A stretch of 62,958 nucleotides of DNA from Gammaproteobacteria bacterium. GTDB taxonomy: Bacteria > Pseudomonadota > Gammaproteobacteria > SZUA-140. The DNA lies in the NCBI GenBank assembly GCA_016218365.1, contig JACREF010000033.1:1-62958 (forward strand), in the 5' to 3' direction. Below, piece after piece: positions 1 through 62,958 of this stretch; the stretch's first letter is position 1; each line of letters opens with the position of its first letter. The position numbers were made by a program, and so were the translations under genes. The notes under the pieces are model-generated. The model was not told the DNA's origin. It was given only the letters and a program-made list of their open reading frames with translations, and did not search any database.

Positions 1-957
1 ATACGGGATCAATGCTGCCGACAGGGCCTGCGAGGCGCTGCGCGGCACCGCACCCGGCATGTTGGTCACGGCAAAATGGGTCACCGCTGATTCGACATAG
101 GTCGGATCGGCCCAGGTCGTCGGCCGGGTCGTCTCGATGCACCCGCCCTGATCGACCGAGATGTCGATGACGACACTGCCCGGCTCCATCTCCGCCACGG
201 TCGCCGCCGACACCAGATGCGGCGCCCGTTCACCGACCCGCAACACGGCACCGATCAGCAGGTCGGCGCGCACCACCTCACGGTGGATCTGGTCCTGATA
301 ACCGTACAGCGCGGTCACATTGCCGCCCAATGCACGCATCTGCTCCAGCTTGCGCCGGTCACGATCAAAGACCACGACCTCGGCGCCGGCCGCGGCGGCC
401 AGGATCGCCGCGGCCCCGCCGGCCACGCCGGCCCCAAGGATCACGACCCGGCCGCGCGGCGCCGCCGGCAGCCCACCCAGTAACAACCCCTTGCCACCCT
501 CCGGCCGGTGCAGCAGCCGGGTGCCGACCTGGGTGGCCAGCCGGCCGGCGATGTCACTCATCGGCGCCAGCAGCGGCAGGCTGTGATCCGGCTCCTCGAC
601 GGTCTCAAAGGCCACGGCGGTCAGGCCGATCTGTTGCAGCCGCGCCAGCAGCGCAGTGCCCGCCGCCAGATGCAGATAACTGAACAACAGATGATGGCGC
701 TGCAACAGGTCCAGCTCCGGCCCCACCGGCTCCTTGACCTTGACGATCATCTCGGCCTGTCCATAGAGTTGCTGCGGGCCTTGCACCAGCTGCGCCCCGG
801 CCGCCAGAAAATCCTGGTCACTGTAGCCGCTGGCCAGCCCGGCGGACTGTTCGATCAGCACCTGGTGTCCGCGCGCCACCAGTTCGGCCACCGCCGCCGG
901 GATCAGCGCCACGCGACCCTCCAGTGTCTTGATCTCCCTGGGTACACCAATCTTCAT
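1..957 (-). CDS. ald: Alanine dehydrogenase (3' end beyond window)
   Basis: NAD-dependent interconversion of L-alanine and pyruvate plus ammonia in the cytoplasm. The visible 319 residues start [10 protein letters not shown] and match the AlaDH/PNT family. Lys75 (VKVKEP) and His96 (SYLHLA) fall at the catalytic positions known for the family. A Rossmann GAGVAGG nucleotide loop follows, then an IDISVDQGG segment carrying the family's catalytic Asp. The gene is cut by the window edge, so the C-terminus (about 50 residues) is missing. The ATG at 957 is preceded by a GGGGGG Shine-Dalgarno run. It is divergent from trxB. Confidence 0.95.
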
Positions 958-995
958 CTTCCCCCCTGTTGCTGTTGCCGCCGCCGCACCAGTAT

Positions 996-1024
996 TATTT
1001 TGCACCCCGATAGCGGGCGAACAA
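996..1024 (-). promoter_or_regulatory. Possible sigma70 promoter of ald
   Basis: On the minus strand TTGTTC (1019-1024) and AAAATA (996-1001) are separated by 17 bp, about 40 bp upstream of the ald start. The octamer TGCAAAAT occurs twice in this divergent ald/trxB spacer. This is a consensus match only. Confidence 0.35.
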
Positions 1025-1067
1025 TTCATTTTGCAGCCTGATGAGTGTAAATTAGTAAGCCATCTAA

Positions 1068-2078
<1,011 letters not shown>

Positions 2079-2090
2079 CAGGATCGCACT

Positions 2091-2375
2091 ATGAGCAAAC
2101 GCAACATCCGCCGCATCGAACTCGACTGCCCGATCCGCTATCACGCCATAGGCAGCGATGACATCCATGAAGGCCGGGCCTGTGACTACAGCAACAGCGG
2201 TGTATCCTTCATCGCCAGGGACAAGCTCGAAGAAGGCCAGCTGCAGGAGATCCACATCGACAACCCCGGCGAACAGATGCCGCCGCTGCATGCCATCATC
2301 GAGGTAATACGCTGCAAGCCGGCCGAGAAGCCCGGCGAGTTTTTCATCGCCGGCTTTATCAAGATCCTGAAATAG
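2091..2375 (+). CDS. PilZ domain protein (c-di-GMP receptor-like)
   Basis: Small single-domain protein of 94 residues. The N-terminus NIRRIELDCPIRY supplies the arginines of the PilZ RxxxR motif, and DYSNSGVSF matches the (D/N)xSxxG motif, which together bind cyclic di-GMP in this family. No other domain is present, so it probably acts as a diffusible receptor or adaptor. It starts 12 bp after trxB, so it is likely co-transcribed. The target process is not visible. Confidence 0.85.
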   Translation: MSKRNIRRIELDCPIRYHAIGSDDIHEGRACDYSNSGVSFIARDKLEEGQLQEIHIDNPGEQMPPLHAIIEVIRCKPAEKPGEFFIAGFIKILK

Positions 2376-2393
2376 GCCTGGTCCACCACCGCA

Positions 2394-3110
2394 GTGACGC
2401 GCCTGCCTTCTCTGAGCGAACGCGGTGACTGCCGTTTCCCTTCACCGGAGACCGCACTGCAGGAACCCAATGGCCTGCTGGCGATCGGCGGCAACCTGTC
2501 CACAGACTGCCTGCTGCAGGCCTACCGTCAAGGCATCTTCCCCTGGTACAGCGCCGGCGAACCGATCATGTGGTGGAGTCCCGATCCGCGTGCCGTGTTA
2601 TTTCCCGCGCGGCTGAAGATCTCGCGCAGCCTGGCGCGCACGATCTCCAGACAGGACTACACCGTCACGCTCGACCAGGCCTTCGCCGATGTCGTCCGCC
2701 AGTGCGCGCAGCCGCGCAGCGACAACCATGGCACCTGGATCACCGCCGAGATGCAGGCTGCCTACCTGCGCCTGCATCACGCCGGCCATGCCCATTCGGC
2801 GGAGGCCTGGTGGAACGGCGAACTGGTCGGCGGCCTGTACGGGGTCGCCATCGGCCAGGTGTTCTTTGGTGAATCGATGTTTCATCGTCGCAACGATGCA
2901 TCAAAGGTGGCACTGGCACATCTGGTTACACGCCTGCAGGACTGCGGCTATCAGCTCATTGACTGCCAGGTCACAACCGCCCACCTGCTCAGCCTGGGTG
3001 CCGAAGAGATCCCGCGCCATCAATTCTGCCAGCTGTTGTCCCGCTGCTGCGCCGCCACCCCGGCACATCAACCCTGGGCCGGCGCGAGCCACCCTGCCAT
3101 CCAGCCATGA
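2394..3110 (+). CDS. aat: Leucyl/phenylalanyl-tRNA--protein transferase
   Basis: Transfers Leu or Phe from aminoacyl-tRNA to the N-terminal Arg/Lys of proteins, creating N-degrons for ClpS-ClpAP. The 238 residues carry the family blocks NGLLAIGG, AYRQGIFPWY, WWSPDPR and GGLYGVAIGQVFFGESMF. The chosen start is a GTG; an upstream ATG in frame is not apparent and the ribosome site is weak. The stop overlaps the ate start by 4 bp (ATGA), indicating translational coupling of two N-end-rule transferases. Confidence 0.95.
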   Translation: MTRLPSLSERGDCRFPSPETALQEPNGLLAIGGNLSTDCLLQAYRQGIFPWYSAGEPIMWWSPDPRAVLFPARLKISRSLARTISRQDYTVTLDQAFADVVRQCAQPRSDNHGTWITAEMQAAYLRLHHAGHAHSAEAWWNGELVGGLYGVAIGQVFFGESMFHRRNDASKVALAHLVTRLQDCGYQLIDCQVTTAHLLSLGAEEIPRHQFCQLLSRCCAATPAHQPWAGASHPAIQP

Positions 3111-3814
3111 TGACCGGGGTCCGCTGCTACCGCTCGGCACCCCAGCGCTGCAATTATCTGCCGGACCGCCAGGCCACCTCGATCTTCATCGATCCCGCAT
3201 ACCCGCTGGACAGCACGTTATACAGCCAGTTATGCGCACAGGGGTTCCGTCGCAGCGGCCGCCATGTCTATCGCCCGGACTGCCCGGGCTGCCAGGCCTG
3301 CATCCCGTTACGGGTCGATATCCGGCGCCATGCGGCCAGCCGCAGCCAGCGGCGCGTCATCACGCACAATACCGACCTTGAGATAAGGCAATGCCCCGGT
3401 ACCTTGAACGAGGAACAGTTCCAATTGATGCAACGCTATCTGGCTGGGCAGCATCCGCACGGCGGCATGAATCAGCTGTCCCACCAGCAGTGTGAGGATT
3501 TCCTGTTCACCACCGGGATTGTCACCCGCTGCGCTGAATTCCGGCTGCAGGGCACGCTGCTGGCGGTCGCCGTCAGCGATGTCGTCGATGACGGTCTGTC
3601 CGCTGTCTATACATTCTATGACCCCGCTTACCGGGCCCGCGGCCTTGGCACGCTGGCCATCCTGCATCACATCGACCGCTGCCGCCGTGAAGGCCGCGAC
3701 TGGCTGTACCTTGGTTACTGGATCAAGGACAGCCGGAAAATGAATTACAAAACGGGTTTTCGCCCCTGCCAGCTGTGGGATGGCCAGCGCTGGCAGGAAA
3801 CTCCGGATCTATAA
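3107..3814 (+). CDS. ate/bpt: Aspartate/glutamate leucyltransferase (arginyltransferase family)
   Basis: Attaches Leu (Bpt-type) to N-terminal Asp/Glu, feeding those proteins to ClpS-ClpAP. The 235 residues contain the family's N-terminal Cys-rich block (CPGCQACIPLRVD) and the C-terminal YLGYWIKDSRKMNYKTGFRPC signature. The start overlaps the aat stop. Two successive ATG codons (3107, 3110) are possible starts. Substrate preference (Bpt versus arginyl-transferring Ate) is inferred from the bacterial context and is not proven by sequence. Confidence 0.93.
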   Translation: MMTGVRCYRSAPQRCNYLPDRQATSIFIDPAYPLDSTLYSQLCAQGFRRSGRHVYRPDCPGCQACIPLRVDIRRHAASRSQRRVITHNTDLEIRQCPGTLNEEQFQLMQRYLAGQHPHGGMNQLSHQQCEDFLFTTGIVTRCAEFRLQGTLLAVAVSDVVDDGLSAVYTFYDPAYRARGLGTLAILHHIDRCRREGRDWLYLGYWIKDSRKMNYKTGFRPCQLWDGQRWQETPDL

Positions 3815-3817
3815 AGG

Positions 3818-3846
3818 GTGAAATTCCGGCGCGGGCGGTATAAAAT
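3818..3846 (+). promoter_or_regulatory. Likely infA promoter
   Basis: GTGAAA (3818-3823) and TAAAAT (3841-3846) are spaced by 17 bp, 34 bp before infA and just after the ate stop. It would give infA its own promoter. Consensus match only. Confidence 0.5.
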
Positions 3847-3858
3847 CGCGCTGCCTGA

Positions 3859-4098
<240 letters not shown>

Positions 4099-4152
4099 TG
4101 GCCTGACCTCCCCCACCCCTGCCTCTCAGGGGAACCCCTCAAGACCTGATGA

Positions 4153-6426
4153 TCAATCCTTGGCCGCTTCGGTCTCCCGCGACGGCTCCAGATCAAACAC
4201 CAGTTCGTTGTTGCGGAGCTTGACGGTCAGGCGCCCGCCCTTGACCAGCTTGCCAAACAGCAGCTCCTCGGCCAGCGGTTTCTTGATGACGTCCTGGATC
4301 AGGCGGTTCATCGGCCGCGCGCCCATCTTCGGATCATAACCGCGTTCCGCCAGCCAGCTGCGGGCCGTCGGCTCCACCGTCAGCGTCACGCCCTTCTCTT
4401 CAAGCTGGGCCTCGAGCTTGATGATGAACTTGTCGACCACATGCATGATCGTCGAACGCTCCAGCGCCTGGAACTGGATGATCGCATCGAGACGGTTGCG
4501 GAATTCAGGCGAGAACACCCGCTTGATCGCCTCGGCACCGTCCGTGACATGGTCCTGGGCTGTAAAGCCGATCGATGCCCGGTCCATCTGCTCGGCACCG
4601 GCATTGGAGGTCATGACGATGATGACGTTGCGGAAATCCGCCTTGCGTCCATTGTTGTCCGTCAGCGTGCCATGGTCCATGACCTGCAGCAGCAGATTGA
4701 ATACATCCGGATGGGCCTTCTCGATCTCGTCAAGCAGCAGCACTGCATACGGATGTTTGGTGACGGCCTCGGTCAGCAGGCCACCCTGGTCATAACCGAC
4801 ATAACCCGGCGGGGCACCGATCAGCCGTGACACGGTATGACGTTCCATGTATTCCGACATGTCAAAACGGATCAGTTCGATGCCGAGGATCTTGGCCAGC
4901 TGTTTGGTGACCTCGGTCTTGCCGACACCGGTCGGCCCGGCAAACAGGAAGGAACCGATCGGCTTGCTGCCTTCGGCGATGCCGCAACGCGCCATCTTGA
5001 TCGCCGAGGCCAGCGTCTCGATCGCCTTGTCCTGACCGAACACCACCATCCTCAGATCACGTTCCAGCGTGCGCAGCTTTTCCATGTCGGTACTGCTGAT
5101 GTTGCGGGCCGGAATCCGGGCGATGTTGGCGACGATGCTCTCGATGTCCTTGACGCCAATCAGCTTCTTGCGCTTGGACGGCACCTGCAGGCGCTGATAG
5201 GCGCCGGCCTCGTCGATGACATCGATCGCCTTGTCCGGCAGGTGCCGGTCATTGATATAGCGGGCGGCCAGTTCGGCGGCAGCACGCAGCGCCTCACGTG
5301 AATATTTGACGTCGTGGTGTTCCTCGAAGCGGGTCTTCAGCCCCTTGAGGATCTGGAAGGTCTCGTCAACCGTCGGTTCCGGCACATCGATCTTCTGGAA
5401 GCGGCGTGCCAGCGCCCGATCCTTTTCAAAGATGCCGCGGTATTCACCATAGGTCGTCGACCCGATGCACCTGACCTCGCCTGAGGTCAGCACCGGTTTG
5501 ATCAGATTGGAGGCATCCATGACACCACCCGACGTTGACCCGGCGCCAATGATGGTATGGATCTCGTCAATGAACAGGATAGAACCCGGTTCCTTGCGGA
5601 TCTGGTTGATGACCCCCTTGAGCCGCTTTTCGAAATCACCGCGATATTTGGTACCCGCCAGCAATGCGCCCATATCAAGCGAATAAACGGTGGCATCAAG
5701 CAACGCCTCGGGCACCTCGCCCTCAACAATACGTTTGGCCAGCCCTTCAGCAATGGCCGTCTTGCCGACGCCGGCCTCACCGACCAGCAACGGATTGTTC
5801 TTGCGGCGGCGGCACAGCACCTGCACCACCCGCTGCACCTCTTCATCGCGGCCGACCAGCGGATCGATCTTGCCCGCCAGCGCCTGTTCATTCAGATTGA
5901 CGGCGAAACTCTCCAGCGGGCTGCGCGCCGGGGCATCCTCCTCGACACTCTCCTCACTGGACAGCGGGGTCTCCTCGGCATTTTCGTCCCCCTGCACCTT
6001 GGTGATACCGTGCGAGATATAATTCACGACATCCAGACGCGATACGCTCTGCCCGCCGAGGAAATACACCGCCTGGGAATCCTGCTCACCGAAGATCGCC
6101 ACCAGCACATTGGAGGCATTGACCTCGCTCTTGCCTGAAGACTGGACATGGAACACCGCGCGCTGCAACACGCGCTGAAAACCCAGCGTCGGCTGGGTCT
6201 CGCGGCCACTGGTCTCCGGCAATAACGGGGTGGTTTCCTCGATGAAGCGGCTGACGTCACGACGCAGGGAGTCGAGATCGGCACCGCAGGCCTGCAACAC
6301 CGAACTGGCGGCGGTATTATCCAGCAAGGCCAGCAACAGATGCTCGACGGTAATGAATTCGTGATGCTTCCTTCTCGCATCTTGAAAAGCAAGATTCAAC
6401 GTGATTTCTACATCCTTGCTTAACAT
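4153..6426 (-). CDS. clpA: ATP-dependent Clp protease ATP-binding subunit ClpA
   Basis: AAA+ unfoldase that feeds substrates, including N-degron proteins delivered by ClpS, into ClpP. The 757 residues show a Clp_N repeat domain (about 1-145), an acidic linker (148-168), AAA module 1 with Walker A GEAGVGKT at 216-223 and Walker B LFIDEIH, then AAA module 2 with Walker A GPTGVGKT at 497-504. An IGF tripeptide (in [10 protein letters not shown]) is the ClpP-docking loop that separates ClpA/X from ClpB. It lies 28 bp downstream of clpS in the same orientation. clpP is not in this window. Confidence 0.98.
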
Positions 6427-6454
6427 GGCTGCTTCCTCATCTGGATATTGATAG

Positions 6455-6787
6455 TCAGGCCTGTTCCATCGTGCATTTCAGTGGATGCTGCTTCTCGATA
6501 GCCGCCTCGTGGACCATGGCAATCTTGGTTTCGGCGATATCGCGGGTAAACACCCCGCACAGGGCAATGCCACTTAGATGAACCTGTAACATGACCTGTG
6601 TCGCCTTTTCCCTGTTCATGCCGAAAATGCCTTGCAAGACCTCCACCACAAACTCCATCGGCGTAAAATCGTCGTTCAGCATCAGCACCTTATACATCGG
6701 TGGCTGCTTCAGGCGTGGTTTGGCCTCCTGTAGCGCCACCCCGCCCTTTCCTGCCTGTTGCACATCCAGTCTCTTCATGTCCCCCAT
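6455..6787 (-). CDS. clpS: ATP-dependent Clp protease adaptor ClpS
   Basis: N-recognin that hands N-terminal Leu/Phe/Tyr/Trp substrates to ClpA. The 110 residues include the core [23 protein letters not shown], where N-D-D and the adjacent Thr/Met residues line the N-degron pocket, and a C-terminal [10 protein letters not shown] like the family. Two in-frame ATGs exist (6787 and 6778). The second follows a GGGGG run, and a perfect TATAAT box (6786-6791) overlaps the first, so the true start is uncertain. It forms an operon with clpA. Confidence 0.96.
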
Positions 6788-6990
6788 TATACTGAAGATG
6801 GGGTCTACGTGATCGCCTTCAAGCCGCTAAGCTAAACTGCCCAAAGGTTTTTTGACCAGGACCATTTACTGGACGCCTAACCCTGTATCGTCCACGCTCA
6901 AGCGGGGCTTGAGAAACTCCCGGAGCTATTGACGTGGTACTGAGGTGAATACTTGACTATTTATTGTGGTTGGTAAACAGTTAGGGTCGG

Positions 6991-7024
6991 AATCAGGGCC
7001 AGGTCGGGGAAAATCAGGGCCAGG
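6991..7024. repeat. Two 13-bp direct repeats in the cspD leader
   Basis: AATCAGGGCCAGG occurs at 6991-7003 and again at 7012-7024, 54-87 bp before the cold-shock gene. The 290-bp clpS/cspD divergent spacer otherwise shows no gene. A TTGACT (near 6953) could be a -35 element, but no good -10 follows. The repeats may be an operator or part of a structured leader. Confidence 0.5.
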
Positions 7025-7077
7025 CTGGTTTCGTTACCATAGCGATAGTTGTTGGTCACTGGAGAGAGGGCAGCAGG

Positions 7078-7290
7078 ATGACGACTGGCGTTGTAAAGTG
7101 GTTCAATAATGCAAAAGGCTTCGGTTTTGTATCCCCGGATGAGGGCGGTGAGGACATCTTCGCCCATTTCTCCGCCATTGATATGGAAGGATTCAAGAGC
7201 CTGAGACAGGGACAGAAGGTGGAGTTCGATATCGATGAAGGGCCCAAGGGGCTGTTCGCCGCCAAGATCCGTCTCGCTGAACCGGCCTGA
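7078..7290 (+). CDS. cspD: Cold-shock domain protein (CspD-like)
   Basis: Single OB-fold nucleic-acid-binding protein of 70 residues. RNP1 (KGFGFVSP) and RNP2 (DIFAHFS) are both intact. The position, divergent from clpS-clpA, is that of cspD in enterobacteria, where CspD is a stationary-phase replication inhibitor. Sequence alone cannot separate CspD from other Csp paralogues, so the symbol rests on synteny. A GGAG ribosome site lies upstream of the ATG. Confidence 0.9.
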
Positions 7291-7323
7291 CCTGCAAAAG
7301 CCCTCCACCCTCTGCAGCCGCGC

Positions 7324-7344
7324 CGCCGCAGGGTGACTGCGGCG
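7324..7344. terminator. GC hairpin between convergent cspD and icd
   Basis: CGCCGCAG pairs with CTGCGGCG around a 5-nt loop. It sits 33 bp after the cspD stop and 6 bp before the icd stop. There is no U tract on either strand, so it is only a possible terminator or transcript-end hairpin. Confidence 0.4.
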
Positions 7345-7350
7345 CAGGTC

Positions 7351-8607
7351 TTACATGTGCTTGATGACGGCCTGGCCGAACCCGGAACAGCTGAGTTCCT
7401 GGCCGTGGTCCATCAAGCGGGCCAGATCATAGGTCACGGTCCTGGCGGCAATCGCGCCCGCCACGCCGTTGATGACCAGATCGGCCGCCTCGATCCAGCC
7501 CAGATGCCGCAGCATCATCTCGGCCGACAATATCAGGGAGCTGGGGTTGACCTTGTCCTGTCCGGCATAGCCCGGCGCGGTGCCATGCGTGGCCTCGAAC
7601 ATCGCCACACCATCTGACAGATTGGCCCCCGGTGCGATGCCGATGCCGCCGACCTGGGCCGCCAGCGCATCGGAGATATAATCGCCGTTGAGATTCAAGG
7701 TCGCAATAACGCTGTACTCCTCGGGCCGCAACAGGATCTGCTGCAAAAAGGCATCAGCTATGACATCCTTGATGATGATCTCGCGACCGGTGCGCGGATT
7801 GGTCATCCGGCACCACGGCCCCTTGTCGATCTCGGTGGCGCCAAACTCCTGCCGGGCCAGCTCATAGCCCCAGCCCTTGAAGGCCCCTTCAGTGAATTTC
7901 ATGATATTGCCCTTGTGCACCAGCGTCACCGAGCTGCGATCGTTGTCGATTGCATACTGTATCGCCTTGCGTACCAGACGCTTGCTGCCTTCACTGGACA
8001 CTGGCTTGATGCCGATGCCCGAGGTCTCCGGGAAACGGATCTTGGTGACCCCCATCTGCTGCTGCAGGAAATCGATCAGCTTGCGAACCTCCGCGGTACC
8101 GGCGGCCCATTCGATGCCGGCATAGATGTCCTCGGAGTTCTCGCGGAAGATCATCATGTCGGTCTTTTCCGGATTGCGCAGCGGACTCGGGGTCCCGGGA
8201 AAATAACGTACCGGACGCTGGCAGACATACAGATCGAGGTCCTGCCGCAGCGCCACGTTCAACGAGCGGATGCCGCCACCCACCGGGGTCGTCAGCGGGC
8301 CCTTGATTGACACCAGATAGCTGCGCAGCGCCCGCAAGGTCTCGTCCGGCAGCCACTGATCCTTGCCATAGACCCGGGTCGCCTTTTCACCGGCATAGAC
8401 CTCCATCCAAACGATAGCGCGCTGGCCGCCATAGGCCTTGCGCACCGCCGCGTCGACCACCTGATGCATGACCGGGGTGATATCAATGCCGATGCCATCA
8501 CCTTCGATAAACGGAATGATCGGATGGTCGGGCACTGTCAGCGAAAGATCCGCACCCTGGGTGATGGTGTCACCCCTCGCCGGTACAACAATATGCTGGT
8601 ATGCCAT
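7351..8607 (-). CDS. icd: Isocitrate dehydrogenase, NADP-type fold
   Basis: Oxidative decarboxylation of isocitrate to 2-oxoglutarate in the TCA cycle. The 418 residues align along their length with the E. coli enzyme. Ser115 in [12 protein letters not shown] corresponds to the AceK-phosphorylated Ser113. The coenzyme-selecting residues Tyr347, Val353, Tyr393 and Arg397 are kept (E. coli Y345, V351, Y391, R395). However, the lysine equivalent to E. coli Lys344 is Gly346 (HGTAPGYAG). A GGAGCG ribosome site precedes the ATG. Cofactor preference may therefore be relaxed. Confidence 0.97.
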
Positions 8608-8649
8608 GACACGCTCCTGATAAATCCACAGTTCAGAAAAATTCCGGCA

Positions 8650-8678
8650 ATTCTAGCAGGTATGGCCGGGCCAGGCTA
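8650..8678 (-). promoter_or_regulatory. Possible icd promoter
   Basis: On the minus strand TAGCCT (8673-8678) and TAGAAT (8650-8655) are separated by 17 bp, 42 bp upstream of the icd ATG. The -10 is a good match and the -35 is weak. Confidence 0.4.
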
Positions 8679-8742
8679 AACATCGGGCAGCAACAACCGC
8701 GGAAGCCAGCATATCCGCGTCCTCCGTACACCAGACAGGCCG

Positions 8743-10323
8743 TCAATGCTCGCGCGTTGCCAGAAACTCGATGCCGGGCCAGCGCTCGATGGTCAGATCG
8801 AGATTGACCCGGGTCGGCGCGATATAGGTCAGCTCGCCGCCACTGTCCAGCGCCAGATTCTGCTGTGCCTTGCTGCGGAACTCATCGAGCTTCTTGTCAT
8901 CCCGGCAACGGACCCAGCGCGCGGTTGATACCTGCACCTGCTCAAAGGTGCAATCAACGCCATATTCACTCTTTAATCGATGCGCAACCACATCAAACTG
9001 CAACACACCCACCGCACCCAGGATGATGTCGTTGCTGGCCAGCGGCCGGAACACCTGAGTCGCCCCTTCCTCGGATAACTGATCGACACCCTTCTGCAAG
9101 GCCTTCAGCCGCAATGGATCACGCAGCACCACGCGCCGGAACAGTTCCGGGGCGAAATTGGGAATACCGGTAAACTTGAGCTTTTCCCCCTGGGTGAATG
9201 CATCGCCGATCCGGATCGTGCCGTGGTTATGCAGGCCGATGATATCGCCAGGCCAGGCCTCCTCGGCATGATCACGCTCGCTGGCCATAAAGGTCATCGC
9301 GTTGGCGATCTGCACATCGCGCCCGATGCGCACATGGTGCAGCTTCATCCCCTTGCTGTAGTGACCGGAGCATATCCGCAGAAAGGCGATGCGGTCGCGG
9401 TGCTGGGGATCCATGTTCGCCTGGATCTTGAAGACAAATCCGGAGAACTTTTCTTCATCAGGACTGACGACACGCTCGGCGGCAAGCCGCGGCTGAGGAC
9501 CGGGTGCATATTCAACAAAGGCATCAAGCAGTTCGCGTATCCCGAAATTGTTGATCGCCGAGCCGAAGAATACCGGCGTAAGTTCGCCGCGCAGATAGGC
9601 GGAGCGATCAAAGGGATGACTGGCGCCCCTGACCAGCTCGATCTCATCACGAAACTCATCCACCAGCGATCCGAAACGTTGTTCCAGTACTGGATTATCC
9701 AGGCCGTGGACTACCTCGCCGTGCTGGATCCGGCCGCCATGGGTCGGACTGAACAGGTGGATATTGTCATCGTAGAGGTTGAATACCCCCTTGAACTGCT
9801 TGCCCATGCCAATCGGCCAGGTCACCGGTGCACAGCGTATCTTCAGTACCTGCTCGACCTCGTCCAGCAGCTCGATCGGCGAGCGGCCCTCACGGTCCAG
9901 TTTGTTGATGAAGGTAATGATCGGGGTATCACGTAACCGGCACACCTCCATCAACTTGATGGTCCGGGCCTCGACGCCCTTGGCGCTGTCGATGACCATC
10001 AACGCCGAATCCACAGCGGTCAGCGTGCGGTAGGTGTCCTCCGAAAAATCCTCGTGACCCGGGGTGTCGAGCAGGTTGATGATGCGGTCCTGATACGGAA
10101 ACTGCATGACCGACGTCGTAACCGAGATCCCGCGCTGCTTCTCCAGCTCCATCCAGTCCGAGGTTGCATGCCGCGCCGCCTTGCGTCCCTTGACGGTGCC
10201 CGCCAGCTGGATCGCCCCGCCAAACAGCAGCAATTTCTCGGTCAGCGTGGTCTTGCCGGCATCAGGATGCGAGATGATGGCAAAGGTCCGCCTGCGGGCC
10301 AATTGTTCGGTTAATTTAGACAT
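8743..10323 (-). CDS. prfC: Peptide chain release factor 3
   Basis: Translational GTPase that removes RF1/RF2 from the ribosome after peptide release. From the ATG at 10323 it is 526 residues. The G1 loop HPDAGKTT is at 19-26, with G3 [13 protein letters not shown]4 NKLDRE and the RF3-type C-terminal domains. An in-frame TTG at 10332 would add three residues and give the E. coli length of 529. Neither start has a clear Shine-Dalgarno. Monocistronic, with a 135-bp gap to icd. Confidence 0.97.
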
Positions 10324-10549
10324 GCTGGTCAAAATACGCGTCAGAGTAGTGAAAAACAGGGCATTCTATCAAGATCGTCAGTGCGGCACACCCGCCAATC
10401 CTAAATGTGAGTATATTTTCACATCGATCTAATGCTAGCTTACTGATTGATATACAAAAAATAATATCTGGTTAAGCGTCCGCCTGCCATCACCATGGTA
10501 GACTGCATGCATAATGACTCTGTCCCTATAACATACCAACGGAGCACAG

Positions 10550-11014
10550 ATGTTTAAGACCAGCCTTATTACACCACCGGAACAGCGCGCGATCAGCATC
10601 GACCGCCGCCAGCATCAGTTTAAGACCCTGTTGTGCAGCCTGCATATGCGCCGGAGACGGCAACAGCGCCGCACTGCCGATCACCACAAACCGCATTATC
10701 TTGATATCCATGAACCGGTTTATATGTATATCGCGGTGGCCATCCTGTTGCTGTCCTGCGTTGACGCGGTCTTCACGCTGACGCTGTTGAAGATGGGCGC
10801 GCGGGAGGCCAATCCGGCCATGCAGTTTTTCCTCGAGATCAATACCACATCATTCGTAATCGCCAAGCTGCTGTTGACGGTTACCAGCATTATCGTGCTG
10901 ATCGCCCATCGAAAATTCTGGCTGATGAAGGTCAGGATCGAAACCCTCCTCTATGGCTCATTGATCATGTACCTGCTGCTGATCAATTATGAGCTGGTAT
11001 TGCTCAATAATTAA
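10550..11014 (+). CDS. DUF5658 family membrane protein
   Basis: The 154 residues comprise a basic cytoplasmic N-terminus (RRRRQQRR near 34-41) and three predicted membrane helices (about 58-80, 100-120, 130-150). The central SCVDAVFTLTLLKMGAREANPAMQFFL carries the D-x-x-(F/L)-T and G-A-x-E-x-N-P-x-M residues typical of DUF5658. The function of the family is unknown. A GGAGCACAG ribosome site precedes the ATG. It stands alone, upstream of a diguanylate cyclase gene in the same direction. Confidence 0.7.
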   Translation: MFKTSLITPPEQRAISIDRRQHQFKTLLCSLHMRRRRQQRRTADHHKPHYLDIHEPVYMYIAVAILLLSCVDAVFTLTLLKMGAREANPAMQFFLEINTTSFVIAKLLLTVTSIIVLIAHRKFWLMKVRIETLLYGSLIMYLLLINYELVLLNN

Positions 11015-11181
11015 GCGTAGCTATAGACCGCCAGAAGATTTGGCGCAACAAAGAATATAGCATTTATGTAAAAGGCCGATAGCACCAGACGAGATCAGGA
11101 ATATCCCTGAGCAGTTTCCGTAGCCCTTCGTACCACAGGGCAAGTATTTGGAAGGAACCAGATATATCATGACCAAGGTAT

Positions 11182-12606
11182 ATGATAAACAGTGATCGCG
11201 AGACCCTTCCCAAGCAGAAAGGTATCGCAGGGCTGCTCATGAATATGTCTCCCCGCGACGACACAGCCAGCCTGATCCATACAGGTGTTACCGGACAACG
11301 CCCCAGGGTTGCCCATGTACGCCTGCGCCTGACTATCTTTCTCGCCATCATGCTCGGGCTACTGACGATCACCGGCGGCTTCACCTACACCGCATTGAAC
11401 AGGGCGCTGGCCGATTTCGAACAGGTGACCAATATCGAACTGCTGCAGATGCGTCGCATGGTCTTCCTGCAGGATGCAATCAGCAACGCTTCATTCCCGA
11501 TCCACAGCTACATCGCCCATGGCGACCCGCTCGAACGCGAGGTATTCAAGGATGGAGTCGATGATGTAGAGAATTCACTGCAGGAAGCTAAAGAATCACC
11601 CTACTTGAACGCAGAACAGAAGACCTTTATTACCCTCGCCAGCAATGAATGGGCACAGGCCAGGGTGCTCGGGGAAGGGATTCTCAACACCCCATTCCCG
11701 CTGCCCCCGCAAATCCTGGCCCGCAACGTCTCGCTATTTGAAAACCATATCGAGGGCGCCAAGGATGTTATTTATCATGTGCATAACTTGACGCTAGCCC
11801 ATATTGATGCGTTACGCGCGTCGATACGTGAAAATCACCGCCAGACCCAGATCATCATCATCTCCGCCTACACTACTGGCCTGATCACCTTTATCGCCGC
11901 CTTTTATGCCATATTCCGCCTGATACTGCGGCCGCTGAACATTCTGAAGGAAGGGGCGCGGCATTATACAGAGGGAAACCTTTCCTATCAGATCCCGATC
12001 AACACACCGGATGAGTTCGGCGAGCTTGCCGAGGCCTTCAATAAAATGGCGCGCACGCTGGGCCAGGACCAGCAGCGACTGGCCGAGATGGCCAGCCGTG
12101 ATGGCCTGACCGGACTTTACAACCGGCATAGTTTCGAACAGATGCTCATGGATGAAATGGTACGCTTCCATCGCCACAATCATCCGCTGTCGCTGATGAT
12201 CCTCGACCTCGACCATTTCAAAAATGTCAATGACAACTACGGCCACATGACCGGAGACAACGCATTGAAACTGGTCAGCCGGATCATCGGCAAGATCTGC
12301 CGCACCGGCGACGTCATCGCCCGCTTCGGGGGCGAGGAGATCGTCATCCTGATGCCGGAGACCCCCGCCGAAAATGCCACCATCCTGGCTGAACGTATCC
12401 GCACTGCGATTGCGTCCACCCCGGTCAAGCTCGGCAATGGCGAGCAGATCACCATTACCACCAGCGTCGGTGTCGCCTCGATACCTGACGATGCCACGAC
12501 ACCGGAAAGTCTGATCATCGCTGCCGATTTTGCCCTGTATGAAGCCAAACGCTCCGGCAGAAACTGTGTACGCCGCGCCTCCGAGGTACGGCAGATCAAG
12601 GCATAG
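11182..12606 (+). CDS. HAMP-GGDEF membrane diguanylate cyclase
   Basis: Makes cyclic di-GMP from two GTP. The 474 residues comprise TM1 (about 50-75), a periplasmic helical sensor region of about 150 residues, TM2 (about 223-248), a HAMP linker with LRPLNIL, and a GGDEF domain (about 300-470). The active site reads GGEE at 383-386 (RFGGEE), a functional variant, and the inhibitory I-site RxxD is RTGD at 374-377 with the usual 5-residue spacing. An alternative start at Met20 exists. The ligand of the periplasmic part is unknown. Confidence 0.92.
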   Translation: MINSDRETLPKQKGIAGLLMNMSPRDDTASLIHTGVTGQRPRVAHVRLRLTIFLAIMLGLLTITGGFTYTALNRALADFEQVTNIELLQMRRMVFLQDAISNASFPIHSYIAHGDPLEREVFKDGVDDVENSLQEAKESPYLNAEQKTFITLASNEWAQARVLGEGILNTPFPLPPQILARNVSLFENHIEGAKDVIYHVHNLTLAHIDALRASIRENHRQTQIIIISAYTTGLITFIAAFYAIFRLILRPLNILKEGARHYTEGNLSYQIPINTPDEFGELAEAFNKMARTLGQDQQRLAEMASRDGLTGLYNRHSFEQMLMDEMVRFHRHNHPLSLMILDLDHFKNVNDNYGHMTGDNALKLVSRIIGKICRTGDVIARFGGEEIVILMPETPAENATILAERIRTAIASTPVKLGNGEQITITTSVGVASIPDDATTPESLIIAADFALYEAKRSGRNCVRRASEVRQIKA

Positions 12607-12675
12607 ACAGCAATAACCACCCGCCTGCACTCTTGCCCTGCCTCGCAGCTGCTCCTACACTCTCAGTCCAACCTC

Positions 12676-13293
12676 ATGTCCCGGACTGATCCAATCATGC
12701 CCCCAGATGTTGACATCCTGTCCACCGAAACCTGTTACCAGGGATTCTTCCGCATCGACCGTTACCGTCTGCGCCATCGGCTGTTCAAGGGCGGCTGGAG
12801 CCGGCCACTGACACGTGAGGTCTTCGAGCGTGGCCATGCCGTTGCGGTCCTGCCCTATGACCCGCAACGCGATGAGGTGGTATTGATCGAACAGTTCCGC
12901 ATCGGTGCGCTGGCTGCCCATGACCACGCCTGGCTGCTGGAGATCGCGGCCGGCATCATCGAGCCCGGCGAAGACCCGCTGCACGTCGCACACCGCGAGG
13001 TGCGCGAGGAGACCGGCTGCATCATCGAGACACTGCAACCGATCTGTACCTTCTACTGCAGCCCCGGCGGCACCTCGGAAACCATCGCGCTGTATTGCGC
13101 CTGCGTCGATGCCAGCGGCTGCTCCGGCATCCATGGCCTGGCTGATGAAGGGGAAGACATCCGGGTCAGCGCCATACCATTCAGTCGCGCTGTTGAATTG
13201 CTCGAACAGGGGCGGCTCAATTCGGCCAGCATCATCATCGCCCTGCAATGGCTGATGCAGCAGCGCGATCGGCTCAGAAAAGAGTGGGGCTGA
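12676..13293 (+). CDS. nudF: ADP-ribose pyrophosphatase (Nudix)
   Basis: Hydrolyses ADP-ribose to AMP and ribose 5-phosphate. The 205 residues have a perfect Nudix box at 93-115 (Gly93, Glu99, then REVREETGC). The C-terminal half carries the NudF-type FYCSPGGTSE segment. It lies upstream of a DUF1249 gene as in E. coli nudF-yqiB, although here a 149-bp mobile element lies between them. Confidence 0.93.
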   Translation: MSRTDPIMPPDVDILSTETCYQGFFRIDRYRLRHRLFKGGWSRPLTREVFERGHAVAVLPYDPQRDEVVLIEQFRIGALAAHDHAWLLEIAAGIIEPGEDPLHVAHREVREETGCIIETLQPICTFYCSPGGTSETIALYCACVDASGCSGIHGLADEGEDIRVSAIPFSRAVELLEQGRLNSASIIIALQWLMQQRDRLRKEWG

Positions 13294-13298
13294 TTTAA

Positions 13299-13447
13299 GG
13301 AACCTCTAATCAATTCAGAGGTTCCTGCGGCACACGGATGTGCCGCCACTACCATGACAGTAGGTCATGGTAGTGAAGGAAAGTGAAAACCACGTTTTCC
13401 GCTTTCCGTACTCTGAGAATTCCAGGATGGAATTATTCAGAGCTTCC
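13299..13447 (+). mobile_element. MITE-like five-hairpin element, copy A
   Basis: This 149-bp non-coding element has near-inverted termini (GGAACCTCT at one end, AGAGCTTCC at the other). It is flanked by a 4-bp duplication TTAA (13295-13298 and 13448-13451). It folds into five consecutive hairpins: 13299-13325, 13327-13346, 13347-13375 (12-bp perfect stem), 13378-13407 and 13411-13442. A 151-bp relative lies in opposite orientation at 35057-35207. No transposase is encoded. It fills most of the 319-bp nudF/yqiB gap. Peptides read through it are repeat artefacts. Confidence 0.85.
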
Positions 13448-13612
13448 TTAAGAGTGCGCGCATGAAAACCCGTTATTGTCAACGCCGGAAAGGGACGATA
13501 TCTGCGTGAACAGCCCTGATAATCCCCTGCGGATATGCTCCCGGCCATTCAATAATAAGGCTTCTGTCCCGCTGCCCGATATAGACTATACTGGGGATAG
13601 GAGCAACGCGTC

Positions 13613-14056
13613 ATGGCAAGCATAACCTACAAGACTCTGTCCGAGCTGCCGGGTCTCTATGAAGAGAACTACCGCAAGCTTGGCCTGTTGTTCCCCGGGC
13701 TGCGGCTGTTGCAGCCGCTGCAGAGGCTTGCCATCGACCCCGGTCACCACATCGAACTCGCCGTTGTTGCCCAGTGCCGCTACACCTCGATCCTGACGCT
13801 GCTGCATCGCTTTAACCTGCCCGGCAAACTGGTCAGCGACCTGTCGATGACGCTGCGGTTGTGCCATGACGCCGGCGTGGCCGAGGTCATCCATTATCAG
13901 CAGCAGCGCAACTTCGGCGCCGTCAATCCCTATCCCAACGCCCGCATGCACCAGCCGTTCGAGAAGTACCGGGTCAACGATCTGCTCTGTGACTGGCTCA
14001 ACCAGCGTCTGCAGCATCTGCATCGTGGCAAACTGATTCAGCAATCCTCGGTCTGA
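13613..14056 (+). CDS. yqiB: DUF1249 family protein (YqiB-like)
   Basis: Soluble protein of 147 residues of unknown function. Recognisable family features are YEENYRKLGLLFP near the N-terminus, the ELAVVAQCRYTSILTL stretch and YPNARMHQPFEKYRVNDLLCDWL. It normally sits next to nudF. The ATG has an AGGAG ribosome site 9 bp upstream, and a TATACT -10-like box lies at 13587-13592, so it may be transcribed separately after the MITE insertion. Confidence 0.88.
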   Translation: MASITYKTLSELPGLYEENYRKLGLLFPGLRLLQPLQRLAIDPGHHIELAVVAQCRYTSILTLLHRFNLPGKLVSDLSMTLRLCHDAGVAEVIHYQQQRNFGAVNPYPNARMHQPFEKYRVNDLLCDWLNQRLQHLHRGKLIQQSSV

Positions 14057-14117
14057 AACGACCGGCGGGGTTCCATTCCGGCGAGCGCTGACATACCATG
14101 CAAAGAAAACTCCGGCC

Positions 14118-14915
14118 ATGCCCATCCCTGATCATCGACATGTCATCCGTCGCCTGCTGGTACTGCTGACACTCACGGTTGCCGGTACGCACGCTGCCGC
14201 TGCGGAACCCGGGCGTTTTTTCGGTCTCGGTGCCGAAACCTTCCTGTGGCAGGAGTTTTCCAGCAGCGGTGGCCGCTATCTGCAGGAACAGGGGGCGCGA
14301 CTGGTCCTGGACGCCGGCGTCGAACGCGTGCTGAATTCCGGTGATCGGCTGCAGCTGGGTGGACACGCCTATTTCGGCAACATCAATTACGATGGCCAGA
14401 CCCAGGCGGGTGTGCCGGCCTTATCCACGACCAATTACCTTGGAGGACAGCTGTATCTGAGCGACCACCGGCCGTTGCCATTATCCTGGCACACCTGGCA
14501 ACCGGGGCTGTTGGCTGTACTGGGGCTGGATCAGTGGTCGCGGATCATCGCAGATACAGTTGACCAAAACGGACAGCCCGTCGGTGGCGCCGAAGAGGTC
14601 TATCGCATCCTGTACAGCGACCTGGGGCTGACGCTGCAGCAAACCGGAGCATCCTCCCATCATCTGACCATCAGTGCCGGCCTGCGCCTGCCGTTGTGGA
14701 CCTGGGAAGAATACCGCGCACTCAGATTGATTCTTGCACCGACACCGGATGTGTCGCTGTTTGCCACCGCGGACATGTCGCTGCCGTGGCCCGGACAGCA
14801 ACTGCGGCTGTACTACCAGGGATGGCGTTTTGGTGCATCAGACGTCGTCCAGGGCTATCTGCAACCGGAGAGCCATGCCGATGCCTTTGGCATCAGCTTC
14901 ATCACACGCAGGTAA
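14118..14915 (+). CDS. Outer-membrane beta-barrel protein, family not recognised
   Basis: The 265 residues have a signal peptide (RR, then a hydrophobic core LLVLLTLTVAG, cleavage near AAAAEP about residue 29). The mature part is rich in alternating aromatic/polar strands such as RLQLGGHAYFGNINYDG and LRLYYQGWRFGAS, and ends in FITRR rather than a terminal Phe. This fits a small porin-like or autotransporter-like barrel. No catalytic motif is visible. It follows yqiB by 61 bp and converges on the CBS-domain gene. Confidence 0.6.
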   Translation: MPIPDHRHVIRRLLVLLTLTVAGTHAAAAEPGRFFGLGAETFLWQEFSSSGGRYLQEQGARLVLDAGVERVLNSGDRLQLGGHAYFGNINYDGQTQAGVPALSTTNYLGGQLYLSDHRPLPLSWHTWQPGLLAVLGLDQWSRIIADTVDQNGQPVGGAEEVYRILYSDLGLTLQQTGASSHHLTISAGLRLPLWTWEEYRALRLILAPTPDVSLFATADMSLPWPGQQLRLYYQGWRFGASDVVQGYLQPESHADAFGISFITRR

Positions 14916-14920
14916 ACACC

Positions 14921-16186
14921 TCAGCCCGCACCGGCCATGACCCGGACCCGGACCGTCTTCACCATATTGTCCATGACCTGGACGATCTCCAGCGCATAAT
15001 TGCCGATCTTGATGCTGATGCCGGATTCCGGGATGACCTCGAGGTGATCGATGATCAAGCCGCTCAGGGTCTTGGGCCCGTCGATCGGCAGCCGCCAACC
15101 CAGCATCCGGTTCAGCACCCGAATGTTCACCGAGCCATCGACCAGGAAACTGCCATCCGGCTGCGGATAGATGTCACGGATGCTTTCCGAGATATCGGTG
15201 GTGAACTCGCCGACGATCTCTTCGAGGATGTCCTCCAGCGTCACCAGACCTTCAACATCACCATACTCGTCAACCACCAGCCCGGCACGGCGCTTGTGGC
15301 GCTGGAATTTCAGCAGCTGGGTATTGAGCGGGGTGCCGGCCGGCACAAAGTACGGCTGCTCGGCAATCGCCCGCAGCTCATCCTTGCCCCAGTGTTCGCG
15401 ACTCAGCAGCACCACCACATCACGCATGTGCAACATGCCGACCGTCTGATCGATGTCATCGTAATACAATGGCAGCCGGGTATACTGCGCATTCTTCAGC
15501 TGCTCCTGGATGTCTTCAAGATCGTCCCCGAGATCAATGCCGGTGACCTCGTTGCGTGGCACCATGATGTCCTCAACCGTAGCCTTTTCCAGATCAAGGA
15601 TATTGACCAGCATGCGCTGATGGCGCTTGGGGATCAGGCCCGACGCCTCGTTGACGACGATCCGCAACTCATCCGAAGACAGCTGTTGCAGCGGGTCGTG
15701 ATCCCTGGCCATACCCAGCAGCCGCAACATGCCATTGGCGGCCACGTTGATGAGCCACACCAGCGGATAGAACAGCCAGAGACACAGTTCCAACAACCGC
15801 GCCGCCGAAAAGGCCACGCGTTCCGGATACCGCGCCGCCACCGTTTTCGGCGCCACCTCGGCAAAGATCAGCATCACCATGCCGAGGACAAACGCGACCA
15901 CCGCCACCCACACCTCATCGCCATAACGCAACGCCAGCATCGTGGCAATCGATGATGCAAGAATATTGGAAAAGGTATTGCCGAGCAGCACGACACCGAG
16001 CAGTCGGTCGGTACGCTGCAACAACCGACTGACGCGCCGCGCCACGGCCGAGCCGCTCTTCTCCAGGTGGCGGACACGGTAGCGGTTGACACTCATCATC
16101 GCTGTTTCTGCCGCGGAGAAAAATACCGACAGCAACAACATCAGCACCAGTAACCAGATCAACAGGCCAGTGGAGATCGCAGTCAT
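14921..16186 (-). CDS. yfjD: CNNM/CBS/CorC_HlyC membrane protein (YfjD-like)
   Basis: The 421 residues comprise an N-terminal DUF21/CNNM domain with about four membrane helices (1-180; AAETAMMSVNRYR is a family signature), two CBS domains (about 200-330, with VEDIMVPRNEV opening the first), and a C-terminal CorC_HlyC transporter-associated domain (340-420). Relatives are implicated in Mg/Co efflux or haemolysin-like functions, which remains unproven here. Its pairing with the CcsA-like gene next to ffh copies the E. coli yfjD-ypjD-ffh order. Confidence 0.92.
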   Translation of the reverse strand: MTAISTGLLIWLLVLMLLLSVFFSAAETAMMSVNRYRVRHLEKSGSAVARRVSRLLQRTDRLLGVVLLGNTFSNILASSIATMLALRYGDEVWVAVVAFVLGMVMLIFAEVAPKTVAARYPERVAFSAARLLELCLWLFYPLVWLINVAANGMLRLLGMARDHDPLQQLSSDELRIVVNEASGLIPKRHQRMLVNILDLEKATVEDIMVPRNEVTGIDLGDDLEDIQEQLKNAQYTRLPLYYDDIDQTVGMLHMRDVVVLLSREHWGKDELRAIAEQPYFVPAGTPLNTQLLKFQRHKRRAGLVVDEYGDVEGLVTLEDILEEIVGEFTTDISESIRDIYPQPDGSFLVDGSVNIRVLNRMLGWRLPIDGPKTLSGLIIDHLEVIPESGISIKIGNYALEIVQVMDNMVKTVRVRVMAGAG

Positions 16187-16195
16187 GGCGTCCGG

Positions 16196-16999
16196 TCAAT
16201 GGCCAAGTACCAGCTCCAGCACCAGCTTGCTGCCCAGATAGGCCAGTATCAATGCGCCAAAACCGCTGAGCGTGATGCGGATGGCGCGCCGTCCGCGCCA
16301 TCCGAACTGCCAGCGCCCCCACAGCAGCACGGCGTAGAACAACCAGCCGATCAGCGACAATACCGTCTTGTGTACCACATGCTGTGCGAACATATCATCC
16401 AGATAGATGAAGCCGGTGATCAGCGACAGCGTCACCATGACAAAACCGACCCCGATCATCTGAAACAGCAAGCCCTCCATGGTCTGCAGCGGTGGCAGCA
16501 CCCGGATCAGGCCACCGGGCTGCTTGTTATGCAGATGACGATCCTGGAAGGCCAGCACCATCGCCTGCACCGCGGCGACGCTGAGCAGGCTGTAGGACAG
16601 GATCGAGATCAGGATATGCAGCCGCAGGGTCAGCGAGCTGTCTTCCGGCAGCAGGTGATGACTGGGCAACACCGTCTCAAGCACCAGCGTCAAGGCCGCC
16701 AGCGGAAAGATCACCGTCGCCAGATTCTCCACCGGCCGGGACCAGGCCGCAGCCAGCAGCATCACCGCCATCAACCAGCCCAGCAAGGACAGCACATTGA
16801 AAAAACCGAAGTTGATACCGGCGTCGGTATAGAATTTCGGCGCCAGCACCAGTGCATGCAGCACCACCGCCAGCGCCCCGCCGACCAACAGCAGCATCCG
16901 GCTGTGGCCCTGGACGCGCTGCATCAGTCGTCGCAGCTGCCAGCCCGCTGCCGCAAGGTAACAGGCAATTGCTGCAAAACTGATCAATAATATCTTCAT
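16196..16999 (-). CDS. ypjD: CcsA/YpjD-like cytochrome c assembly family membrane protein
   Basis: From the ATG at 16999 this is 267 residues with about eight membrane helices, close to E. coli YpjD (263). An upstream in-frame ATG at 17041 would add 14 polar residues before the first helix and is disfavoured. The PF01578 family contains haem-handling proteins, but YpjD itself has no established haem role and no WWD motif is visible. The stop is 9 bp from the yfjD start, so the two are an operon. Confidence 0.85.
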   Translation of the reverse strand: MKILLISFAAIACYLAAAGWQLRRLMQRVQGHSRMLLLVGGALAVVLHALVLAPKFYTDAGINFGFFNVLSLLGWLMAVMLLAAAWSRPVENLATVIFPLAALTLVLETVLPSHHLLPEDSSLTLRLHILISILSYSLLSVAAVQAMVLAFQDRHLHNKQPGGLIRVLPPLQTMEGLLFQMIGVGFVMVTLSLITGFIYLDDMFAQHVVHKTVLSLIGWLFYAVLLWGRWQFGWRGRRAIRITLSGFGALILAYLGSKLVLELVLGH

Positions 17000-17180
17000 C
17001 CCGACCCGACTGGCTGACCCCACTGGCCGGAATGATGGCATAACTCCACCGGTGATTGAAGGCCAAAGATTGCTTAATTATTGAAGATGTTTTAAAAAAA
17101 GCCGATAGCGCTGTCATCGGGGGAGCATCTGAGACTAGCCATTGCCAGGGACGCAGGCAGCACAACACACGGACCAGTAC

Positions 17181-17951
17181 ATGAAAATCAGGATATTGGG
17201 ATGCAGCGGAGGGATAGGCGGTGGCCTGCATACCACATCGATATTGGTCGACCATGACATCCTGATCGATGCCGGGACCGGTGTCAGCTCGCTGACGCTC
17301 GATGAAATGGCCGGCATTCAACACCTGTTCCTGACCCACACCCATCTCGATCACATCGCCTGCCTGCCGCTGATGGTCGACAGCATCTTCGACCGCATCT
17401 CCCGCCAGCGTCCACTGATCATCCATGCATTGCCGGCCTCGATCGATGCACTGCAGAAACACATCTTCAACTGGGCCATCTGGCCGGATTTTGCCTCACT
17501 GCCGAGCGCCGACCAGCCGGTGATCCGTTATCAGCCACTGAATCCCGGGCAGCCACTGACGCTCGGCGAGCGGACACTGGAGATGCTGCCGACCAACCAT
17601 ATCGTGCCCACCGTCGGTTATGCGATCACCACCGCGACTGGTGCACTGGCCTTCAGCGGCGACACCACAACCAACGACACCTTCTGGGCTGGGCTGAACC
17701 GGCTGCAGCGGCTCGATCTGTTGATCGTCGAGACCGCCTTCAGCAACAAGGACGAGGAGCTCAGCAAGCTGTCGCGCCATTACTGCCCCAGCCTGCTGGC
17801 GGCAGACCTGAAGAAGCTGCGCCATCGCCCGCAGATCCTGCTGACCCATAACAAACCGGGCGAGGAACAGCGGATCTGGGATGAGTGCCAGGCAGAGATC
17901 CAGGGCCGCACACTGATTCGCCTCGTCGATGGCAACACCTTTGAGTTATAA
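17181..17951 (+). CDS. Metallo-beta-lactamase-fold protein, class II cyclic-nucleotide phosphodiesterase-like
   Basis: The 256 residues open MKIRILGCSGGIGGG, and the metal-binding HTHLDH is at 53-58 with further His/Asp at LPTNH, AFSGDTT and THNKPGEE. This arrangement matches the class II cAMP phosphodiesterase (PDE1-type) branch of the MBL fold. An in-frame TTG 39 bp upstream is a poorer start. It lies 57 bp before ffh in the same direction. The substrate is inferred from family similarity only. Confidence 0.8.
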   Translation: MKIRILGCSGGIGGGLHTTSILVDHDILIDAGTGVSSLTLDEMAGIQHLFLTHTHLDHIACLPLMVDSIFDRISRQRPLIIHALPASIDALQKHIFNWAIWPDFASLPSADQPVIRYQPLNPGQPLTLGERTLEMLPTNHIVPTVGYAITTATGALAFSGDTTTNDTFWAGLNRLQRLDLLIVETAFSNKDEELSKLSRHYCPSLLAADLKKLRHRPQILLTHNKPGEEQRIWDECQAEIQGRTLIRLVDGNTFEL

Positions 17952-18008
17952 TCCGCGCTGATCGTCCTGCGGGACACCCCTGATCCACCAACCTGACAAG
18001 CAGAACCC

Positions 18009-19355
18009 ATGTTTGACAACCTGAGCGACCGTCTGGGCCAGGTGCTGCGCACGCTGCGCGGCCAGGGACGCCTGACCGAAGACAACATCAAGGATGCCTT
18101 GCGCGAGGTGCGCATGTCATTGCTGGAGGCGGATGTCGCGCTGCCGGTGATCCGCGACCTGATCAATCGCATCAAGGAAAAGGCTGCCGGCCAGCAGGTG
18201 TTGCACAGCCTGACACCGGGCCAGATGCTGATCAAGGTGGTCCGCGATGAACTGACGCAGATCATGGGCGAGCCCTTCGCCGACCTCAATTTTCAGGTCA
18301 CGCCCCCGATGGTGATCCTGATGGCCGGCCTGCAGGGTGCCGGCAAGACCACCAGCGCCGGCAAGCTGGCGCGCTGGATCCACGACAAACACAAGAGATC
18401 AGTGCTGCTGGCCAGCACCGACATCTACCGTCCGGCCGCGATCAAACAGCTGGAGACGCTGGCCGGCGAGGTCGGCGCGACCTTCTTCCCGAGCAGCACC
18501 GATCAGGACCCGGTCGCAATCGCCAGCGCGGCGATTCAGCACGCCCGGCGCCATTACCTCGATGTCGTGATCATCGACACCGCCGGTCGCCTGCATGTCG
18601 ACGCCGCGATGATGGACGAGATCAAACGTCTGCATCAGGCCACCAGCCCGACCGAGACACTGTTCGTCGTCGACAGCATGACCGGCCAAGATGCGGCCAA
18701 CACCGCCAAGGCCTTCGGTGACGCACTGCCGCTGACCGGCGTGATCCTGACCAAGACCGATGGCGACGCCCGTGGCGGTGCCGCGTTGTCGGTGCGCCAT
18801 ATCACCGGCAAACCGATCAAGTTCCTCGGTACTGGCGAGAAGAGCCCGGCGCTGGAACCGTTCCACCCCGAGCGTGTCGCCTCCCGTATCCTCGGCATGG
18901 GCGACATCCTGAGCCTGGTCGAGGAGGCCGAGGGCAAGATCGACCGCGCCCAGGTCGAAAAACTGGCCAGCAAGCTGAAAAAGGGCAAGGGCTTTGACCT
19001 CGGCGATTTCCGCGACCAGCTGCAGCAGATGCGCCGCATGGGCGGCGTCTCGTCGATGCTCGACAAGCTGCCCGGCGCCGGCAAGCTGCCGGCCCATGCA
19101 CTGCAGCAGGTCGATGATCGCCAGTTCATCCGCATGGAGGCCATCATCAACTCGATGACGCCGGGCGAGCGCCACAACCCCGACCTGATCAAGGCCTCGC
19201 GCAAACGCCGCATCGCCGCCGGCGCCGGGGTCCAGGTCCAGGACGTCAACCGGATGCTGAAGCAATTCGACCAGATGCAACGGATGATGAAAAAGTTCTC
19301 CAAGGGCGGTCTGGCCAAGATGATGCGCGGCCTGAAGGGCTCGTTGCCGTTCTGA
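18009..19355 (+). CDS. ffh: Signal recognition particle protein Ffh
   Basis: GTPase that binds signal sequences and 4.5S RNA and delivers nascent chains to FtsY/SecYEG. The 448 residues comprise an N domain (1-85), a G domain with GLQGAGKTT at 107-115, DTAGRLHVD, TKTDGDARGG, and a C-terminal Met-rich M domain (from about 330: QMRRMGG, QFDQMQRMMKKF). It stands directly upstream of rpsP-rimM-trmD-rplS, the standard gammaproteobacterial order. The RNA partner gene is not in this window. Confidence 0.98.
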   Translation: MFDNLSDRLGQVLRTLRGQGRLTEDNIKDALREVRMSLLEADVALPVIRDLINRIKEKAAGQQVLHSLTPGQMLIKVVRDELTQIMGEPFADLNFQVTPPMVILMAGLQGAGKTTSAGKLARWIHDKHKRSVLLASTDIYRPAAIKQLETLAGEVGATFFPSSTDQDPVAIASAAIQHARRHYLDVVIIDTAGRLHVDAAMMDEIKRLHQATSPTETLFVVDSMTGQDAANTAKAFGDALPLTGVILTKTDGDARGGAALSVRHITGKPIKFLGTGEKSPALEPFHPERVASRILGMGDILSLVEEAEGKIDRAQVEKLASKLKKGKGFDLGDFRDQLQQMRRMGGVSSMLDKLPGAGKLPAHALQQVDDRQFIRMEAIINSMTPGERHNPDLIKASRKRRIAAGAGVQVQDVNRMLKQFDQMQRMMKKFSKGGLAKMMRGLKGSLPF

Positions 19356-19405
19356 ACAACGGACCCTGCCAAATATGGCGCGGCCTGCTTCAATCAAACC
19401 AGCGC

Positions 19406-19433
19406 TTCCCTTTTATCGAAAATCAAGTAAAAT
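19406..19433 (+). promoter_or_regulatory. Possible rpsP operon promoter
   Basis: TAAAAT at 19428-19433 is a good -10 hexamer, 39 bp before rpsP. The only -35 candidate, TTCCCT at 19406-19411, is poor. An AT-rich stretch surrounds it in otherwise GC-rich DNA. Confidence 0.3.
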
Positions 19434-19472
19434 AACCGCCTTTGTAATTGATTCTCGAGGTTTGGTGATTCG

Positions 19473-19715
19473 ATGGTAACCATACGCATGTCCCGTGGTG
19501 GGGCAAAAAAACGCCCTTTCTATCATATAGTTGTGACCGACAGTCGCAACCCGCGTGATGGTCGCTACATTGAGCGGCTGGGGTTTTTCAACCCCTGCGC
19601 CACCGGCCAGGAAGTCCGCTTCAAGGTCAACAGCGACCGCCTGGCCTACTGGACCGGCCAGGGCGCACAGACCTCCGATCGCGTCGCCTCCCTGGTCAAG
19701 AAAGAGGCGGCCTGA
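19473..19715 (+). CDS. rpsP: 30S ribosomal protein S16
   Basis: The 80 residues match bS16 ([31 protein letters not shown]). It assembles early into the 30S body. First gene of rpsP-rimM-trmD-rplS, which combines two ribosomal proteins with a 30S maturation factor and a tRNA methylase. The C-terminus VKKEAA is of usual length. Confidence 0.98.
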
Positions 19716-19787
19716 TATTCCAGGTTGCCGGACGCACGCACCGTCCATCATTAGTGACAGAACGGTGATGTGCCCTGAAGGGACGAG

Positions 19788-20297
19788 ATGATGCAATCCG
19801 GTAAGCGGATTGTCGTGGGCCGGATCGCAGGGCTGTATGGTGTACGCGGCTGGGTGCATATCCAGTCTGACACCGAGCCGCAGGACAACATCCTGCGCTA
19901 TACCCCGTGGCAGCTCGGCATCAACGGGGTGTGGCGCACGGTGCGGCCACTGGATGGCCGGCCACATGGCAAGGGGCTGGTCGCCCGCATCGAGGGCTGT
20001 GATGACCGCGACCAGGCACAGCCGCTGGTCGGCGCCGAGATCGCCGTGCCGCGCGAGGCGCTGCCGGCGCTGGAGAATGAACAGTATTACTGGGCAGACC
20101 TGATCGGCTGCCAGGTCGTGACAACGGCCGGGATTGAACTGGGACACGTGGATCACCTGCTGGAGACCGGCGCCAATGACGTGCTGGTGATCAGCGGCGA
20201 GCAGGAGCGGCTGGTGCCGTTCATCCGCGATCAGGTCGTGACCCGGGTGGACATGGTGGCGCGGCGGATCGAGGTCGACTGGGACCCGGAGTTCTAG
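19788..20297 (+). CDS. rimM: Ribosome maturation factor RimM
   Basis: Binds S19 and helps mature the 30S head. The 169 residues have an N-terminal RimM barrel (VVGRIAGLYGVRGWVHIQS) and a C-terminal PRC-barrel (about 95-165: YYWADLIGCQV, VPFIRDQVV). Two adjacent ATG codons form the start, after a GGGACGAG stretch. A 72-bp gap separates it from rpsP, and trmD follows 17 bp later. Confidence 0.97.
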   Translation: MMQSGKRIVVGRIAGLYGVRGWVHIQSDTEPQDNILRYTPWQLGINGVWRTVRPLDGRPHGKGLVARIEGCDDRDQAQPLVGAEIAVPREALPALENEQYYWADLIGCQVVTTAGIELGHVDHLLETGANDVLVISGEQERLVPFIRDQVVTRVDMVARRIEVDWDPEF

Positions 20298-20314
20298 TCA
20301 GGAGTTTCTAGGTG

Positions 20315-21052
20315 ATGCGGATCGACGTGGTGACACTGTTTCCGCAGATGTTTGGCCTGATCACCGGCTACGGCATGACACGCCGGGCGGTGGAGCAGGG
20401 GCAGTTGCAGCTCGGGCTGTGGAACCCGCGGGATTTCACCACCGACCGCCACCGCACCGTCGACGACCACCCGTATGGTGGCGGCCCCGGGATGGTGATG
20501 ATGTACCCGCCGCTGCACCGCGCGCTTGAGGCGGCGGGCACGGCAGGAAAACGGGTCATCTACCTGTCGCCGCAGGGCCGGCCTTACCGCCAGGCGATGG
20601 CGGCGCAGTGGGCCGCGGCACAGCAGCCGCTGCTGCTGGTGGCCGGGCGTTACGAAGGCGTCGATGAACGGTTCATTGAGGACCACATCGACGAAGAGGT
20701 GTCGGTCGGCGACTATGTGCTGAGCGGCGGCGAGCTGGCGGCGATGATCGTCATCGACAGCGTGGCCCGGTTGTTGCCGGGGGTGCTGGGTGCCGAGGAA
20801 TCCGCGCAACAGGATTCGTTCAGCGCGGGACTGCTGGAATATCCGCAGTACACCCGCCCGGCCGAGATCGCGGGCCGTACGGTGCCGGAGGTGCTGTGCG
20901 GCGGTGACCATGCGACGATCCGCCGCTGGCGGCTGAAGCAGGCGCTGGGCCGGACCTGGCAGAAAAGACCGGATCTGCTTACGCAGATCGAACTGGATGA
21001 CGAACAACGCCGGCTGCTGGCGGAATACAAGGCAGAGACAGATAAGGTTTAA
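20315..21052 (+). CDS. trmD: tRNA (guanine-N1-)-methyltransferase TrmD
   Basis: Methylates G37 of tRNAs with SAM, preventing frameshifts. From the ATG it is 245 residues. Trefoil-knot SPOUT motifs are clear: [40 protein letters not shown] and EESAQQDSF with the catalytic Asp. A GTG three bases upstream (20312) is optimally spaced from AGGAG and could be used instead. Confidence 0.97.
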
Positions 21053-21078
21053 ACAGGAACTGGGTGCGGAGCATACTA

Positions 21079-21426
21079 ATGAGCAACATCATCAAACAAA
21101 TCGAAGCCGAACAGATGAGCCGGGATGTTCCCGAATTCGGCCCTGGCGACAGCGTCGATATCAAGATCAAGGTCAAGGAAGGCGAGCGCGAACGTCTGCA
21201 ATCCTTTGCCGGCGTGGTCATCGCCAAGCGCAACCGCGGCCTGAACTCCTCGTTCACGGTACGCAAGATGTCGCACGGCGAGGGCGTCGAGCGTGTGTTC
21301 CAGACCTACAGCCCGATCATCGACACCATCACCGTCGTGCGTCGCGGTAACATCCGCCGCGCCAAGCTGTATTATCTGCGCGGCCGCACCGGCAAGGCCG
21401 CCCGCATCAAGGAAAAGCTCGGCTGA
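21079..21426 (+). CDS. rplS: 50S ribosomal protein L19
   Basis: The 115 residues match bL19 ([39 protein letters not shown]). It contributes to the 30S-50S bridge. The ATG at 21079 is preferred to an in-frame GTG at 21064, because homologues begin at MSN and GGAG lies just upstream. Last gene of the operon, followed by two terminators. Confidence 0.98.
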
Positions 21427-21436
21427 CAGCATGTTG

Positions 21437-21460
21437 AAAAGGGCCGGTAGCGGCCTTTTT
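21437..21460 (+). terminator. Intrinsic terminator 1 of the rpsP-rplS operon
   Basis: GGCCG pairs with CGGCC around GTAG, extended by an A4/T5 pairing on the flanks, and is followed by TTTTT. It starts 10 bp after the rplS stop. Confidence 0.85.
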
Positions 21461-21464
21461 CCCG

Positions 21465-21502
21465 CGGCACGGCAGCATCTGATGCGCCGTGCCGTTTTTT
21501 TT
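21465..21502 (+). terminator. Intrinsic terminator 2 of the rpsP-rplS operon
   Basis: CGGCACGGC (21465-21473) pairs with GCCGTGCCG (21486-21494). An inner GCAT/ATGC extension follows a bulge, and eight T residues come after the stem. It lies directly behind terminator 1 and ends 14 bp before the ogt start. Confidence 0.9.
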
Positions 21503-21516
21503 CCGGCCTCCCGGCC

Positions 21517-22023
21517 ATGAGCCCGGCCAAGCTGCTGCTCGGCACCCCGATCCCCGGCATCCGGCTGACGATCGGCCTGTCGCCCCGCGGCGCCATCAAT
21601 GATATCAGCTTCCTGACCGCCGCCGACCCGGTACCCGATGACATACTGAGTGATCCACCGGACAACACCCCGGCCCGCAACATCATCTGGCAGTTGCAGC
21701 GATACTTCACCGACCCGTCACCACCGTTCACGCTGCCACTGGACCTCACGGCCGGCACCCCGTTCCAGCAGCGGGTATGGCAGGCACTGCGCGCCATCCC
21801 GGTTGGCCAGACGATCAGCTATGGCGCACTGGCCCGGCAGCTGGGCACCGCGGCGCGCGCCGTCGGCAACGCCTGCCGCGCCAATCCGCTGCCGATCATC
21901 GTGCCATGCCATCGCGTCATTGCCGCCCACGGCCCGGGCGGTTATTGTGGTGCCCCGTCACCGGAATTTTCTGCGATCAAGCACTGGCTGCTGGAGCATG
22001 AACACACACACCATCACCGATGA
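21517..22023 (+). CDS. ogt: Methylated-DNA--protein-cysteine methyltransferase
   Basis: Suicide repair of O6-alkylguanine by transfer to a cysteine. The 168 residues have the acceptor Cys131 in IIVPCHRVI, with the preceding helix-turn-helix segment ([26 protein letters not shown]) and the [11 protein letters not shown] asparagine hinge. The usual C-terminal GG..K/LL...E core is degenerate but present (KHWLLEHE). Its 3' end overlaps xerD by 26 bp in another frame. Confidence 0.94.
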
Positions 22024-22894
22024 CCACCAACAGCTCGACCGCTTCATCGACCAGCTGTGGCTGCAGCACGGCCTGAGCCGCAACACATTGGCCTCGTATC
22101 GCAGCGACCTGTCGGGCCTGGCACAGTGGCTGGCCGATCACGACCGCTGCCTGCTCGATGCCCGGCGCACTGACCTGCTCGGCTATCTGGCGACCCGGCC
22201 CCATGCCCGCTCGGCGGCCCGCCTGCTGTCGGCGATGCGGCGCTATTACCAGCTGCTGATCCTGCAGGGTGCGCGCCATGATGACCCGAGCGCCGGCATC
22301 AGCAGCCCGAAACTGGGGCGGCCGCTGCCCAAGACGCTGACCGAACGCGACATCGAGGCGCTGCTGGCAGCGCCTGACCTCAACGACCCGCTGGGACTGC
22401 GCGACCGTGCGATGCTGGAGACCTTGTACGCCTGCGGCCTGCGCGTCTCCGAGCTGGTCACGCTGCAACTTTCACAGCTCAACCTGCGCCAGGGCATGAT
22501 CCGTATCACCGGCAAGGGCGACAAGGAACGGCTGGTGCCGCTCGGTGATGAGGCCAGACACTGGCTGGAGCAGTATCTGCACGAGGCACGGCCCCAACTC
22601 GCTGGCCCTCGCCCTGACCAGGCCCTGTTCATCACCCAGCGCGGCAGCGCGATGACACGCCAGGCCTGCTGGTACCTGATCAAACGCCATGCCGCACACG
22701 CCGGCATCGACAAGGCGCTGTCGCCGCATGTGCTGCGTCATGCCTTTGCCACCCACCTGTTGAATCATGGCGCCGACCTGCGTGCACTGCAGATGCTGCT
22801 CGGTCACAGCAACCTGTCAACGACCCAGATCTACACCCATGTCGCGCGCGAACGCCTGAAGTCGCTGCATCAGCAGCATCATCCACGCGGATGA
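21998..22894 (+). CDS. xerD: Site-specific tyrosine recombinase XerD
   Basis: With XerC resolves chromosome dimers at dif under FtsK control. From the ATG at 21998 it is 298 residues, exactly the E. coli length. Catalytic residues are Arg149, Lys173, His244, Arg247, His270 and Tyr279. A GGAGC ribosome site lies just upstream, inside ogt. The longer open frame upstream (from 21650) is ogt read out of frame. It is followed by dsbC, the conserved order. Confidence 0.97.
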
Positions 22895-22947
22895 TGCTGG
22901 CAGACGATGGTATACTCAAGCCTCACTCACCAGCCCGGTACCCCGTG

Positions 22948-23682
22948 ATGAAACTGACGCGACTGCTCTGCCTGCTGATACTGCTATTGACCCATGCCAG
23001 CCTGCAGGCCGCCGATGCACCCGAGAACACCCTCCGCCAGGGGCTGCAGCAACTGCTGCCCGGCAAGGCGCCGGATTCGATCACCGAAAGCCCGCTCAGC
23101 GGTGTCTATGAGGTCCATTATGGATCAGATATCTTCTATGTCAGCCGTGATGGCCGTTACCTGCTGCAGGGTGACCTGTATGACCTGGTACAAAAGGCCA
23201 ACCTGACCGAAGCGAAACGGGCCGTGGCGCGCAAGGTCGCGCTGGCCACGGTCAGCGACGCCGACAAGATCATCTTCAAGGGCACGAAGACCGACCATAT
23301 TATCGATGTCTTCACCGATGTCGACTGCGGCTACTGCCGCAAGCTGCACCAGCAGATCGCCGACTACAACGAACTGGGCATCGAGATCCGCTACCTGGCC
23401 TTCCCGCGCACCGGGATCAATACCGAATCCTATTACAAGGCGGTGTCGGTATGGTGCTCAAAAGATAAGCAAACCGCGCTGACCCGCGCCAAGCAGGGTG
23501 TCAAGATGCCGCGCCTGAGCTGCAATAACACCGTTGCCGAGCAGTTTGCCCTCGGCAACCAGATCGGTGTCGACGGGACGCCGACGCTGGTGCTGGCCGA
23601 CGGGACGGTCATCCCAGGCTACAAACCACCGCAGGAACTGCGTCAGCTGCTGGACGAGCATTTCGCGCCAGACCGGCATTAA
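22948..23682 (+). CDS. dsbC: Periplasmic disulfide isomerase DsbC
   Basis: Rearranges non-native disulfides in the periplasm and is kept reduced by DsbD. The 244 residues have a signal peptide (KLTRLLCLLILLLTHASLQA, cleavage about residue 21), an N-terminal dimerisation domain (about 25-80), a linker helix and a thioredoxin fold with CGYC at 127-130 and cis-Pro in VDGTPTLV. A second cysteine pair (VWCSKDK, LSCNN) matches the structural disulfide of DsbC. The start at 22948 places the signal peptide correctly; a longer frame begins inside the xerD end. Confidence 0.95.
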   Translation: MKLTRLLCLLILLLTHASLQAADAPENTLRQGLQQLLPGKAPDSITESPLSGVYEVHYGSDIFYVSRDGRYLLQGDLYDLVQKANLTEAKRAVARKVALATVSDADKIIFKGTKTDHIIDVFTDVDCGYCRKLHQQIADYNELGIEIRYLAFPRTGINTESYYKAVSVWCSKDKQTALTRAKQGVKMPRLSCNNTVAEQFALGNQIGVDGTPTLVLADGTVIPGYKPPQELRQLLDEHFAPDRH

Positions 23683-23801
23683 CAGGTATTAATTACCGGC
23701 ACTGCTTGCCCTCCAGCACGCCTTGGCAGACAATGCTAAAGGCAAACAGGTCGCATGCCGACAATACGGGCAACGTATTCAATCAACGGTAGCTCGCAGC
23801 C

Positions 23802-24521
23802 ATGATGCACAAGACCCTATACGCCGCCTTCACCGTCCTTACCCTGGCCGCCAGCCCAGCCGCCCTCCTGGCCGAGACCGCTGCCCCGGCGACCACCACA
23901 CCAGCTGCGGCGGCGAGTGACGTGGTCTACGTCGACGATGTCATCTGGATCGCCTTTCGCGACGGCAAGGGTGAAAGCTCGAGCAGCAAGGCGGTATTGC
24001 CGAGCGGCACCCGGCTGACCGTGCTGGAGCGTGATACCCAAACCGGTTATGTGCAGGTACGGCGCGACAGCGGCGAGATCGGCTGGGTGCAGCAGCGCTA
24101 CCTGTCTGACAAGCCCACCGCCGACCTGCTGCTGGCAGATGCCCAGAAGAAACTGGAGCAGGCCACCGCCCAGCGCAACCAGCTGCAATCCCAGCTCAAC
24201 GAACTCAAGCAGTCACAGCACAGCGAAAAACAGGGGAGCAATTCGCTGCTGCAGGAAAACCAGCGCCTGAAGAAGGAGCTGGATGAGATCCGCAACATCA
24301 GCAAGAACGAGGTGCTGCTGCATCACACCAACAAGCAGCTCAATCAGCAGCTCGACATGCGCACCCAGGAAATGGTCGAACTGGAAAAACAGAACACCGG
24401 GCTGTCAGCACGGCTGTATGGCTTCACGATCGGCGCGGCGATCATCAGCCTGATCGCCGGCCTGTATATCGGCGCCACGCCAAAGCGGCGCGAAAAGAAC
24501 TGGCGCATGCTGCCGGGCTGA
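23802..24521 (+). CDS. SH3-domain envelope protein (TIGR04211/YgiM-like)
   Basis: The 239 residues comprise a signal peptide (to about 25), an Ala/Thr/Pro-rich spacer, a bacterial SH3 domain (about 40-105: GTRLTVLERDTQTGYVQVR, GEIGWVQQRYLS), a long Gln/Lys/Glu coiled coil (about 115-200) and a C-terminal membrane helix (about 205-228) followed by a basic tail. That is the layout of TIGR04211/YgiM proteins, whose function is not established. It converges on the PPIase gene with only 3 bp between stops. Confidence 0.85.
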   Translation: MMHKTLYAAFTVLTLAASPAALLAETAAPATTTPAAAASDVVYVDDVIWIAFRDGKGESSSSKAVLPSGTRLTVLERDTQTGYVQVRRDSGEIGWVQQRYLSDKPTADLLLADAQKKLEQATAQRNQLQSQLNELKQSQHSEKQGSNSLLQENQRLKKELDEIRNISKNEVLLHHTNKQLNQQLDMRTQEMVELEKQNTGLSARLYGFTIGAAIISLIAGLYIGATPKRREKNWRMLPG

Positions 24522-24524
24522 CGG

Positions 24525-25205
24525 TTATTTGATCTCCAGCAGTTCGACCTCAAACAACAGGGTCTCATTCGGCCCGATACTGGTCCCGGCACCGGTCTCG
24601 CCATACGCAAGCGCCGATGGGATCGCCACCTGCCACTTGTCACCGACATGCATCAGCGGCAGCACCTCCTGCCAGCCCTGGATCACCGCATTAACCGGGA
24701 AGGTCGCCGGCTCACCACGGCTGTAGGAGCTGTCGAACTCCTTGCCATCGACCAGTGTGCCGCGATAATGCACGACCACGGTGTCACTGGTCGTCGGCTG
24801 CTTGCCCTTGCCTTCCTTGACCTTGTGATATTGCACACCACTCTCCAGCTCGGTCACCCCGTCTTTGCCACGGTTGACGTCCAGATAGGCCTTGCCACGC
24901 TCCTGATTGGCCTGGGCCTGCTTTAGATAATCCTTCTTCTGGTCTTCCTGATACGAGGTGAATGCGGCCTGGATCTCCTCACGGCTCAGCTGCGGATCAC
25001 GGCCGGCCATCACATCACGGATCGCATCAACCATCGGATCGATCTCAACCTTCAGGTTGTCACGCTTCAGACCCTGCGCGATCTGCACCCCGATCGCATA
25101 ACTGAACTTGCCGGCCGGGGTCGCAGGCTTGGCCGCCCACACCGAACCGCTGACCAGCAACGCCATGCCCACACCTGCCCACAACACCCGTGTCTTCGAG
25201 ATCAT
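24525..25205 (-). CDS. FKBP-type peptidyl-prolyl isomerase, Mip/FkpA-like
   Basis: Periplasmic or outer-membrane-associated proline isomerase and chaperone. The 226 residues comprise a signal peptide (cleavage after SVWA, about residue 24), an N-terminal helical dimerisation domain (about 30-115: FSYAIGVQIAQGLK, LSREEIQAAF) and a C-terminal FKBP domain (about 120-226) with YRGTLVDGKEFDSSYSRGEPATFPV, VIQGWQEVLPLM and the usual FEVELLEIK ending. The choice among Mip, FkpA and FklB paralogues is not resolved. Confidence 0.92.
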   Translation of the reverse strand: MISKTRVLWAGVGMALLVSGSVWAAKPATPAGKFSYAIGVQIAQGLKRDNLKVEIDPMVDAIRDVMAGRDPQLSREEIQAAFTSYQEDQKKDYLKQAQANQERGKAYLDVNRGKDGVTELESGVQYHKVKEGKGKQPTTSDTVVVHYRGTLVDGKEFDSSYSRGEPATFPVNAVIQGWQEVLPLMHVGDKWQVAIPSALAYGETGAGTSIGPNETLLFEVELLEIK

Positions 25206-25305
25206 GTCTTTCTTACCTCAGCCGGTTAGAATAAATCAGGCCCGCGATGCCGGAACTGGCCACCGTTACCCGCCGCAAAAACGGCATAATCCCATAAATC
25301 AGGCC

Positions 25306-26361
25306 ATGATAAAAGCAAAAACCAATCCTCCGCCCCGCCCCGCGCTGCTGTCCGTCCTGCTGCTGGCCAGTGCGCTGGCATTGTGGCCGCCCCCCGCGCC
25401 GGCCGCCGTGGTGCTGATGTATCACCACTTCGGTGACCAACGCTATCCAACCACCAACATCCGGCTGACACAGTTCGAGGCCCAGCTCGACGAGATCGCC
25501 GCCCGCCATTACCAGGTGTGGCCGCTGCAGCGCATCGTCGACCGGCTGTTGGCCCAGCAGCCGCTGCCGGATGACGTTGTGGCGCTGACCATCGATGACG
25601 CCTTCGTCTCGGTGTACACCGAGGCCTGGCCGCGGCTGAAGAAACGCCGCTGGCCGTTCACGGTCTTCGTGTCGACCGACGATGTCGACCGCCATCTGCC
25701 GGCCTTCATGAGCTGGGATCAGATGCGCGCGATGCAACATGACGGCGCGAGCTTTGCCAACCATGCACAGTTCCACGAATCGCTGGCCACCGCGCGCGCC
25801 GGTGAGGACGAACAACACTGGCTGGCGCGGGTCCGCGCCAGCCTGCAGCACGCCCAGCAACGGCTGACCACCGAGCTCGGCACGGCGCCACTGCTGTTCT
25901 CATATCCATATGGCGAATACAGCACTACAGTGGCGGCGCTGGTGCGCGAACTCGGCCTGGTCGCCTTCGGCCAGCATTCCGGCGTCATCGACCTGCATGC
26001 TGATTTACGCGCACTGCCGCGTTTCGCCATGTCCGAACACTACGCCGACCTGGCCCAGTTCCGCGACAAGCTGCGCGGGCGGACGCTGCCGGTCAGCGCC
26101 ATCGAGCCGTGGGAACCGGTGACGCGCGAGGCCCGGCCGACACTGCGGATCACGCTGGCAGATGTGCCGCTGCGCCGCGATGAGCTGCGCTGTTTCGTCA
26201 ATGGTGGGCCGGTGACGATACGCTGGCTGGACCGCACACAGCAACAGTTCATCATGCAAGCAAGCCGGCCATTGCCAGCGGGACGCAGTCGCTACAACTG
26301 CACGGCACCGGCCGGTGACGGACGCTACTACTGGTTCAGCCAGCCGTGGCTGCGGCGCTGA
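25306..26361 (+). CDS. Secreted polysaccharide deacetylase (NodB homology)
   Basis: The 351 residues have a signal peptide (PALLSVLLLASALALWP, cleavage near PAPAA about residue 34) and a NodB-fold domain. The motif-1 equivalent is TIDDAF (catalytic base and metal Asp), motif 2 is NHAQFHE, and SYPYGEYS supplies the arginine-loop region. A C-terminal beta-rich extension (about 265-351) is of unknown role. The substrate (peptidoglycan, poly-GlcNAc or other) cannot be told. Its last 26 bp overlap the end of the convergent glucosaminidase gene. Confidence 0.85.
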   Translation: MIKAKTNPPPRPALLSVLLLASALALWPPPAPAAVVLMYHHFGDQRYPTTNIRLTQFEAQLDEIAARHYQVWPLQRIVDRLLAQQPLPDDVVALTIDDAFVSVYTEAWPRLKKRRWPFTVFVSTDDVDRHLPAFMSWDQMRAMQHDGASFANHAQFHESLATARAGEDEQHWLARVRASLQHAQQRLTTELGTAPLLFSYPYGEYSTTVAALVRELGLVAFGQHSGVIDLHADLRALPRFAMSEHYADLAQFRDKLRGRTLPVSAIEPWEPVTREARPTLRITLADVPLRRDELRCFVNGGPVTIRWLDRTQQQFIMQASRPLPAGRSRYNCTAPAGDGRYYWFSQPWLRR

Positions 26362-27298
26362 AGGTCACGGATGAATCCCGTGGGGAACGAAACTCCAGAT
26401 CATTGAGCATCGTCAGTCCGTTACCGCGGATCATGTCCTGGATGTCGATGACATACTGCAGCCCGCGCTCCGAATAACCCTGCAGCCCTGCGGCCAGCAC
26501 CACCGCGTCCAGCGCGGTGCCGTACCGCCGTTGGCCCTCGCGCAGCTGGCGCAACAAGCGGTACGCCGGCGCCGAATTCAGGTTATACATATAACTGTGC
26601 ACCGCCTGGCGCAACGAACCGTAACGCCGCACATAATGGCCGCTGCCGGCGCGCCGCTGCGTCGGCAGCAGCCCCTGGCCGGACTGCCAGGTGCGCATGC
26701 CGAACAGGTTGTTGCCCTCGATCGCAAAACGCGACGTCCCCCAGCCGCTCTCGACCGCCGCCTGCGCCAGCACCAACCCGGGCGGCAGCTCGTCGACGCG
26801 GCGCAGCAGCACCCGCTGCACCGCCGCGCTGCGGATATCACCACCGACCCGGTATTCACGCGCCAGCCGCAACAGCCAGCGCCGGTACAGCTCTCCGCTA
26901 ACGGCCGGATCACCGGCCAGCACCTGCAGCAACTGGCGGCGCTGCTGGCGGATACGTTGATTCTCGGCCATCACCACCGGCAACAGCAGTTTCAGAAACA
27001 GTTCCTTGCGCCGCTCGCTGTCCTCAAGCACCGGCAGGTCGGCAGGCAGGTGATTGACCAGTAACGGCGGGATTGCCGCGCCGCGTTGCGGCGGCCAGTG
27101 ATAACCGATCTCGCTGAAGAAATACTGCAGCTCGGCGCTGCTCTGGAGCTGCAGCGGATACAGCTGCGGTGGCGGACTCAGATCGATGCGCCGGTGCTCG
27201 GCCCACAGCACCAGCAGCAGTGCGGACAGCAGCGGCAGACAGGCAAACAACAGATTGCGCGCCCGCCGTGACGACTGCGACCCGCGCGATATACTCAC
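26336..27298 (-). CDS. Bax-like membrane-anchored glucosaminidase
   Basis: From the GTG at 27298 it is 320 residues. It has an N-terminal signal anchor (about 13-32: RNLLFACLPLLSALLLVLW), a spacer, and a C-terminal Bax/LytG-type endo-beta-N-acetylglucosaminidase domain (about 165-310) with the catalytic Glu in LAQAAVESGWGTS and downstream GNNLFGMRTW and YMYNLNS. It would cleave peptidoglycan glycans. It starts 7 bp after the purL stop, so it is probably the last gene of that unit. A longer frame beginning inside purL lacks homology upstream. Confidence 0.86.
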   Translation of the reverse strand: MSISRGSQSSRRARNLLFACLPLLSALLLVLWAEHRRIDLSPPPQLYPLQLQSSAELQYFFSEIGYHWPPQRGAAIPPLLVNHLPADLPVLEDSERRKELFLKLLLPVVMAENQRIRQQRRQLLQVLAGDPAVSGELYRRWLLRLAREYRVGGDIRSAAVQRVLLRRVDELPPGLVLAQAAVESGWGTSRFAIEGNNLFGMRTWQSGQGLLPTQRRAGSGHYVRRYGSLRQAVHSYMYNLNSAPAYRLLRQLREGQRRYGTALDAVVLAAGLQGYSERGLQYVIDIQDMIRGNGLTMLNDLEFRSPRDSSVTFSAAATAG

Positions 27299-27305
27299 CC
27301 GGCCA

Positions 27306-30300
27306 TTATCCCAGCCAGTGCCGCGCGTTGCGGAACATCCGCAACCACGGCGCGGCCTCACCCCACTGCGGCGGATGCCAGGAATTCTGCACGCTGCGGA
27401 ACACCCGTTCCGGGTGCGGCATCATGATCGTGAAGCGTCCATCAGCCGTGGTGAAGCCGGTCAGACCACCACCGGAACCGTTCGGGTTGGCAGGATAGTG
27501 TTCGGTGGCGCGGCCATAATGATCGACGAAGCGCGCTACGGCCTGATGCTGTTGCATCAGACGCTGCCGCGCCGTTGCCTGGCGGTATTCAACGCGGCCT
27601 TCACCATGGGCGACAGCGATCGGCAGCCGTGAACCCTGCATGCCGCTAAAGAACAGCGATGGCGATTCCAGCACCTCGACCAGCGCAAAGCGCGCCTCGA
27701 ACTGCTCGGACTGATTGCGGACGAAACGCGGCCAGTCCTCGGCACCGGGGATCAGTGTGTACAGGTTCGACATCATCTGACAGCCATTGCACACCCCGAG
27801 GCCGAAGCTGTCACTGCGCTGGAAGAAGGCCGCGAACTGGTCACGCGCCCGGTTGTTGAACAGGATCGACTTGGCCCAGCCCTCGCCGGCACCGAGCACA
27901 TCGCCATAGGAGAAGCCGCCGCAGGCCACCAGCCCGCGCATCGCGTCCAGCGTCACGCGGCCGCTGAGGATATCGCTCATGTGCACATCGATGCTGTCAA
28001 AGCCGGCACGGTCAAAGGCCGCTGCCATCTCGACGTGGCCATTGACACCCTGCTCACGTAACACCGCGATCTGCGGCCGCGCGCCACAACTGATGTACGG
28101 CGCGGCGATGTCCTCAGCCGGATCGAAGCTCAGTGCGGCATGCAGGCCCGGATCGTCGGCATCGAGCAGCCGGTCATATTCCTGCTGCGCACACTGCGGG
28201 TGGTCGCGCAGCATCTGCATCCGCCAGCTGGTCTCGGACCAGGCGCGACGGAATTCACTGCGGCTGCCGGACAACACCAGGGCGCCACGGCGCGTGAACA
28301 GGATACGGTCATCGGCATTGATACCGCCGATGATATGACTGTGATGTCCGAGGCCGGCGTCGCGCAATGCCAGCAGCACCCGTTCGCGATCGCCGCGGCG
28401 GATCTGGATCACTGCACCGAGTTCTTCATTGAACAGCACCGCCGCATCATCGGCGTGCAGGCCATCGAGATTGATCGACACGCCGCAGTGCGCGGCAAAT
28501 GCCATCTCGCAGATCGTGACAAACAGCCCGCCATCGGAGCGGTCGTGATAGGCCAGCAGCAGCCCCTGCCCATTCAAGGTCTGGATCACGGCAAAGAAGG
28601 CGCGCAGCGCCTGCGGATCATCGAGATCGGGACCATGGTGACCGACCTGACCGTAGACCTGGGCCAGACAGGAGGCGCCGAGCCGGTTATGGCCCTTGCC
28701 GAGATCGATCAGCAGCAGTTCGGTGGCACCCGCATCGCGGCGCAGCTCGGGTGTCAGCGTCCGGCGCGCATCGAGTACCGGCGCAAAGGCGCTGACGATC
28801 AGCGACAGCGGTGACGTCATGGTGCGGGGCTCATCGCCCTCGCGCCACACCGTCTTCATCGACAGCGAATCCTTGCCGACCGGGATCGCAATACCCAGCG
28901 CCGGACACAGCTCCATACCAACCGCCTTGACGGTATCGAACAGCGCCGCATCCTCGCCGGGATGGCCGGCCGCCGCCATCCAGTTCGCCGACAGCTTGAT
29001 ATCACCCAGATCATCGATGCGCGCCGCGGCGATATTGGTCAGCGCCTCACCGACCGCCATCCGCCCCGAGGCCGCCGGATGGAGATTGGCCAGCGGACTG
29101 CGCTCGCCCATCGCCATCGCCTCGCCGCGGTAGCCATCGTAATCGGCCAGCGTCACCGCGACATCGGCCACCGGCACCTGCCACGGCCCGACCATCTGGT
29201 CGCGTGCCACCAGACCGCTGACGCTACGGTCACCGATGGTGATCAAAAAGGTCTTATCGGCCACCGTCGGCAGACGCAATACCCGTAGTGCGGCCTCATG
29301 CAGATCCAGGCCGCTGGTGTCGAATTCCGGTTTATGGAAGGTCTGATGATGGACATTGCGCAACATCTTCGGCGGCTTGCCGAGTAACAGCGCCATCGGC
29401 ACATCGACCGGCAGATTGTCGAAATGACCGTCGCCGACGATCAGCTGCCGTTCTTCAGTGACCTCGCCGACCACCGCATACGGGCAACGCTCGCGTTCAC
29501 AGAGCGCGGCGAAGCGCTCCAGCTGCTGCGGTGCGATGCCCAGCACATAACGCTCCTGCGCCTCGTTGCACCAGATCTGCATCGGCGACATGCCGGGCTC
29601 GTCATTGGGCACGGTGCGCAGTTCAATGCGGCCGCCGCGGCCGCTGTCATTGACCAGCTCCGGCAAGGCATTCGACAGCCCGCCGGCGCCGACGTCATGG
29701 ATCGCGATGATCGGATTGTCGCTGCCGAGCTGCCAGCAGCGGTCGATGACCTCCTGGCAGCGGCGCTCCATCTCCGGATTGCCGCGCTGCACCGAGGCAA
29801 AATCCAGCGCCTCGGCGCTGGCGCCGGAGGCCACCGACGAGGCGGCGCCGCCGCCGAGACCGATCAGCATCGCCGGGCCACCGAGCACGATCAGCTGCGC
29901 GCCGGGCGGCAGCGTCTGCTTGTCGATATGCTGCTCGCGGATCGCCCCGAGACCGCCGGCGATCATGATCGGCTTGTGATAGCCGCGCAGCTGCCGGCCC
30001 TCGGCCGATGGCACCCATTGTTCAAAGGTGCGGAAATATCCGGCCAGGTTCGGCCGGCCAAATTCATTGTTGAAGGCGGCGGCGCCCAGCGGCCCGTCGA
30101 TCATGACATCAAGCGCCGACACGATGCGTCCCGGTTTGCCGTGATCGGCCTCCCAGGGCTGAATCGCGCCGGGCAGGCGCAGGTTCGACACCGAGAAACC
30201 GGCCAGCCCGGCCTTGGGCTTGGCGCCACGACCGGTCGCGCCCTCGTCGCGGATCTCGCCGCCGCTGCCGGTCGCGGCACCGGCAAACGGCGCGATTGCG

Positions 30301-31199
30301 GTCGGATGGTTGTGGGTCTCGACCTTGATGTTGATATGCACGGCCTCGCGCGCGCGCAGATAACGGCCGCTCGCCGGATCGGGGAAGAAGCGATTGGCCT
30401 CGCTGCCGGCGATCACCGCGGCGTTGTCGTGATAGGCCGACAATACATCACGCGGCGCCTGCTGCGTGGTGTGACGGATCATCGCAAACAACCCCTGGGG
30501 CTGCGGCTGGCCATCGATGACCCAGTCGGCATTGAAGATCTTGTGGCGGCAGTGCTCGGAGTTGGCCTGCGCGAACATCATCAGCTCGACATCGCTGGGA
30601 TTGCGGCCCAGCAGCGTGTAGTTCTCGACCAGATAGTCGATCTCGTCATCACTGAGCGCGAACCCCAGCGCCTGGTCGGCGGCGACCAGTGCCACGCGCC
30701 CGCCGCCGCAGACATCGACCGTGGTCAATGTACCGGGTGCGGTGTGACGGAACAGCGCCGCCGCATCGTCCAGCGAGCCCAGCACCGACTCGGTCATCCT
30801 ATCGTGCAGCAACGCGCCGATATCCCGCAGCTGCTTGCCGGTCAATACAGAACGGGACTGCACATAATAGCCAACACCGCGCTCGATGCGTGCCACCGCC
30901 GCAAGGCCGCAGATATGGGCGATATCGGTGGCCTTGCTCGACCATGGCGAGATGGTGCCGAGACGCGGCACGATCAGCAGCAGCTCCCCTACAGGTTCTG
31001 CAACCTGCAGTGCCGGGCCATAGTGCAACAGCTCACGCAACCTCTGGTGCCCGGCGTCATCGAGCACACCGTCCAGCTCGACGAAGTGCATGAACTCGGC
31101 ATACAGGCCGCTGACCGCCGGCACCACGGCCTGCAGTGCGGCGAGCTTTTTGTCGAGACGAAAGGCCGACAGCGCCGGCGTGCCACGTAGCTGTATCAT
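27306..31199 (-). CDS. purL: Phosphoribosylformylglycinamidine synthase
   Basis: Fourth step of purine synthesis, ATP- and glutamine-dependent amidation of FGAR. The 1297 residues are the long gammaproteobacterial single-chain form: N-terminal PurS-like region (1-150), linker, two AIRS-like halves ([45 protein letters not shown]) and a C-terminal glutamine amidotransferase with nucleophile Cys in GVCNGCQMM and the His/Glu pair in PHPERVF. The ATG at 31199 follows CAGGATATT. No frameshift is seen over its length. Confidence 0.98.
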
Positions 31200-31245
31200 C
31201 ACAATATCCTGCCAATGCGCGGCCGCCGTCCGGCGCCGCGGCGAA

Positions 31246-31959
31246 TCAATTCAGATTGACACCCAGGCGCTGCGCCACTTCCTCGTAGGCCTCGACGACA
31301 CCGCCCAGATCCTGGCGGAAACGATCCTTGTCGAGCTTCTTGCGCGTCTGGGCATCCCATAACCGGCAGCCATCGGCGGTGAACTCATCACCGAGCACGA
31401 TCCTGCCGTGGTAACGGCCAAACTCCAGCTTGTAGTCGACCAGCAGGATGCCGATGTCGGCAAACAGCTTCTTCAGCACGTCGTTGACGCGGAACGTCAG
31501 CTCTTTCATCTGCTCGACCTCGGCGTCAGTCGCCCAGCCGAAGGAGCGGATGTGATATTCATTGATCATCGGATCGTGCAGCGCATCGTTCTTCAGAAAC
31601 AATTCAAAAGTCGGCGGGCTCAGGTCCAGCCCTTCGGTGACACCGAGACGGCGACAGATACTGCCGGCGGCGATGTTGCGCACCACACATTCGACCGGGA
31701 TCATGTCCAGCTTCTTGACCAGCGACTCGGTGTCCGAGATCAGCTGTTCCATATGGGTCGGGATGCCGGCAGCCGCCAGCTTCTCCATGATGAAGGCATT
31801 GGTCTTGTTGTTGATCATGCCCTTGCGGTCGAGCTTGGCCAGCTTGCCGCCATCGAAGGCCGAGGTGTCATTGCGATACACCATCACCAGCTTGTCGGCA
31901 TCGTCGGTCGTATACACCGATTTGGCCTTGCCCTTGTACAGCTCTGCAATCTTCTTCAT
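31246..31959 (-). CDS. purC: Phosphoribosylaminoimidazole-succinocarboxamide synthase
   Basis: SAICAR synthetase, joining CAIR and aspartate with ATP. From the ATG at 31959 it is 237 residues, the E. coli length. It starts [16 protein letters not shown] and has [12 protein letters not shown], the LVDYKLEFG metal/ATP segment and [18 protein letters not shown] provides the ribosome site. It is followed 46 bp later by purL. Confidence 0.97.
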
Positions 31960-31992
31960 CACGCAACCCTCATCAAAGTAGATCAAACCCGT

Positions 31993-32751
31993 TCAACTGA
32001 TATGGCGCCACGCCAGGCCCTGCTGCTGGTCGGCGATGGCGATCCACTGTGGCTGGCAACCCAGCGCCGTGCCCAGCGCGCGCTGCGCATGCAGCGGCGT
32101 GTTGTTCTCCTCGCTCAGATGCGCCGCCACCACATGCTGCAGCACGCTGCAATCGATGCGTCCCAGCAGCTGTGCGGCCTGGGCATTGCTCAGGTGGCCG
32201 TGTTCACCGCCGACCCTTTTTTTAAGCGGCGGCGGATAGCTGCCCTGCTGCAACATCTGTTCATCGTGATTGCATTCCAGCAGCAATGCATCACAGCGGC
32301 TCAGCGTGGCCTCGATATGGCGGGTGCTGCTGCCAACATCGGTCAGCATGCCAAGCCGGCGCGCGCCGTCACTGAACACAAACTGGCTGGGCTCGCGCGC
32401 ATCGTGCGGCACCGGAAACGGCTCGATCCACAACTCATCAATCGCAAACGGCTGATGGCAGCTAAAATGCTGCAGCCGCGGCATATCCGGTTCACAGTGC
32501 GCCGCCGTGCCCGGCGTCATCCACACCGCGGCATTGCAATGGCGCGCCAGCGTCGCGACCCCGCGCACATGGTCACTGTGCTCATGGGTGACGAGGATCG
32601 CCGTCAGCTCCTCGATCGTCCGCCCCAGCCGCGCCAGCCGGGCCTTGACCTGCGCCAGCGAAAAGCCGCTATCGACCAGGATACAGGTGCGGCCATGCTC
32701 GACCAGCGTCCCGTTGCCCTTGCTGCCGCTACCCAGCGAGGCGAAGCGCAT
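31993..32751 (-). CDS. MBL-fold metallohydrolase (YycJ/WalJ-like)
   Basis: The 252 residues begin MRFASLGSGSKGNGTLV, the YycJ-type signature. The metal-binding THEHSDH is at 55-61, with later VPHDARE, LTDVGSS and LLLECNHDE. YycJ relatives are exonuclease- or phosphodiesterase-like, with cell-wall or DNA-repair links in Firmicutes; the role here is unknown. It is placed between the bamC-like gene and purC, as in Pseudomonas-type genomes, with 5- and 33-bp gaps. Confidence 0.85.
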   Translation of the reverse strand: MRFASLGSGSKGNGTLVEHGRTCILVDSGFSLAQVKARLARLGRTIEELTAILVTHEHSDHVRGVATLARHCNAAVWMTPGTAAHCEPDMPRLQHFSCHQPFAIDELWIEPFPVPHDAREPSQFVFSDGARRLGMLTDVGSSTRHIEATLSRCDALLLECNHDEQMLQQGSYPPPLKKRVGGEHGHLSNAQAAQLLGRIDCSVLQHVVAAHLSEENNTPLHAQRALGTALGCQPQWIAIADQQQGLAWRHIS

Positions 32752-32756
32752 CCCCG

Positions 32757-32990
32757 CTACTGTCCGACAACCAGCGGCGGCTGCTCACTGGCCGGCACCA
32801 CTGCACCCGCGGCGGCCGGCGGGATCTGCAGCGCCGTGCTGCGATCCGGTGCCTGCAGGTCCGGCGGCACCGCCAGCGGCGGATGCAAGCGCGCATCCAG
32901 ATAACGCAGGTCGGGCTGTTCGGCGCAGCCGCTCAGCAGCACAGCGGCCAGCGCCAGGCCGCTAGCGACAAACTTATAATACGCCGGCAT
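32757..32990 (-). CDS. bamC: Short BamC-like lipoprotein
   Basis: From the ATG at 32990 it is 77 residues: signal sequence, lipobox LLSGC (Cys about 21) and a Pro-rich unstructured tail with [16 protein letters not shown]. This matches only the N-terminal BamD-binding stretch of BamC. The two helix-grip domains that make up most of BamC (about 340 residues in E. coli) are absent. Its position after dapA supports the identity. The start lies inside the dapA 3' end (17-bp overlap) after GAGG. It is either a reduced BamC or a remnant; the frame is intact. Confidence 0.6.
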
Positions 32991-33849
32991 GTCGTAGCGC
33001 CTCGCGTATCGTTTCATGATGCTGGGCGCTGAGCGGGGTCAGCGGCAGCCGGATGCCGGGCGGGATCAGCCCCATCTCGAACAGCGCCCATTTGACCGGG
33101 ATCGGGTTCGACTCGACGAACAAACGGCGGTGCAGCAGCATCAGCCGCTCATTGATCGGTTCGGCCACGGCGCGCTGGCCGGCCAGTGCCGCATCGCACA
33201 TCTGCCGCATCGCCCGCGGCGCGACATTGTTGGTCACCGAGATGACGCCCTTGCCACCCATCAGCATGAACTCCATGCCGGTCTCGTCATCACCGCTATA
33301 TAAATCGATGCGATCACCACACAGCTCCAGCAGCTCGCGGGCGCGCGCCAGGTTGCCGGTGGCCTCTTTGAGGCCGACGATGTTCGGGATGTCGGCCAGT
33401 CGCGCCACGGTGGCCGGCTGCATATCGACCGCGGTGCGGCCGGGGACATTATATAGAATCTGCGGGATCGCCACGGCCTCGGCCACGGCGCGGTGGTGCA
33501 GGTACAGGCCTTCCTGGGTCGGCTTGTTGTAATACGGGGTCACCAGCAGGCAGGCGTCGGCACCGCCCTTGGCCGCACAGCGGGTCAGGTCGATGGCCTC
33601 CTGGGTCGAGTTGGCCCCGGTGCCGGCGATCACCGGGATGCGGCCGCGCACCATCCGCACCGTTTCGCGGATCACCGCGCAATGCTCGCGCTCGTCCAGC
33701 GTCGCCGACTCACCGGTGGTGCCGACCGCGACGATGGCGTTGGTGCCGTTTTCGAGATGGAACTCGACCAGCCGTTCCAGCCCCTGGTAATCCAGCGCCC
33801 CATCCGGGTGCATCGGGGTGACCAGCGCCACCATACTCCCATGAAACAT
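32974..33849 (-). CDS. dapA: 4-hydroxy-tetrahydrodipicolinate synthase
   Basis: Condenses pyruvate with aspartate semialdehyde in the diaminopimelate/lysine pathway. The 291 residues form a TIM barrel with Schiff-base Lys161 (VGLKEATG), Tyr133 (LYNVPGR) and Thr44-Thr45 (VGTTGES), all at E. coli numbering. First gene of a leftward dapA-bamC-MBL-purC-purL-glucosaminidase unit with short gaps. Confidence 0.98.
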
Positions 33850-33918
33850 CGCTTTGACTGTCCCTCACGGCTGCTTATCGCAGCGGCCCGGACCCAGCCC
33901 GGCCGCCCCCAGAATGAG

Positions 33919-33972
33919 CGGTATCATATCATTATCCGGTTTATTGCCATACCGCAGCGGGGCGGGGGTAGG
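33919..33972 (+). repeat. Island-flanking direct repeat, left copy
   Basis: This stretch matches 35727-35780 in the same orientation with few substitutions. The core CATTATCC(A/G)GTTTATTGCC continues into ATACCGC and a TAGG end. Together the copies bracket about 1.8 kb holding vapBC, the hicBA remnant and a MITE. It lies in the 411-bp gap upstream of dapA (33850-34260). Confidence 0.75.
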
Positions 33973-34260
33973 GCGGTCTCAGACGGTCCCAGCCGGCAAT
34001 TCGCTAAACCCGGCCCGGCAGATTGTTCTGCATCCTGCTCCGTTATGCCTGCGCATCACCCTAAACAACGTGACCATCCAATTGCGCAGTTTCTAGATTG
34101 GAATAAACGCCCCAAGGCTGGCAGAAAACCAGTTGTTATGCGTTACCTTGCCTGCAGTGGGAAGGTTGGTACCAGGCACGCTTAAGCTCATCGTGGTGCG
34201 CCTCGATAATTTGCTCTATCCATTTGAGCTGACTCGCCATAAAACCAGGATAGTGAAAAA
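33973..34260. other. Intergenic stretch without recognisable gene
   Basis: Between the left flanking repeat and vapC. I see no conserved coding frame, tRNA or strong hairpin. Base composition falls toward AT near 34200-34260, as in the vapBC genes beside it. Confidence 0.5.
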
Positions 34261-34635
34261 TTATTTTTTCGGAAAATACCTGACACCATCCAGCAGCTTG
34301 AAGTCTGCATCCTGCGTCCACAGCATCGCATCATATTTCTTTGCTGTGGCATAGATAATACTATCGGCCAGCGGCAATCTGTATTCTACGCCATAATATC
34401 CAGCATCCAGTGCGATGCCACTGTCCAGGGCAACCACCTTTCCCTGTTCCATGTGCGCGATGGCTTCCAGGGCAATATCCTCGTCGCATTGCCTGAGCAG
34501 GCTCTTGAATACTTCTGTAAGCACGATCGACGGAACAATCAGTTCCTCGGATTTCTCTATCGCCTTGGCAAAAGCGCCAGCATTGCCATCACCGGCAAAA
34601 TAGCACAGCCACGCGGATGAATCGACGACATTCAT
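34261..34635 (-). CDS. vapC: PIN-domain toxin (VapC-type)
   Basis: Likely Mg-dependent ribonuclease toxin. The 124 residues show the PIN acidic set: Asp5 (VVDSSAW), Glu41 (VLTEVFK), Asp90 (LPLADSIIYA) and Asp108 (WTQDADF). The start overlaps the upstream antitoxin stop by 4 bp (ATGA), the usual coupling in VapBC operons. Composition is more AT-rich than the surroundings, which suggests acquisition. The target RNA is unknown. Confidence 0.9.
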   Translation of the reverse strand: MNVVDSSAWLCYFAGDGNAGAFAKAIEKSEELIVPSIVLTEVFKSLLRQCDEDIALEAIAHMEQGKVVALDSGIALDAGYYGVEYRLPLADSIIYATAKKYDAMLWTQDADFKLLDGVRYFPKK

Positions 34636-34838
34636 ACACGGTCTTTTTCCCGACGCACATCCGTATCAATGCCCTTCAGGAAACCCCGCAGCTTCTTGAT
34701 GTGCCGTAACGGAATCAGCTCTATCCTGTTACGATAGGTCAGCACCTGGATCTTCTGGCCGGAAACAATCCCCATGGACTCCCTCACATCCTTCGGGATG
34801 ACCACCTGATACTTTGGCGAAACCGTGACTGCCTTCAT
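34632..34838 (-). CDS. vapB: AbrB/MazE-family antitoxin (VapB-type)
   Basis: The 68 residues have an N-terminal swapped-hairpin AbrB DNA-binding domain (MKAVTVSPKYQVVIPKDVRES, then GQKIQVL) and a C-terminal charged tail expected to wrap the toxin. An AGGAG site precedes the ATG. It probably autoregulates with VapC through the palindrome just upstream. Confidence 0.88.
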   Translation of the reverse strand: MKAVTVSPKYQVVIPKDVRESMGIVSGQKIQVLTYRNRIELIPLRHIKKLRGFLKGIDTDVRREKDRV

Positions 34839-34847
34839 GGACCACTC

Positions 34848-34857
34848 CTATCGATAG
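34848..34857. promoter_or_regulatory. Putative vapBC operator palindrome
   Basis: CTATCGATAG is a perfect 10-bp palindrome that overlaps the vapB ribosome site and lies just after the predicted transcription start. This suits autorepression by the VapB AbrB domain. Inferred, not demonstrated. Confidence 0.4.
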
Positions 34858-34869
34858 ACTTATCGTATA

Positions 34870-34898
34870 ACGGTATCCACATCGATCGGATTTGTCAA
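34870..34898 (-). promoter_or_regulatory. Possible vapBC promoter
   Basis: A perfect TTGACA (34893-34898, minus strand) lies 17 bp from TACCGT (34870-34875), a weak -10. Confidence 0.4.
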
Positions 34899-35042
34899 CG
34901 ACAAAGAGAATGCAGAAGGAAATCGCGGCCGTTTTCATGCTTGTTCAATACAACAACCGGCGACTGATCACATCAGCATGCAATTAGCCTGTTGGGCAAG
35001 GCAGCAAGGGACATACACGAAAGAAGGGAAGAGCTTCCGGGG

Positions 35043-35427
35043 TTACTCCTTCTTCAGGAAGCTCTGAATAATTCCATCCTGGAATTCTCAGAGCACGGAA
35101 TGTGGAAAACGTCGTTTCCCCATTCCTTCATTTTCAATGACCATAGGTCATTGAAAATGAAGGCACGTCCATGTGCCGCAGGAACCTTTGAATTAATCGG
35201 AGGTTCCTTCAAAAACACCTCTGTCTCGATGTCGGCCTGCCTAAGGATAGCCCGTAGCGTCCCTTCCGGCACAGGTCGCCGGAATAGTTGGGGATTGCGG
35301 TATAGCAGTTGGTATGCGGGTTACGCCAGATCTCATGACTACCGGCCACCTGACGGTCGAATTCAAAGCCCAACTGCTTTAGCCGCTTGACGATCTCACG
35401 GTAACGAAAACCCGCCAGCCTTCCCAT
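35043..35427 (-). pseudogene. hicA: hicA toxin pseudogene, frameshifted and split by a MITE
   Basis: HicA family mRNA-interferase toxin with double-stranded RNA-binding fold. The first 50 or so codons read MGRLAGFRYREIVKRL, then FDRQVAGSHEIWRNP with the catalytic His, and TAIPNYSGDL. The frame then slips (near 35270), and the family continuation PEGTLRAILRQADIETEVFL is found in the neighbouring frame. Element B (35057-35207) interrupts the last codons. Deleting it with one target copy joins TTTTTGAA to GAAGGAGTAA and yields an ending FLKKE-stop. The gene directly follows hicB. Confidence 0.85.
35057..35207 (-). mobile_element. MITE-like five-hairpin element, copy B
   Basis: A 151-bp relative of 13299-13447 in opposite orientation, with termini GGAAGCTCT and GGTTCC and flanked by TTCA on both sides (35053-35056, 35208-35211). 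The central hairpin has an 18-bp perfect stem (35125-35142 with 35146-35163, loop ATA). Its sequence differs almost wholly from the same stem of copy A, while the end hairpin nearest hicA's stop is nearly identical. It is inserted in the hicA 3' end. No protein is encoded. Confidence 0.88.
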
Positions 35428-35657
35428 CTAGCCGCTCACCACCAGCGGGTAGTCAAAGGATTGCCCGGTTTCCTTGAGTTTGGGTTGTTCATGGCGCTCG
35501 GCCTGGGCCTCCAGCAGCTTCCTGGCCACGTCGCGGGCGATTTCCAAGGTCTCGGTTACGGTGCGCCCCTAGGCTACCAGCCTCGGAATATCATCGATGT
35601 TGCCAGGTAGACGCCTTCCGGCAGGTGCTCAATGTGTAGATTGACAATCTGTTCCAT
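35428..35657 (-). pseudogene. hicB: hicB antitoxin pseudogene (frameshift plus nonsense)
   Basis: HicB-like antitoxin of the short type. It starts MEQIVNLHIEHLPEGVYLATS. A missing base after that codon breaks the frame (near 35597). In the adjacent frame it resumes DDIPRLVA, then a TAG where the family has a Gln codon (VAQGRTV), then GRTVTETLEIARDVARKLL and FDYPLVVSG before the stop. The stop abuts the hicA ATG. A GGAGG site precedes the start. Two independent lesions make a sequencing error unlikely to explain the whole decay. Confidence 0.85.
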
Positions 35658-35726
35658 ACCTTAAGCCTCCGCATGTATGACCTTGTTCCAGCACCACGCC
35701 TGATATTTGATGATCATGTCTTATGG

Positions 35727-35780
35727 CCGTTATCATAACATTATCCAGTTTATTGCCATACCGCGGCGAGGCTGGAGTAG
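35727..35780 (+). repeat. Island-flanking direct repeat, right copy
   Basis: Same-orientation partner of 33919-33972. It starts about 70 bp upstream of the hicB remnant. The remaining sequence to the transporter gene (35781-35936) holds no recognisable gene. Confidence 0.75.
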
Positions 35781-35936
35781 GATGATGGTGGGCGGCTTGA
35801 CCGCGTAGCGACCTGAGTAAGACCCGGCCAGCCTACAGAGAATGAAGGGTGGAGAAAAACAGGACTCCGGGTGTCACATACTCATCGGCAAGCTGATACG
35901 CAATCCCGCCCTATCAGCAACCATTTGGAGATCAAA

Positions 35937-36965
35937 ATGCTGGCGCAGGACACGTTTAAGTTCTATCTGTCACTCGCCTTGCTGCTGGCGGCGGCATGGC
36001 TGCTGCATGGCTTCATCCCGGCCTTGCTGTGGGCGGTGGTCATCGTCATCGCCACCTGGCCGTTGCGCCAGCGGCTGGCGGACCGTAGCGGGTTCGGTGC
36101 CACCGCGCTGGCGACGGTGATGACGGCGCTGGTGACCGCGGTATTCTTCGTGCCGATCATCTACGCGCTGGTCAATGTCGCGGCCGAGGCCGGCAATGTT
36201 GCGCACTGGATCACCGCCGTGCAACAGACCGGCATCGCGGTGCCAAGCTGGTTAGCAAACATCCCGCTGCTCGGCAGCCCGGCGACCAACTGGTGGCAGC
36301 AGAATCTGGCTGATCCTGCCGCATTGGCCACGCTGCTCGGCCAAACCGACAGTGCGACGCTGACAGAGTATGCGCGGGCGTTCGGCGGCGAGATCGCGCA
36401 TCGCCTGATCATGCTGATCTTCACATTGCTGACGATCTTTTTTCTGTATCAGCACGGCGAGCAGCTGGCGCACAAGACACTGGCGCTGCTGGTCAGGCTG
36501 ACCGGCGACAGCGGCCGCCGTTATGGCCTGCAGGCGGCGGTGGCGATCCGCGCCACGGTCAGCGGCCTGGTACTGGTCGGACTCGCCGAGGGTCTGCTGA
36601 TCGGCATCGCCTATGCGATGGCGGGCGCACCGCATCCGGCAATCCTCGGACTGCTGACCGGGGTGCTGGCGATGATCCCGTTTGCAGCGCCCATCATTCT
36701 TGTCATCGTGGCCGGCATGTTGTCCATCAACAGCGGCATGATTGCGGCAGTCGCGGTGTTCGCCTTCGGCATGGGGGTGATGTTTGTCGGCGACCACTTC
36801 GTGCGGCCAAAGATCATTGGTGACGCGGTCAAACTGCCGTTCCTGTGGGTGCTGCTTGGCATCCTCGGCGGCGTCGAGGTGTTCGGCCTGATCGGCCTGT
36901 TCGTCGGCCCGGCGCTGATGGCGCTGGTGATGACGATGTGGCGGGATATGACGGACGCCTCGTAG
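35937..36965 (+). CDS. AI-2E family transporter
   Basis: The 342 residues are an integral membrane protein with about eight helices. The typical central amphipathic segment (about 120-200) is followed by GLAEGLLIGIAYAMAG, LGLLTGVLAMIPFAAP and VGDHFVRPKIIGD, which is the PF01594 signature. Members include the E. coli TqsA AI-2 exporter and Na/H antiporter-like proteins; the substrate here is unknown. The ATG at 35937 is chosen for its GGAGATCAAA ribosome site; a longer frame adds 22 polar residues. Confidence 0.9.
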   Translation: MLAQDTFKFYLSLALLLAAAWLLHGFIPALLWAVVIVIATWPLRQRLADRSGFGATALATVMTALVTAVFFVPIIYALVNVAAEAGNVAHWITAVQQTGIAVPSWLANIPLLGSPATNWWQQNLADPAALATLLGQTDSATLTEYARAFGGEIAHRLIMLIFTLLTIFFLYQHGEQLAHKTLALLVRLTGDSGRRYGLQAAVAIRATVSGLVLVGLAEGLLIGIAYAMAGAPHPAILGLLTGVLAMIPFAAPIILVIVAGMLSINSGMIAAVAVFAFGMGVMFVGDHFVRPKIIGDAVKLPFLWVLLGILGGVEVFGLIGLFVGPALMALVMTMWRDMTDAS

Positions 36966-37178
36966 CGACACTGACAACCCATCGGCCTGATTTCCGAGTG
37001 CCACAGTCGGGATCATCCGCCGCCCCCTGCTCAGCGCTGTCGCCGCCGCCATCACTACCCGCTGCTAACAATCTTTTACTCTGCCTGGTAATTTCAATAC
37101 TATGAGCGGAAATCAACCTTGCAGGCATCACCGGTCCATCGCACGCCTGCAGGCCTATTGAACATACTTGGAGTACGC

Positions 37179-38429
37179 ATGAAGCAGAATCGAATCCTGG
37201 CCTTCGTCATGGCCGGTGGGGCGGGCAACCGGCTGCAGCCCCTGACCGCCGACCGCTGCAAACCCGCGGTGCCGTTTGGCTCGCGCTACCGCATCATCGA
37301 CTTCGTGCTGAGCAATCTGATCAACTCCGGCATCTACACCAACTACCTGCTGGTGCAATACAAATCCCAGTCGCTGATTGAACATATCCGCAAGGCCTGG
37401 GCCATCTCACCGCTGCTGCCCAGCCAGTTCGTCGCCGTGGTGCCGCCGCAGGGTGAACACTGGTTCAACGGCACCGCCGATGCGGTGTGGCAAAACCTGG
37501 CCTTGCTCGAAAAGCATCGGCCCGACATGGTGGCGGTGTTTGGCGCCGATCACGTCTACCGCATGGACATCAGTCAGATGGTGGATTTTCACCGCGAGCA
37601 TCAGGCCCATGCCAGCATCTCGGCCTTACCGGTCCCGCTGGCCCAGGCCTCGGCGTTTGGCATCATCGATGCCGACAAGGACGGACGCATCCGCGCCTTC
37701 CAGGAAAAGCCGGCCAACCCGGCACCGATGCCCGGCCAGCCCAGCCATGCCTACGCCTCTATGGGCAATTACCTGTTCAACACCGATGTGCTGATCGAGG
37801 CCTTGCGTGACGCGCATGCCCGCGGCGAGACTGATTTTGGCCATCATATCCTGCCGCGGCTGCGCCAGACCCACCGCGTCTATGCCTACAACTTCGCCGA
37901 CAACAAGGTCCCCGGTGTCCGCAGCTATGAAGAGCCGGCCTACTGGCGCGATGTCGGCACCGTCGATGCCTATTATGATGCGAACCGCAACGTGCTGGGC
38001 GCCGAGCCGCGCTTCGATGTCTTCAATCCGCAATGGCCGATCTATTCCAGCAACTATCAGGGTCCGGTGGCGCGCATCCTCGGCGGCGAGATCGTCAACA
38101 GCCTGCTCGGGGCAGGCACCCTGGTTCACGAAGGCGCGCGCATCCACAACACCATCCTGCGCCGCGAGGCGGTGGTGGAGCCGGGCGCAGTGGTCGAGGA
38201 TTGCATCATCATGGATTACGTGCGCATCAGCCGCGGCGCCCATCTGCGCCGGGCGATCATCGATCGGCACAACATCATTGCCGCCGGTGAGCGCATCGGT
38301 CTCGACCACGCCGCCGACCAGACCCGCTACAAGGTCACGCCCGGCGGTGTGGTCGTGGTGCCACGCGGCCCCACCGACTACTACGCGCGCAACACCCGCG
38401 GCGCAGGCGGATCAGGGTACGCAGAGTAG
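37179..38429 (+). CDS. glgC: Glucose-1-phosphate adenylyltransferase
   Basis: Makes ADP-glucose for glycogen synthesis. From the ATG at 37179 it is 416 residues: nucleotidyltransferase domain with GGAGNRLQPLTADRCKPAVPFG, then FGADHVYRMD, FQEKPANP and YWRDVGT, and a C-terminal left-handed beta-helix domain (about 300-416) for allostery. A TTGGAGTACGC ribosome site precedes the start. No other glycogen gene is in the window. Confidence 0.96.
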   Translation: MKQNRILAFVMAGGAGNRLQPLTADRCKPAVPFGSRYRIIDFVLSNLINSGIYTNYLLVQYKSQSLIEHIRKAWAISPLLPSQFVAVVPPQGEHWFNGTADAVWQNLALLEKHRPDMVAVFGADHVYRMDISQMVDFHREHQAHASISALPVPLAQASAFGIIDADKDGRIRAFQEKPANPAPMPGQPSHAYASMGNYLFNTDVLIEALRDAHARGETDFGHHILPRLRQTHRVYAYNFADNKVPGVRSYEEPAYWRDVGTVDAYYDANRNVLGAEPRFDVFNPQWPIYSSNYQGPVARILGGEIVNSLLGAGTLVHEGARIHNTILRREAVVEPGAVVEDCIIMDYVRISRGAHLRRAIIDRHNIIAAGERIGLDHAADQTRYKVTPGGVVVVPRGPTDYYARNTRGAGGSGYAE

Positions 38430-38486
38430 TCCGCGGCACCAGCGCTGTCAGACGCTCGCCTTGCACTATCTATCCCTGCAGACCCG

Positions 38487-38858
38487 TCATTGCATTGAAT
38501 GCAGGCCGAACATATTGCCTTCCGTGTCCAATGCCAGCGAGATGAAGCCGTATTCACCAATTGACATCTTCTCGCGGTAGACACGCCCGCCAGATGCCGT
38601 GACGCGGCCCTGCTCCAGCGCGCAGTCTGTGCAACTGAAGTACACCAGCGTGCTGTTGCCACCCGACGGGACGCCCTCCATTTTGACCAGCGCACCCGAG
38701 GCGCCGCCACCGTCCATCGCCATCGGAAAACTCCACATCTCCATCCCCGGGCTGCCCAGCCTCTCCAGCTTCAACTGTAAGACGGCTTCGTAAAACGTCT
38801 TCGCACGGTCAATGTCCTGCACATAGATTTCGAACCAGATGACGGGATTGTTAGCCAT
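38487..38858 (-). CDS. VOC-family protein (glyoxalase-like)
   Basis: The 123 residues form a single vicinal-oxygen-chelate unit: VIWFEIYVQDIDRAKTFYEAVL opens the first beta-alpha-beta module and GFISLALDTEGNMFGLHSM closes the second. It resembles the PhnB/lactoylglutathione-lyase-related group with an EIYV start. Metal ligands and substrate are not assignable. It converges on glgC. The 251 bp beyond its start (38859-39109) contain no recognisable gene. Confidence 0.8.
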   Translation of the reverse strand: MANNPVIWFEIYVQDIDRAKTFYEAVLQLKLERLGSPGMEMWSFPMAMDGGGASGALVKMEGVPSGGNSTLVYFSCTDCALEQGRVTASGGRVYREKMSIGEYGFISLALDTEGNMFGLHSMQ

Positions 38859-39109
38859 GATGCTTCTCCTTTGAGGACCGCTTGCTATTGTGAGACTGTT
38901 GCACAGGGCCTGAGCGAACTGGCGCGGGGCCAGGCAACCAAAAAGATCCGTCTCGACCGAGACTGCTGCAGTTTAGTCCTGCTGTTTATGGAACTCAACG
39001 CTGCAACGATGACCACACCCGGGCAAGGCGTATAAAAAAGGCAGCTGGATGAACAGCGTGCTATCAAGCTGTACTCTGCAACAACGTTTGTCTGATAAAT
39101 AATCGCTGC

Positions 39110-40387
39110 TCAGTCGGGGCTGTCGACCGAGAACATGCTCCACGGATAGGTAATGAACAGCTGACTCTGCATGCCTTCGTTGCCGTGTGCCAGATCGAGA
39201 CGAATGATGACGCCGGACAACACCAGCCGCGCGCCGATGCCGTAGCTGCTGTGGCCACCCTTGAACAAATCCCTGAAATGATCCGCCACCATCCCCTGCT
39301 CCCAGAACGCGGCGAGCTGGATGCCGGTGCGCACCCCCTTGGCGACATAGATATCGAACGGCGTGCGTTCATCGGTCAGGTTCCAGCGGTATTCGACGCC
39401 ATAAGACAGCGCCTGCCCGGCATAGTAACGCCCGTTATCAAATGACCGCAGCCGTTGCGTGCCACCGAGCGATGAGGCAGTGCCGTGTTGATTTTTGGCC
39501 TGGATGCCGGTCAGCAGCTTGTCTTCTGCCGCTAGGCAGGCATCGCGATCCGGCCCAATCGGTTGTTGCGTACAATTGAGGCCATAACGCTGCTGCAACA
39601 GCGCGTAATCGCTCAGGCCCTCACGGGCGACGATGGCCTGGGAGTAAAACAGGTTGAACACCAGCGTGTCCCAGGCACGCATTGGCAGGTAGCGGGTCAG
39701 GTTGTAGTCGTTGACAAAATATTCGCTGTCATCAGGGTTCGTGTCACTGGGCAGGCGGCTGGCGAACTCGAAGCGCACGCCGGCGCGCGGATCGAGCCGG
39801 TCATCGGTCAGGTCCAGCGAGCCGCCGAGCGAGATCGATTCACCGTCCTTCCAGCCGGCATCGACATTGGCAAAGGCCTGCCCGTGCTGGTCCAGCACCT
39901 GCGTCAGCCGGTTGCGTCCGCTCAGCATGCGCACAAACAGTTCGTAACGGCGTAGGTCATAGGTCAGTGTCAGCTGCCCCAGCAGGTAACTGCCCTCGAC
40001 CTTGGGATAGATGACATGGGCGGGATCGGAAGCGATGCCGCGACTATAGGAGACCGGTGCGACCATGTAGTCGTTGTAACCGATATCAAAGATCAAGCGC
40101 TGCGGCAGCAGATGGTAATCGAGCAGGGCCGCGCCGCTGGCGCGGAAGTCACCGCCGACATAATAGCCGGTGAAATCGGTGTCGCCCCCGCCGAGGTTCA
40201 GCACACTGGCGCCAAAGCCGGCCGCGCTGCCCAGGCCGGGGATCTCGCCGACGATTGGATACAGATAATAGGAGAAATCGCGGCCAAACTGGTCTTTGCG
40301 CCGTTCAGGCCCGGCGGCATGACCGGCGCTGCCGAACACCATCAGCACTGCCACTGCGCCCCACAACATCCTGTTTTTGTGCTGCAT
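39110..40387 (-). CDS. Omp85/BamA-type surface antigen beta-barrel protein
   Basis: From the ATG at 40387 it is 425 residues: signal peptide (LWGAVAVLMVFGSAGHA, cleavage about 25), then a 16-strand-type barrel of the bacterial surface antigen family (PF01103). It shows repeated aromatic strands, DPRAGVRFEFASRL, and a C-terminal FITYPWSMFS segment. No POTRA domain fits before the barrel, so it is not BamA itself; patatin-free lone barrels of this type have unknown roles. AGGGG lies 8 bp before the start. Confidence 0.75.
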   Translation of the reverse strand: MQHKNRMLWGAVAVLMVFGSAGHAAGPERRKDQFGRDFSYYLYPIVGEIPGLGSAAGFGASVLNLGGGDTDFTGYYVGGDFRASGAALLDYHLLPQRLIFDIGYNDYMVAPVSYSRGIASDPAHVIYPKVEGSYLLGQLTLTYDLRRYELFVRMLSGRNRLTQVLDQHGQAFANVDAGWKDGESISLGGSLDLTDDRLDPRAGVRFEFASRLPSDTNPDDSEYFVNDYNLTRYLPMRAWDTLVFNLFYSQAIVAREGLSDYALLQQRYGLNCTQQPIGPDRDACLAAEDKLLTGIQAKNQHGTASSLGGTQRLRSFDNGRYYAGQALSYGVEYRWNLTDERTPFDIYVAKGVRTGIQLAAFWEQGMVADHFRDLFKGGHSSYGIGARLVLSGVIIRLDLAHGNEGMQSQLFITYPWSMFSVDSPD

Positions 40388-40450
40388 GCTGTACACCCCT
40401 GCGACAGTCTGTGCGGCGGCGCCCGCTCCCCCGCCCATCTCCTCCCCCCC

Positions 40451-40580
40451 GTTCGCCCTGAGTAGCGGCCCTAGCCGCGTATCGAAGGATCGAAGGGCCG
40501 TCCATGGTTCGATACGGTGCTTGAGCCTGTCCTGAGTAGCGCACAGCGCATACCGAAGGGCACCTACTCACCACGAACGG
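40451..40580. repeat. REP-like palindromic repeat cluster
   Basis: The spacer between the Omp85 gene and yjdM contains several related short units: GTTCGCCCTGAGTAGCG ... CGCGTATCGAAGG (40451-40487), GTTCGATACGGTGC (40507-40520), TCCTGAGTAGCGC ... GCGCATACCGAAGGG (40530-40560) and GCACCTACTCACCACGAACGG (40560-40580). GCGC/GCGC and GCGGC/GCCGC inverted pairs give small hairpins. Such TTCGATAC/GAGTAGCG repeats are common intergenic elements in proteobacteria. Confidence 0.7.
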
Positions 40581-40650
40581 CTCTCCCACAAGTAGGCGAG
40601 GGGCGCTGAGCATCAGCCTGCGTCCGTGACGTACAGAGCGGCTTACCTGC

Positions 40651-40992
40651 TCAGGCCTTTTTGACGAACTCGGACTTCAGCTTCATCGCGCCGATGCCGT
40701 CGATCTTGCAATCGATGTCATGATCACCCTCGACCAGCCGGATATTCTTGACCTTGGTGCCGACCTTGACCACCAGCGACGAACCCTTGACCTTCAGGTC
40801 CTTGATGACGGTGATGGTATCGCCGTCCTGCAGCACGTTGCCATGGGCATCCTTGATGACCCGCGCCTCCCGGCCCGCCTCGGCCTCGACGACACCTGAC
40901 CATTCATGCGCACACTCCGGGCAGACGTATATGTCTCCATCGGCGTAGGTGAACTCCGAACCACACTGCGGACAGCTGGGCAACTTGCTCAT
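40651..40992 (-). CDS. yjdM: Zinc-ribbon protein YjdM (PhnA family)
   Basis: From the ATG at 40992 it is 113 residues (E. coli YjdM 111). The N-terminal zinc ribbon has CPQC and CPEC pairs (about 8-30), followed by the PhnA domain with [17 protein letters not shown] and [20 protein letters not shown]. Historically linked to phosphonate use, but the role is not established. GGAGAG precedes the start. Confidence 0.92.
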
Positions 40993-41181
40993 GATAGAAT
41001 TTTCTCTCCGGTCTGGATAAGCGGGCACTTGGCAATGTCCACTACTATACCTCAGCCGTGCCCTGCAGATAACCGGCCCACCCAGCAATAATCATGGTCC
41101 ACAGATGCCCCTGTGTTTAAACACCATTATGCGATAGTGTACTGGTGATCCACGCAGCCCATAACGCCCACTGGAGACCCC

Positions 41182-41853
41182 ATGTTTATCGGACACTTCG
41201 CGGCAGGACTGGGCGCCAAGGCGCTGGCGCCCCGGGCGTCGCTCGGCACGCTGTTTCTCGCCGCGCAGTTCATCGATCTGCTGTGGCCGACGCTGCTGCT
41301 GGCCGGCATCGAGCAGGTGCGGATCGCCCCGGGCATCACCCGTGTCACGCCGCTCGATTTCACCCATTACCCGTATTCACACAGCCTGCTGGCCGTGCTC
41401 GGCTGGGCGCTGCTGGTGGCGACGGCCTATCTGCTGCGGACACGCGAGCGGCGCGCCGCCATCGTGCTCGGGGCGCTGGTGTTGAGCCACTGGCTGCTGG
41501 ATGCCCTCGTCCACCGCCCCGACCTGCCATTGTATCCCGGTGGCGCGCAACGCATCGGCCTGAACCTCTGGTCGTCACTGGGTGGCACGCTGATCATTGA
41601 ATTGACGTTGTTCACCGCCGGCCTGTGGTGCTATCTGCGCACCACTACAGCGGCCGATACCACCGGGCGCTGGGCGCTGTGGGGACTGGCTGCCGTGCTG
41701 CTCGGTATCTATCTCGCGAACCTGTTCGGCACACCACCGCCGAATGTCACGGCACTGGCCTGGGTCGCGCAGGCGCAGTGGCTGCTGGTATTATGGGGGT
41801 ACTGGATCGATAGACACCGCCGCGTCTTCTCCAGGCAATCGATATTCGGCTAG
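41182..41853 (+). CDS. Membrane-bound metal-dependent hydrolase-like protein
   Basis: The 223 residues have about six hydrophobic segments. Conserved polar residues GHFAAGLGAKALAP, FIDLLWP, the FTHYPYSHSLL block and LSHWLLDALVHRPDLPL carry His and Asp residues that look like metal ligands within helices, as in YdjM/DUF457-type proteins. The reaction is unknown. It converges on the GGDEF-EAL gene with a 32-bp gap. Confidence 0.65.
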   Translation: MFIGHFAAGLGAKALAPRASLGTLFLAAQFIDLLWPTLLLAGIEQVRIAPGITRVTPLDFTHYPYSHSLLAVLGWALLVATAYLLRTRERRAAIVLGALVLSHWLLDALVHRPDLPLYPGGAQRIGLNLWSSLGGTLIIELTLFTAGLWCYLRTTTAADTTGRWALWGLAAVLLGIYLANLFGTPPPNVTALAWVAQAQWLLVLWGYWIDRHRRVFSRQSIFG

Positions 41854-41885
41854 CACCGGATCACTACCCCGGGCATCACCGCGGA

Positions 41886-44090
41886 CTAACTGGCGGCGCG
41901 CTGCGCCGGATATTGCATGAACCAGCCATTGATCCCAACAGCCGGGACCGGGCGACTGATGTGGTAACCCTGCGCGGCGTCACAACCCATCTCGCGCAAC
42001 ATGGCCAGCGCTGCAGGCCGTTCCACGCCCTCGGCGATGGACTTGATGCCCAGGTTGTGACCGAGATCGATGATGGTGCGGACGATGGTGGCATCATTGT
42101 CGTTGCGATCCATGTCCTGGACAAACGAACGGTCGATCTTCAGATGATCGATCGGCAGTTTCTTCAGATAGGCCAGTGATGAATAGCCGGCGCCAAAATC
42201 ATCAATGGCGATGGCCACACCGATTCGGCTCAACTCCTTCAGCACCTTGGCGCTTTGATCGATATCGGCCATCAGTGTGTTCTCGGTGATCTCGATCTCG
42301 ATATGGTCCGGCATGGCGTCGGCGGCCTCCAGCGCCGCCTGGACATTCCTGATGAAGTTGCGGTTCTGCAACGAGGAGGCCGAGATGTTGATCGCAACCG
42401 GGGTAGCGATGCCCTGCTCGCGCCACTGTCTGGAGTGCTGCAAGGCCTGCATCAGCACCCAGTCAGTCACATCGTTGATCAGCCGCATCTTCTCTGCGAC
42501 CGGGATAAAGCTGTCCGGCATCAGCATGCCATGTTGCGGATGGTTCCAGCGTATCAATGCCTCGACGCCGGCAGCCCTGCCGTCGTTGAGCAGGATCTTG
42601 GGCTGGAAATGCAGCTCGAATTCCTGGTTGCTTAATCCCTTCTTGATCCGTGAGATCCACGGTGATTTAGGTGCAGTTGGTTCAAGACTCTTCTCGAAGA
42701 ACTGATAGTCCAGATGATCGCGCTTGGCCTTGTACATCGCGGCGTCCGCGCGGCGCACCAGGACGTCCGTATTCTTGCCGTGATCAGGATAACTGGCAAT
42801 ACCTATTGACACGCCGAGAAACAGTTCATGCTCATCAAACTGATAGGGCCGCTCAAAACAGGCCTGGATCTTTCTGGCCACGGCCTGAGCCGGCCGGACA
42901 GCCTCATCTTCACAAGGTAACAGCACAGCGAACTCGTCACCGCCAAGCCTGGCCACAGTATCATCTTCTCGCAATGCATGTTTCAGGCGATGCGCCACCT
43001 GCTTCAGCACGGCATCCCCAACCGGGTGACCCAGTGTGTCATTGATATGTTTGAAGTTATTCAGATCCAGCAGCATCACGATGACATGTTTGCCACGCAT
43101 CGACTGAACACAAGTCAGCGCATTGTTGATTCGATCATACCATTGCGAACGATTGGCCAGAGCAGTCAGCGCATCGGTCTCGGCCAGAACTTGTAATCTG
43201 TTGCGCGCCTCGATGGTATCGGTGATCTCCTCCATGATCCCGTCAATGCGCATCACCCTGCCGGTGCTGTCGGTAAAGGGATGAAAGGTGCGCTTGAACC
43301 AGCGGATCTGGTCATCCGGCGCGTGGACGCGGCTCTCAACCACGGTGCTGCTGCCAGCCAGCGCCTTGTTCCAGGCCGCCTCAACGGCCGGGCGATCCTG
43401 CTGCACCGTCCACGCCAGGCACGGGATCGGCAGCTGCATGTCGATCGGCGAGATCTTGCGTACCGTAGGGCTGATGTAGATCGGCCGGTTGTTGATGACA
43501 TCGATGGACCAGATCACCTGCGGCAGGTTCTTCAGCAGGCTGGAGATCTGCTGCTGCAGCTCATCGATCCGGGTCTTCTCCTGGTCGATGACCGCAGCGG
43601 CCGTCATCCAGTAGCCCTCCAGCATCATGCCCATGTCACGGAACAGCAACTTGTTCAGACTGTCGGCCAGTGTGGCGCGGTCATGGTCAGCAATATCGAT
43701 CGAGGTCTGGATGATGTCATGGATATACTGGTGATAGAGCCGATAGGCGCCCATGATCCACGACGGCGAGATCGAACGCTGATAATGAACCTTGCCGATA
43801 TAGAGTTGTTTTGCCCGATAACCGGGTGCATCGGCATTGGCCACCAGTGAAAACAGGTGCGCGACCTGCTGATTAGTCAGCGCCTGCAGATCACCCCCTT
43901 CCTGCTGATAGGTGTTCAACAGCTCCGAGGTGACCGGAAACTGGAACAGGTAATCATAGAATATCCTGGCAAAGGTGGCGGCATCACGCGTCAGCACATC
44001 CTGATAACGGCGCGCCAGCTCCAGCATCGGGGCGTCAATCTGCAAAAAGGAATTGAATTCGTGGGTTACAGACGGCCCGTGATGACTCAT
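41886..44090 (-). CDS. Globin-coupled sensor with GGDEF and EAL domains
   Basis: From the ATG at 44090 it is 734 residues. The N-terminal protoglobin sensor (about 15-165) has the proximal haem His102 in IGKVHYQRSISPSWIMGAY. A PAS-like domain follows (about 178-298), then GGDEF (about 305-465) with intact GGDEF at 383-387 and I-site REDD, then EAL (about 480-730) with EAL at 510-512, NISA, EITEN, DDFGAGYSS, KIDRSF and AEGVE. Both catalytic sites look competent. Probably a haem/oxygen-regulated c-di-GMP enzyme. AGGGG is spaced well for this start rather than the ATG at 44099. Confidence 0.9.
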   Translation of the reverse strand: MSHHGPSVTHEFNSFLQIDAPMLELARRYQDVLTRDAATFARIFYDYLFQFPVTSELLNTYQQEGGDLQALTNQQVAHLFSLVANADAPGYRAKQLYIGKVHYQRSISPSWIMGAYRLYHQYIHDIIQTSIDIADHDRATLADSLNKLLFRDMGMMLEGYWMTAAAVIDQEKTRIDELQQQISSLLKNLPQVIWSIDVINNRPIYISPTVRKISPIDMQLPIPCLAWTVQQDRPAVEAAWNKALAGSSTVVESRVHAPDDQIRWFKRTFHPFTDSTGRVMRIDGIMEEITDTIEARNRLQVLAETDALTALANRSQWYDRINNALTCVQSMRGKHVIVMLLDLNNFKHINDTLGHPVGDAVLKQVAHRLKHALREDDTVARLGGDEFAVLLPCEDEAVRPAQAVARKIQACFERPYQFDEHELFLGVSIGIASYPDHGKNTDVLVRRADAAMYKAKRDHLDYQFFEKSLEPTAPKSPWISRIKKGLSNQEFELHFQPKILLNDGRAAGVEALIRWNHPQHGMLMPDSFIPVAEKMRLINDVTDWVLMQALQHSRQWREQGIATPVAINISASSLQNRNFIRNVQAALEAADAMPDHIEIEITENTLMADIDQSAKVLKELSRIGVAIAIDDFGAGYSSLAYLKKLPIDHLKIDRSFVQDMDRNDNDATIVRTIIDLGHNLGIKSIAEGVERPAALAMLREMGCDAAQGYHISRPVPAVGINGWFMQYPAQRAAS

Positions 44091-44263
44091 GCCATACACC
44101 CCTATATAAAAACCCGCCAGCTTATATTTATATCGGGCGAGTGAAAATTAAGTATAGAGATTGAGCGATGCCGGGTCACCCATCAACTGCCTGATATCCA
44201 CCGCGGCGTAACCATTTACGATAATATCCTAGTGAATCATACCTATACCGTCGCTCGATGACC

Positions 44264-45049
44264 CTAGAGGGTGATCTCCGCCTCCATAAACGTCACCGCC
44301 GTCCCCGTCAGCACGACACGATCGCCCCGCAGCTCGCAGCCCACATTGCCACCGCGCCGGGAGATCTGGCGGGCCCTCAGGGTAGTGCGGCCAAGCCGGC
44401 CGGCCCAGTACGGTATTAGTGTGCAATGCGCGGAACCGGTGACCGGGTCCTCGGGGATGCCGTATCTGGGCGCAAAGAAGCGGCTGACAAAATCGACCTC
44501 GTCGCCGCTGGGCGCGCTGATGATGACGCCGCGCCGGTCGAGCTGGCTGAGTACGGCATGGTCCGGGGTGATGGCACGGACCGTTTCTGCGCTGTCAAAC
44601 ACTGCCAGATAATCATCGGCGGCCAGCACCTCGACCGGCGGCCTGCCCAGGCCCGCGATCAATAACGGCGGCGCCACACACGCAACAGGCGGGGCGGACG
44701 GGAAATCCATGCTCAGGCCGCCCTGGCTGTTCTTTTTGACCCGCAGCTCACCACTGCGGGTATCAAAGGCGATGTCCTGCTCGGGATAATCCAGATGCTC
44801 GAAGATGACGTGCGCCGCCGCCAGCGTTGCGTGACCACACAGATCGACCTCGGTGACCGGTGTAAACCAGCGCAGACCGAAACCGGCACCCGCCGGCACC
44901 AAGAAGGCGGTCTCGGACAGGTTGTTTTCCCCGGCGATGGCCTGCAGCACGGCATCCTCCAGCCAATGCTGCAACGGACACACCGCCGCCGGATTACCCT
45001 CGAAGACACGGCCGGCAAAGGCGTCAACCTGATATTGTCTGATCTTCAT
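44264..45049 (-). CDS. PhzF-family isomerase/epimerase
   Basis: The 261 residues form two similar halves. VDAFAGRVFEGNPAAVCPL opens the first, with catalytic-type Glu47 in NNLSETAF, then TPVTEVDLCGHATLAAAHV and EDPVTGSAHCTLIPYW in the second half. PhzF itself makes phenazine precursors, but no phenazine genes are nearby, so this is a generic family member of unknown substrate. The start at 45049 fits the family N-terminus. Confidence 0.88.
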   Translation of the reverse strand: MKIRQYQVDAFAGRVFEGNPAAVCPLQHWLEDAVLQAIAGENNLSETAFLVPAGAGFGLRWFTPVTEVDLCGHATLAAAHVIFEHLDYPEQDIAFDTRSGELRVKKNSQGGLSMDFPSAPPVACVAPPLLIAGLGRPPVEVLAADDYLAVFDSAETVRAITPDHAVLSQLDRRGVIISAPSGDEVDFVSRFFAPRYGIPEDPVTGSAHCTLIPYWAGRLGRTTLRARQISRRGGNVGCELRGDRVVLTGTAVTFMEAEITL

Positions 45050-45226
45050 CTGCACCCGGACCAGCCCGGGTCCGCCTCCTGGTGTTTCAATAGGGATTCC
45101 GCGCTATGCTGGCAAAAACATACAGCATATGCCCAAATGCCAACAGGAACAAAACACCGACATGATGCCGCTGCCCTGACATCCATCAGGGGGCAACAGG
45201 GCACGGGGCCAGGACATGCGGTCTGG

Positions 45227-46048
45227 ATGACCCTGATTGCCGCCCTGCTCAGCCTGTGCCTGCCACCAGCAGCCCAGGCACAGCACCTGCCATTATGGGA
45301 GGCCGGCGTCGGCATGGCGGCCATCCATTTCCCCAGCTACCGCGGCTCAGCGGTACGCCAGGACTATCTGCTGCCGGCACCGTATGTCTATTACCGTGGC
45401 CGCTATCTGCAGATCGGCCGTGAAGACGTGCGCAGCATGCTGTTCCGCAGCGAGCGCGCGCAATTCTATATCAGCCTGGGCGGCGAGGTGCCGGTGCGCA
45501 GCCAGGACAATCCGCTACGCCGCGGCATGCCGGACCTGGATACCACCGTCGAGATCGGCCCGACCCTCGAAGTGGCGCTGGCCCGCTCGCAACGCTACCG
45601 GACCGATGTCGACCTGCGGTTCTCTGTGGCGCCGGTACTGGCCACCGATCTGACCCAGATACACGCTGCCGGCTGGCTCTTCCAACCCCAGCTCGCCATC
45701 GACAGCCAGGACATCGCCGGCATCAGCGGCCTGCAGGGTGGACTGCGCGCCGGGCCGCTGTTTGCCGATCAGCGCTATCACCAGTATTACTATGGCGTGG
45801 ACGAGGTCTATGCCAGACCGGACCGCGCTGCCTACCGTGCGCGCGGCGGTTATGCCGGCAGTCAGCTCACCGTGGCACTGAACCGGCGCTTTGACCATGT
45901 CTGGGCCGGTGGTTTCCTGCGCTGGGATGATCTCGATGGCGCCACGTTCATCGACAGCCCGCTGGTCGAGACCCGCAGCGGATTCACGGCCGGGTTTGCG
46001 CTGTCATGGATCCTGTTTGAGTCAGCGGCCAGAGCTACAGATGAATGA
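45227..46048 (+). CDS. MipA/OmpV-family outer-membrane protein
   Basis: The 273 residues have a signal peptide (TLIAALLSLCLPPAAQAQ, cleavage about 19) and a beta-barrel beginning WEAGVGMAAIHFPSYRGSAVRQDYLLPAPYVYYRG, the MipA/OmpV pattern. MipA links MltA to PBP1B in E. coli, but many family members have other roles. The frame extends upstream to 44795; the start at 45227 is chosen because it places the signal peptide first. Its ribosome site is weak. Confidence 0.78.
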   Translation: MTLIAALLSLCLPPAAQAQHLPLWEAGVGMAAIHFPSYRGSAVRQDYLLPAPYVYYRGRYLQIGREDVRSMLFRSERAQFYISLGGEVPVRSQDNPLRRGMPDLDTTVEIGPTLEVALARSQRYRTDVDLRFSVAPVLATDLTQIHAAGWLFQPQLAIDSQDIAGISGLQGGLRAGPLFADQRYHQYYYGVDEVYARPDRAAYRARGGYAGSQLTVALNRRFDHVWAGGFLRWDDLDGATFIDSPLVETRSGFTAGFALSWILFESAARATDE

Positions 46049-46068
46049 CCGCGGCCAGGCAACCGGTC

Positions 46069-46099
46069 TTGTCACAACGACCGGGAGATGCGTTAAAAT
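46069..46099 (+). promoter_or_regulatory. Possible bcp promoter
   Basis: TTGTCA (46069-46074) and TAAAAT (46094-46099) are 19 bp apart (18 bp if TTAAAA is taken), 33 bp upstream of bcp. Confidence 0.45.
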
Positions 46100-46132
46100 C
46101 ACGGCAGGTATAACACAGCGCAGGATAAGACA

Positions 46133-46612
46133 ATGACCAACACCGCAACACTCGGCACGACCGTCCCTGATTTCACCCTGCTGGCCACCGGCAACCAGAG
46201 CTTCACATTATCGAACCTGCGTGGCCACAACCTGGTGCTGTATTTCTACCCCAAGGACAGCACGCCGGGCTGCACCATCGAGGGCCAGCAGTTCCGCGAC
46301 CTGCATGCCGAGTTCCGGCAGCTCAACACCGGGATCTTCGGCATCTCGCGCGACAGTATCAAGTCACATGACAACTTCAAGAATAAGCAGTGTTTCCCGT
46401 TTGAGCTGTTGTCAGACCCTGGTGAAATAGCCTGCGCAGTGTTTGATGTCATCAGGATGAAGAACATGTATGGCAAACAGGTGCGCGGCATCGAGCGCAG
46501 CACCTTTCTGATCGATGCCCAGGGTGTGTTGCGTCACGAATGGCGCAAGGTCAAGGTCGACGGTCATGCCGCCGAGGTACTGGCGGCAGTGAGTAGTTTG
46601 GGGTCAGAGTAA
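46133..46612 (+). CDS. bcp: Thioredoxin-dependent peroxiredoxin Bcp
   Basis: Reduces hydroperoxides in the cytoplasm. The 159 residues carry the peroxidatic Cys in PKDSTPGCTIEGQQF and family blocks FGISRDSIKSHDNF, FPFELLSDPGE and IERSTFLID. The resolving Cys of E. coli Bcp (five residues after the first) is absent, so resolution may use Cys in NKQCFPF or another thiol. The last codons (SSLGSE and the TAA stop) lie inside an inverted repeat at 46595-46688. An AGGATAAG ribosome site precedes the ATG. Confidence 0.95.
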   Translation: MTNTATLGTTVPDFTLLATGNQSFTLSNLRGHNLVLYFYPKDSTPGCTIEGQQFRDLHAEFRQLNTGIFGISRDSIKSHDNFKNKQCFPFELLSDPGEIACAVFDVIRMKNMYGKQVRGIERSTFLIDAQGVLRHEWRKVKVDGHAAEVLAAVSSLGSE

Positions 46613-46688
46613 AAACTCTTCGCTATATTGGTCCGCTATATTGGTCATCTCTATACGACGGAAATAGTTTTTACTCTGACCCCAAACT
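46595..46688. repeat. REP-like 23-bp inverted repeat with internal tandem duplication
   Basis: The left arm 46595-46617 and right arm 46666-46688 are perfectly complementary over 23 bp (core GGGGTCAGAGTAAAAACT). Between them CGCTATATTGGTC is repeated in tandem (46621-46633, 46634-46646). Beyond the right arm, slipped copies of TAGTTTGGGG (46689-46707) run into the SAM-hydrolase stop. The unit provides the bcp stop codon and may terminate both convergent genes. Confidence 0.85.
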
Positions 46689-46705
46689 AACCCCAAACTA
46701 CCAAA

Positions 46706-47443
46706 CTACTCACCATCCCACCACCTGACCGGGTCACCCACCTTCAGACCGAGCAACTGATCGGCGCGTCCCTGGTTGACGGCGATCTCGATCAGGCCGT
46801 TGGAGTTGCCGTACCAGAACGGCTGGCCAATGGCGATCGCCGAAAAGTACGGCGCCGGCTCGATCACGTGATCGCCGACCCACAACCGTTTGTCATCGAT
46901 ACCCGGCGTATCACGGACACCGGTCACCGCATTGCCGTAACGATCGATATAGACCACCGCTGCCAGATCATCGGGCCAGTCGTCGGTCGGACAATCCGGG
47001 CCGTCCTTGCCGGCGATACCGCTGAGGTCACCGTTGGCCAGTTGCGCCGCCAGCGGTGCGAACAGATCCCGGCCGTGAAAGCTGTGCGACAGCCTGGATG
47101 GCCGCCAGTGGATGTCGTACCAGCCCTGGATCGCGGCACGGCGTGCAACGATGTTGAACAGGCCATTATCCGGGCCGACAAACCAGCGACCATCAAGCGA
47201 CACCGCAACCGGGTGCCGGGTGCTACTACCGACACCGGGATCAACAATCACCAGAAACACCGTGCCGGGTGGAAAACCTGCACTGTAGGCGGCCAGCAGA
47301 TAGGCCGCGGCCTGGATATTCCACGGCGGCAGGTCGGCAAACAGATCGATGACCGGCACCGCTGGCGCCGCGCGCTGCAATACCGCCTTCATCTGGCCGG
47401 TATACGGACCCTCAAGGCCAAAATCTGTCATCACGACAATCAT
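46706..47443 (-). CDS. SAM hydrolase (DUF62 / SAM hydroxide adenosyltransferase family)
   Basis: The 245 residues start MIVVMTDFGLEGPYTGQMK. The family's Asp-Arg-His triad is represented by the N-terminal Asp, Arg in SSTRHPVAV and His in SFHGRDLFAPLAA. The C-terminal FWYGNSNGLIEIAVNQG is the substrate-binding tail. Family members hydrolyse SAM to adenosine plus methionine, unlike true fluorinases. The ATG at 47443 has GAGG upstream; a GTG lies six bases earlier. The TAG stop lies in slipped repeat copies at 46706. Confidence 0.9.
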   Translation of the reverse strand: MIVVMTDFGLEGPYTGQMKAVLQRAAPAVPVIDLFADLPPWNIQAAAYLLAAYSAGFPPGTVFLVIVDPGVGSSTRHPVAVSLDGRWFVGPDNGLFNIVARRAAIQGWYDIHWRPSRLSHSFHGRDLFAPLAAQLANGDLSGIAGKDGPDCPTDDWPDDLAAVVYIDRYGNAVTGVRDTPGIDDKRLWVGDHVIEPAPYFSAIAIGQPFWYGNSNGLIEIAVNQGRADQLLGLKVGDPVRWWDGE

Positions 47444-47469
47444 CGTCACCCTCGCCGATTATCAGGCTG

Positions 47470-48972
47470 CTAGCGCCGCCGCCTGCCGCCCAGCAATGAA
47501 CCGAGCACACCGCGGATCAGCTGCCGGCCGATCTCGGAACCGATCGCACGCGCGGCGCTCCTGGCCACCGTTTCCATCGCCGAGGCCGGTACGCGGCCGC
47601 GATGGCCGGTCTGGCCATGATTGCCCGCTCCCGGTGCGGCCGGGCCCTCATCACGTGGCAACACCGGCTGATGTGGATCCGCGGTGCTGCTGCGCTGCAG
47701 CGCCCGCCCCTTGAGGATCTCGTAGGCCGATTCGCGATCAACGGCCTGTTCATAGTGACCGGCCAGCACCGAGGACTGCATCAGTGCCTGGCGTTCTGCT
47801 GCACTCAACGGCCCGATCTGGCCGCGTGGCGGCACGATGAAGGCACGCTCGACGATGCCCGGCCGCCCTTCGGCATCAAGCAGCGAGACCAGCGCCTCAC
47901 CAACCCCCAGCTCGGTGATCGCGGCGCGCTCATCGAGCTGCGTGTTATCCCGCAGCGTCTCGGCTGCAGCCCGCACCGCCTTCTGGTCGCGCGGCGTAAA
48001 GGCACGCAGCGCATGCTGCACCCGGTTGCCGAGCTGACCGAGGATACGCTCCGGCACATCGGCGGGATTCTGCGTGACAAAATAGATGCCGACACCCTTG
48101 GAGCGGATCAAGCGCACCACCTGCTCGATCTTGTCGACCAGCACCGCCGGGGCATCGTTGAACAACAGGTGCGCCTCGTCAAAGAAAAACACCAGTCTCG
48201 GCTGGGCGAGGTCACCGGCCTCCGGCAGCTGCTCGAACAATTCGGACAACAGCCACAACAGCAGCGTCGAATAGACCTTGGGTGACTGCATCAGCCGCTC
48301 GGCTGCCAGGATATTGATGACGCCGAGACCGCGATTGTCAGTCTGCATCAGATCCTGAATATTCAGCATCGGCTCACCGAACAACTGGGCACCGCCCTCG
48401 GACTCCAGCGTCAGCAGCCCACGCTGGATCGCGCCGACACTGGCAGCAGAGATGTTGCCGTATTCAGTGGTGTAATCCTTGGCATGATCACCGACATGCT
48501 GGACCATGGCGCGCAGATCTTTCAGATCAAGCAACAACAGGCCGCCGTCGTCGGCGATCCTGAAGATCAGCGTCAGCACGCCCTGTTGCGTGTCGTTGAG
48601 GTTCAGCATCCGTCCCAGCAGCAACGGCCCGATATCCGACACCGTGGCGCGCAGCGGGTGGCCCTGGGCACCAAACACGTCCCAGAATTCGACCGGGAAG
48701 GCCTGCGGGGCATGATCGGCCAGCCCCAACTGGCTGAGCCGCTCACTGACCCGGGCATTAGCGCCAGCGGGCCGGGCAACACCGGACAGGTCGCCCTTGA
48801 TGTCGGACAGGAACACCGGCACCCCGAGGCGCGAGAAACCCTCGGCCAGCGCCTGCAGCGTCACGGTCTTGCCGGTACCGGTTGCACCGGCGATCAGGCC
48901 ATGACGATTGGCCATCTGCGGCAGCAGCACGACCTCCCGTTGGCCCTTGGCGATCAGCAGCGGTGCGGTCAT
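47470..48972 (-). CDS. yjgR: HerA-like ATPase, DUF853 family (YjgR-like)
   Basis: The 500 residues have Walker A GATGTGKT at 29-36, Walker [13 protein letters not shown] (about 265-276), the family [13 protein letters not shown] and [20 protein letters not shown], and a basic C-terminal tail LLGGRRRR. Similar to HerA/FtsK-type pumps, but the cellular role of YjgR is unknown and no NurA nuclease partner is present. GGAGGATTCA precedes the ATG. It probably runs into the SAM-hydrolase gene 26 bp later. Confidence 0.9.
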
Positions 48973-49021
48973 TGAATCCTCCGGGATGTGTGACAGGTCA
49001 TCATGGTAACGCCGCCGCCAT

Positions 49022-49050
49022 GAAAAAAAAACCGGGCACAGGGCCCGGTT
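49022..49050 (-). terminator. Intrinsic terminator of the ribosomal/alpha operon
   Basis: On the minus strand AACCGGGC pairs with GCCCGGTT around CCTGT, followed by a run of nine or so T residues (49023-49031). It starts 26 bp after the rplQ stop and insulates the ribosomal cluster from the HerA-like gene. Confidence 0.92.
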
Positions 49051-49076
49051 CAGGTGCTTGCAAGAATGTAATCCGT

Positions 49077-49463
49077 TTAGTCGGCATTGACCGCGGTTGC
49101 GGTCGCCGGACGGTCGATCAGCTCGACGATCGCCATCGGCGCCTTGTCGCCGGGACGGAAGCCGCACTTCAGTATCCGCAGATAGCCGCCGGGACGCCCC
49201 TGATAACGTGGACCAAGCTCATTGAACAGCTTGGTGACGATGTCGCGATCACGCAGGCGATTGAAGGCCAGGCGACGCTTGGCGATCGAATCAACCTTCG
49301 ACAAGGTGATCAGCGGCTCGACCACGCGACGCAGTTCCTTGGCCTTGGGCAGGGTGGTGCGGATCACCTCATGGCGCATCAGCGAGGCTGCCATGTTGCG
49401 AAACATCGCATGACGATGGCTGCTGGTACGATTAAGTTTTCTGCCGCTTTTATGGTGACGCAT
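49077..49463 (-). CDS. rplQ: 50S ribosomal protein L17
   Basis: The 128 residues match bL17 ([59 protein letters not shown]). It sits near the exit tunnel. Last gene of the alpha operon, 37 bp after rpoA and followed by a strong terminator. The C-terminus ([10 protein letters not shown]) is of ordinary length for the family. Confidence 0.98.
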
Positions 49464-49500
49464 GGTTTAACCCTTTTCGCTATCAGTTCCGGGACGGATC

Positions 49501-50511
49501 TCAGACCGAGGCCGATTCCTTGCCCGCTTTTCGTTCTGCCAGACCGGCCGGTGGCCAGTTATCGAGACGCAGGCCCAGTGACAGGCCATGGGTGGCCAGC
49601 ACGTCCTTGATCTCGGTCAATGATTTTTTGCCCAGGTTCGGCGCCTTCAGCAGTTCCACTTCGGTACGCTGCACCAGGTCACCGATGTAATAGATGTTTT
49701 CCGACTTCAGGCAGTTTGCGGAACGCACCGTCAGTTCCAGATCATCGACCGGGCGCAGCAGGATCGGGTCGATGTCAATGCGATCGTTCTTGCGCTCTTC
49801 CAGTACCGTGCTCTCCAGATCGACAAACACCGACAGCTGGTCCTTGAGGATTGCAGCAGCGCGGCGGATGGTCTCTTCCGGATCAACACTGCCATTGGTC
49901 TCGAGGTCGATGATCAGCTTGTCGAGGTCCGTGCGCTGTTCAACGCGGGCCGCCTCGACACTGTAGGCCAGACGACGTACCGGCGAGAATGATGCGTCCA
50001 GTACCAGGGTGCCGATCGGCCGGCTCTCTTCCGGATTCTCCCGTACCGAGGCAGGCTGGAAACCACGCCCCTGCTGGATCTTGATGGTCATGTTCAGCTC
50101 GCCGGCCTCGGTCAGGTTGGCGATCACATGGCGCGGATTGACGATCTCGATGTCGTGACCGACCTGGATATCACCGGCATAGACGGTGCCTGGACCCTTC
50201 TTCTTCAGCGTCAGCGTCGCCTCGCGACGGCCGTGCATGCGGGCCGACAGGCCTTTCAGGTTCAACAGGATATTGATGACATCTTCCTGCACACCCGGAA
50301 TCGACGAATACTCATGCAGCACACCATCAATGATCACCTCAGTGACTGCGCAACCGGGGATCGACGACAGCAGCACACGACGCAGCGCATTACCCAGGGT
50401 ATGACCGAAACCGCGTTCCAGCGGCTCCATCGTGATACGGGCATGGTGCTCATTGAGCACCTGGACATCGACAACACGCGGCTTCAAAAACTCGGATGCT
50501 GAGCCCTGCAT
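49501..50511 (-). CDS. rpoA: DNA-directed RNA polymerase subunit alpha
   Basis: The 336 residues comprise the N-terminal assembly domain (1-235: [37 protein letters not shown]), linker, and C-terminal domain (about 250-325) with the helix-hairpin-helix [22 protein letters not shown] that contacts UP elements and activators. It is placed between rpsD and rplQ, as in nearly all proteobacteria. Confidence 0.99.
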
Positions 50512-50584
50512 AGTTAATCCTCTCTGATATCTGACATTGTTGCTGGAACTGCGGGGCCGGCTGGATCACCGGCCATCACAGCCA

Positions 50585-51211
50585 TTATTTCGAGTACAAC
50601 TCGACGATCAGATGTTCGTTAATCGCGCCCGGCACTTCGGAACGTTCCGGACGCGCCTTGAATACGCCTGACATGGCCTTGGCATCAACATCCAGCCATT
50701 CATAGCTGGTCTGCTGCTGTCCAAACTCCAGTGCCGACTTGATGCGCAGCTGGTTCTTGCTGGCATCGCTGATGGCAACGGCATCGGCCGGCTTCAGCTG
50801 GTAGCTCGGGATGTTGACCTTGCGGCCGTTGACAGTGATCGCATTGTGGCGCACCAGCTGCCGTGCCTCGCTGCGCGAGCTGGCAAAGCCCATGCGGAAG
50901 ATCACGTTGTCGAGGCGGCTCTCCAGCAGCTTCAGCAGGTTTTCACCGGTTGAGCCCTTCAGACGATCGGCCTCCTGGTAATAGAGGCGGAACTGCCCCT
51001 CCAGTATGCCATACATACGACGGACCTTCTGCTTCTCACGCAACTGTGTTGCATAATCGGTGGTCCGGCCACGGCGCTTGCCGTGCTGACCCGGCGCGAA
51101 TCCACGCTTCTCGATTGCGCACTTCGCAGTGAAGCATTTCTCACCCTTGAGAAACAGCTTCTCACCCTCGCGACGGCACAAACGGCACTTTGCTCCAATA
51201 TATCTTGCCAC
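50585..51211 (-). CDS. rpsD: 30S ribosomal protein S4, zinc-binding form
   Basis: The 208 residues form the 16S-binding primary assembly protein and alpha-operon autoregulator in E. coli. The S4 RNA-binding domain (about 95-160) includes [23 protein letters not shown]. The N-terminus carries Cys9, Cys12, Cys26 and Cys31, the four-cysteine zinc (C+) form, whereas E. coli S4 lacks this set. The gene is 31 bp after rpsK. Confidence 0.98.
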
Positions 51212-51242
51212 GGTATCAGCCTCTTAAACTCTGCATCTTTGC

Positions 51243-51632
51243 TTAAACTCTACGTCTTTTTGGTGGACGGCAGCCGTTATGCGGGATCGGCGTGACGTCG
51301 GTAATGCTGTTGACCTTGAATCCTGAATTGTTGATGGCGCGTACCGCTGAATCGCGGCCCGGGCCCGGACCTTTGACCTGGACATCAACGTTCTTCATGC
51401 CAAACTCCTTGACCGCCTCGCAGCAACGCTCGGCAGCCACCTGGGCGGCAAACGGCGTGCTCTTGCGCGAGCCCTTGAATCCGGCACCACCGGCGGTCGC
51501 CCAGGCCAGCGTATTGCCCTGGCGATCGGTGATGGTCACGATGGTGTTATTGAAGGACGCATGAACGTGCGCGATGCCTTCAGATACATTTCTCTTCACG
51601 CGTTTGCGTGTACGTACGGTCGCCTTTGCCAT
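51243..51632 (-). CDS. rpsK: 30S ribosomal protein S11
   Basis: The 129 residues match uS11 ([56 protein letters not shown]). It lines the mRNA exit platform. Second gene of the alpha operon. Confidence 0.99.
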
Positions 51633-51660
51633 CTTCTAGGACTCTTGATTCCTGATTGAA

Positions 51661-52017
51661 TTATTTCTTGATCGCCTTGCGCGGACCCTTGCGGGTACGG
51701 GCATTGGTCTTGGTCCGCTGGCCACGCACCGGCAGGCCACGACGGTGACGACCGCCACGATAGGTACCCAGGTCCATCAGCCGCTTGATGCTCATCGTGA
51801 CTTCACGACGCAGATCACCTTCAACGCTGAACCTGCCCACCTCGGTACGCAGTGCCTCGATCTCGCCTTCGCTCAGATCCTTGATCTTGGCGTCCGGTGC
51901 AATACGGGCCTGGTCGCAGATCTGCGCGGCACGGGTCCTGCCTATGCCGTAGATCGCCGTCAGTGCGATCACTGCATGTTTATTCACCGGTATATTGATG
52001 CCAGCTATACGGGCCAT
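51661..52017 (-). CDS. rpsM: 30S ribosomal protein S13
   Basis: The 118 residues match uS13 ([46 protein letters not shown]). It contacts tRNA and the 50S. First gene of the alpha operon. A well-formed promoter and a GCCTG-type hairpin lie in its 89-nt leader. Confidence 0.99.
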
Positions 52018-52062
52018 CTATCCATCTCCCACTAAACGCAAGCGCCTGCATGTAAACAGGCG

Positions 52063-52091
52063 ATTTTAGCCTTGTTGTATGATTAAATCAA
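52063..52091 (-). promoter_or_regulatory. Alpha-operon promoter upstream of rpsM
   Basis: On the minus strand TTGATT (52086-52091), a 17-bp spacer and TAAAAT (52063-52068) form a near-consensus sigma70 site in the gap after rpmJ. The predicted transcript begins close to a hairpin (CGCCTG ... CAGGCG, 52043-52062), a possible leader structure for S4 feedback. Confidence 0.65.
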
Positions 52092-52106
52092 GCTGTAACA
52101 GGGGGT

Positions 52107-52220
52107 TTAGCCCTGGCGCTGCTTGTGCCGTGCGTCGGCGCAGATCACCCGCACCACACCCTTGCGGCGCACGATCTTGCACTTGCGACATATCTTCTTG
52201 ATCGAGGTACGTACTTTCAT
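52107..52220 (-). CDS. rpmJ: 50S ribosomal protein L36, zinc-binding form
   Basis: A 37-residue protein read [14 protein letters not shown], then [19 protein letters not shown], ending QRQG. Cys11, Cys14, Cys27 and His32 are the zinc ligands. It occupies the standard place between secY and rpsM. The codon after QRQG is TAA at 52107-52109. Confidence 0.97.
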
Positions 52221-52264
52221 ATCCAGACTCCACCACTATCCACTCACCCGGGGCAGGTCGCCGG

Positions 52265-53605
52265 TCAGCGGCCAATGCCCTTGAGATTCGCCTTCTTCAT
52301 CAGGCTGTCATACTGATGAGACATCAGATGAGCCTGCACCTGGGCCATGAAATCCATGACCACCACCACCACAATCAACAGCGACGTGCCACCAAAGTAA
52401 AACGGCACATGCCATGACACGATCAAAAACTCCGGCAGCAGACACACGGCGGTGATATACAGCGCACCCACCAGCGTCAGCCGCGTCATCACCGAATCGA
52501 TGTAACGCTCGGTCTGCTCACCGGGCCGCACCCCAGGGATGAAGGCGCCCGATTTCTTCAGGTTTTCGGCCGTCTCCCGCGGGTTGAACTGCAACGCCGT
52601 GTAGAAGAAGCAGAAAAAAATGATCGTTGCTGCCAGCACCAGCACATACACCGGCTGCCCCGGTGACAATGATGCCGCGATATCCTTCAACCACCCCCAG
52701 CCCTCGCGGTTACCGAACCAGCCTGCCGCCGTCGCCGGAAACAGGATGATCGCGGTCGCGAAGATCGGCGGGATGACCCCGGCCATGTTCACCTTCAGCG
52801 GCAGATGGCTGTTCTGCCCGCCATACACCTTGCGCCCCTGTTGCCGTTTGGCATAGGTCACGGTGATCCGGCGCTGGCCGCGCTCGACAAACACCACAAA
52901 CGCCGTCACCGCCACCACCAGCGCCAGCAGGAACAGCACGATCAATGCGTGTAACTCACCGGTGCGCGCCAGCTCCAGCGTACCGCCCAGCGCGCGCGGC
53001 AGACCGACAACGATGCTGGCAAAGATCAGCATCGAGATCCCGTTACCAATGCCGCGCTCGGTGATCTGTTCGCCGAGCCACACCAGAAACATCGTGCCGG
53101 CCACCAGCGACAGCGCCGCCGTGATCCGGAATGACATCCCTGGATCAATGATCACCCCATGACCTGCAATGCTCTGGCTCTCCAGCGCAATCGAGATGCC
53201 GATGGCCTGAAACAGCGCCAGCGCCACCGTCAGATAACGCGTATACGTCGTCAGCTTGCGCCTGCCCGACTCGCCTTCCTTTTTCAGCTCTTCGAACGGC
53301 TTGTGCACCGTCGCCATCAGCTGAATGATGATCGAGGCCGAGATATACGGCATCACGCTCAATGCAAACACCGACAACCGACCCAGCGCACCCCCCGAAA
53401 ACATGTCGAACATGTCGAGGATGGTCCCGCGCTGCTGTTCGAACAATGCCGCCAGCGCCACTGGATCGATCCCTGGCACCGGTATATAGGTGCCAATGCG
53501 ATACACCAACAGCGCGCCAATCAGGAAGAAGAAACGGCGCCGCAGCTCGGTGAGCTGCCCGGCCCCGCCCATCCGGTTGGCCAGTGATGTCGCTTCGCCG
53601 AACAC
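52265..53605 (-). CDS. secY: Protein translocase subunit SecY
   Basis: Central channel of SecYEG in the inner membrane, which also receives Ffh-targeted ribosomes. The 446 residues have ten predicted helices. Family blocks are [31 protein letters not shown], the [27 protein letters not shown] region and [15 protein letters not shown]. The first base lies directly against the rplO stop, so the two are probably translationally coupled. Confidence 0.99.
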
Positions 53606-54043
53606 TTAGTCCTCTATCGTGCCGCCAGCGGCCTCAATCGCCGCTCGCGCACCCGGCGTCACCGCCAGGCCCTTGACCTTTACAGCTACATTGATCGTGC
53701 CGGAGGCGATCACCTTGGCATGCTCGATATGGCGCGGCAGGATGTCAGCGTTCTTCAATGCCTCGAGATCGACGGCGCCATGATCGGCAGCCAGCGCCAG
53801 CTCATGCAGGCGCACCTGGGCCCGCTTGCTGGCACTCTTGGACACGAAGCCGGTCTTCGGCAGACGGCGCTGCAGTGGCATCTGACCACCCTCGAATCCG
53901 AGCTTGTGGTAGCCGCCCTTGCGCGCATGCTGTCCCTTGTGACCGCGTCCGCAGGTCTTGCCCAGCCCGGAGCCGATGCCACGGCCGACACGGCGGCGCG
54001 GTGGCTTGGAGCCCTCGGCCGGCTTCAATGTATTCAGAAACAT
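53606..54043 (-). CDS. rplO: 50S ribosomal protein L15
   Basis: From the ATG at 54043 it is 145 residues ([47 protein letters not shown]). An in-frame start 15 bp upstream is disfavoured because homologues start at this Met and the GAGGAAG ribosome site is placed for it. It follows rpmD almost without a gap. Confidence 0.98.
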
Positions 54044-54044
54044 C

Positions 54045-54233
54045 TTAGACTTCCTCAACTTTCAGCATGTAGGAGATCTTGTTGATCATGCCCCGTACAG
54101 CCGGTGAATCCTCCACCACGGCGGAGGAATGCATCTTGCGCAAACCCAGACCGGTGGCGCAAGCCTTATGGGCGGCCAGCCGTCCAAAGGAGCTGCGTAC
54201 CAGCGTTACCTTGATCTTCTTTTTTGCAGCCAT
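54045..54233 (-). CDS. rpmD: 50S ribosomal protein L30
   Basis: The 62 residues match uL30 ([43 protein letters not shown]). Bracketed by rpsE (4-bp gap) and rplO. Confidence 0.98.
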
Positions 54234-54237
54234 GATA

Positions 54238-54750
54238 TTAACTCACAATGTCCTTGACCTTCAGACCACGCTTGGACGCGATATCTTCCGGGGTATGCAT
54301 CCGCAGCAGACCATCCAGCGTGGCACGCACCACATTCACCTGGTTGGTGGAACCGATGCACTTGGCCAGTACGTCCTGAACCCCCAGCACCTCAAACACG
54401 GCGCGCATTGCACCGCCGGCGATGATCCCGGTACCGGGAGAGGCGGGCTGCATGAAGACCTTGGCTGCGCCGTGGCGACCCACGACCGGATACTGCAGCG
54501 TCGCATTGCTCAGGTTGACCCTGACCATGCTGCGCTTGGCCTGCTCCATGGCCTTCTGGATCGCGGCCGGCACTTCGCGCGCCTTGCCGGTGCCGTAACC
54601 GATGCGGCCATTGCCGTCACCGACCACGGTCAGGGCCGCGAAGCCAAACTGGCGTCCGCCCTTGACGACCTTGGTAACCCGTCTGACACCGACCAGCTTC
54701 TCTTGCAGCTCGTCGTTACCTGTTTCCGGCGCTGTCTCAATCTTTGCCAT
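54238..54750 (-). CDS. rpsE: 30S ribosomal protein S5
   Basis: The 170 residues have a double-stranded RNA-binding domain ([31 protein letters not shown]) and a C-terminal domain ([32 protein letters not shown]). Involved in decoding fidelity. In the spc operon order. Confidence 0.99.
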
Positions 54751-54759
54751 AGCTCTACC

Positions 54760-55116
54760 TTAAAATTCCAAACCGTTTTCACGCGCTGCATCCGCCAGCG
54801 CCTTGACACGTCCGTGATACTTGAAACCTGAACGATCAAAGGCGACCCGGGTCACACCGGCGGCCTTGGCACGCTGGGCAATGACCTTGCCGACCACGGC
54901 CGCCGCGGCGACGTTGCCGGTGTAACCCTGATTGGCAGACTTGACATCGGCATCAAGCGTTGAGGCGCTGACCAGCACCTTGGCCCCGGTCGGATCAAAC
55001 ACCTGGGCATAGATATGACGCGGGCTACGGAACACGCACAAGCGGTTCACGCCCAGTTCTTTGATCTTTGCACGACCGCGCATGGCGCGGCGCAAACGAG
55101 ACTCTTTCTTGTCCAC
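54760..55116 (-). CDS. rplR: 50S ribosomal protein L18
   Basis: The 118 residues match uL18 ([49 protein letters not shown]). It binds 5S rRNA with L5 and L25. Confidence 0.98.
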
Positions 55117-55127
55117 GTGTCTACCCT

Positions 55128-55661
55128 TTATTTCTTCTTGGCTTCTTTCAGCACAATCTTTTCAGTCGAGTAACGTACACCCTTGCCCTTGTATGGCTCG
55201 GGTGGGCGTATCGCCCGCAGTTCCGCCGCTACCTGACCTACCACCTGCTTGTCTGCACCCTTGATGAGGATTTCGGTCTGGCTCGGCGTCTCGATGGTGA
55301 TGCCGGCTGGAACCGGATAGCTCACCGGATGCGAGAAACCCAGGGTCAGGTTCAGCGCCTTGCCCTGAGCCTGGGCACGATAACCTACGCCGACCAGCTC
55401 CAGCTTGCGCTCAAAGCCCTTGCTGACCCCGGTGACCATATTGTTCAGCAGTGCCCGTACGGTGCCGGACATCGCGTTCGCACCCTTGGTCTGCTTGACG
55501 ATCTCGACCTGCAATTGATTGTCGGCCTGGTTAACGCCGATATCCGGATGCAGATCCAGATGCAACTGGCCCTTCGGACCCTTGATCTCAATCACCGAGC
55601 CCTTGATCGCCACCTGGACGCCGGACGGGACTGCCACCGGATTTTTCGCTACTCTTGACAT
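55128..55661 (-). CDS. rplF: 50S ribosomal protein L6
   Basis: The 177 residues comprise two L6 repeats ([52 protein letters not shown]). It lies close to the sarcin-ricin loop region. The C-terminal lysine tail is normal. Confidence 0.98.
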
Positions 55662-55674
55662 GACTCTGGTCTTT

Positions 55675-56070
55675 TTAAGATACGAAACAGATCACTTCAC
55701 CGCCTTCGCCTGCCGCGCGTGCCGCGCGATCAGTCATGACCCCCTTGGAGGTCGATACGATGGCGATCCCATAGCCGCCCATAACCTTCGGCAGCTCATC
55801 CTTACCCTTGTATACCCGCAGACCGGGGGTACTGCTGCGCTTGATATCCTCAATCACCGGACGACCGGCATGGTACTTCAAGGTAATCTCAAGACTGGCC
55901 TTGCTGCCGTCTTTGGCCACTGCATAGTCTGCAATGTAACCCTCATCCTTCAGCACCTTGGCAATCGATTCTTTCATCCGCGAAGAGGGCATGTCCACGC
56001 TGGCCTTGCGTACCGCCTGGCCATTTCTGATTCGGGTCAGCATATCTGCTATTGGATCGGTCATGCTCAT
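55675..56070 (-). CDS. rpsH: 30S ribosomal protein S8
   Basis: The 131 residues match uS8 ([48 protein letters not shown]). A primary 16S binder and, in E. coli, the spc-operon translational repressor acting near rplE. The 60-bp gap to rpsN is larger than its neighbours' gaps. Confidence 0.98.
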
Positions 56071-56130
56071 CGTCGTTTCGCTCTTCGCTGTCTTGAATAT
56101 AGTCTTGAATTAATCGGTCATTCAGCCGTG

Positions 56131-56436
56131 TTACCAGCTGGCCTTCACCAGGCCCGGGACATCACCCTGCATCGCCACACGCCGTAACTGGTTACGACCC
56201 AGCCCGAACTTGCGGTAGAAGCCGTGCGGCCGACCGCTGAGACGGCAACGGTTACGCATCCGCGAGGCGCTGGAATCACGCGGCAGGGCATGGAACTTGC
56301 GCTGGGCCTCGGCCCGCGCCTCGTCGCTGAGCGACAGATCCAGCATCTGCTTCTTCAGTGCGTCACGCTTGGCGGCGTATTTCTTTACCATCTGCGCCCG
56401 CTTGAGATCACGGTTTATCATCGACGTCTTGGCCAT
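56131..56436 (-). CDS. rpsN: 30S ribosomal protein S14, long zinc-free form
   Basis: The 101 residues are the long form of uS14 ([41 protein letters not shown]). It lacks the four-cysteine zinc set, in contrast to S4 and L36 of the same cluster. Confidence 0.98.
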
Positions 56437-56446
56437 CTATCTAACC

Positions 56447-56986
56447 TCAGGTCCGGAACGGAAAATTGAAGGCCTCGAGCAGCGCACGGCCCTCGGCATC
56501 ATTACGCGCGGTGGTGGTGATGGTGATATCCAGACCACGCAACGCATCAATCTTGTCGTACTCGATCTCAGGGAAGATGATCTGCTCACGCACACCCATG
56601 CTGTAGTTGCCGCGACCATCGAACGACCGGGCATTCATGCCACGGAAGTCGCGGATACGCGGGATCGCAACCGTAATCAGTCGATCAAGAAACTCATACA
56701 TCCGGTCGCTGCGCAAGGTTACCTTGCAGCCGATCGGCCAGCCATCACGGATCTTGAAGCCAGCTACTGACTTGCGGGCGTAGGTGATGATCGGCTTCTG
56801 GCCGCTGATCGCAGTCAGATCAGACACGGCGTGCTCCAGGATCTTCTTGTCAGCAACCGCCTCGCCCACCCCCATGTTCAGGGTGATCTTGGTGATGCGC
56901 GGCACGCGCATCGGGCTGCTGAAGCCAAGGTCGCTCGCCAGCTTCGGCGCCACCGTCTTCTTGTAAAATTCGTTTAATCTAGCCAT
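56447..56986 (-). CDS. rplE: 50S ribosomal protein L5
   Basis: From the ATG at 56986 it is 179 residues, the E. coli length ([50 protein letters not shown]). A TTG nine bases upstream would add MKT and is disfavoured. It binds 5S rRNA. Confidence 0.98.
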
Positions 56987-57003
56987 CGTCTTCAACCCGT
57001 CTG

Positions 57004-57321
57004 TTATCTGTCGAGCACTTCTTTCGTCGACTTGTAAAAGCGCACCCTGCGACCATCGTCCAGCGTCCGCACCCCGACCCGGTCAGCCTTCTTGGTGACA
57101 GGATTGAAATGCGCGATATTGGAAATATGGATCGCCGCCTCTTTCTCGATGATGCCGCCGGCCACGCCGCGATTCGGATTGGGGCGGGTGTGACGCTTGA
57201 CCATGTTGATATTCTCGACCACCACCTTGTCGTCCTCGAGAACACGTACCACGGTGCCACGCTTGCCCTTGTCCTTGCCCGCAATCACAATCACATCATC
57301 ATTTTTTCTGATCTTGTTCAT
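57004..57321 (-). CDS. rplX: 50S ribosomal protein L24
   Basis: From the ATG at 57321 it is 105 residues: KOW motif [20 protein letters not shown], then [11 protein letters not shown]. An assembly initiator of the 50S. An upstream in-frame TTG is an unlikely start. Confidence 0.98.
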
Positions 57322-57351
57322 ATTGATCAACCTGAAAATTCATTAATCCGG

Positions 57352-57720
57352 TTACAGTACTTCCGGCGCCAGTGAAATCACCTTCATGAACTGCTCACCG
57401 CGCAGCTCGCGGGTCACAGGCCCGAAGATACGCGTGCCAATCGGCTGCAGCTGATTGTTCAGCAGCACCGCGGCATTGGTGTCAAAACGGATCACCGAGC
57501 CATCAGGACGGCGCACACCCTTCCTGGTGCGCACGATCAGCGCATTGTAGACATCACCCTTCTTCACCTTGGAACGCGGGATGGCATCCTTGATGCTGAC
57601 CTTGATCACGTCACCAATCTGGGCATAGCGGCGGTGCGAGCCCCCGAGGACCTTGATACACATCAACTGGCGGGCGCCGCTGTTGTCGGCCACTTCCAGT
57701 CTTGTCAGCATCTGAATCAT
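57352..57720 (-). CDS. rplN: 50S ribosomal protein L14
   Basis: The 122 residues match uL14 ([46 protein letters not shown]). First gene of the spc block. A 40-bp gap separates it from rpsQ. Confidence 0.99.
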
Positions 57721-57760
57721 TGTTGTTCTCCCAATCTTTTCTGTTCACAACAGGCGGGGA

Positions 57761-58024
57761 TCAACCCGCCTGTTCAACTACCTTGACCAGTCGCCAGCAC
57801 TTGTTCTTGGACAGCGGGCGGCATTCCTGCACCACAACCACGTCACCCTCACGGCACTGATTGCTCTCATCATGGGCGTGGACCTTGGTGGAACGGCGCA
57901 GGTATTTGTTATAGAGCGGGTGCTTGACGCGACGCTCAATCCTGACCGTGATGGTCTTGTCCATCTTGTTGCTGACCACCTTGCCGGTCAGCTGACGCCC
58001 TTCTTCCTGACGCGCATTAATCAT
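57761..58024 (-). CDS. rpsQ: 30S ribosomal protein S17
   Basis: The 87 residues are an OB-fold primary 16S binder ([48 protein letters not shown]). Its start overlaps the rpmC stop by 4 bp. Last gene of the S10 block. Confidence 0.98.
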
Positions 58025-58218
58025 GCTTTACCCGCCTTCTTTTCACTCAATACCGTTTTTACCCGGGCAATGTTGCGACGCACATCCCTGATCTTGTGGT
58101 GCTGCGTCAACTGACCCGACGCAGACTGCATGCGGTAATTGAACTGTTCGCGCAACAACGCAATCAGCTCATCCTGCAATGCCTTCTCCGACTTGCTTCT
58201 CAAATCCTTGGCTTCCAT
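58021..58218 (-). CDS. rpmC: 50S ribosomal protein L29
   Basis: From the ATG at 58218 it is 65 residues ([43 protein letters not shown]). The start shares one base with the rplP stop (TGATG). A GTG immediately upstream is an alternative. Confidence 0.98.
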
Positions 58219-58631
58219 CACATCACCGTCCGAATCACAAAGGTGGTCTTGATCGGCAGCTTGGCTGCCGCCAGTGCAAAGGCCTCGCGCGCCAGTTCCT
58301 CGGTCACCCCGGCCATCTCGTACAGCACCTTGCCCGGCACGGTCTGCGCGACCCAGTACTCAACATTACCCTTACCACTGCCCATACGCACTTCCAGCGG
58401 CTTCTTCGACACCGGCTTGTCCGGGAATACACGGATCCACACCTTGCCGCCGCGCTTCATATGACGGGTCATCGCACGACGCGCGGCCTCGATCTGCCGC
58501 GACGTGATCCGTCCGCGTTCTATGGCCTTGAGGCCGAATTCTCCGAAGCTGACCTTGTTGCCGGTCGTCGCCAGGCCGCGGTTGCGACCCTTGAACTGCT
58601 TGCGAAACTTTGTTCTTTTTGGCTGCATCAT
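58218..58631 (-). CDS. rplP: 50S ribosomal protein L16
   Basis: The 137 residues match uL16 ([44 protein letters not shown]). The second Met replaces Leu of E. coli MLQPKR, so the first ATG is kept as start. The arginine near residue 81 is modified by YcfD in E. coli. Confidence 0.98.
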
Positions 58632-58650
58632 TGTCTTGCAGACTCCTTAA

Positions 58651-59340
58651 TTACCTTGAGCCCTGGTTGTCTTCGGCCTTGGCGCCGGCAGCCGCTTCTT
58701 CAGCACCACTCTTGCCAAAGATCTCGCCCTTGAAGATCCAGGTCTTGACCCCGATGATCCCCGCCGGCGTCATCGCCTCGGCGAATCCATAGTCGATGTC
58801 GGCACGCAGCGTATGCAGCGGCACCCGGCCCTCACGGTACCATTCGGTACGGGCGATCTCCGCGCCGTTCAAACGGCCGGCGATGTTGACCTTGACGCCG
58901 AGGGCGCCGAGTCGCATCGAGTTGGTCACCGCGCGCTTCATCGCACGGCGATACATGATACGGCGTTCGATCTGCTGCGCGATGCTCTCCGCCACCAGCT
59001 GGGCATCCAGCTCCGGCTTGCGGATCTCTTCGATGCTGATGTGTACTGGCACACCCATCATCTTTGCCACCAGCTGGCGCAATACTTCAATGTCCTCGCC
59101 TTTCTTGCCGATCACCACACCCGGACGTGCCGTGTGGATGGTGATGCGGGCATTACGCGCCGGACGTTCGATCTGGATCCGGCTCACCGAGGCCGCCGAC
59201 AGCTTCTTTTTCAAAAAGGCGCGCACTTTCAGATCGGTGAGCAGATAGTCCGCATAGTGTTTGCTATCCGCGTACCACTTCGATGTCCAGTCCTTGACGA
59301 TGCCAAGTCGAAAACCGGTAGGATGTACTTTATGACCCAT
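58651..59340 (-). CDS. rpsC: 30S ribosomal protein S3
   Basis: The 229 residues have a KH-type domain ([25 protein letters not shown]) and the C-terminal S3 domain ([31 protein letters not shown]), part of the mRNA entry helicase. The start is [13 protein letters not shown]. Confidence 0.99.
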
Positions 59341-59352
59341 GAAAACGCTCTC

Positions 59353-59685
59353 TTATTCGTCGCTTACAGTGACAGTAATGTGGCTGGTCCGCTTCTGGAT
59401 GCGGTTGGAACGGCCACGGGCACGCGCGCTGAAACGCTTCATCACCGGGCCTTCATCAACCATGATGGTCTTGACCTTCAGTTCATCAACATCAGCACCT
59501 TCGTTGTGCTCGGCATTGGCAATCGCAGACTCCAGTACCTTCTTGACCAGCACCGCTGCCTTCTTGTTGCTGAAGGTCAGCAGATTCAGCGCCTTGTCGA
59601 CCTGCAGTCCACGGATCTGGTCGGCAACCAGCCGGCATTTCTGCGGAGCCAGTCGTGCGTGCTTCAATTTAGCTGCAACATGCAT
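59353..59685 (-). CDS. rplV: 50S ribosomal protein L22
   Basis: The 110 residues match uL22 (SPCRVADQIRG-type segment [21 protein letters not shown]) and end with the extended-loop [17 protein letters not shown] that lines the exit tunnel. Confidence 0.98.
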
Positions 59686-59705
59686 TGTCTTGTCACCTTC
59701 GCGAA

Positions 59706-59978
59706 TTATTTCGCTTTCTTGTCGGCTGAATGACCACGGAAGGTCCGGGTCGCCGCAAATTCGCCCAACTTGTGGCCCACCATGTTCTCGCTGACCAGCA
59801 CCGGCACGTGCTGACGCCCGTTGTGCACCGCAATGGTCAGGCCGATCATTTCCGGCAGGATCATCGAACGGCGCGACCAGGTCTTGATCGGCTTCTTGCT
59901 GTTGGTGGCCACGGACTCATCCACCTTCTTCTGCAGGTGATGGTCAACGAAAGGCCCTTTCTTGATCGAACGCGGCAT
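59706..59978 (-). CDS. rpsS: 30S ribosomal protein S19
   Basis: The 90 residues match uS19 ([60 protein letters not shown]). It is the RimM partner in 30S head maturation, and rimM is also in this window. Confidence 0.99.
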
Positions 59979-60017
59979 TCTCTATACCTCAGTTTCGTTC
60001 CGTTATTCTACTACACT

Positions 60018-60842
60018 TTACTTGCTGCGACGGCGCACAATCAGCTTTTGAGTGCGTTTGTTATGTCGCGTCTTGTAACCCTTGGTCGGCACACCCCATG
60101 GACTGACCGGATGACGGCCACCGGAGGTACGACCTTCACCACCACCATGCGGGTGATCAACCGGATTCATCGCCACGCCACGCACGGTCGGGCGGATACC
60201 ACGCCAGCGCTTGGCGCCGGCCTTGCCGTAGGAGCGCAGTGAATGTTCCGAATTGCTGACCTCGCCGATCGTGGCGCGGCAGTCAACCAGCACCTTGCGC
60301 ATCTCGCCGGAACGCAGGCGCAGGATCGCATGACCGCTCTCCTTGGCCACCATCTGCACCGAGGTGCCGGCACTGCGCGCCAGCTGGGCGCCACGGCCCG
60401 GCTTCATCTCGACGCAATGGATGGTGCTGCCGATCGGGATGTTGCGCATCGGCAGCGTGTTGCCGGTCTTGATCGCCACGTTGTTGCCCGACATGACCTC
60501 ATCACCAACCGCCAGGCCCTTGGGCGCGACGATGTAGCGACGCTCGCCATCGGCGTACAGCATCAGTGCGATGTGTGCGCTGCGGTTCGGGTCATACTCC
60601 AGGCGCTCGACGCGCGCCGGGATGTTGTCCTTGGTGCGGGTGAAATCGATGACGCGGTAATGCTGCTTGTGACCGCCGCCCTGGTGGCGCACGGTGACAC
60701 GACCCTGGTTGTTGCGTCCACCATTCTTGGCCTTGGTCTGCAACAGCGGCGCATACGGGGCGCCCTTGTGCAGATCCGGGTTCACGACCGCGATAACAAA
60801 GCGGCGCCCCGGAGAAGTTGGTTTCATTTTTACGACTGGCAT
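60018..60842 (-). CDS. rplB: 50S ribosomal protein L2
   Basis: The 274 residues match uL2 and include the functionally key histidine region ([26 protein letters not shown]) near the peptidyl transferase centre. The start [15 protein letters not shown] is standard. Confidence 0.99.
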
Positions 60843-60876
60843 GACTCTCGTCCCTTGCTATATCTCTTGGGTACTG

Positions 60877-61170
60877 TTACCTGTTGGCGAAATCGATGTC
60901 GTGACCTTCCTGCAGCCTGACATAGGCCTTGCGGGAATTCGCACGCTTGCCCATCATCTGGCCGAAACGCTTGGTCTTGCCCTTGGTGTTCAGCACCTGG
61001 ACGCCATCGACCTTGACGCCAAACAGCAATTCGACCGCCTGCTTGATCTCGACCTTGCTGGCATCCTTGACCACGCGGAACACGACCTGGCGATTCTTGT
61101 CGGCGACACGCGTGGCCTTCTCGGAGACCACCGGCGCCAGCAGCACCTTCATCAGACGTTCGTTACTCAT
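60877..61170 (-). CDS. rplW: 50S ribosomal protein L23
   Basis: The 97 residues match uL23 ([34 protein letters not shown]). It docks SRP (Ffh) and trigger factor at the tunnel exit. Its start overlaps the rplD stop by 4 bp. Confidence 0.98.
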
Positions 61171-61787
61171 GACAGCATTTCCTCGATTTTCTTGACGGCG
61201 CCTACTGTAATCAGCACCTTGTCATGACCAATCAGTCTCAGCGGATTGACATCCCCGGCCTCGCACACCTCAACCTGGTGCAGGTTGCGCGCCGCCAGAA
61301 ACAGGTTGTCACTGGCACCGTCGGTCACGATCAACACATTGCCGGCGTCGAACTTGCCGAGCTGCTCGACCAGCAAACGGGTCTTGGGCTCATCAACACT
61401 GATCCCTTCAACCACCACCAGACGCTGCTGGCGCACCAGCTCGGAGATGATCGACTGCAGTGCAGCCCGATACATCTTGCGGTTGACCTTCTGTTCATAG
61501 TTACGCGGCACCGCAGCAAAGATCTTGCCGCCGGTACGCCACAGCGGACTGCGGATACTGCCGGCACGGGCGCGGCCACTGCCCTTCTGCTTCCATGGCT
61601 TGATGCCGCCGCCACTGACTTCAGAACGGGTCTTCTGCTTCTTGGTCCCGGCACGGGCCGCCGCCATATAGGCCACGACCACCTGGTGAATCAGCGGCTC
61701 GTTGAAATCACGGGCAAACACCTCGTCAGCCACGGTGACCGTCGACTTGGATGCGCGGCCTGCCGCCGTTGTAAGATTCAGTTCCAT
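61167..61787 (-). CDS. rplD: 50S ribosomal protein L4
   Basis: The 206 residues match uL4. The loop [32 protein letters not shown] reaches into the exit tunnel. In E. coli L4 also autoregulates the S10 operon. Confidence 0.99.
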
Positions 61788-61798
61788 CGCTTAACTCC

Positions 61799-62440
61799 TC
61801 ACCGCGCCTTGACTGCCGGGCGGACAATTACATCACCGCCCTTGGAGCCGGGCACTGAGCCCTTGACCAACAGCAGATTTCTCTGTTCATCGACACGCAC
61901 TACTTCCAGCGACTGGACCGTACGTTGCGCATTACCCAGGTGGCCCGGCATCTTCTTGCCGCGGAACACCCGGCCAGGTGACTGGTTCTGCCCCACTGAA
62001 CCCGGCGCACGGTGCGACTTCGAGTTGCCATGGGTGGCATCCTGGGCGGCAAAATGGTGACGCTTGATGACGCCGGCAAACCCCTTGCCGATTGTGGTGC
62101 CGGTGACATCAACCATCTGGCCATCGCTGAAGATGCCCGCCTTGATCTCGCCACCCACCTGCAAACTATCGCCTTCGCCGTCTTCGAGACGGAATTCCCA
62201 GACCCCGCGGCCCGCCTCGACCCCGGCCTTGCCGAAGTGACCGGCCATCGGCTTGGTCACACGGGTGGCACGACGCTTACCGGTCGTCACCTGAACCGCC
62301 CGGTAGCCGTCGGTCTCAGCGGTCTTGATCTGGGAGATGCGATTTGCCTCCACCTCGATCACCGTGACCGGAATCGAAACCCCGTCAGCAGTGAACACCC
62401 GGGTCATCCCGCATTTCCGGCCGATTACACCAATCGCCAT
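61799..62440 (-). CDS. rplC: 50S ribosomal protein L3
   Basis: The 213 residues match uL3 ([44 protein letters not shown]). The Gln in the GSVGQNQ loop is the PrmB methylation site in E. coli. Confidence 0.99.
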
Positions 62441-62483
62441 TGTCCCAACCTCGATCTCTTAAAAATTATTTATGCCAGTACCG

Positions 62484-62795
62484 TCAGCCAACCTTGATCT
62501 GAACGTCGACGCCCGCCGACAGATCAAGCTTCATCAGCGCATCCACGGTCTTGTCCGTGGGCTCGAGGATATCCATCATCCGCTTGTAGGTGCGCAACTC
62601 ATACTGGTCACGCGCATCCTTGTCGACATGCGGCGAGGTCAGCACCGTGAAGCGCTCCTTGCGGGTCGGCAACGGAATCGGGCCCTTGACGATGGCACCG
62701 GTACGCTTGGCGGTATCGACAATCTCGCGCGCCGACTGATCAATCAGCCGGTGATCAAATGCCTTCAACCGGATTCGAATTCTTTGTCCTTGCAT
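62484..62795 (-). CDS. rpsJ: 30S ribosomal protein S10
   Basis: From the ATG at 62795 it is 103 residues, the E. coli length ([37 protein letters not shown]). It also acts as NusE in antitermination. An in-frame GTG nine bases upstream is disfavoured. Only 15 bp separate it from tuf, so no S10 leader is present and transcription probably arrives from tuf. Confidence 0.99.
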
Positions 62796-62810
62796 GGTGG
62801 CCACCGTCTG

Positions 62811-62958
62811 TTATTCCACAATCTTTGCGACGACGCCAGCACCCACGGTGCGGCCGCCCTCGCGTATCGCAAATCGCAATCCTTCTTCCATCGCAATCGG
62901 CGCAATCAGGCTTACCGTCATCGTCACGTTGTCGCCCGGCATCACCATCTCTATCCCC
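62811..62958 (-). CDS. tuf: Elongation factor Tu (3' end only)
   Basis: The last 48 residues of EF-Tu domain 3 are visible: [18 protein letters not shown], then [25 protein letters not shown], ending AKIVE and TAA. The rest lies beyond the window edge. It is immediately upstream of rpsJ, the standard fusA-tuf-rpsJ order. Confidence 0.97.

Follow-up and report, generated by a model that had tools for sequence, protein, structure and literature searches.

Within a 62,958-nucleotide stretch of DNA from a Gammaproteobacteria bacterium (GenBank contig JACREF010000033.1, referred to in its entirety as the window), positions 13299 to 13447 form a compact series of five hairpins. The questions raised by this locus are what kind of element it represents, whether its fold is maintained, and, if so, on which strand and for what reason.

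Anatomy of the two copies in the window

Two copies of the element are present in the window, in opposite orientations. Their features are as follows.

13295..13298, no strand: left target-site duplication of copy 1, TTAA
13299..13447, + strand: element copy 1, 149 bp, five hairpins; its orientation sets the + strand of the element
13299..13325, + strand: hairpin I of copy 1, which includes GGAACCTCTAATCAATTC, the left terminal inverted repeat, together with the inverted partner of that repeat
13327..13346, + strand: hairpin II of copy 1, apex CACGGATG, with GGA at 13336-13338, fitting C-ANGGAN-G
13347..13375, + strand: hairpin III of copy 1, the central stem CACTACCATGAC/GTCATGGTAGTG
13378..13407, + strand: hairpin IV of copy 1
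13411..13442, + strand: hairpin V of copy 1, apex AATTCCA-GGA-TGGAATT, with GGA at 13425-13427
13448..13451, no strand: right target-site duplication of copy 1, TTAA
35053..35056, no strand: target-site duplication of copy 2, TGAA on the element strand
35057..35207, - strand: element copy 2, diverged, 151 bp, same five hairpins
35077..35079, - strand: GGA apex of hairpin V, copy 2
35127..35161, - strand: hairpin III of copy 2 (TTCATTTTCAATGACC/GGTCATTGAAAATGAA)
35168..35170, - strand: GGA apex of hairpin II, copy 2
35208..35211, no strand: target-site duplication of copy 2, TGAA on the element strand

The two copies align over their full lengths, with common ends and the five hairpins in one order, and each is bounded by its own 4-bp duplication. 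These points had been claimed in an earlier note prepared from the sequence alone, and they held, with TGAA being read on the strand of copy 2. The claim that the central stem differs at almost every base between the copies was overstated, in that ATGAC/GTCAT at the top of the stem is common to both and it is the lower half that differs. Intermediate arms, namely CACTACAATGAC, CATTTTCAATGAC, and CATCGTCAATGAC, occur elsewhere in the same genome, and one further copy (L016) displays chimeric central-stem arms.

Both ends of the element are embedded in hairpins, specifically I and V. The right terminal inverted repeat of copy 1 is formed by the 3' arm of hairpin V plus TTCC. Copy 1 starts with GGAACCTCTAATCAATTC, and most other copies start with GGAACCTCTGATCAATTC. 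When folded as RNA, either copy adopts exactly these five hairpins (z of approximately -10 with respect to dinucleotide shuffles), and DNA folding parameters return the same five for copy 1 (z of approximately -12). No match at the gathering score was found in the window with Rfam 15, and a search of six loci at E-values of up to 1 gave no credible match to the element.

The element is 149-168 bp in length, with inverted ends and no coding capacity. The right end, ATGGAATTATTCAGAGCTTCC, is free of stop codons, and a possible open frame (MELFRAS...) extends into the flanking DNA at one locus (L022, 1521-1811). A NUDIX-domain gene (12676-13293) precedes copy 1, which begins six bases past its stop codon, and the gene for an AI-2E-family transporter starts at 35871, beyond copy 2.

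Copy number, target sites, and an IS5-family partner

The earlier note described a two-copy element, and this part failed: in the genome of origin (2.26 Mb, 33 contigs), stretches of the element of 120 bp or longer occur at 21 places. Identity to copy 1 is 92-99% for most of these, copy 2 being among the diverged ones. Contigs C1 and C21 (first base) and C19, C23, and C26 (ends) terminate within element copies, two of them breaking at an identical base of hairpin I; the assembly is broken at the copies because the element repeats. Copies L002, L003, and L015 of the same genome have a near-identical flank, TTAATT(C/G)AAAAATTACC(A/G)CGGCCG, and therefore adjoin another repeat family.

A search of 19 further genomes from the same family did not find the element, which is carried by six other families of the class Gammaproteobacteria. 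A pattern scan of named genomes matched at least 113 stretches, nearly all of them from Gammaproteobacteria or a subgroup thereof and a few labeled simply Proteobacteria; the matches include Lysobacter maris, Pseudomarimonas arenosa, Rehaibacterium terrae, Halothiobacillus, and a Methylococcaceae bin. A covariance model made from 25 copies was run on 369 genomes of the class, 80 of which contain the element, and on 398 genomes sampled across the phylum. Of the latter, 50 are carriers, and most of these carriers fall outside the class and in one family. The element family spans two classes of the phylum. No copies were found in phages and plasmids searched by DNA similarity or in viral contigs scanned by pattern. 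This patchy distribution is typical of a mobile element, and the vehicle between species is unidentified.

In genome G143 there are at least 40 copies at 99-100% identity, which are interpreted as a recent burst. The copies are intergenic: according to gene positions supplied by a home-made gene caller, a long gene encloses none of the 39 copies in G143 and one of the 70 from elsewhere. The orientation of insertion relative to genes shows no significant bias when pooled (41 sense versus 28 antisense, p=0.15). A sense bias in the genome of origin (7 versus 1) was rejected, given that it was not significant after pooling.

Two irregular forms were also observed. The first consists of tandem arrays in which units of 109-124 bp contain hairpins II-V without a complete hairpin I (L071, 1313-2034, L072, 1766-2214, and L073, 1852-2251, all from G038; and L087 from JACQWY). 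The units are apparently joined at a short direct repeat common to the 3' arms of hairpins I and V, and the arrays multiply the GGA hairpins. The second is represented by L088, L089, L104, L135, and L137, where several copies in one genome share a start midway through hairpin I and have no left duplication, as if cut at the hairpin.

Evidence for mobility is provided by the flanking DNA. A perfect 4-bp duplication surrounds 70 of 112 distinct copies with intact ends, whereas the control, consisting of the next four bases outward, yields 1 of 112. Fifty-six of the 70 duplications conform to YTAR, the published target motif of IS5 (PMC10359306). A filled and an empty TTAA site can be compared in the congeneric genomes G279 and G168, for the joined flanks of the G279 copy match 441 bp of G168 at 95% identity. 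A second congeneric pair, likewise at TTAA, is weaker, with a 74% match in G247 for the G131 copy. The proposal in the earlier note that the element has been mobilized thus held, the duplications being the rule and empty sites existing.

That note had further inferred a transposase acting in trans from elsewhere, and one with matching ends is indeed present in the same genome, although the reaction itself remains inferred. The sole DDE_Tnp_1 match in the genome of origin is an intact 319-residue gene belonging to the IS5-family group NF033581 (349 bits, cut-off 140). It lies inside a 1171-bp insertion sequence (L193, genome G000) whose inverted repeats (GGAACCTCTGATTAAT) are perfect over 16 bp and which is flanked by a duplication of ATAA. 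The terminal repeats of the element are near-identical to those of this insertion sequence. In other genomes the ends of the insertion sequence and of the MITE carry the same unusual variants, namely CGCTGATTTAT in G279 (one base apart) and TCTGCAAAAG in G109. These variants are genome-specific and common to both partners, and the ends therefore appear to evolve together. In G143 a MITE directly adjoins an insertion sequence, with the same CTAA between and after the two.

Insertion sequences of the NF033581 group, identified here by way of their transposase families, thus share with the element their terminal repeats and a YTAR-type 4-bp duplication. They differ with respect to the 150-bp body: its hairpins II-IV were not detected in the end-matching insertion sequence (L193). 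Matches to the ends alone in G034 and G038 were considered as ends of autonomous elements and rejected, as they were not recognizable as such. The NF033581 transposase is absent from four of nine carrier genomes tested; in these, other transposases may serve, or the helper may since have been lost.

Outside of the main group, genomes G401, G493, G490, and G383 contain the same five-hairpin body with different terminal repeats (L368-L385), namely GAGCCTGTCGCAGAAT in G401, CAGCCCGTTGATAA/GAGACTGTTGAAAA in G493, CAGGCTGTTGAAAT in G490, and GGGCACCTCGAAA in G383. Several of these copies are again flanked by 4-bp duplications, and their helper transposases are unidentified. The element is, in sum, a mobile and widespread IS5-associated MITE family, with its mobility established by anatomy and the transposase reaction inferred.

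Compensatory change and the strand that retains the fold

For the analysis of covariation, 53 copies from 51 loci, approximately one per genome, were aligned to the model. Standard pairs occupy 96.9% of the cells over 58 base pairs, as compared to 33-45% for structures slid along the alignment. Changes on both sides are observed in 46 of the 58 pairs, and the covariation score is 0.450 versus 0.138 (sd 0.006) for shuffled alignments. All five hairpins contribute to the double changes, with stem III doing so at 13 of its 13 pairs. Because relatedness inflates counts of double changes, a purpose-written, tree-based null was employed in which the substitutions of each column were re-placed on the tree. 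By this measure 23 of the 58 pairs are significant at E<0.05. Among the 10,673 other column pairs 8 reach significance, the majority being either slipped partners within stem III or an extra pair closing the loop of hairpin IV.

It could be objected that alignments fitted to a model favor that model, yet the slid and shuffled controls lie far off. In 35 held-out genomes, almost none of which belong to the class whose members were used to build the model, pairing was 92.8%, with double changes in 53 of the 58 pairs. The five-hairpin fold is conserved by compensatory change, and the covariation exceeds that expected from phylogeny under our own tree-based null. The suggestion that the folded form rather than the sequence is kept consequently held, and it applies not only to the center but to all five hairpins. 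The idea of a replaceable central hairpin held in part, for stem III changes pair by pair and no cassette swap was seen. The checks that could have refuted the earlier note, namely for excess covariation, 4-bp duplications, and empty sites, were all run and all passed, and its interpretation as a whole is supported.

Single-sided departures from Watson-Crick pairing tell the two strands apart, since what reads as G-U on one of them reads as A-C on its complement. Between lineages, G-U exceeds A-C by 78 to 35. The corresponding values are 75 and 49 in the held-out set and 45 and 30 in a smaller MAFFT alignment. Rare mutations within genomes, which mark young settled copies, give 66 G-U versus 65 A-C, a double-counted group having been excluded, and the contrast between these and the lineages (78:35) has a Fisher p value of 0.004. 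It should be kept in mind that an RNA-based model may tilt slightly to G-U in ambiguous columns. Given that the excess is found between lineages and is lacking in young copies, it follows that settled copies drift whereas spreading lineages keep the fold. The retained fold belongs to the strand shown at 13299-13447 (+).

One rival explanation dispenses with structural selection altogether: template switching during replication would copy one arm of a palindrome onto the other. In its favor are double changes even within genomes (52 events) and the chimeric arms of L016. Template switching is strand-symmetric, however, and predicts that G-U should equal A-C, contrary to the ratios of both the lineages and the held-out set. 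It also leaves unexplained the invariant GGA apices beside highly variable columns. As a full account it is unlikely, but it may still add to the double changes.

The GGA apices and possible roles of the fold

The apex of hairpin II is CANGGANG, free at its N positions only. Tree-based substitution counts along it run C 1, A 0, N 21, G 1, G 0, A 1, N 11, and G 1. In variability the first N column equals any unpaired position of the element, whereas its neighbors hardly vary. The GGA at the apex of hairpin V shows 0, 0, and 0 substitutions, with 10 and 6 in its flanks. These invariant apices had been missed in the earlier note. Hairpin V, unlike hairpin II, was part of the DNA pattern used for the named genomes; members detected solely by the model retain its GGA on differing stems. 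In the held-out set the GGA is present in 31 of 35 cases for hairpin II and in 33 of 35 for hairpin V.

High-affinity CsrA/RsmE sites are characterized by an ANGGAX hexaloop set directly on a stem, which in RsmZ is closed by C-G, with N and X variable (PMC4005645). Hairpin II matches this loop consensus in nearly all lineages, and hairpin V keeps the GGA, usually without the A at -2. There are two csrA genes in the genome of origin. The presence of csrA was rejected as a discriminator of carriers, since it is found in 71 of 73 carriers and in 31 of 34 non-carriers. Genomes G490 and G264 have 8-9 CsrA-family matches each, which is unusually many.

Constraint on the GGA is visible only with age, and a benefit to the host from each resident copy is not seen. 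Among copies at least 95% identical, four events occur in 492 GGA site-copies (approximately 4 expected) versus 73 in 8799 elsewhere, an equal rate. With only four events, moderate selection is not excluded. A looser cut of 80% identity pooled different genomes and exaggerated the constraint. These data bear on a second rival, in which the element is a regulatory RNA, a CsrA sponge, domesticated from a MITE and kept for the host. The resemblance of the GGA apices to RsmZ speaks for it, as do the tandem arrays of hairpin II-V units in one genome. Against it, young copies are unconstrained, there is no orientation bias, and congeners differ in their insertions, with empty sites. It is regarded as very unlikely.

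The best explanation overall, and the one that we consider likely, is that of a MITE mobilized in trans whose spreading lineages retain a fold. Resident IS5-family transposases would recognize the terminal repeats and insert the element at YTAR, giving rise to the 4-bp duplication, a reaction that is inferred. As shown above, settled copies drift, whereas lineages still spreading preserve the five hairpins of one strand and keep GGA exposed at the tips of II and V. The element strand may act as a folded RNA produced by read-through from neighboring genes, with CsrA/RsmA binding the GGA apices. Of the possible reasons for fold retention, such a role is the most likely, but transcription and binding are both inferred, and it could as readily prove wrong as right. 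No transcript, promoter, or CsrA binding has been observed, and the benefit to the element is likewise inferred.

The main alternative, and a possible one, is that the fold works not as RNA but as single-stranded DNA or a cruciform in replication or transposition, where hairpins on one template strand would help the transposase to reach or pair the ends. Several observations agree with this. Constraint on spreading lineages and not on the youngest copies is as expected of a propagation trait, both element ends sit in hairpins, the DNA parameters reproduce the same fold, and a G-T excess is equally expected for one DNA strand. On the other hand, such a hairpin set was not found in the end-sharing insertion sequence (L193), and the exact C-A-N-G-G-A-N-G pattern is unaccounted for.

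The folded-RNA reading can be put more boldly, namely that the element is a transposable CsrA/RsmA-binding RNA with IS-type ends that differ by lineage. Spread of the mini-transposon would then depend on a folded RNA docking a global regulator at two GGA hairpins. On present evidence we lean slightly against this version. A separate possibility, repression of the transposase mRNA by CsrA with relief by the MITE, was dropped after the examination of one leader (L193, with two GGA sites), because GGA sites overlap any ribosome-binding site; most other leaders are unresolved.

Comparison with known systems was made, in the case of Correia/NEMIS and RUP, by published description only and without direct alignment. 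The Correia/NEMIS MITEs of Neisseria are likewise short intergenic repeats for which action of a stem-loop at the RNA level has been proposed, and most bacterial repeat elements are described as single stem-loops formed by pairing of the 5' and 3' ends (PMC2229807). The present element differs in having five separate hairpins with both ends inside hairpins, in its ends and target, and in its occurrence in two classes. For RUP of Streptococcus pneumoniae, associated with IS630-Spn1, mobilization in trans was similarly inferred from matching terminal repeats and target. The element described here has instead an IS5-family partner, a YTAR target, and a conserved multi-hairpin fold, whereas no other signature of structure or function has been reported for RUP. 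Small RNAs of the RsmZ/CsrB type, which sequester CsrA/RsmE, resemble the element in their A(N)GGAX loops on stems closed by C-G; RsmZ contains 127 nt with four stem-loops and a terminator (PMC4005645). These are single-locus RNAs, whereas the element is transposable, bears GGA at two apices, and lacks any known promoter or terminator. It was not described in the literature searched, most subscription papers lying outside that search, and within those bounds it is judged to be a new MITE family with an unusual conserved fold.

Bacterial MITEs are usually viewed as ends plus filler. In this family the filler keeps one fold across two classes while the stem sequences, and sometimes the terminal repeats, change. 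The family constitutes a large natural data set with which selection for folding can be separated from palindrome correction, by means of the contrast between G-U and A-C and between old and young mutations. It also renders testable the notions that selfish DNA may promote its own spread by means of a functional structure, whether of RNA or of single-stranded DNA, and that a selfish element may exploit CsrA.
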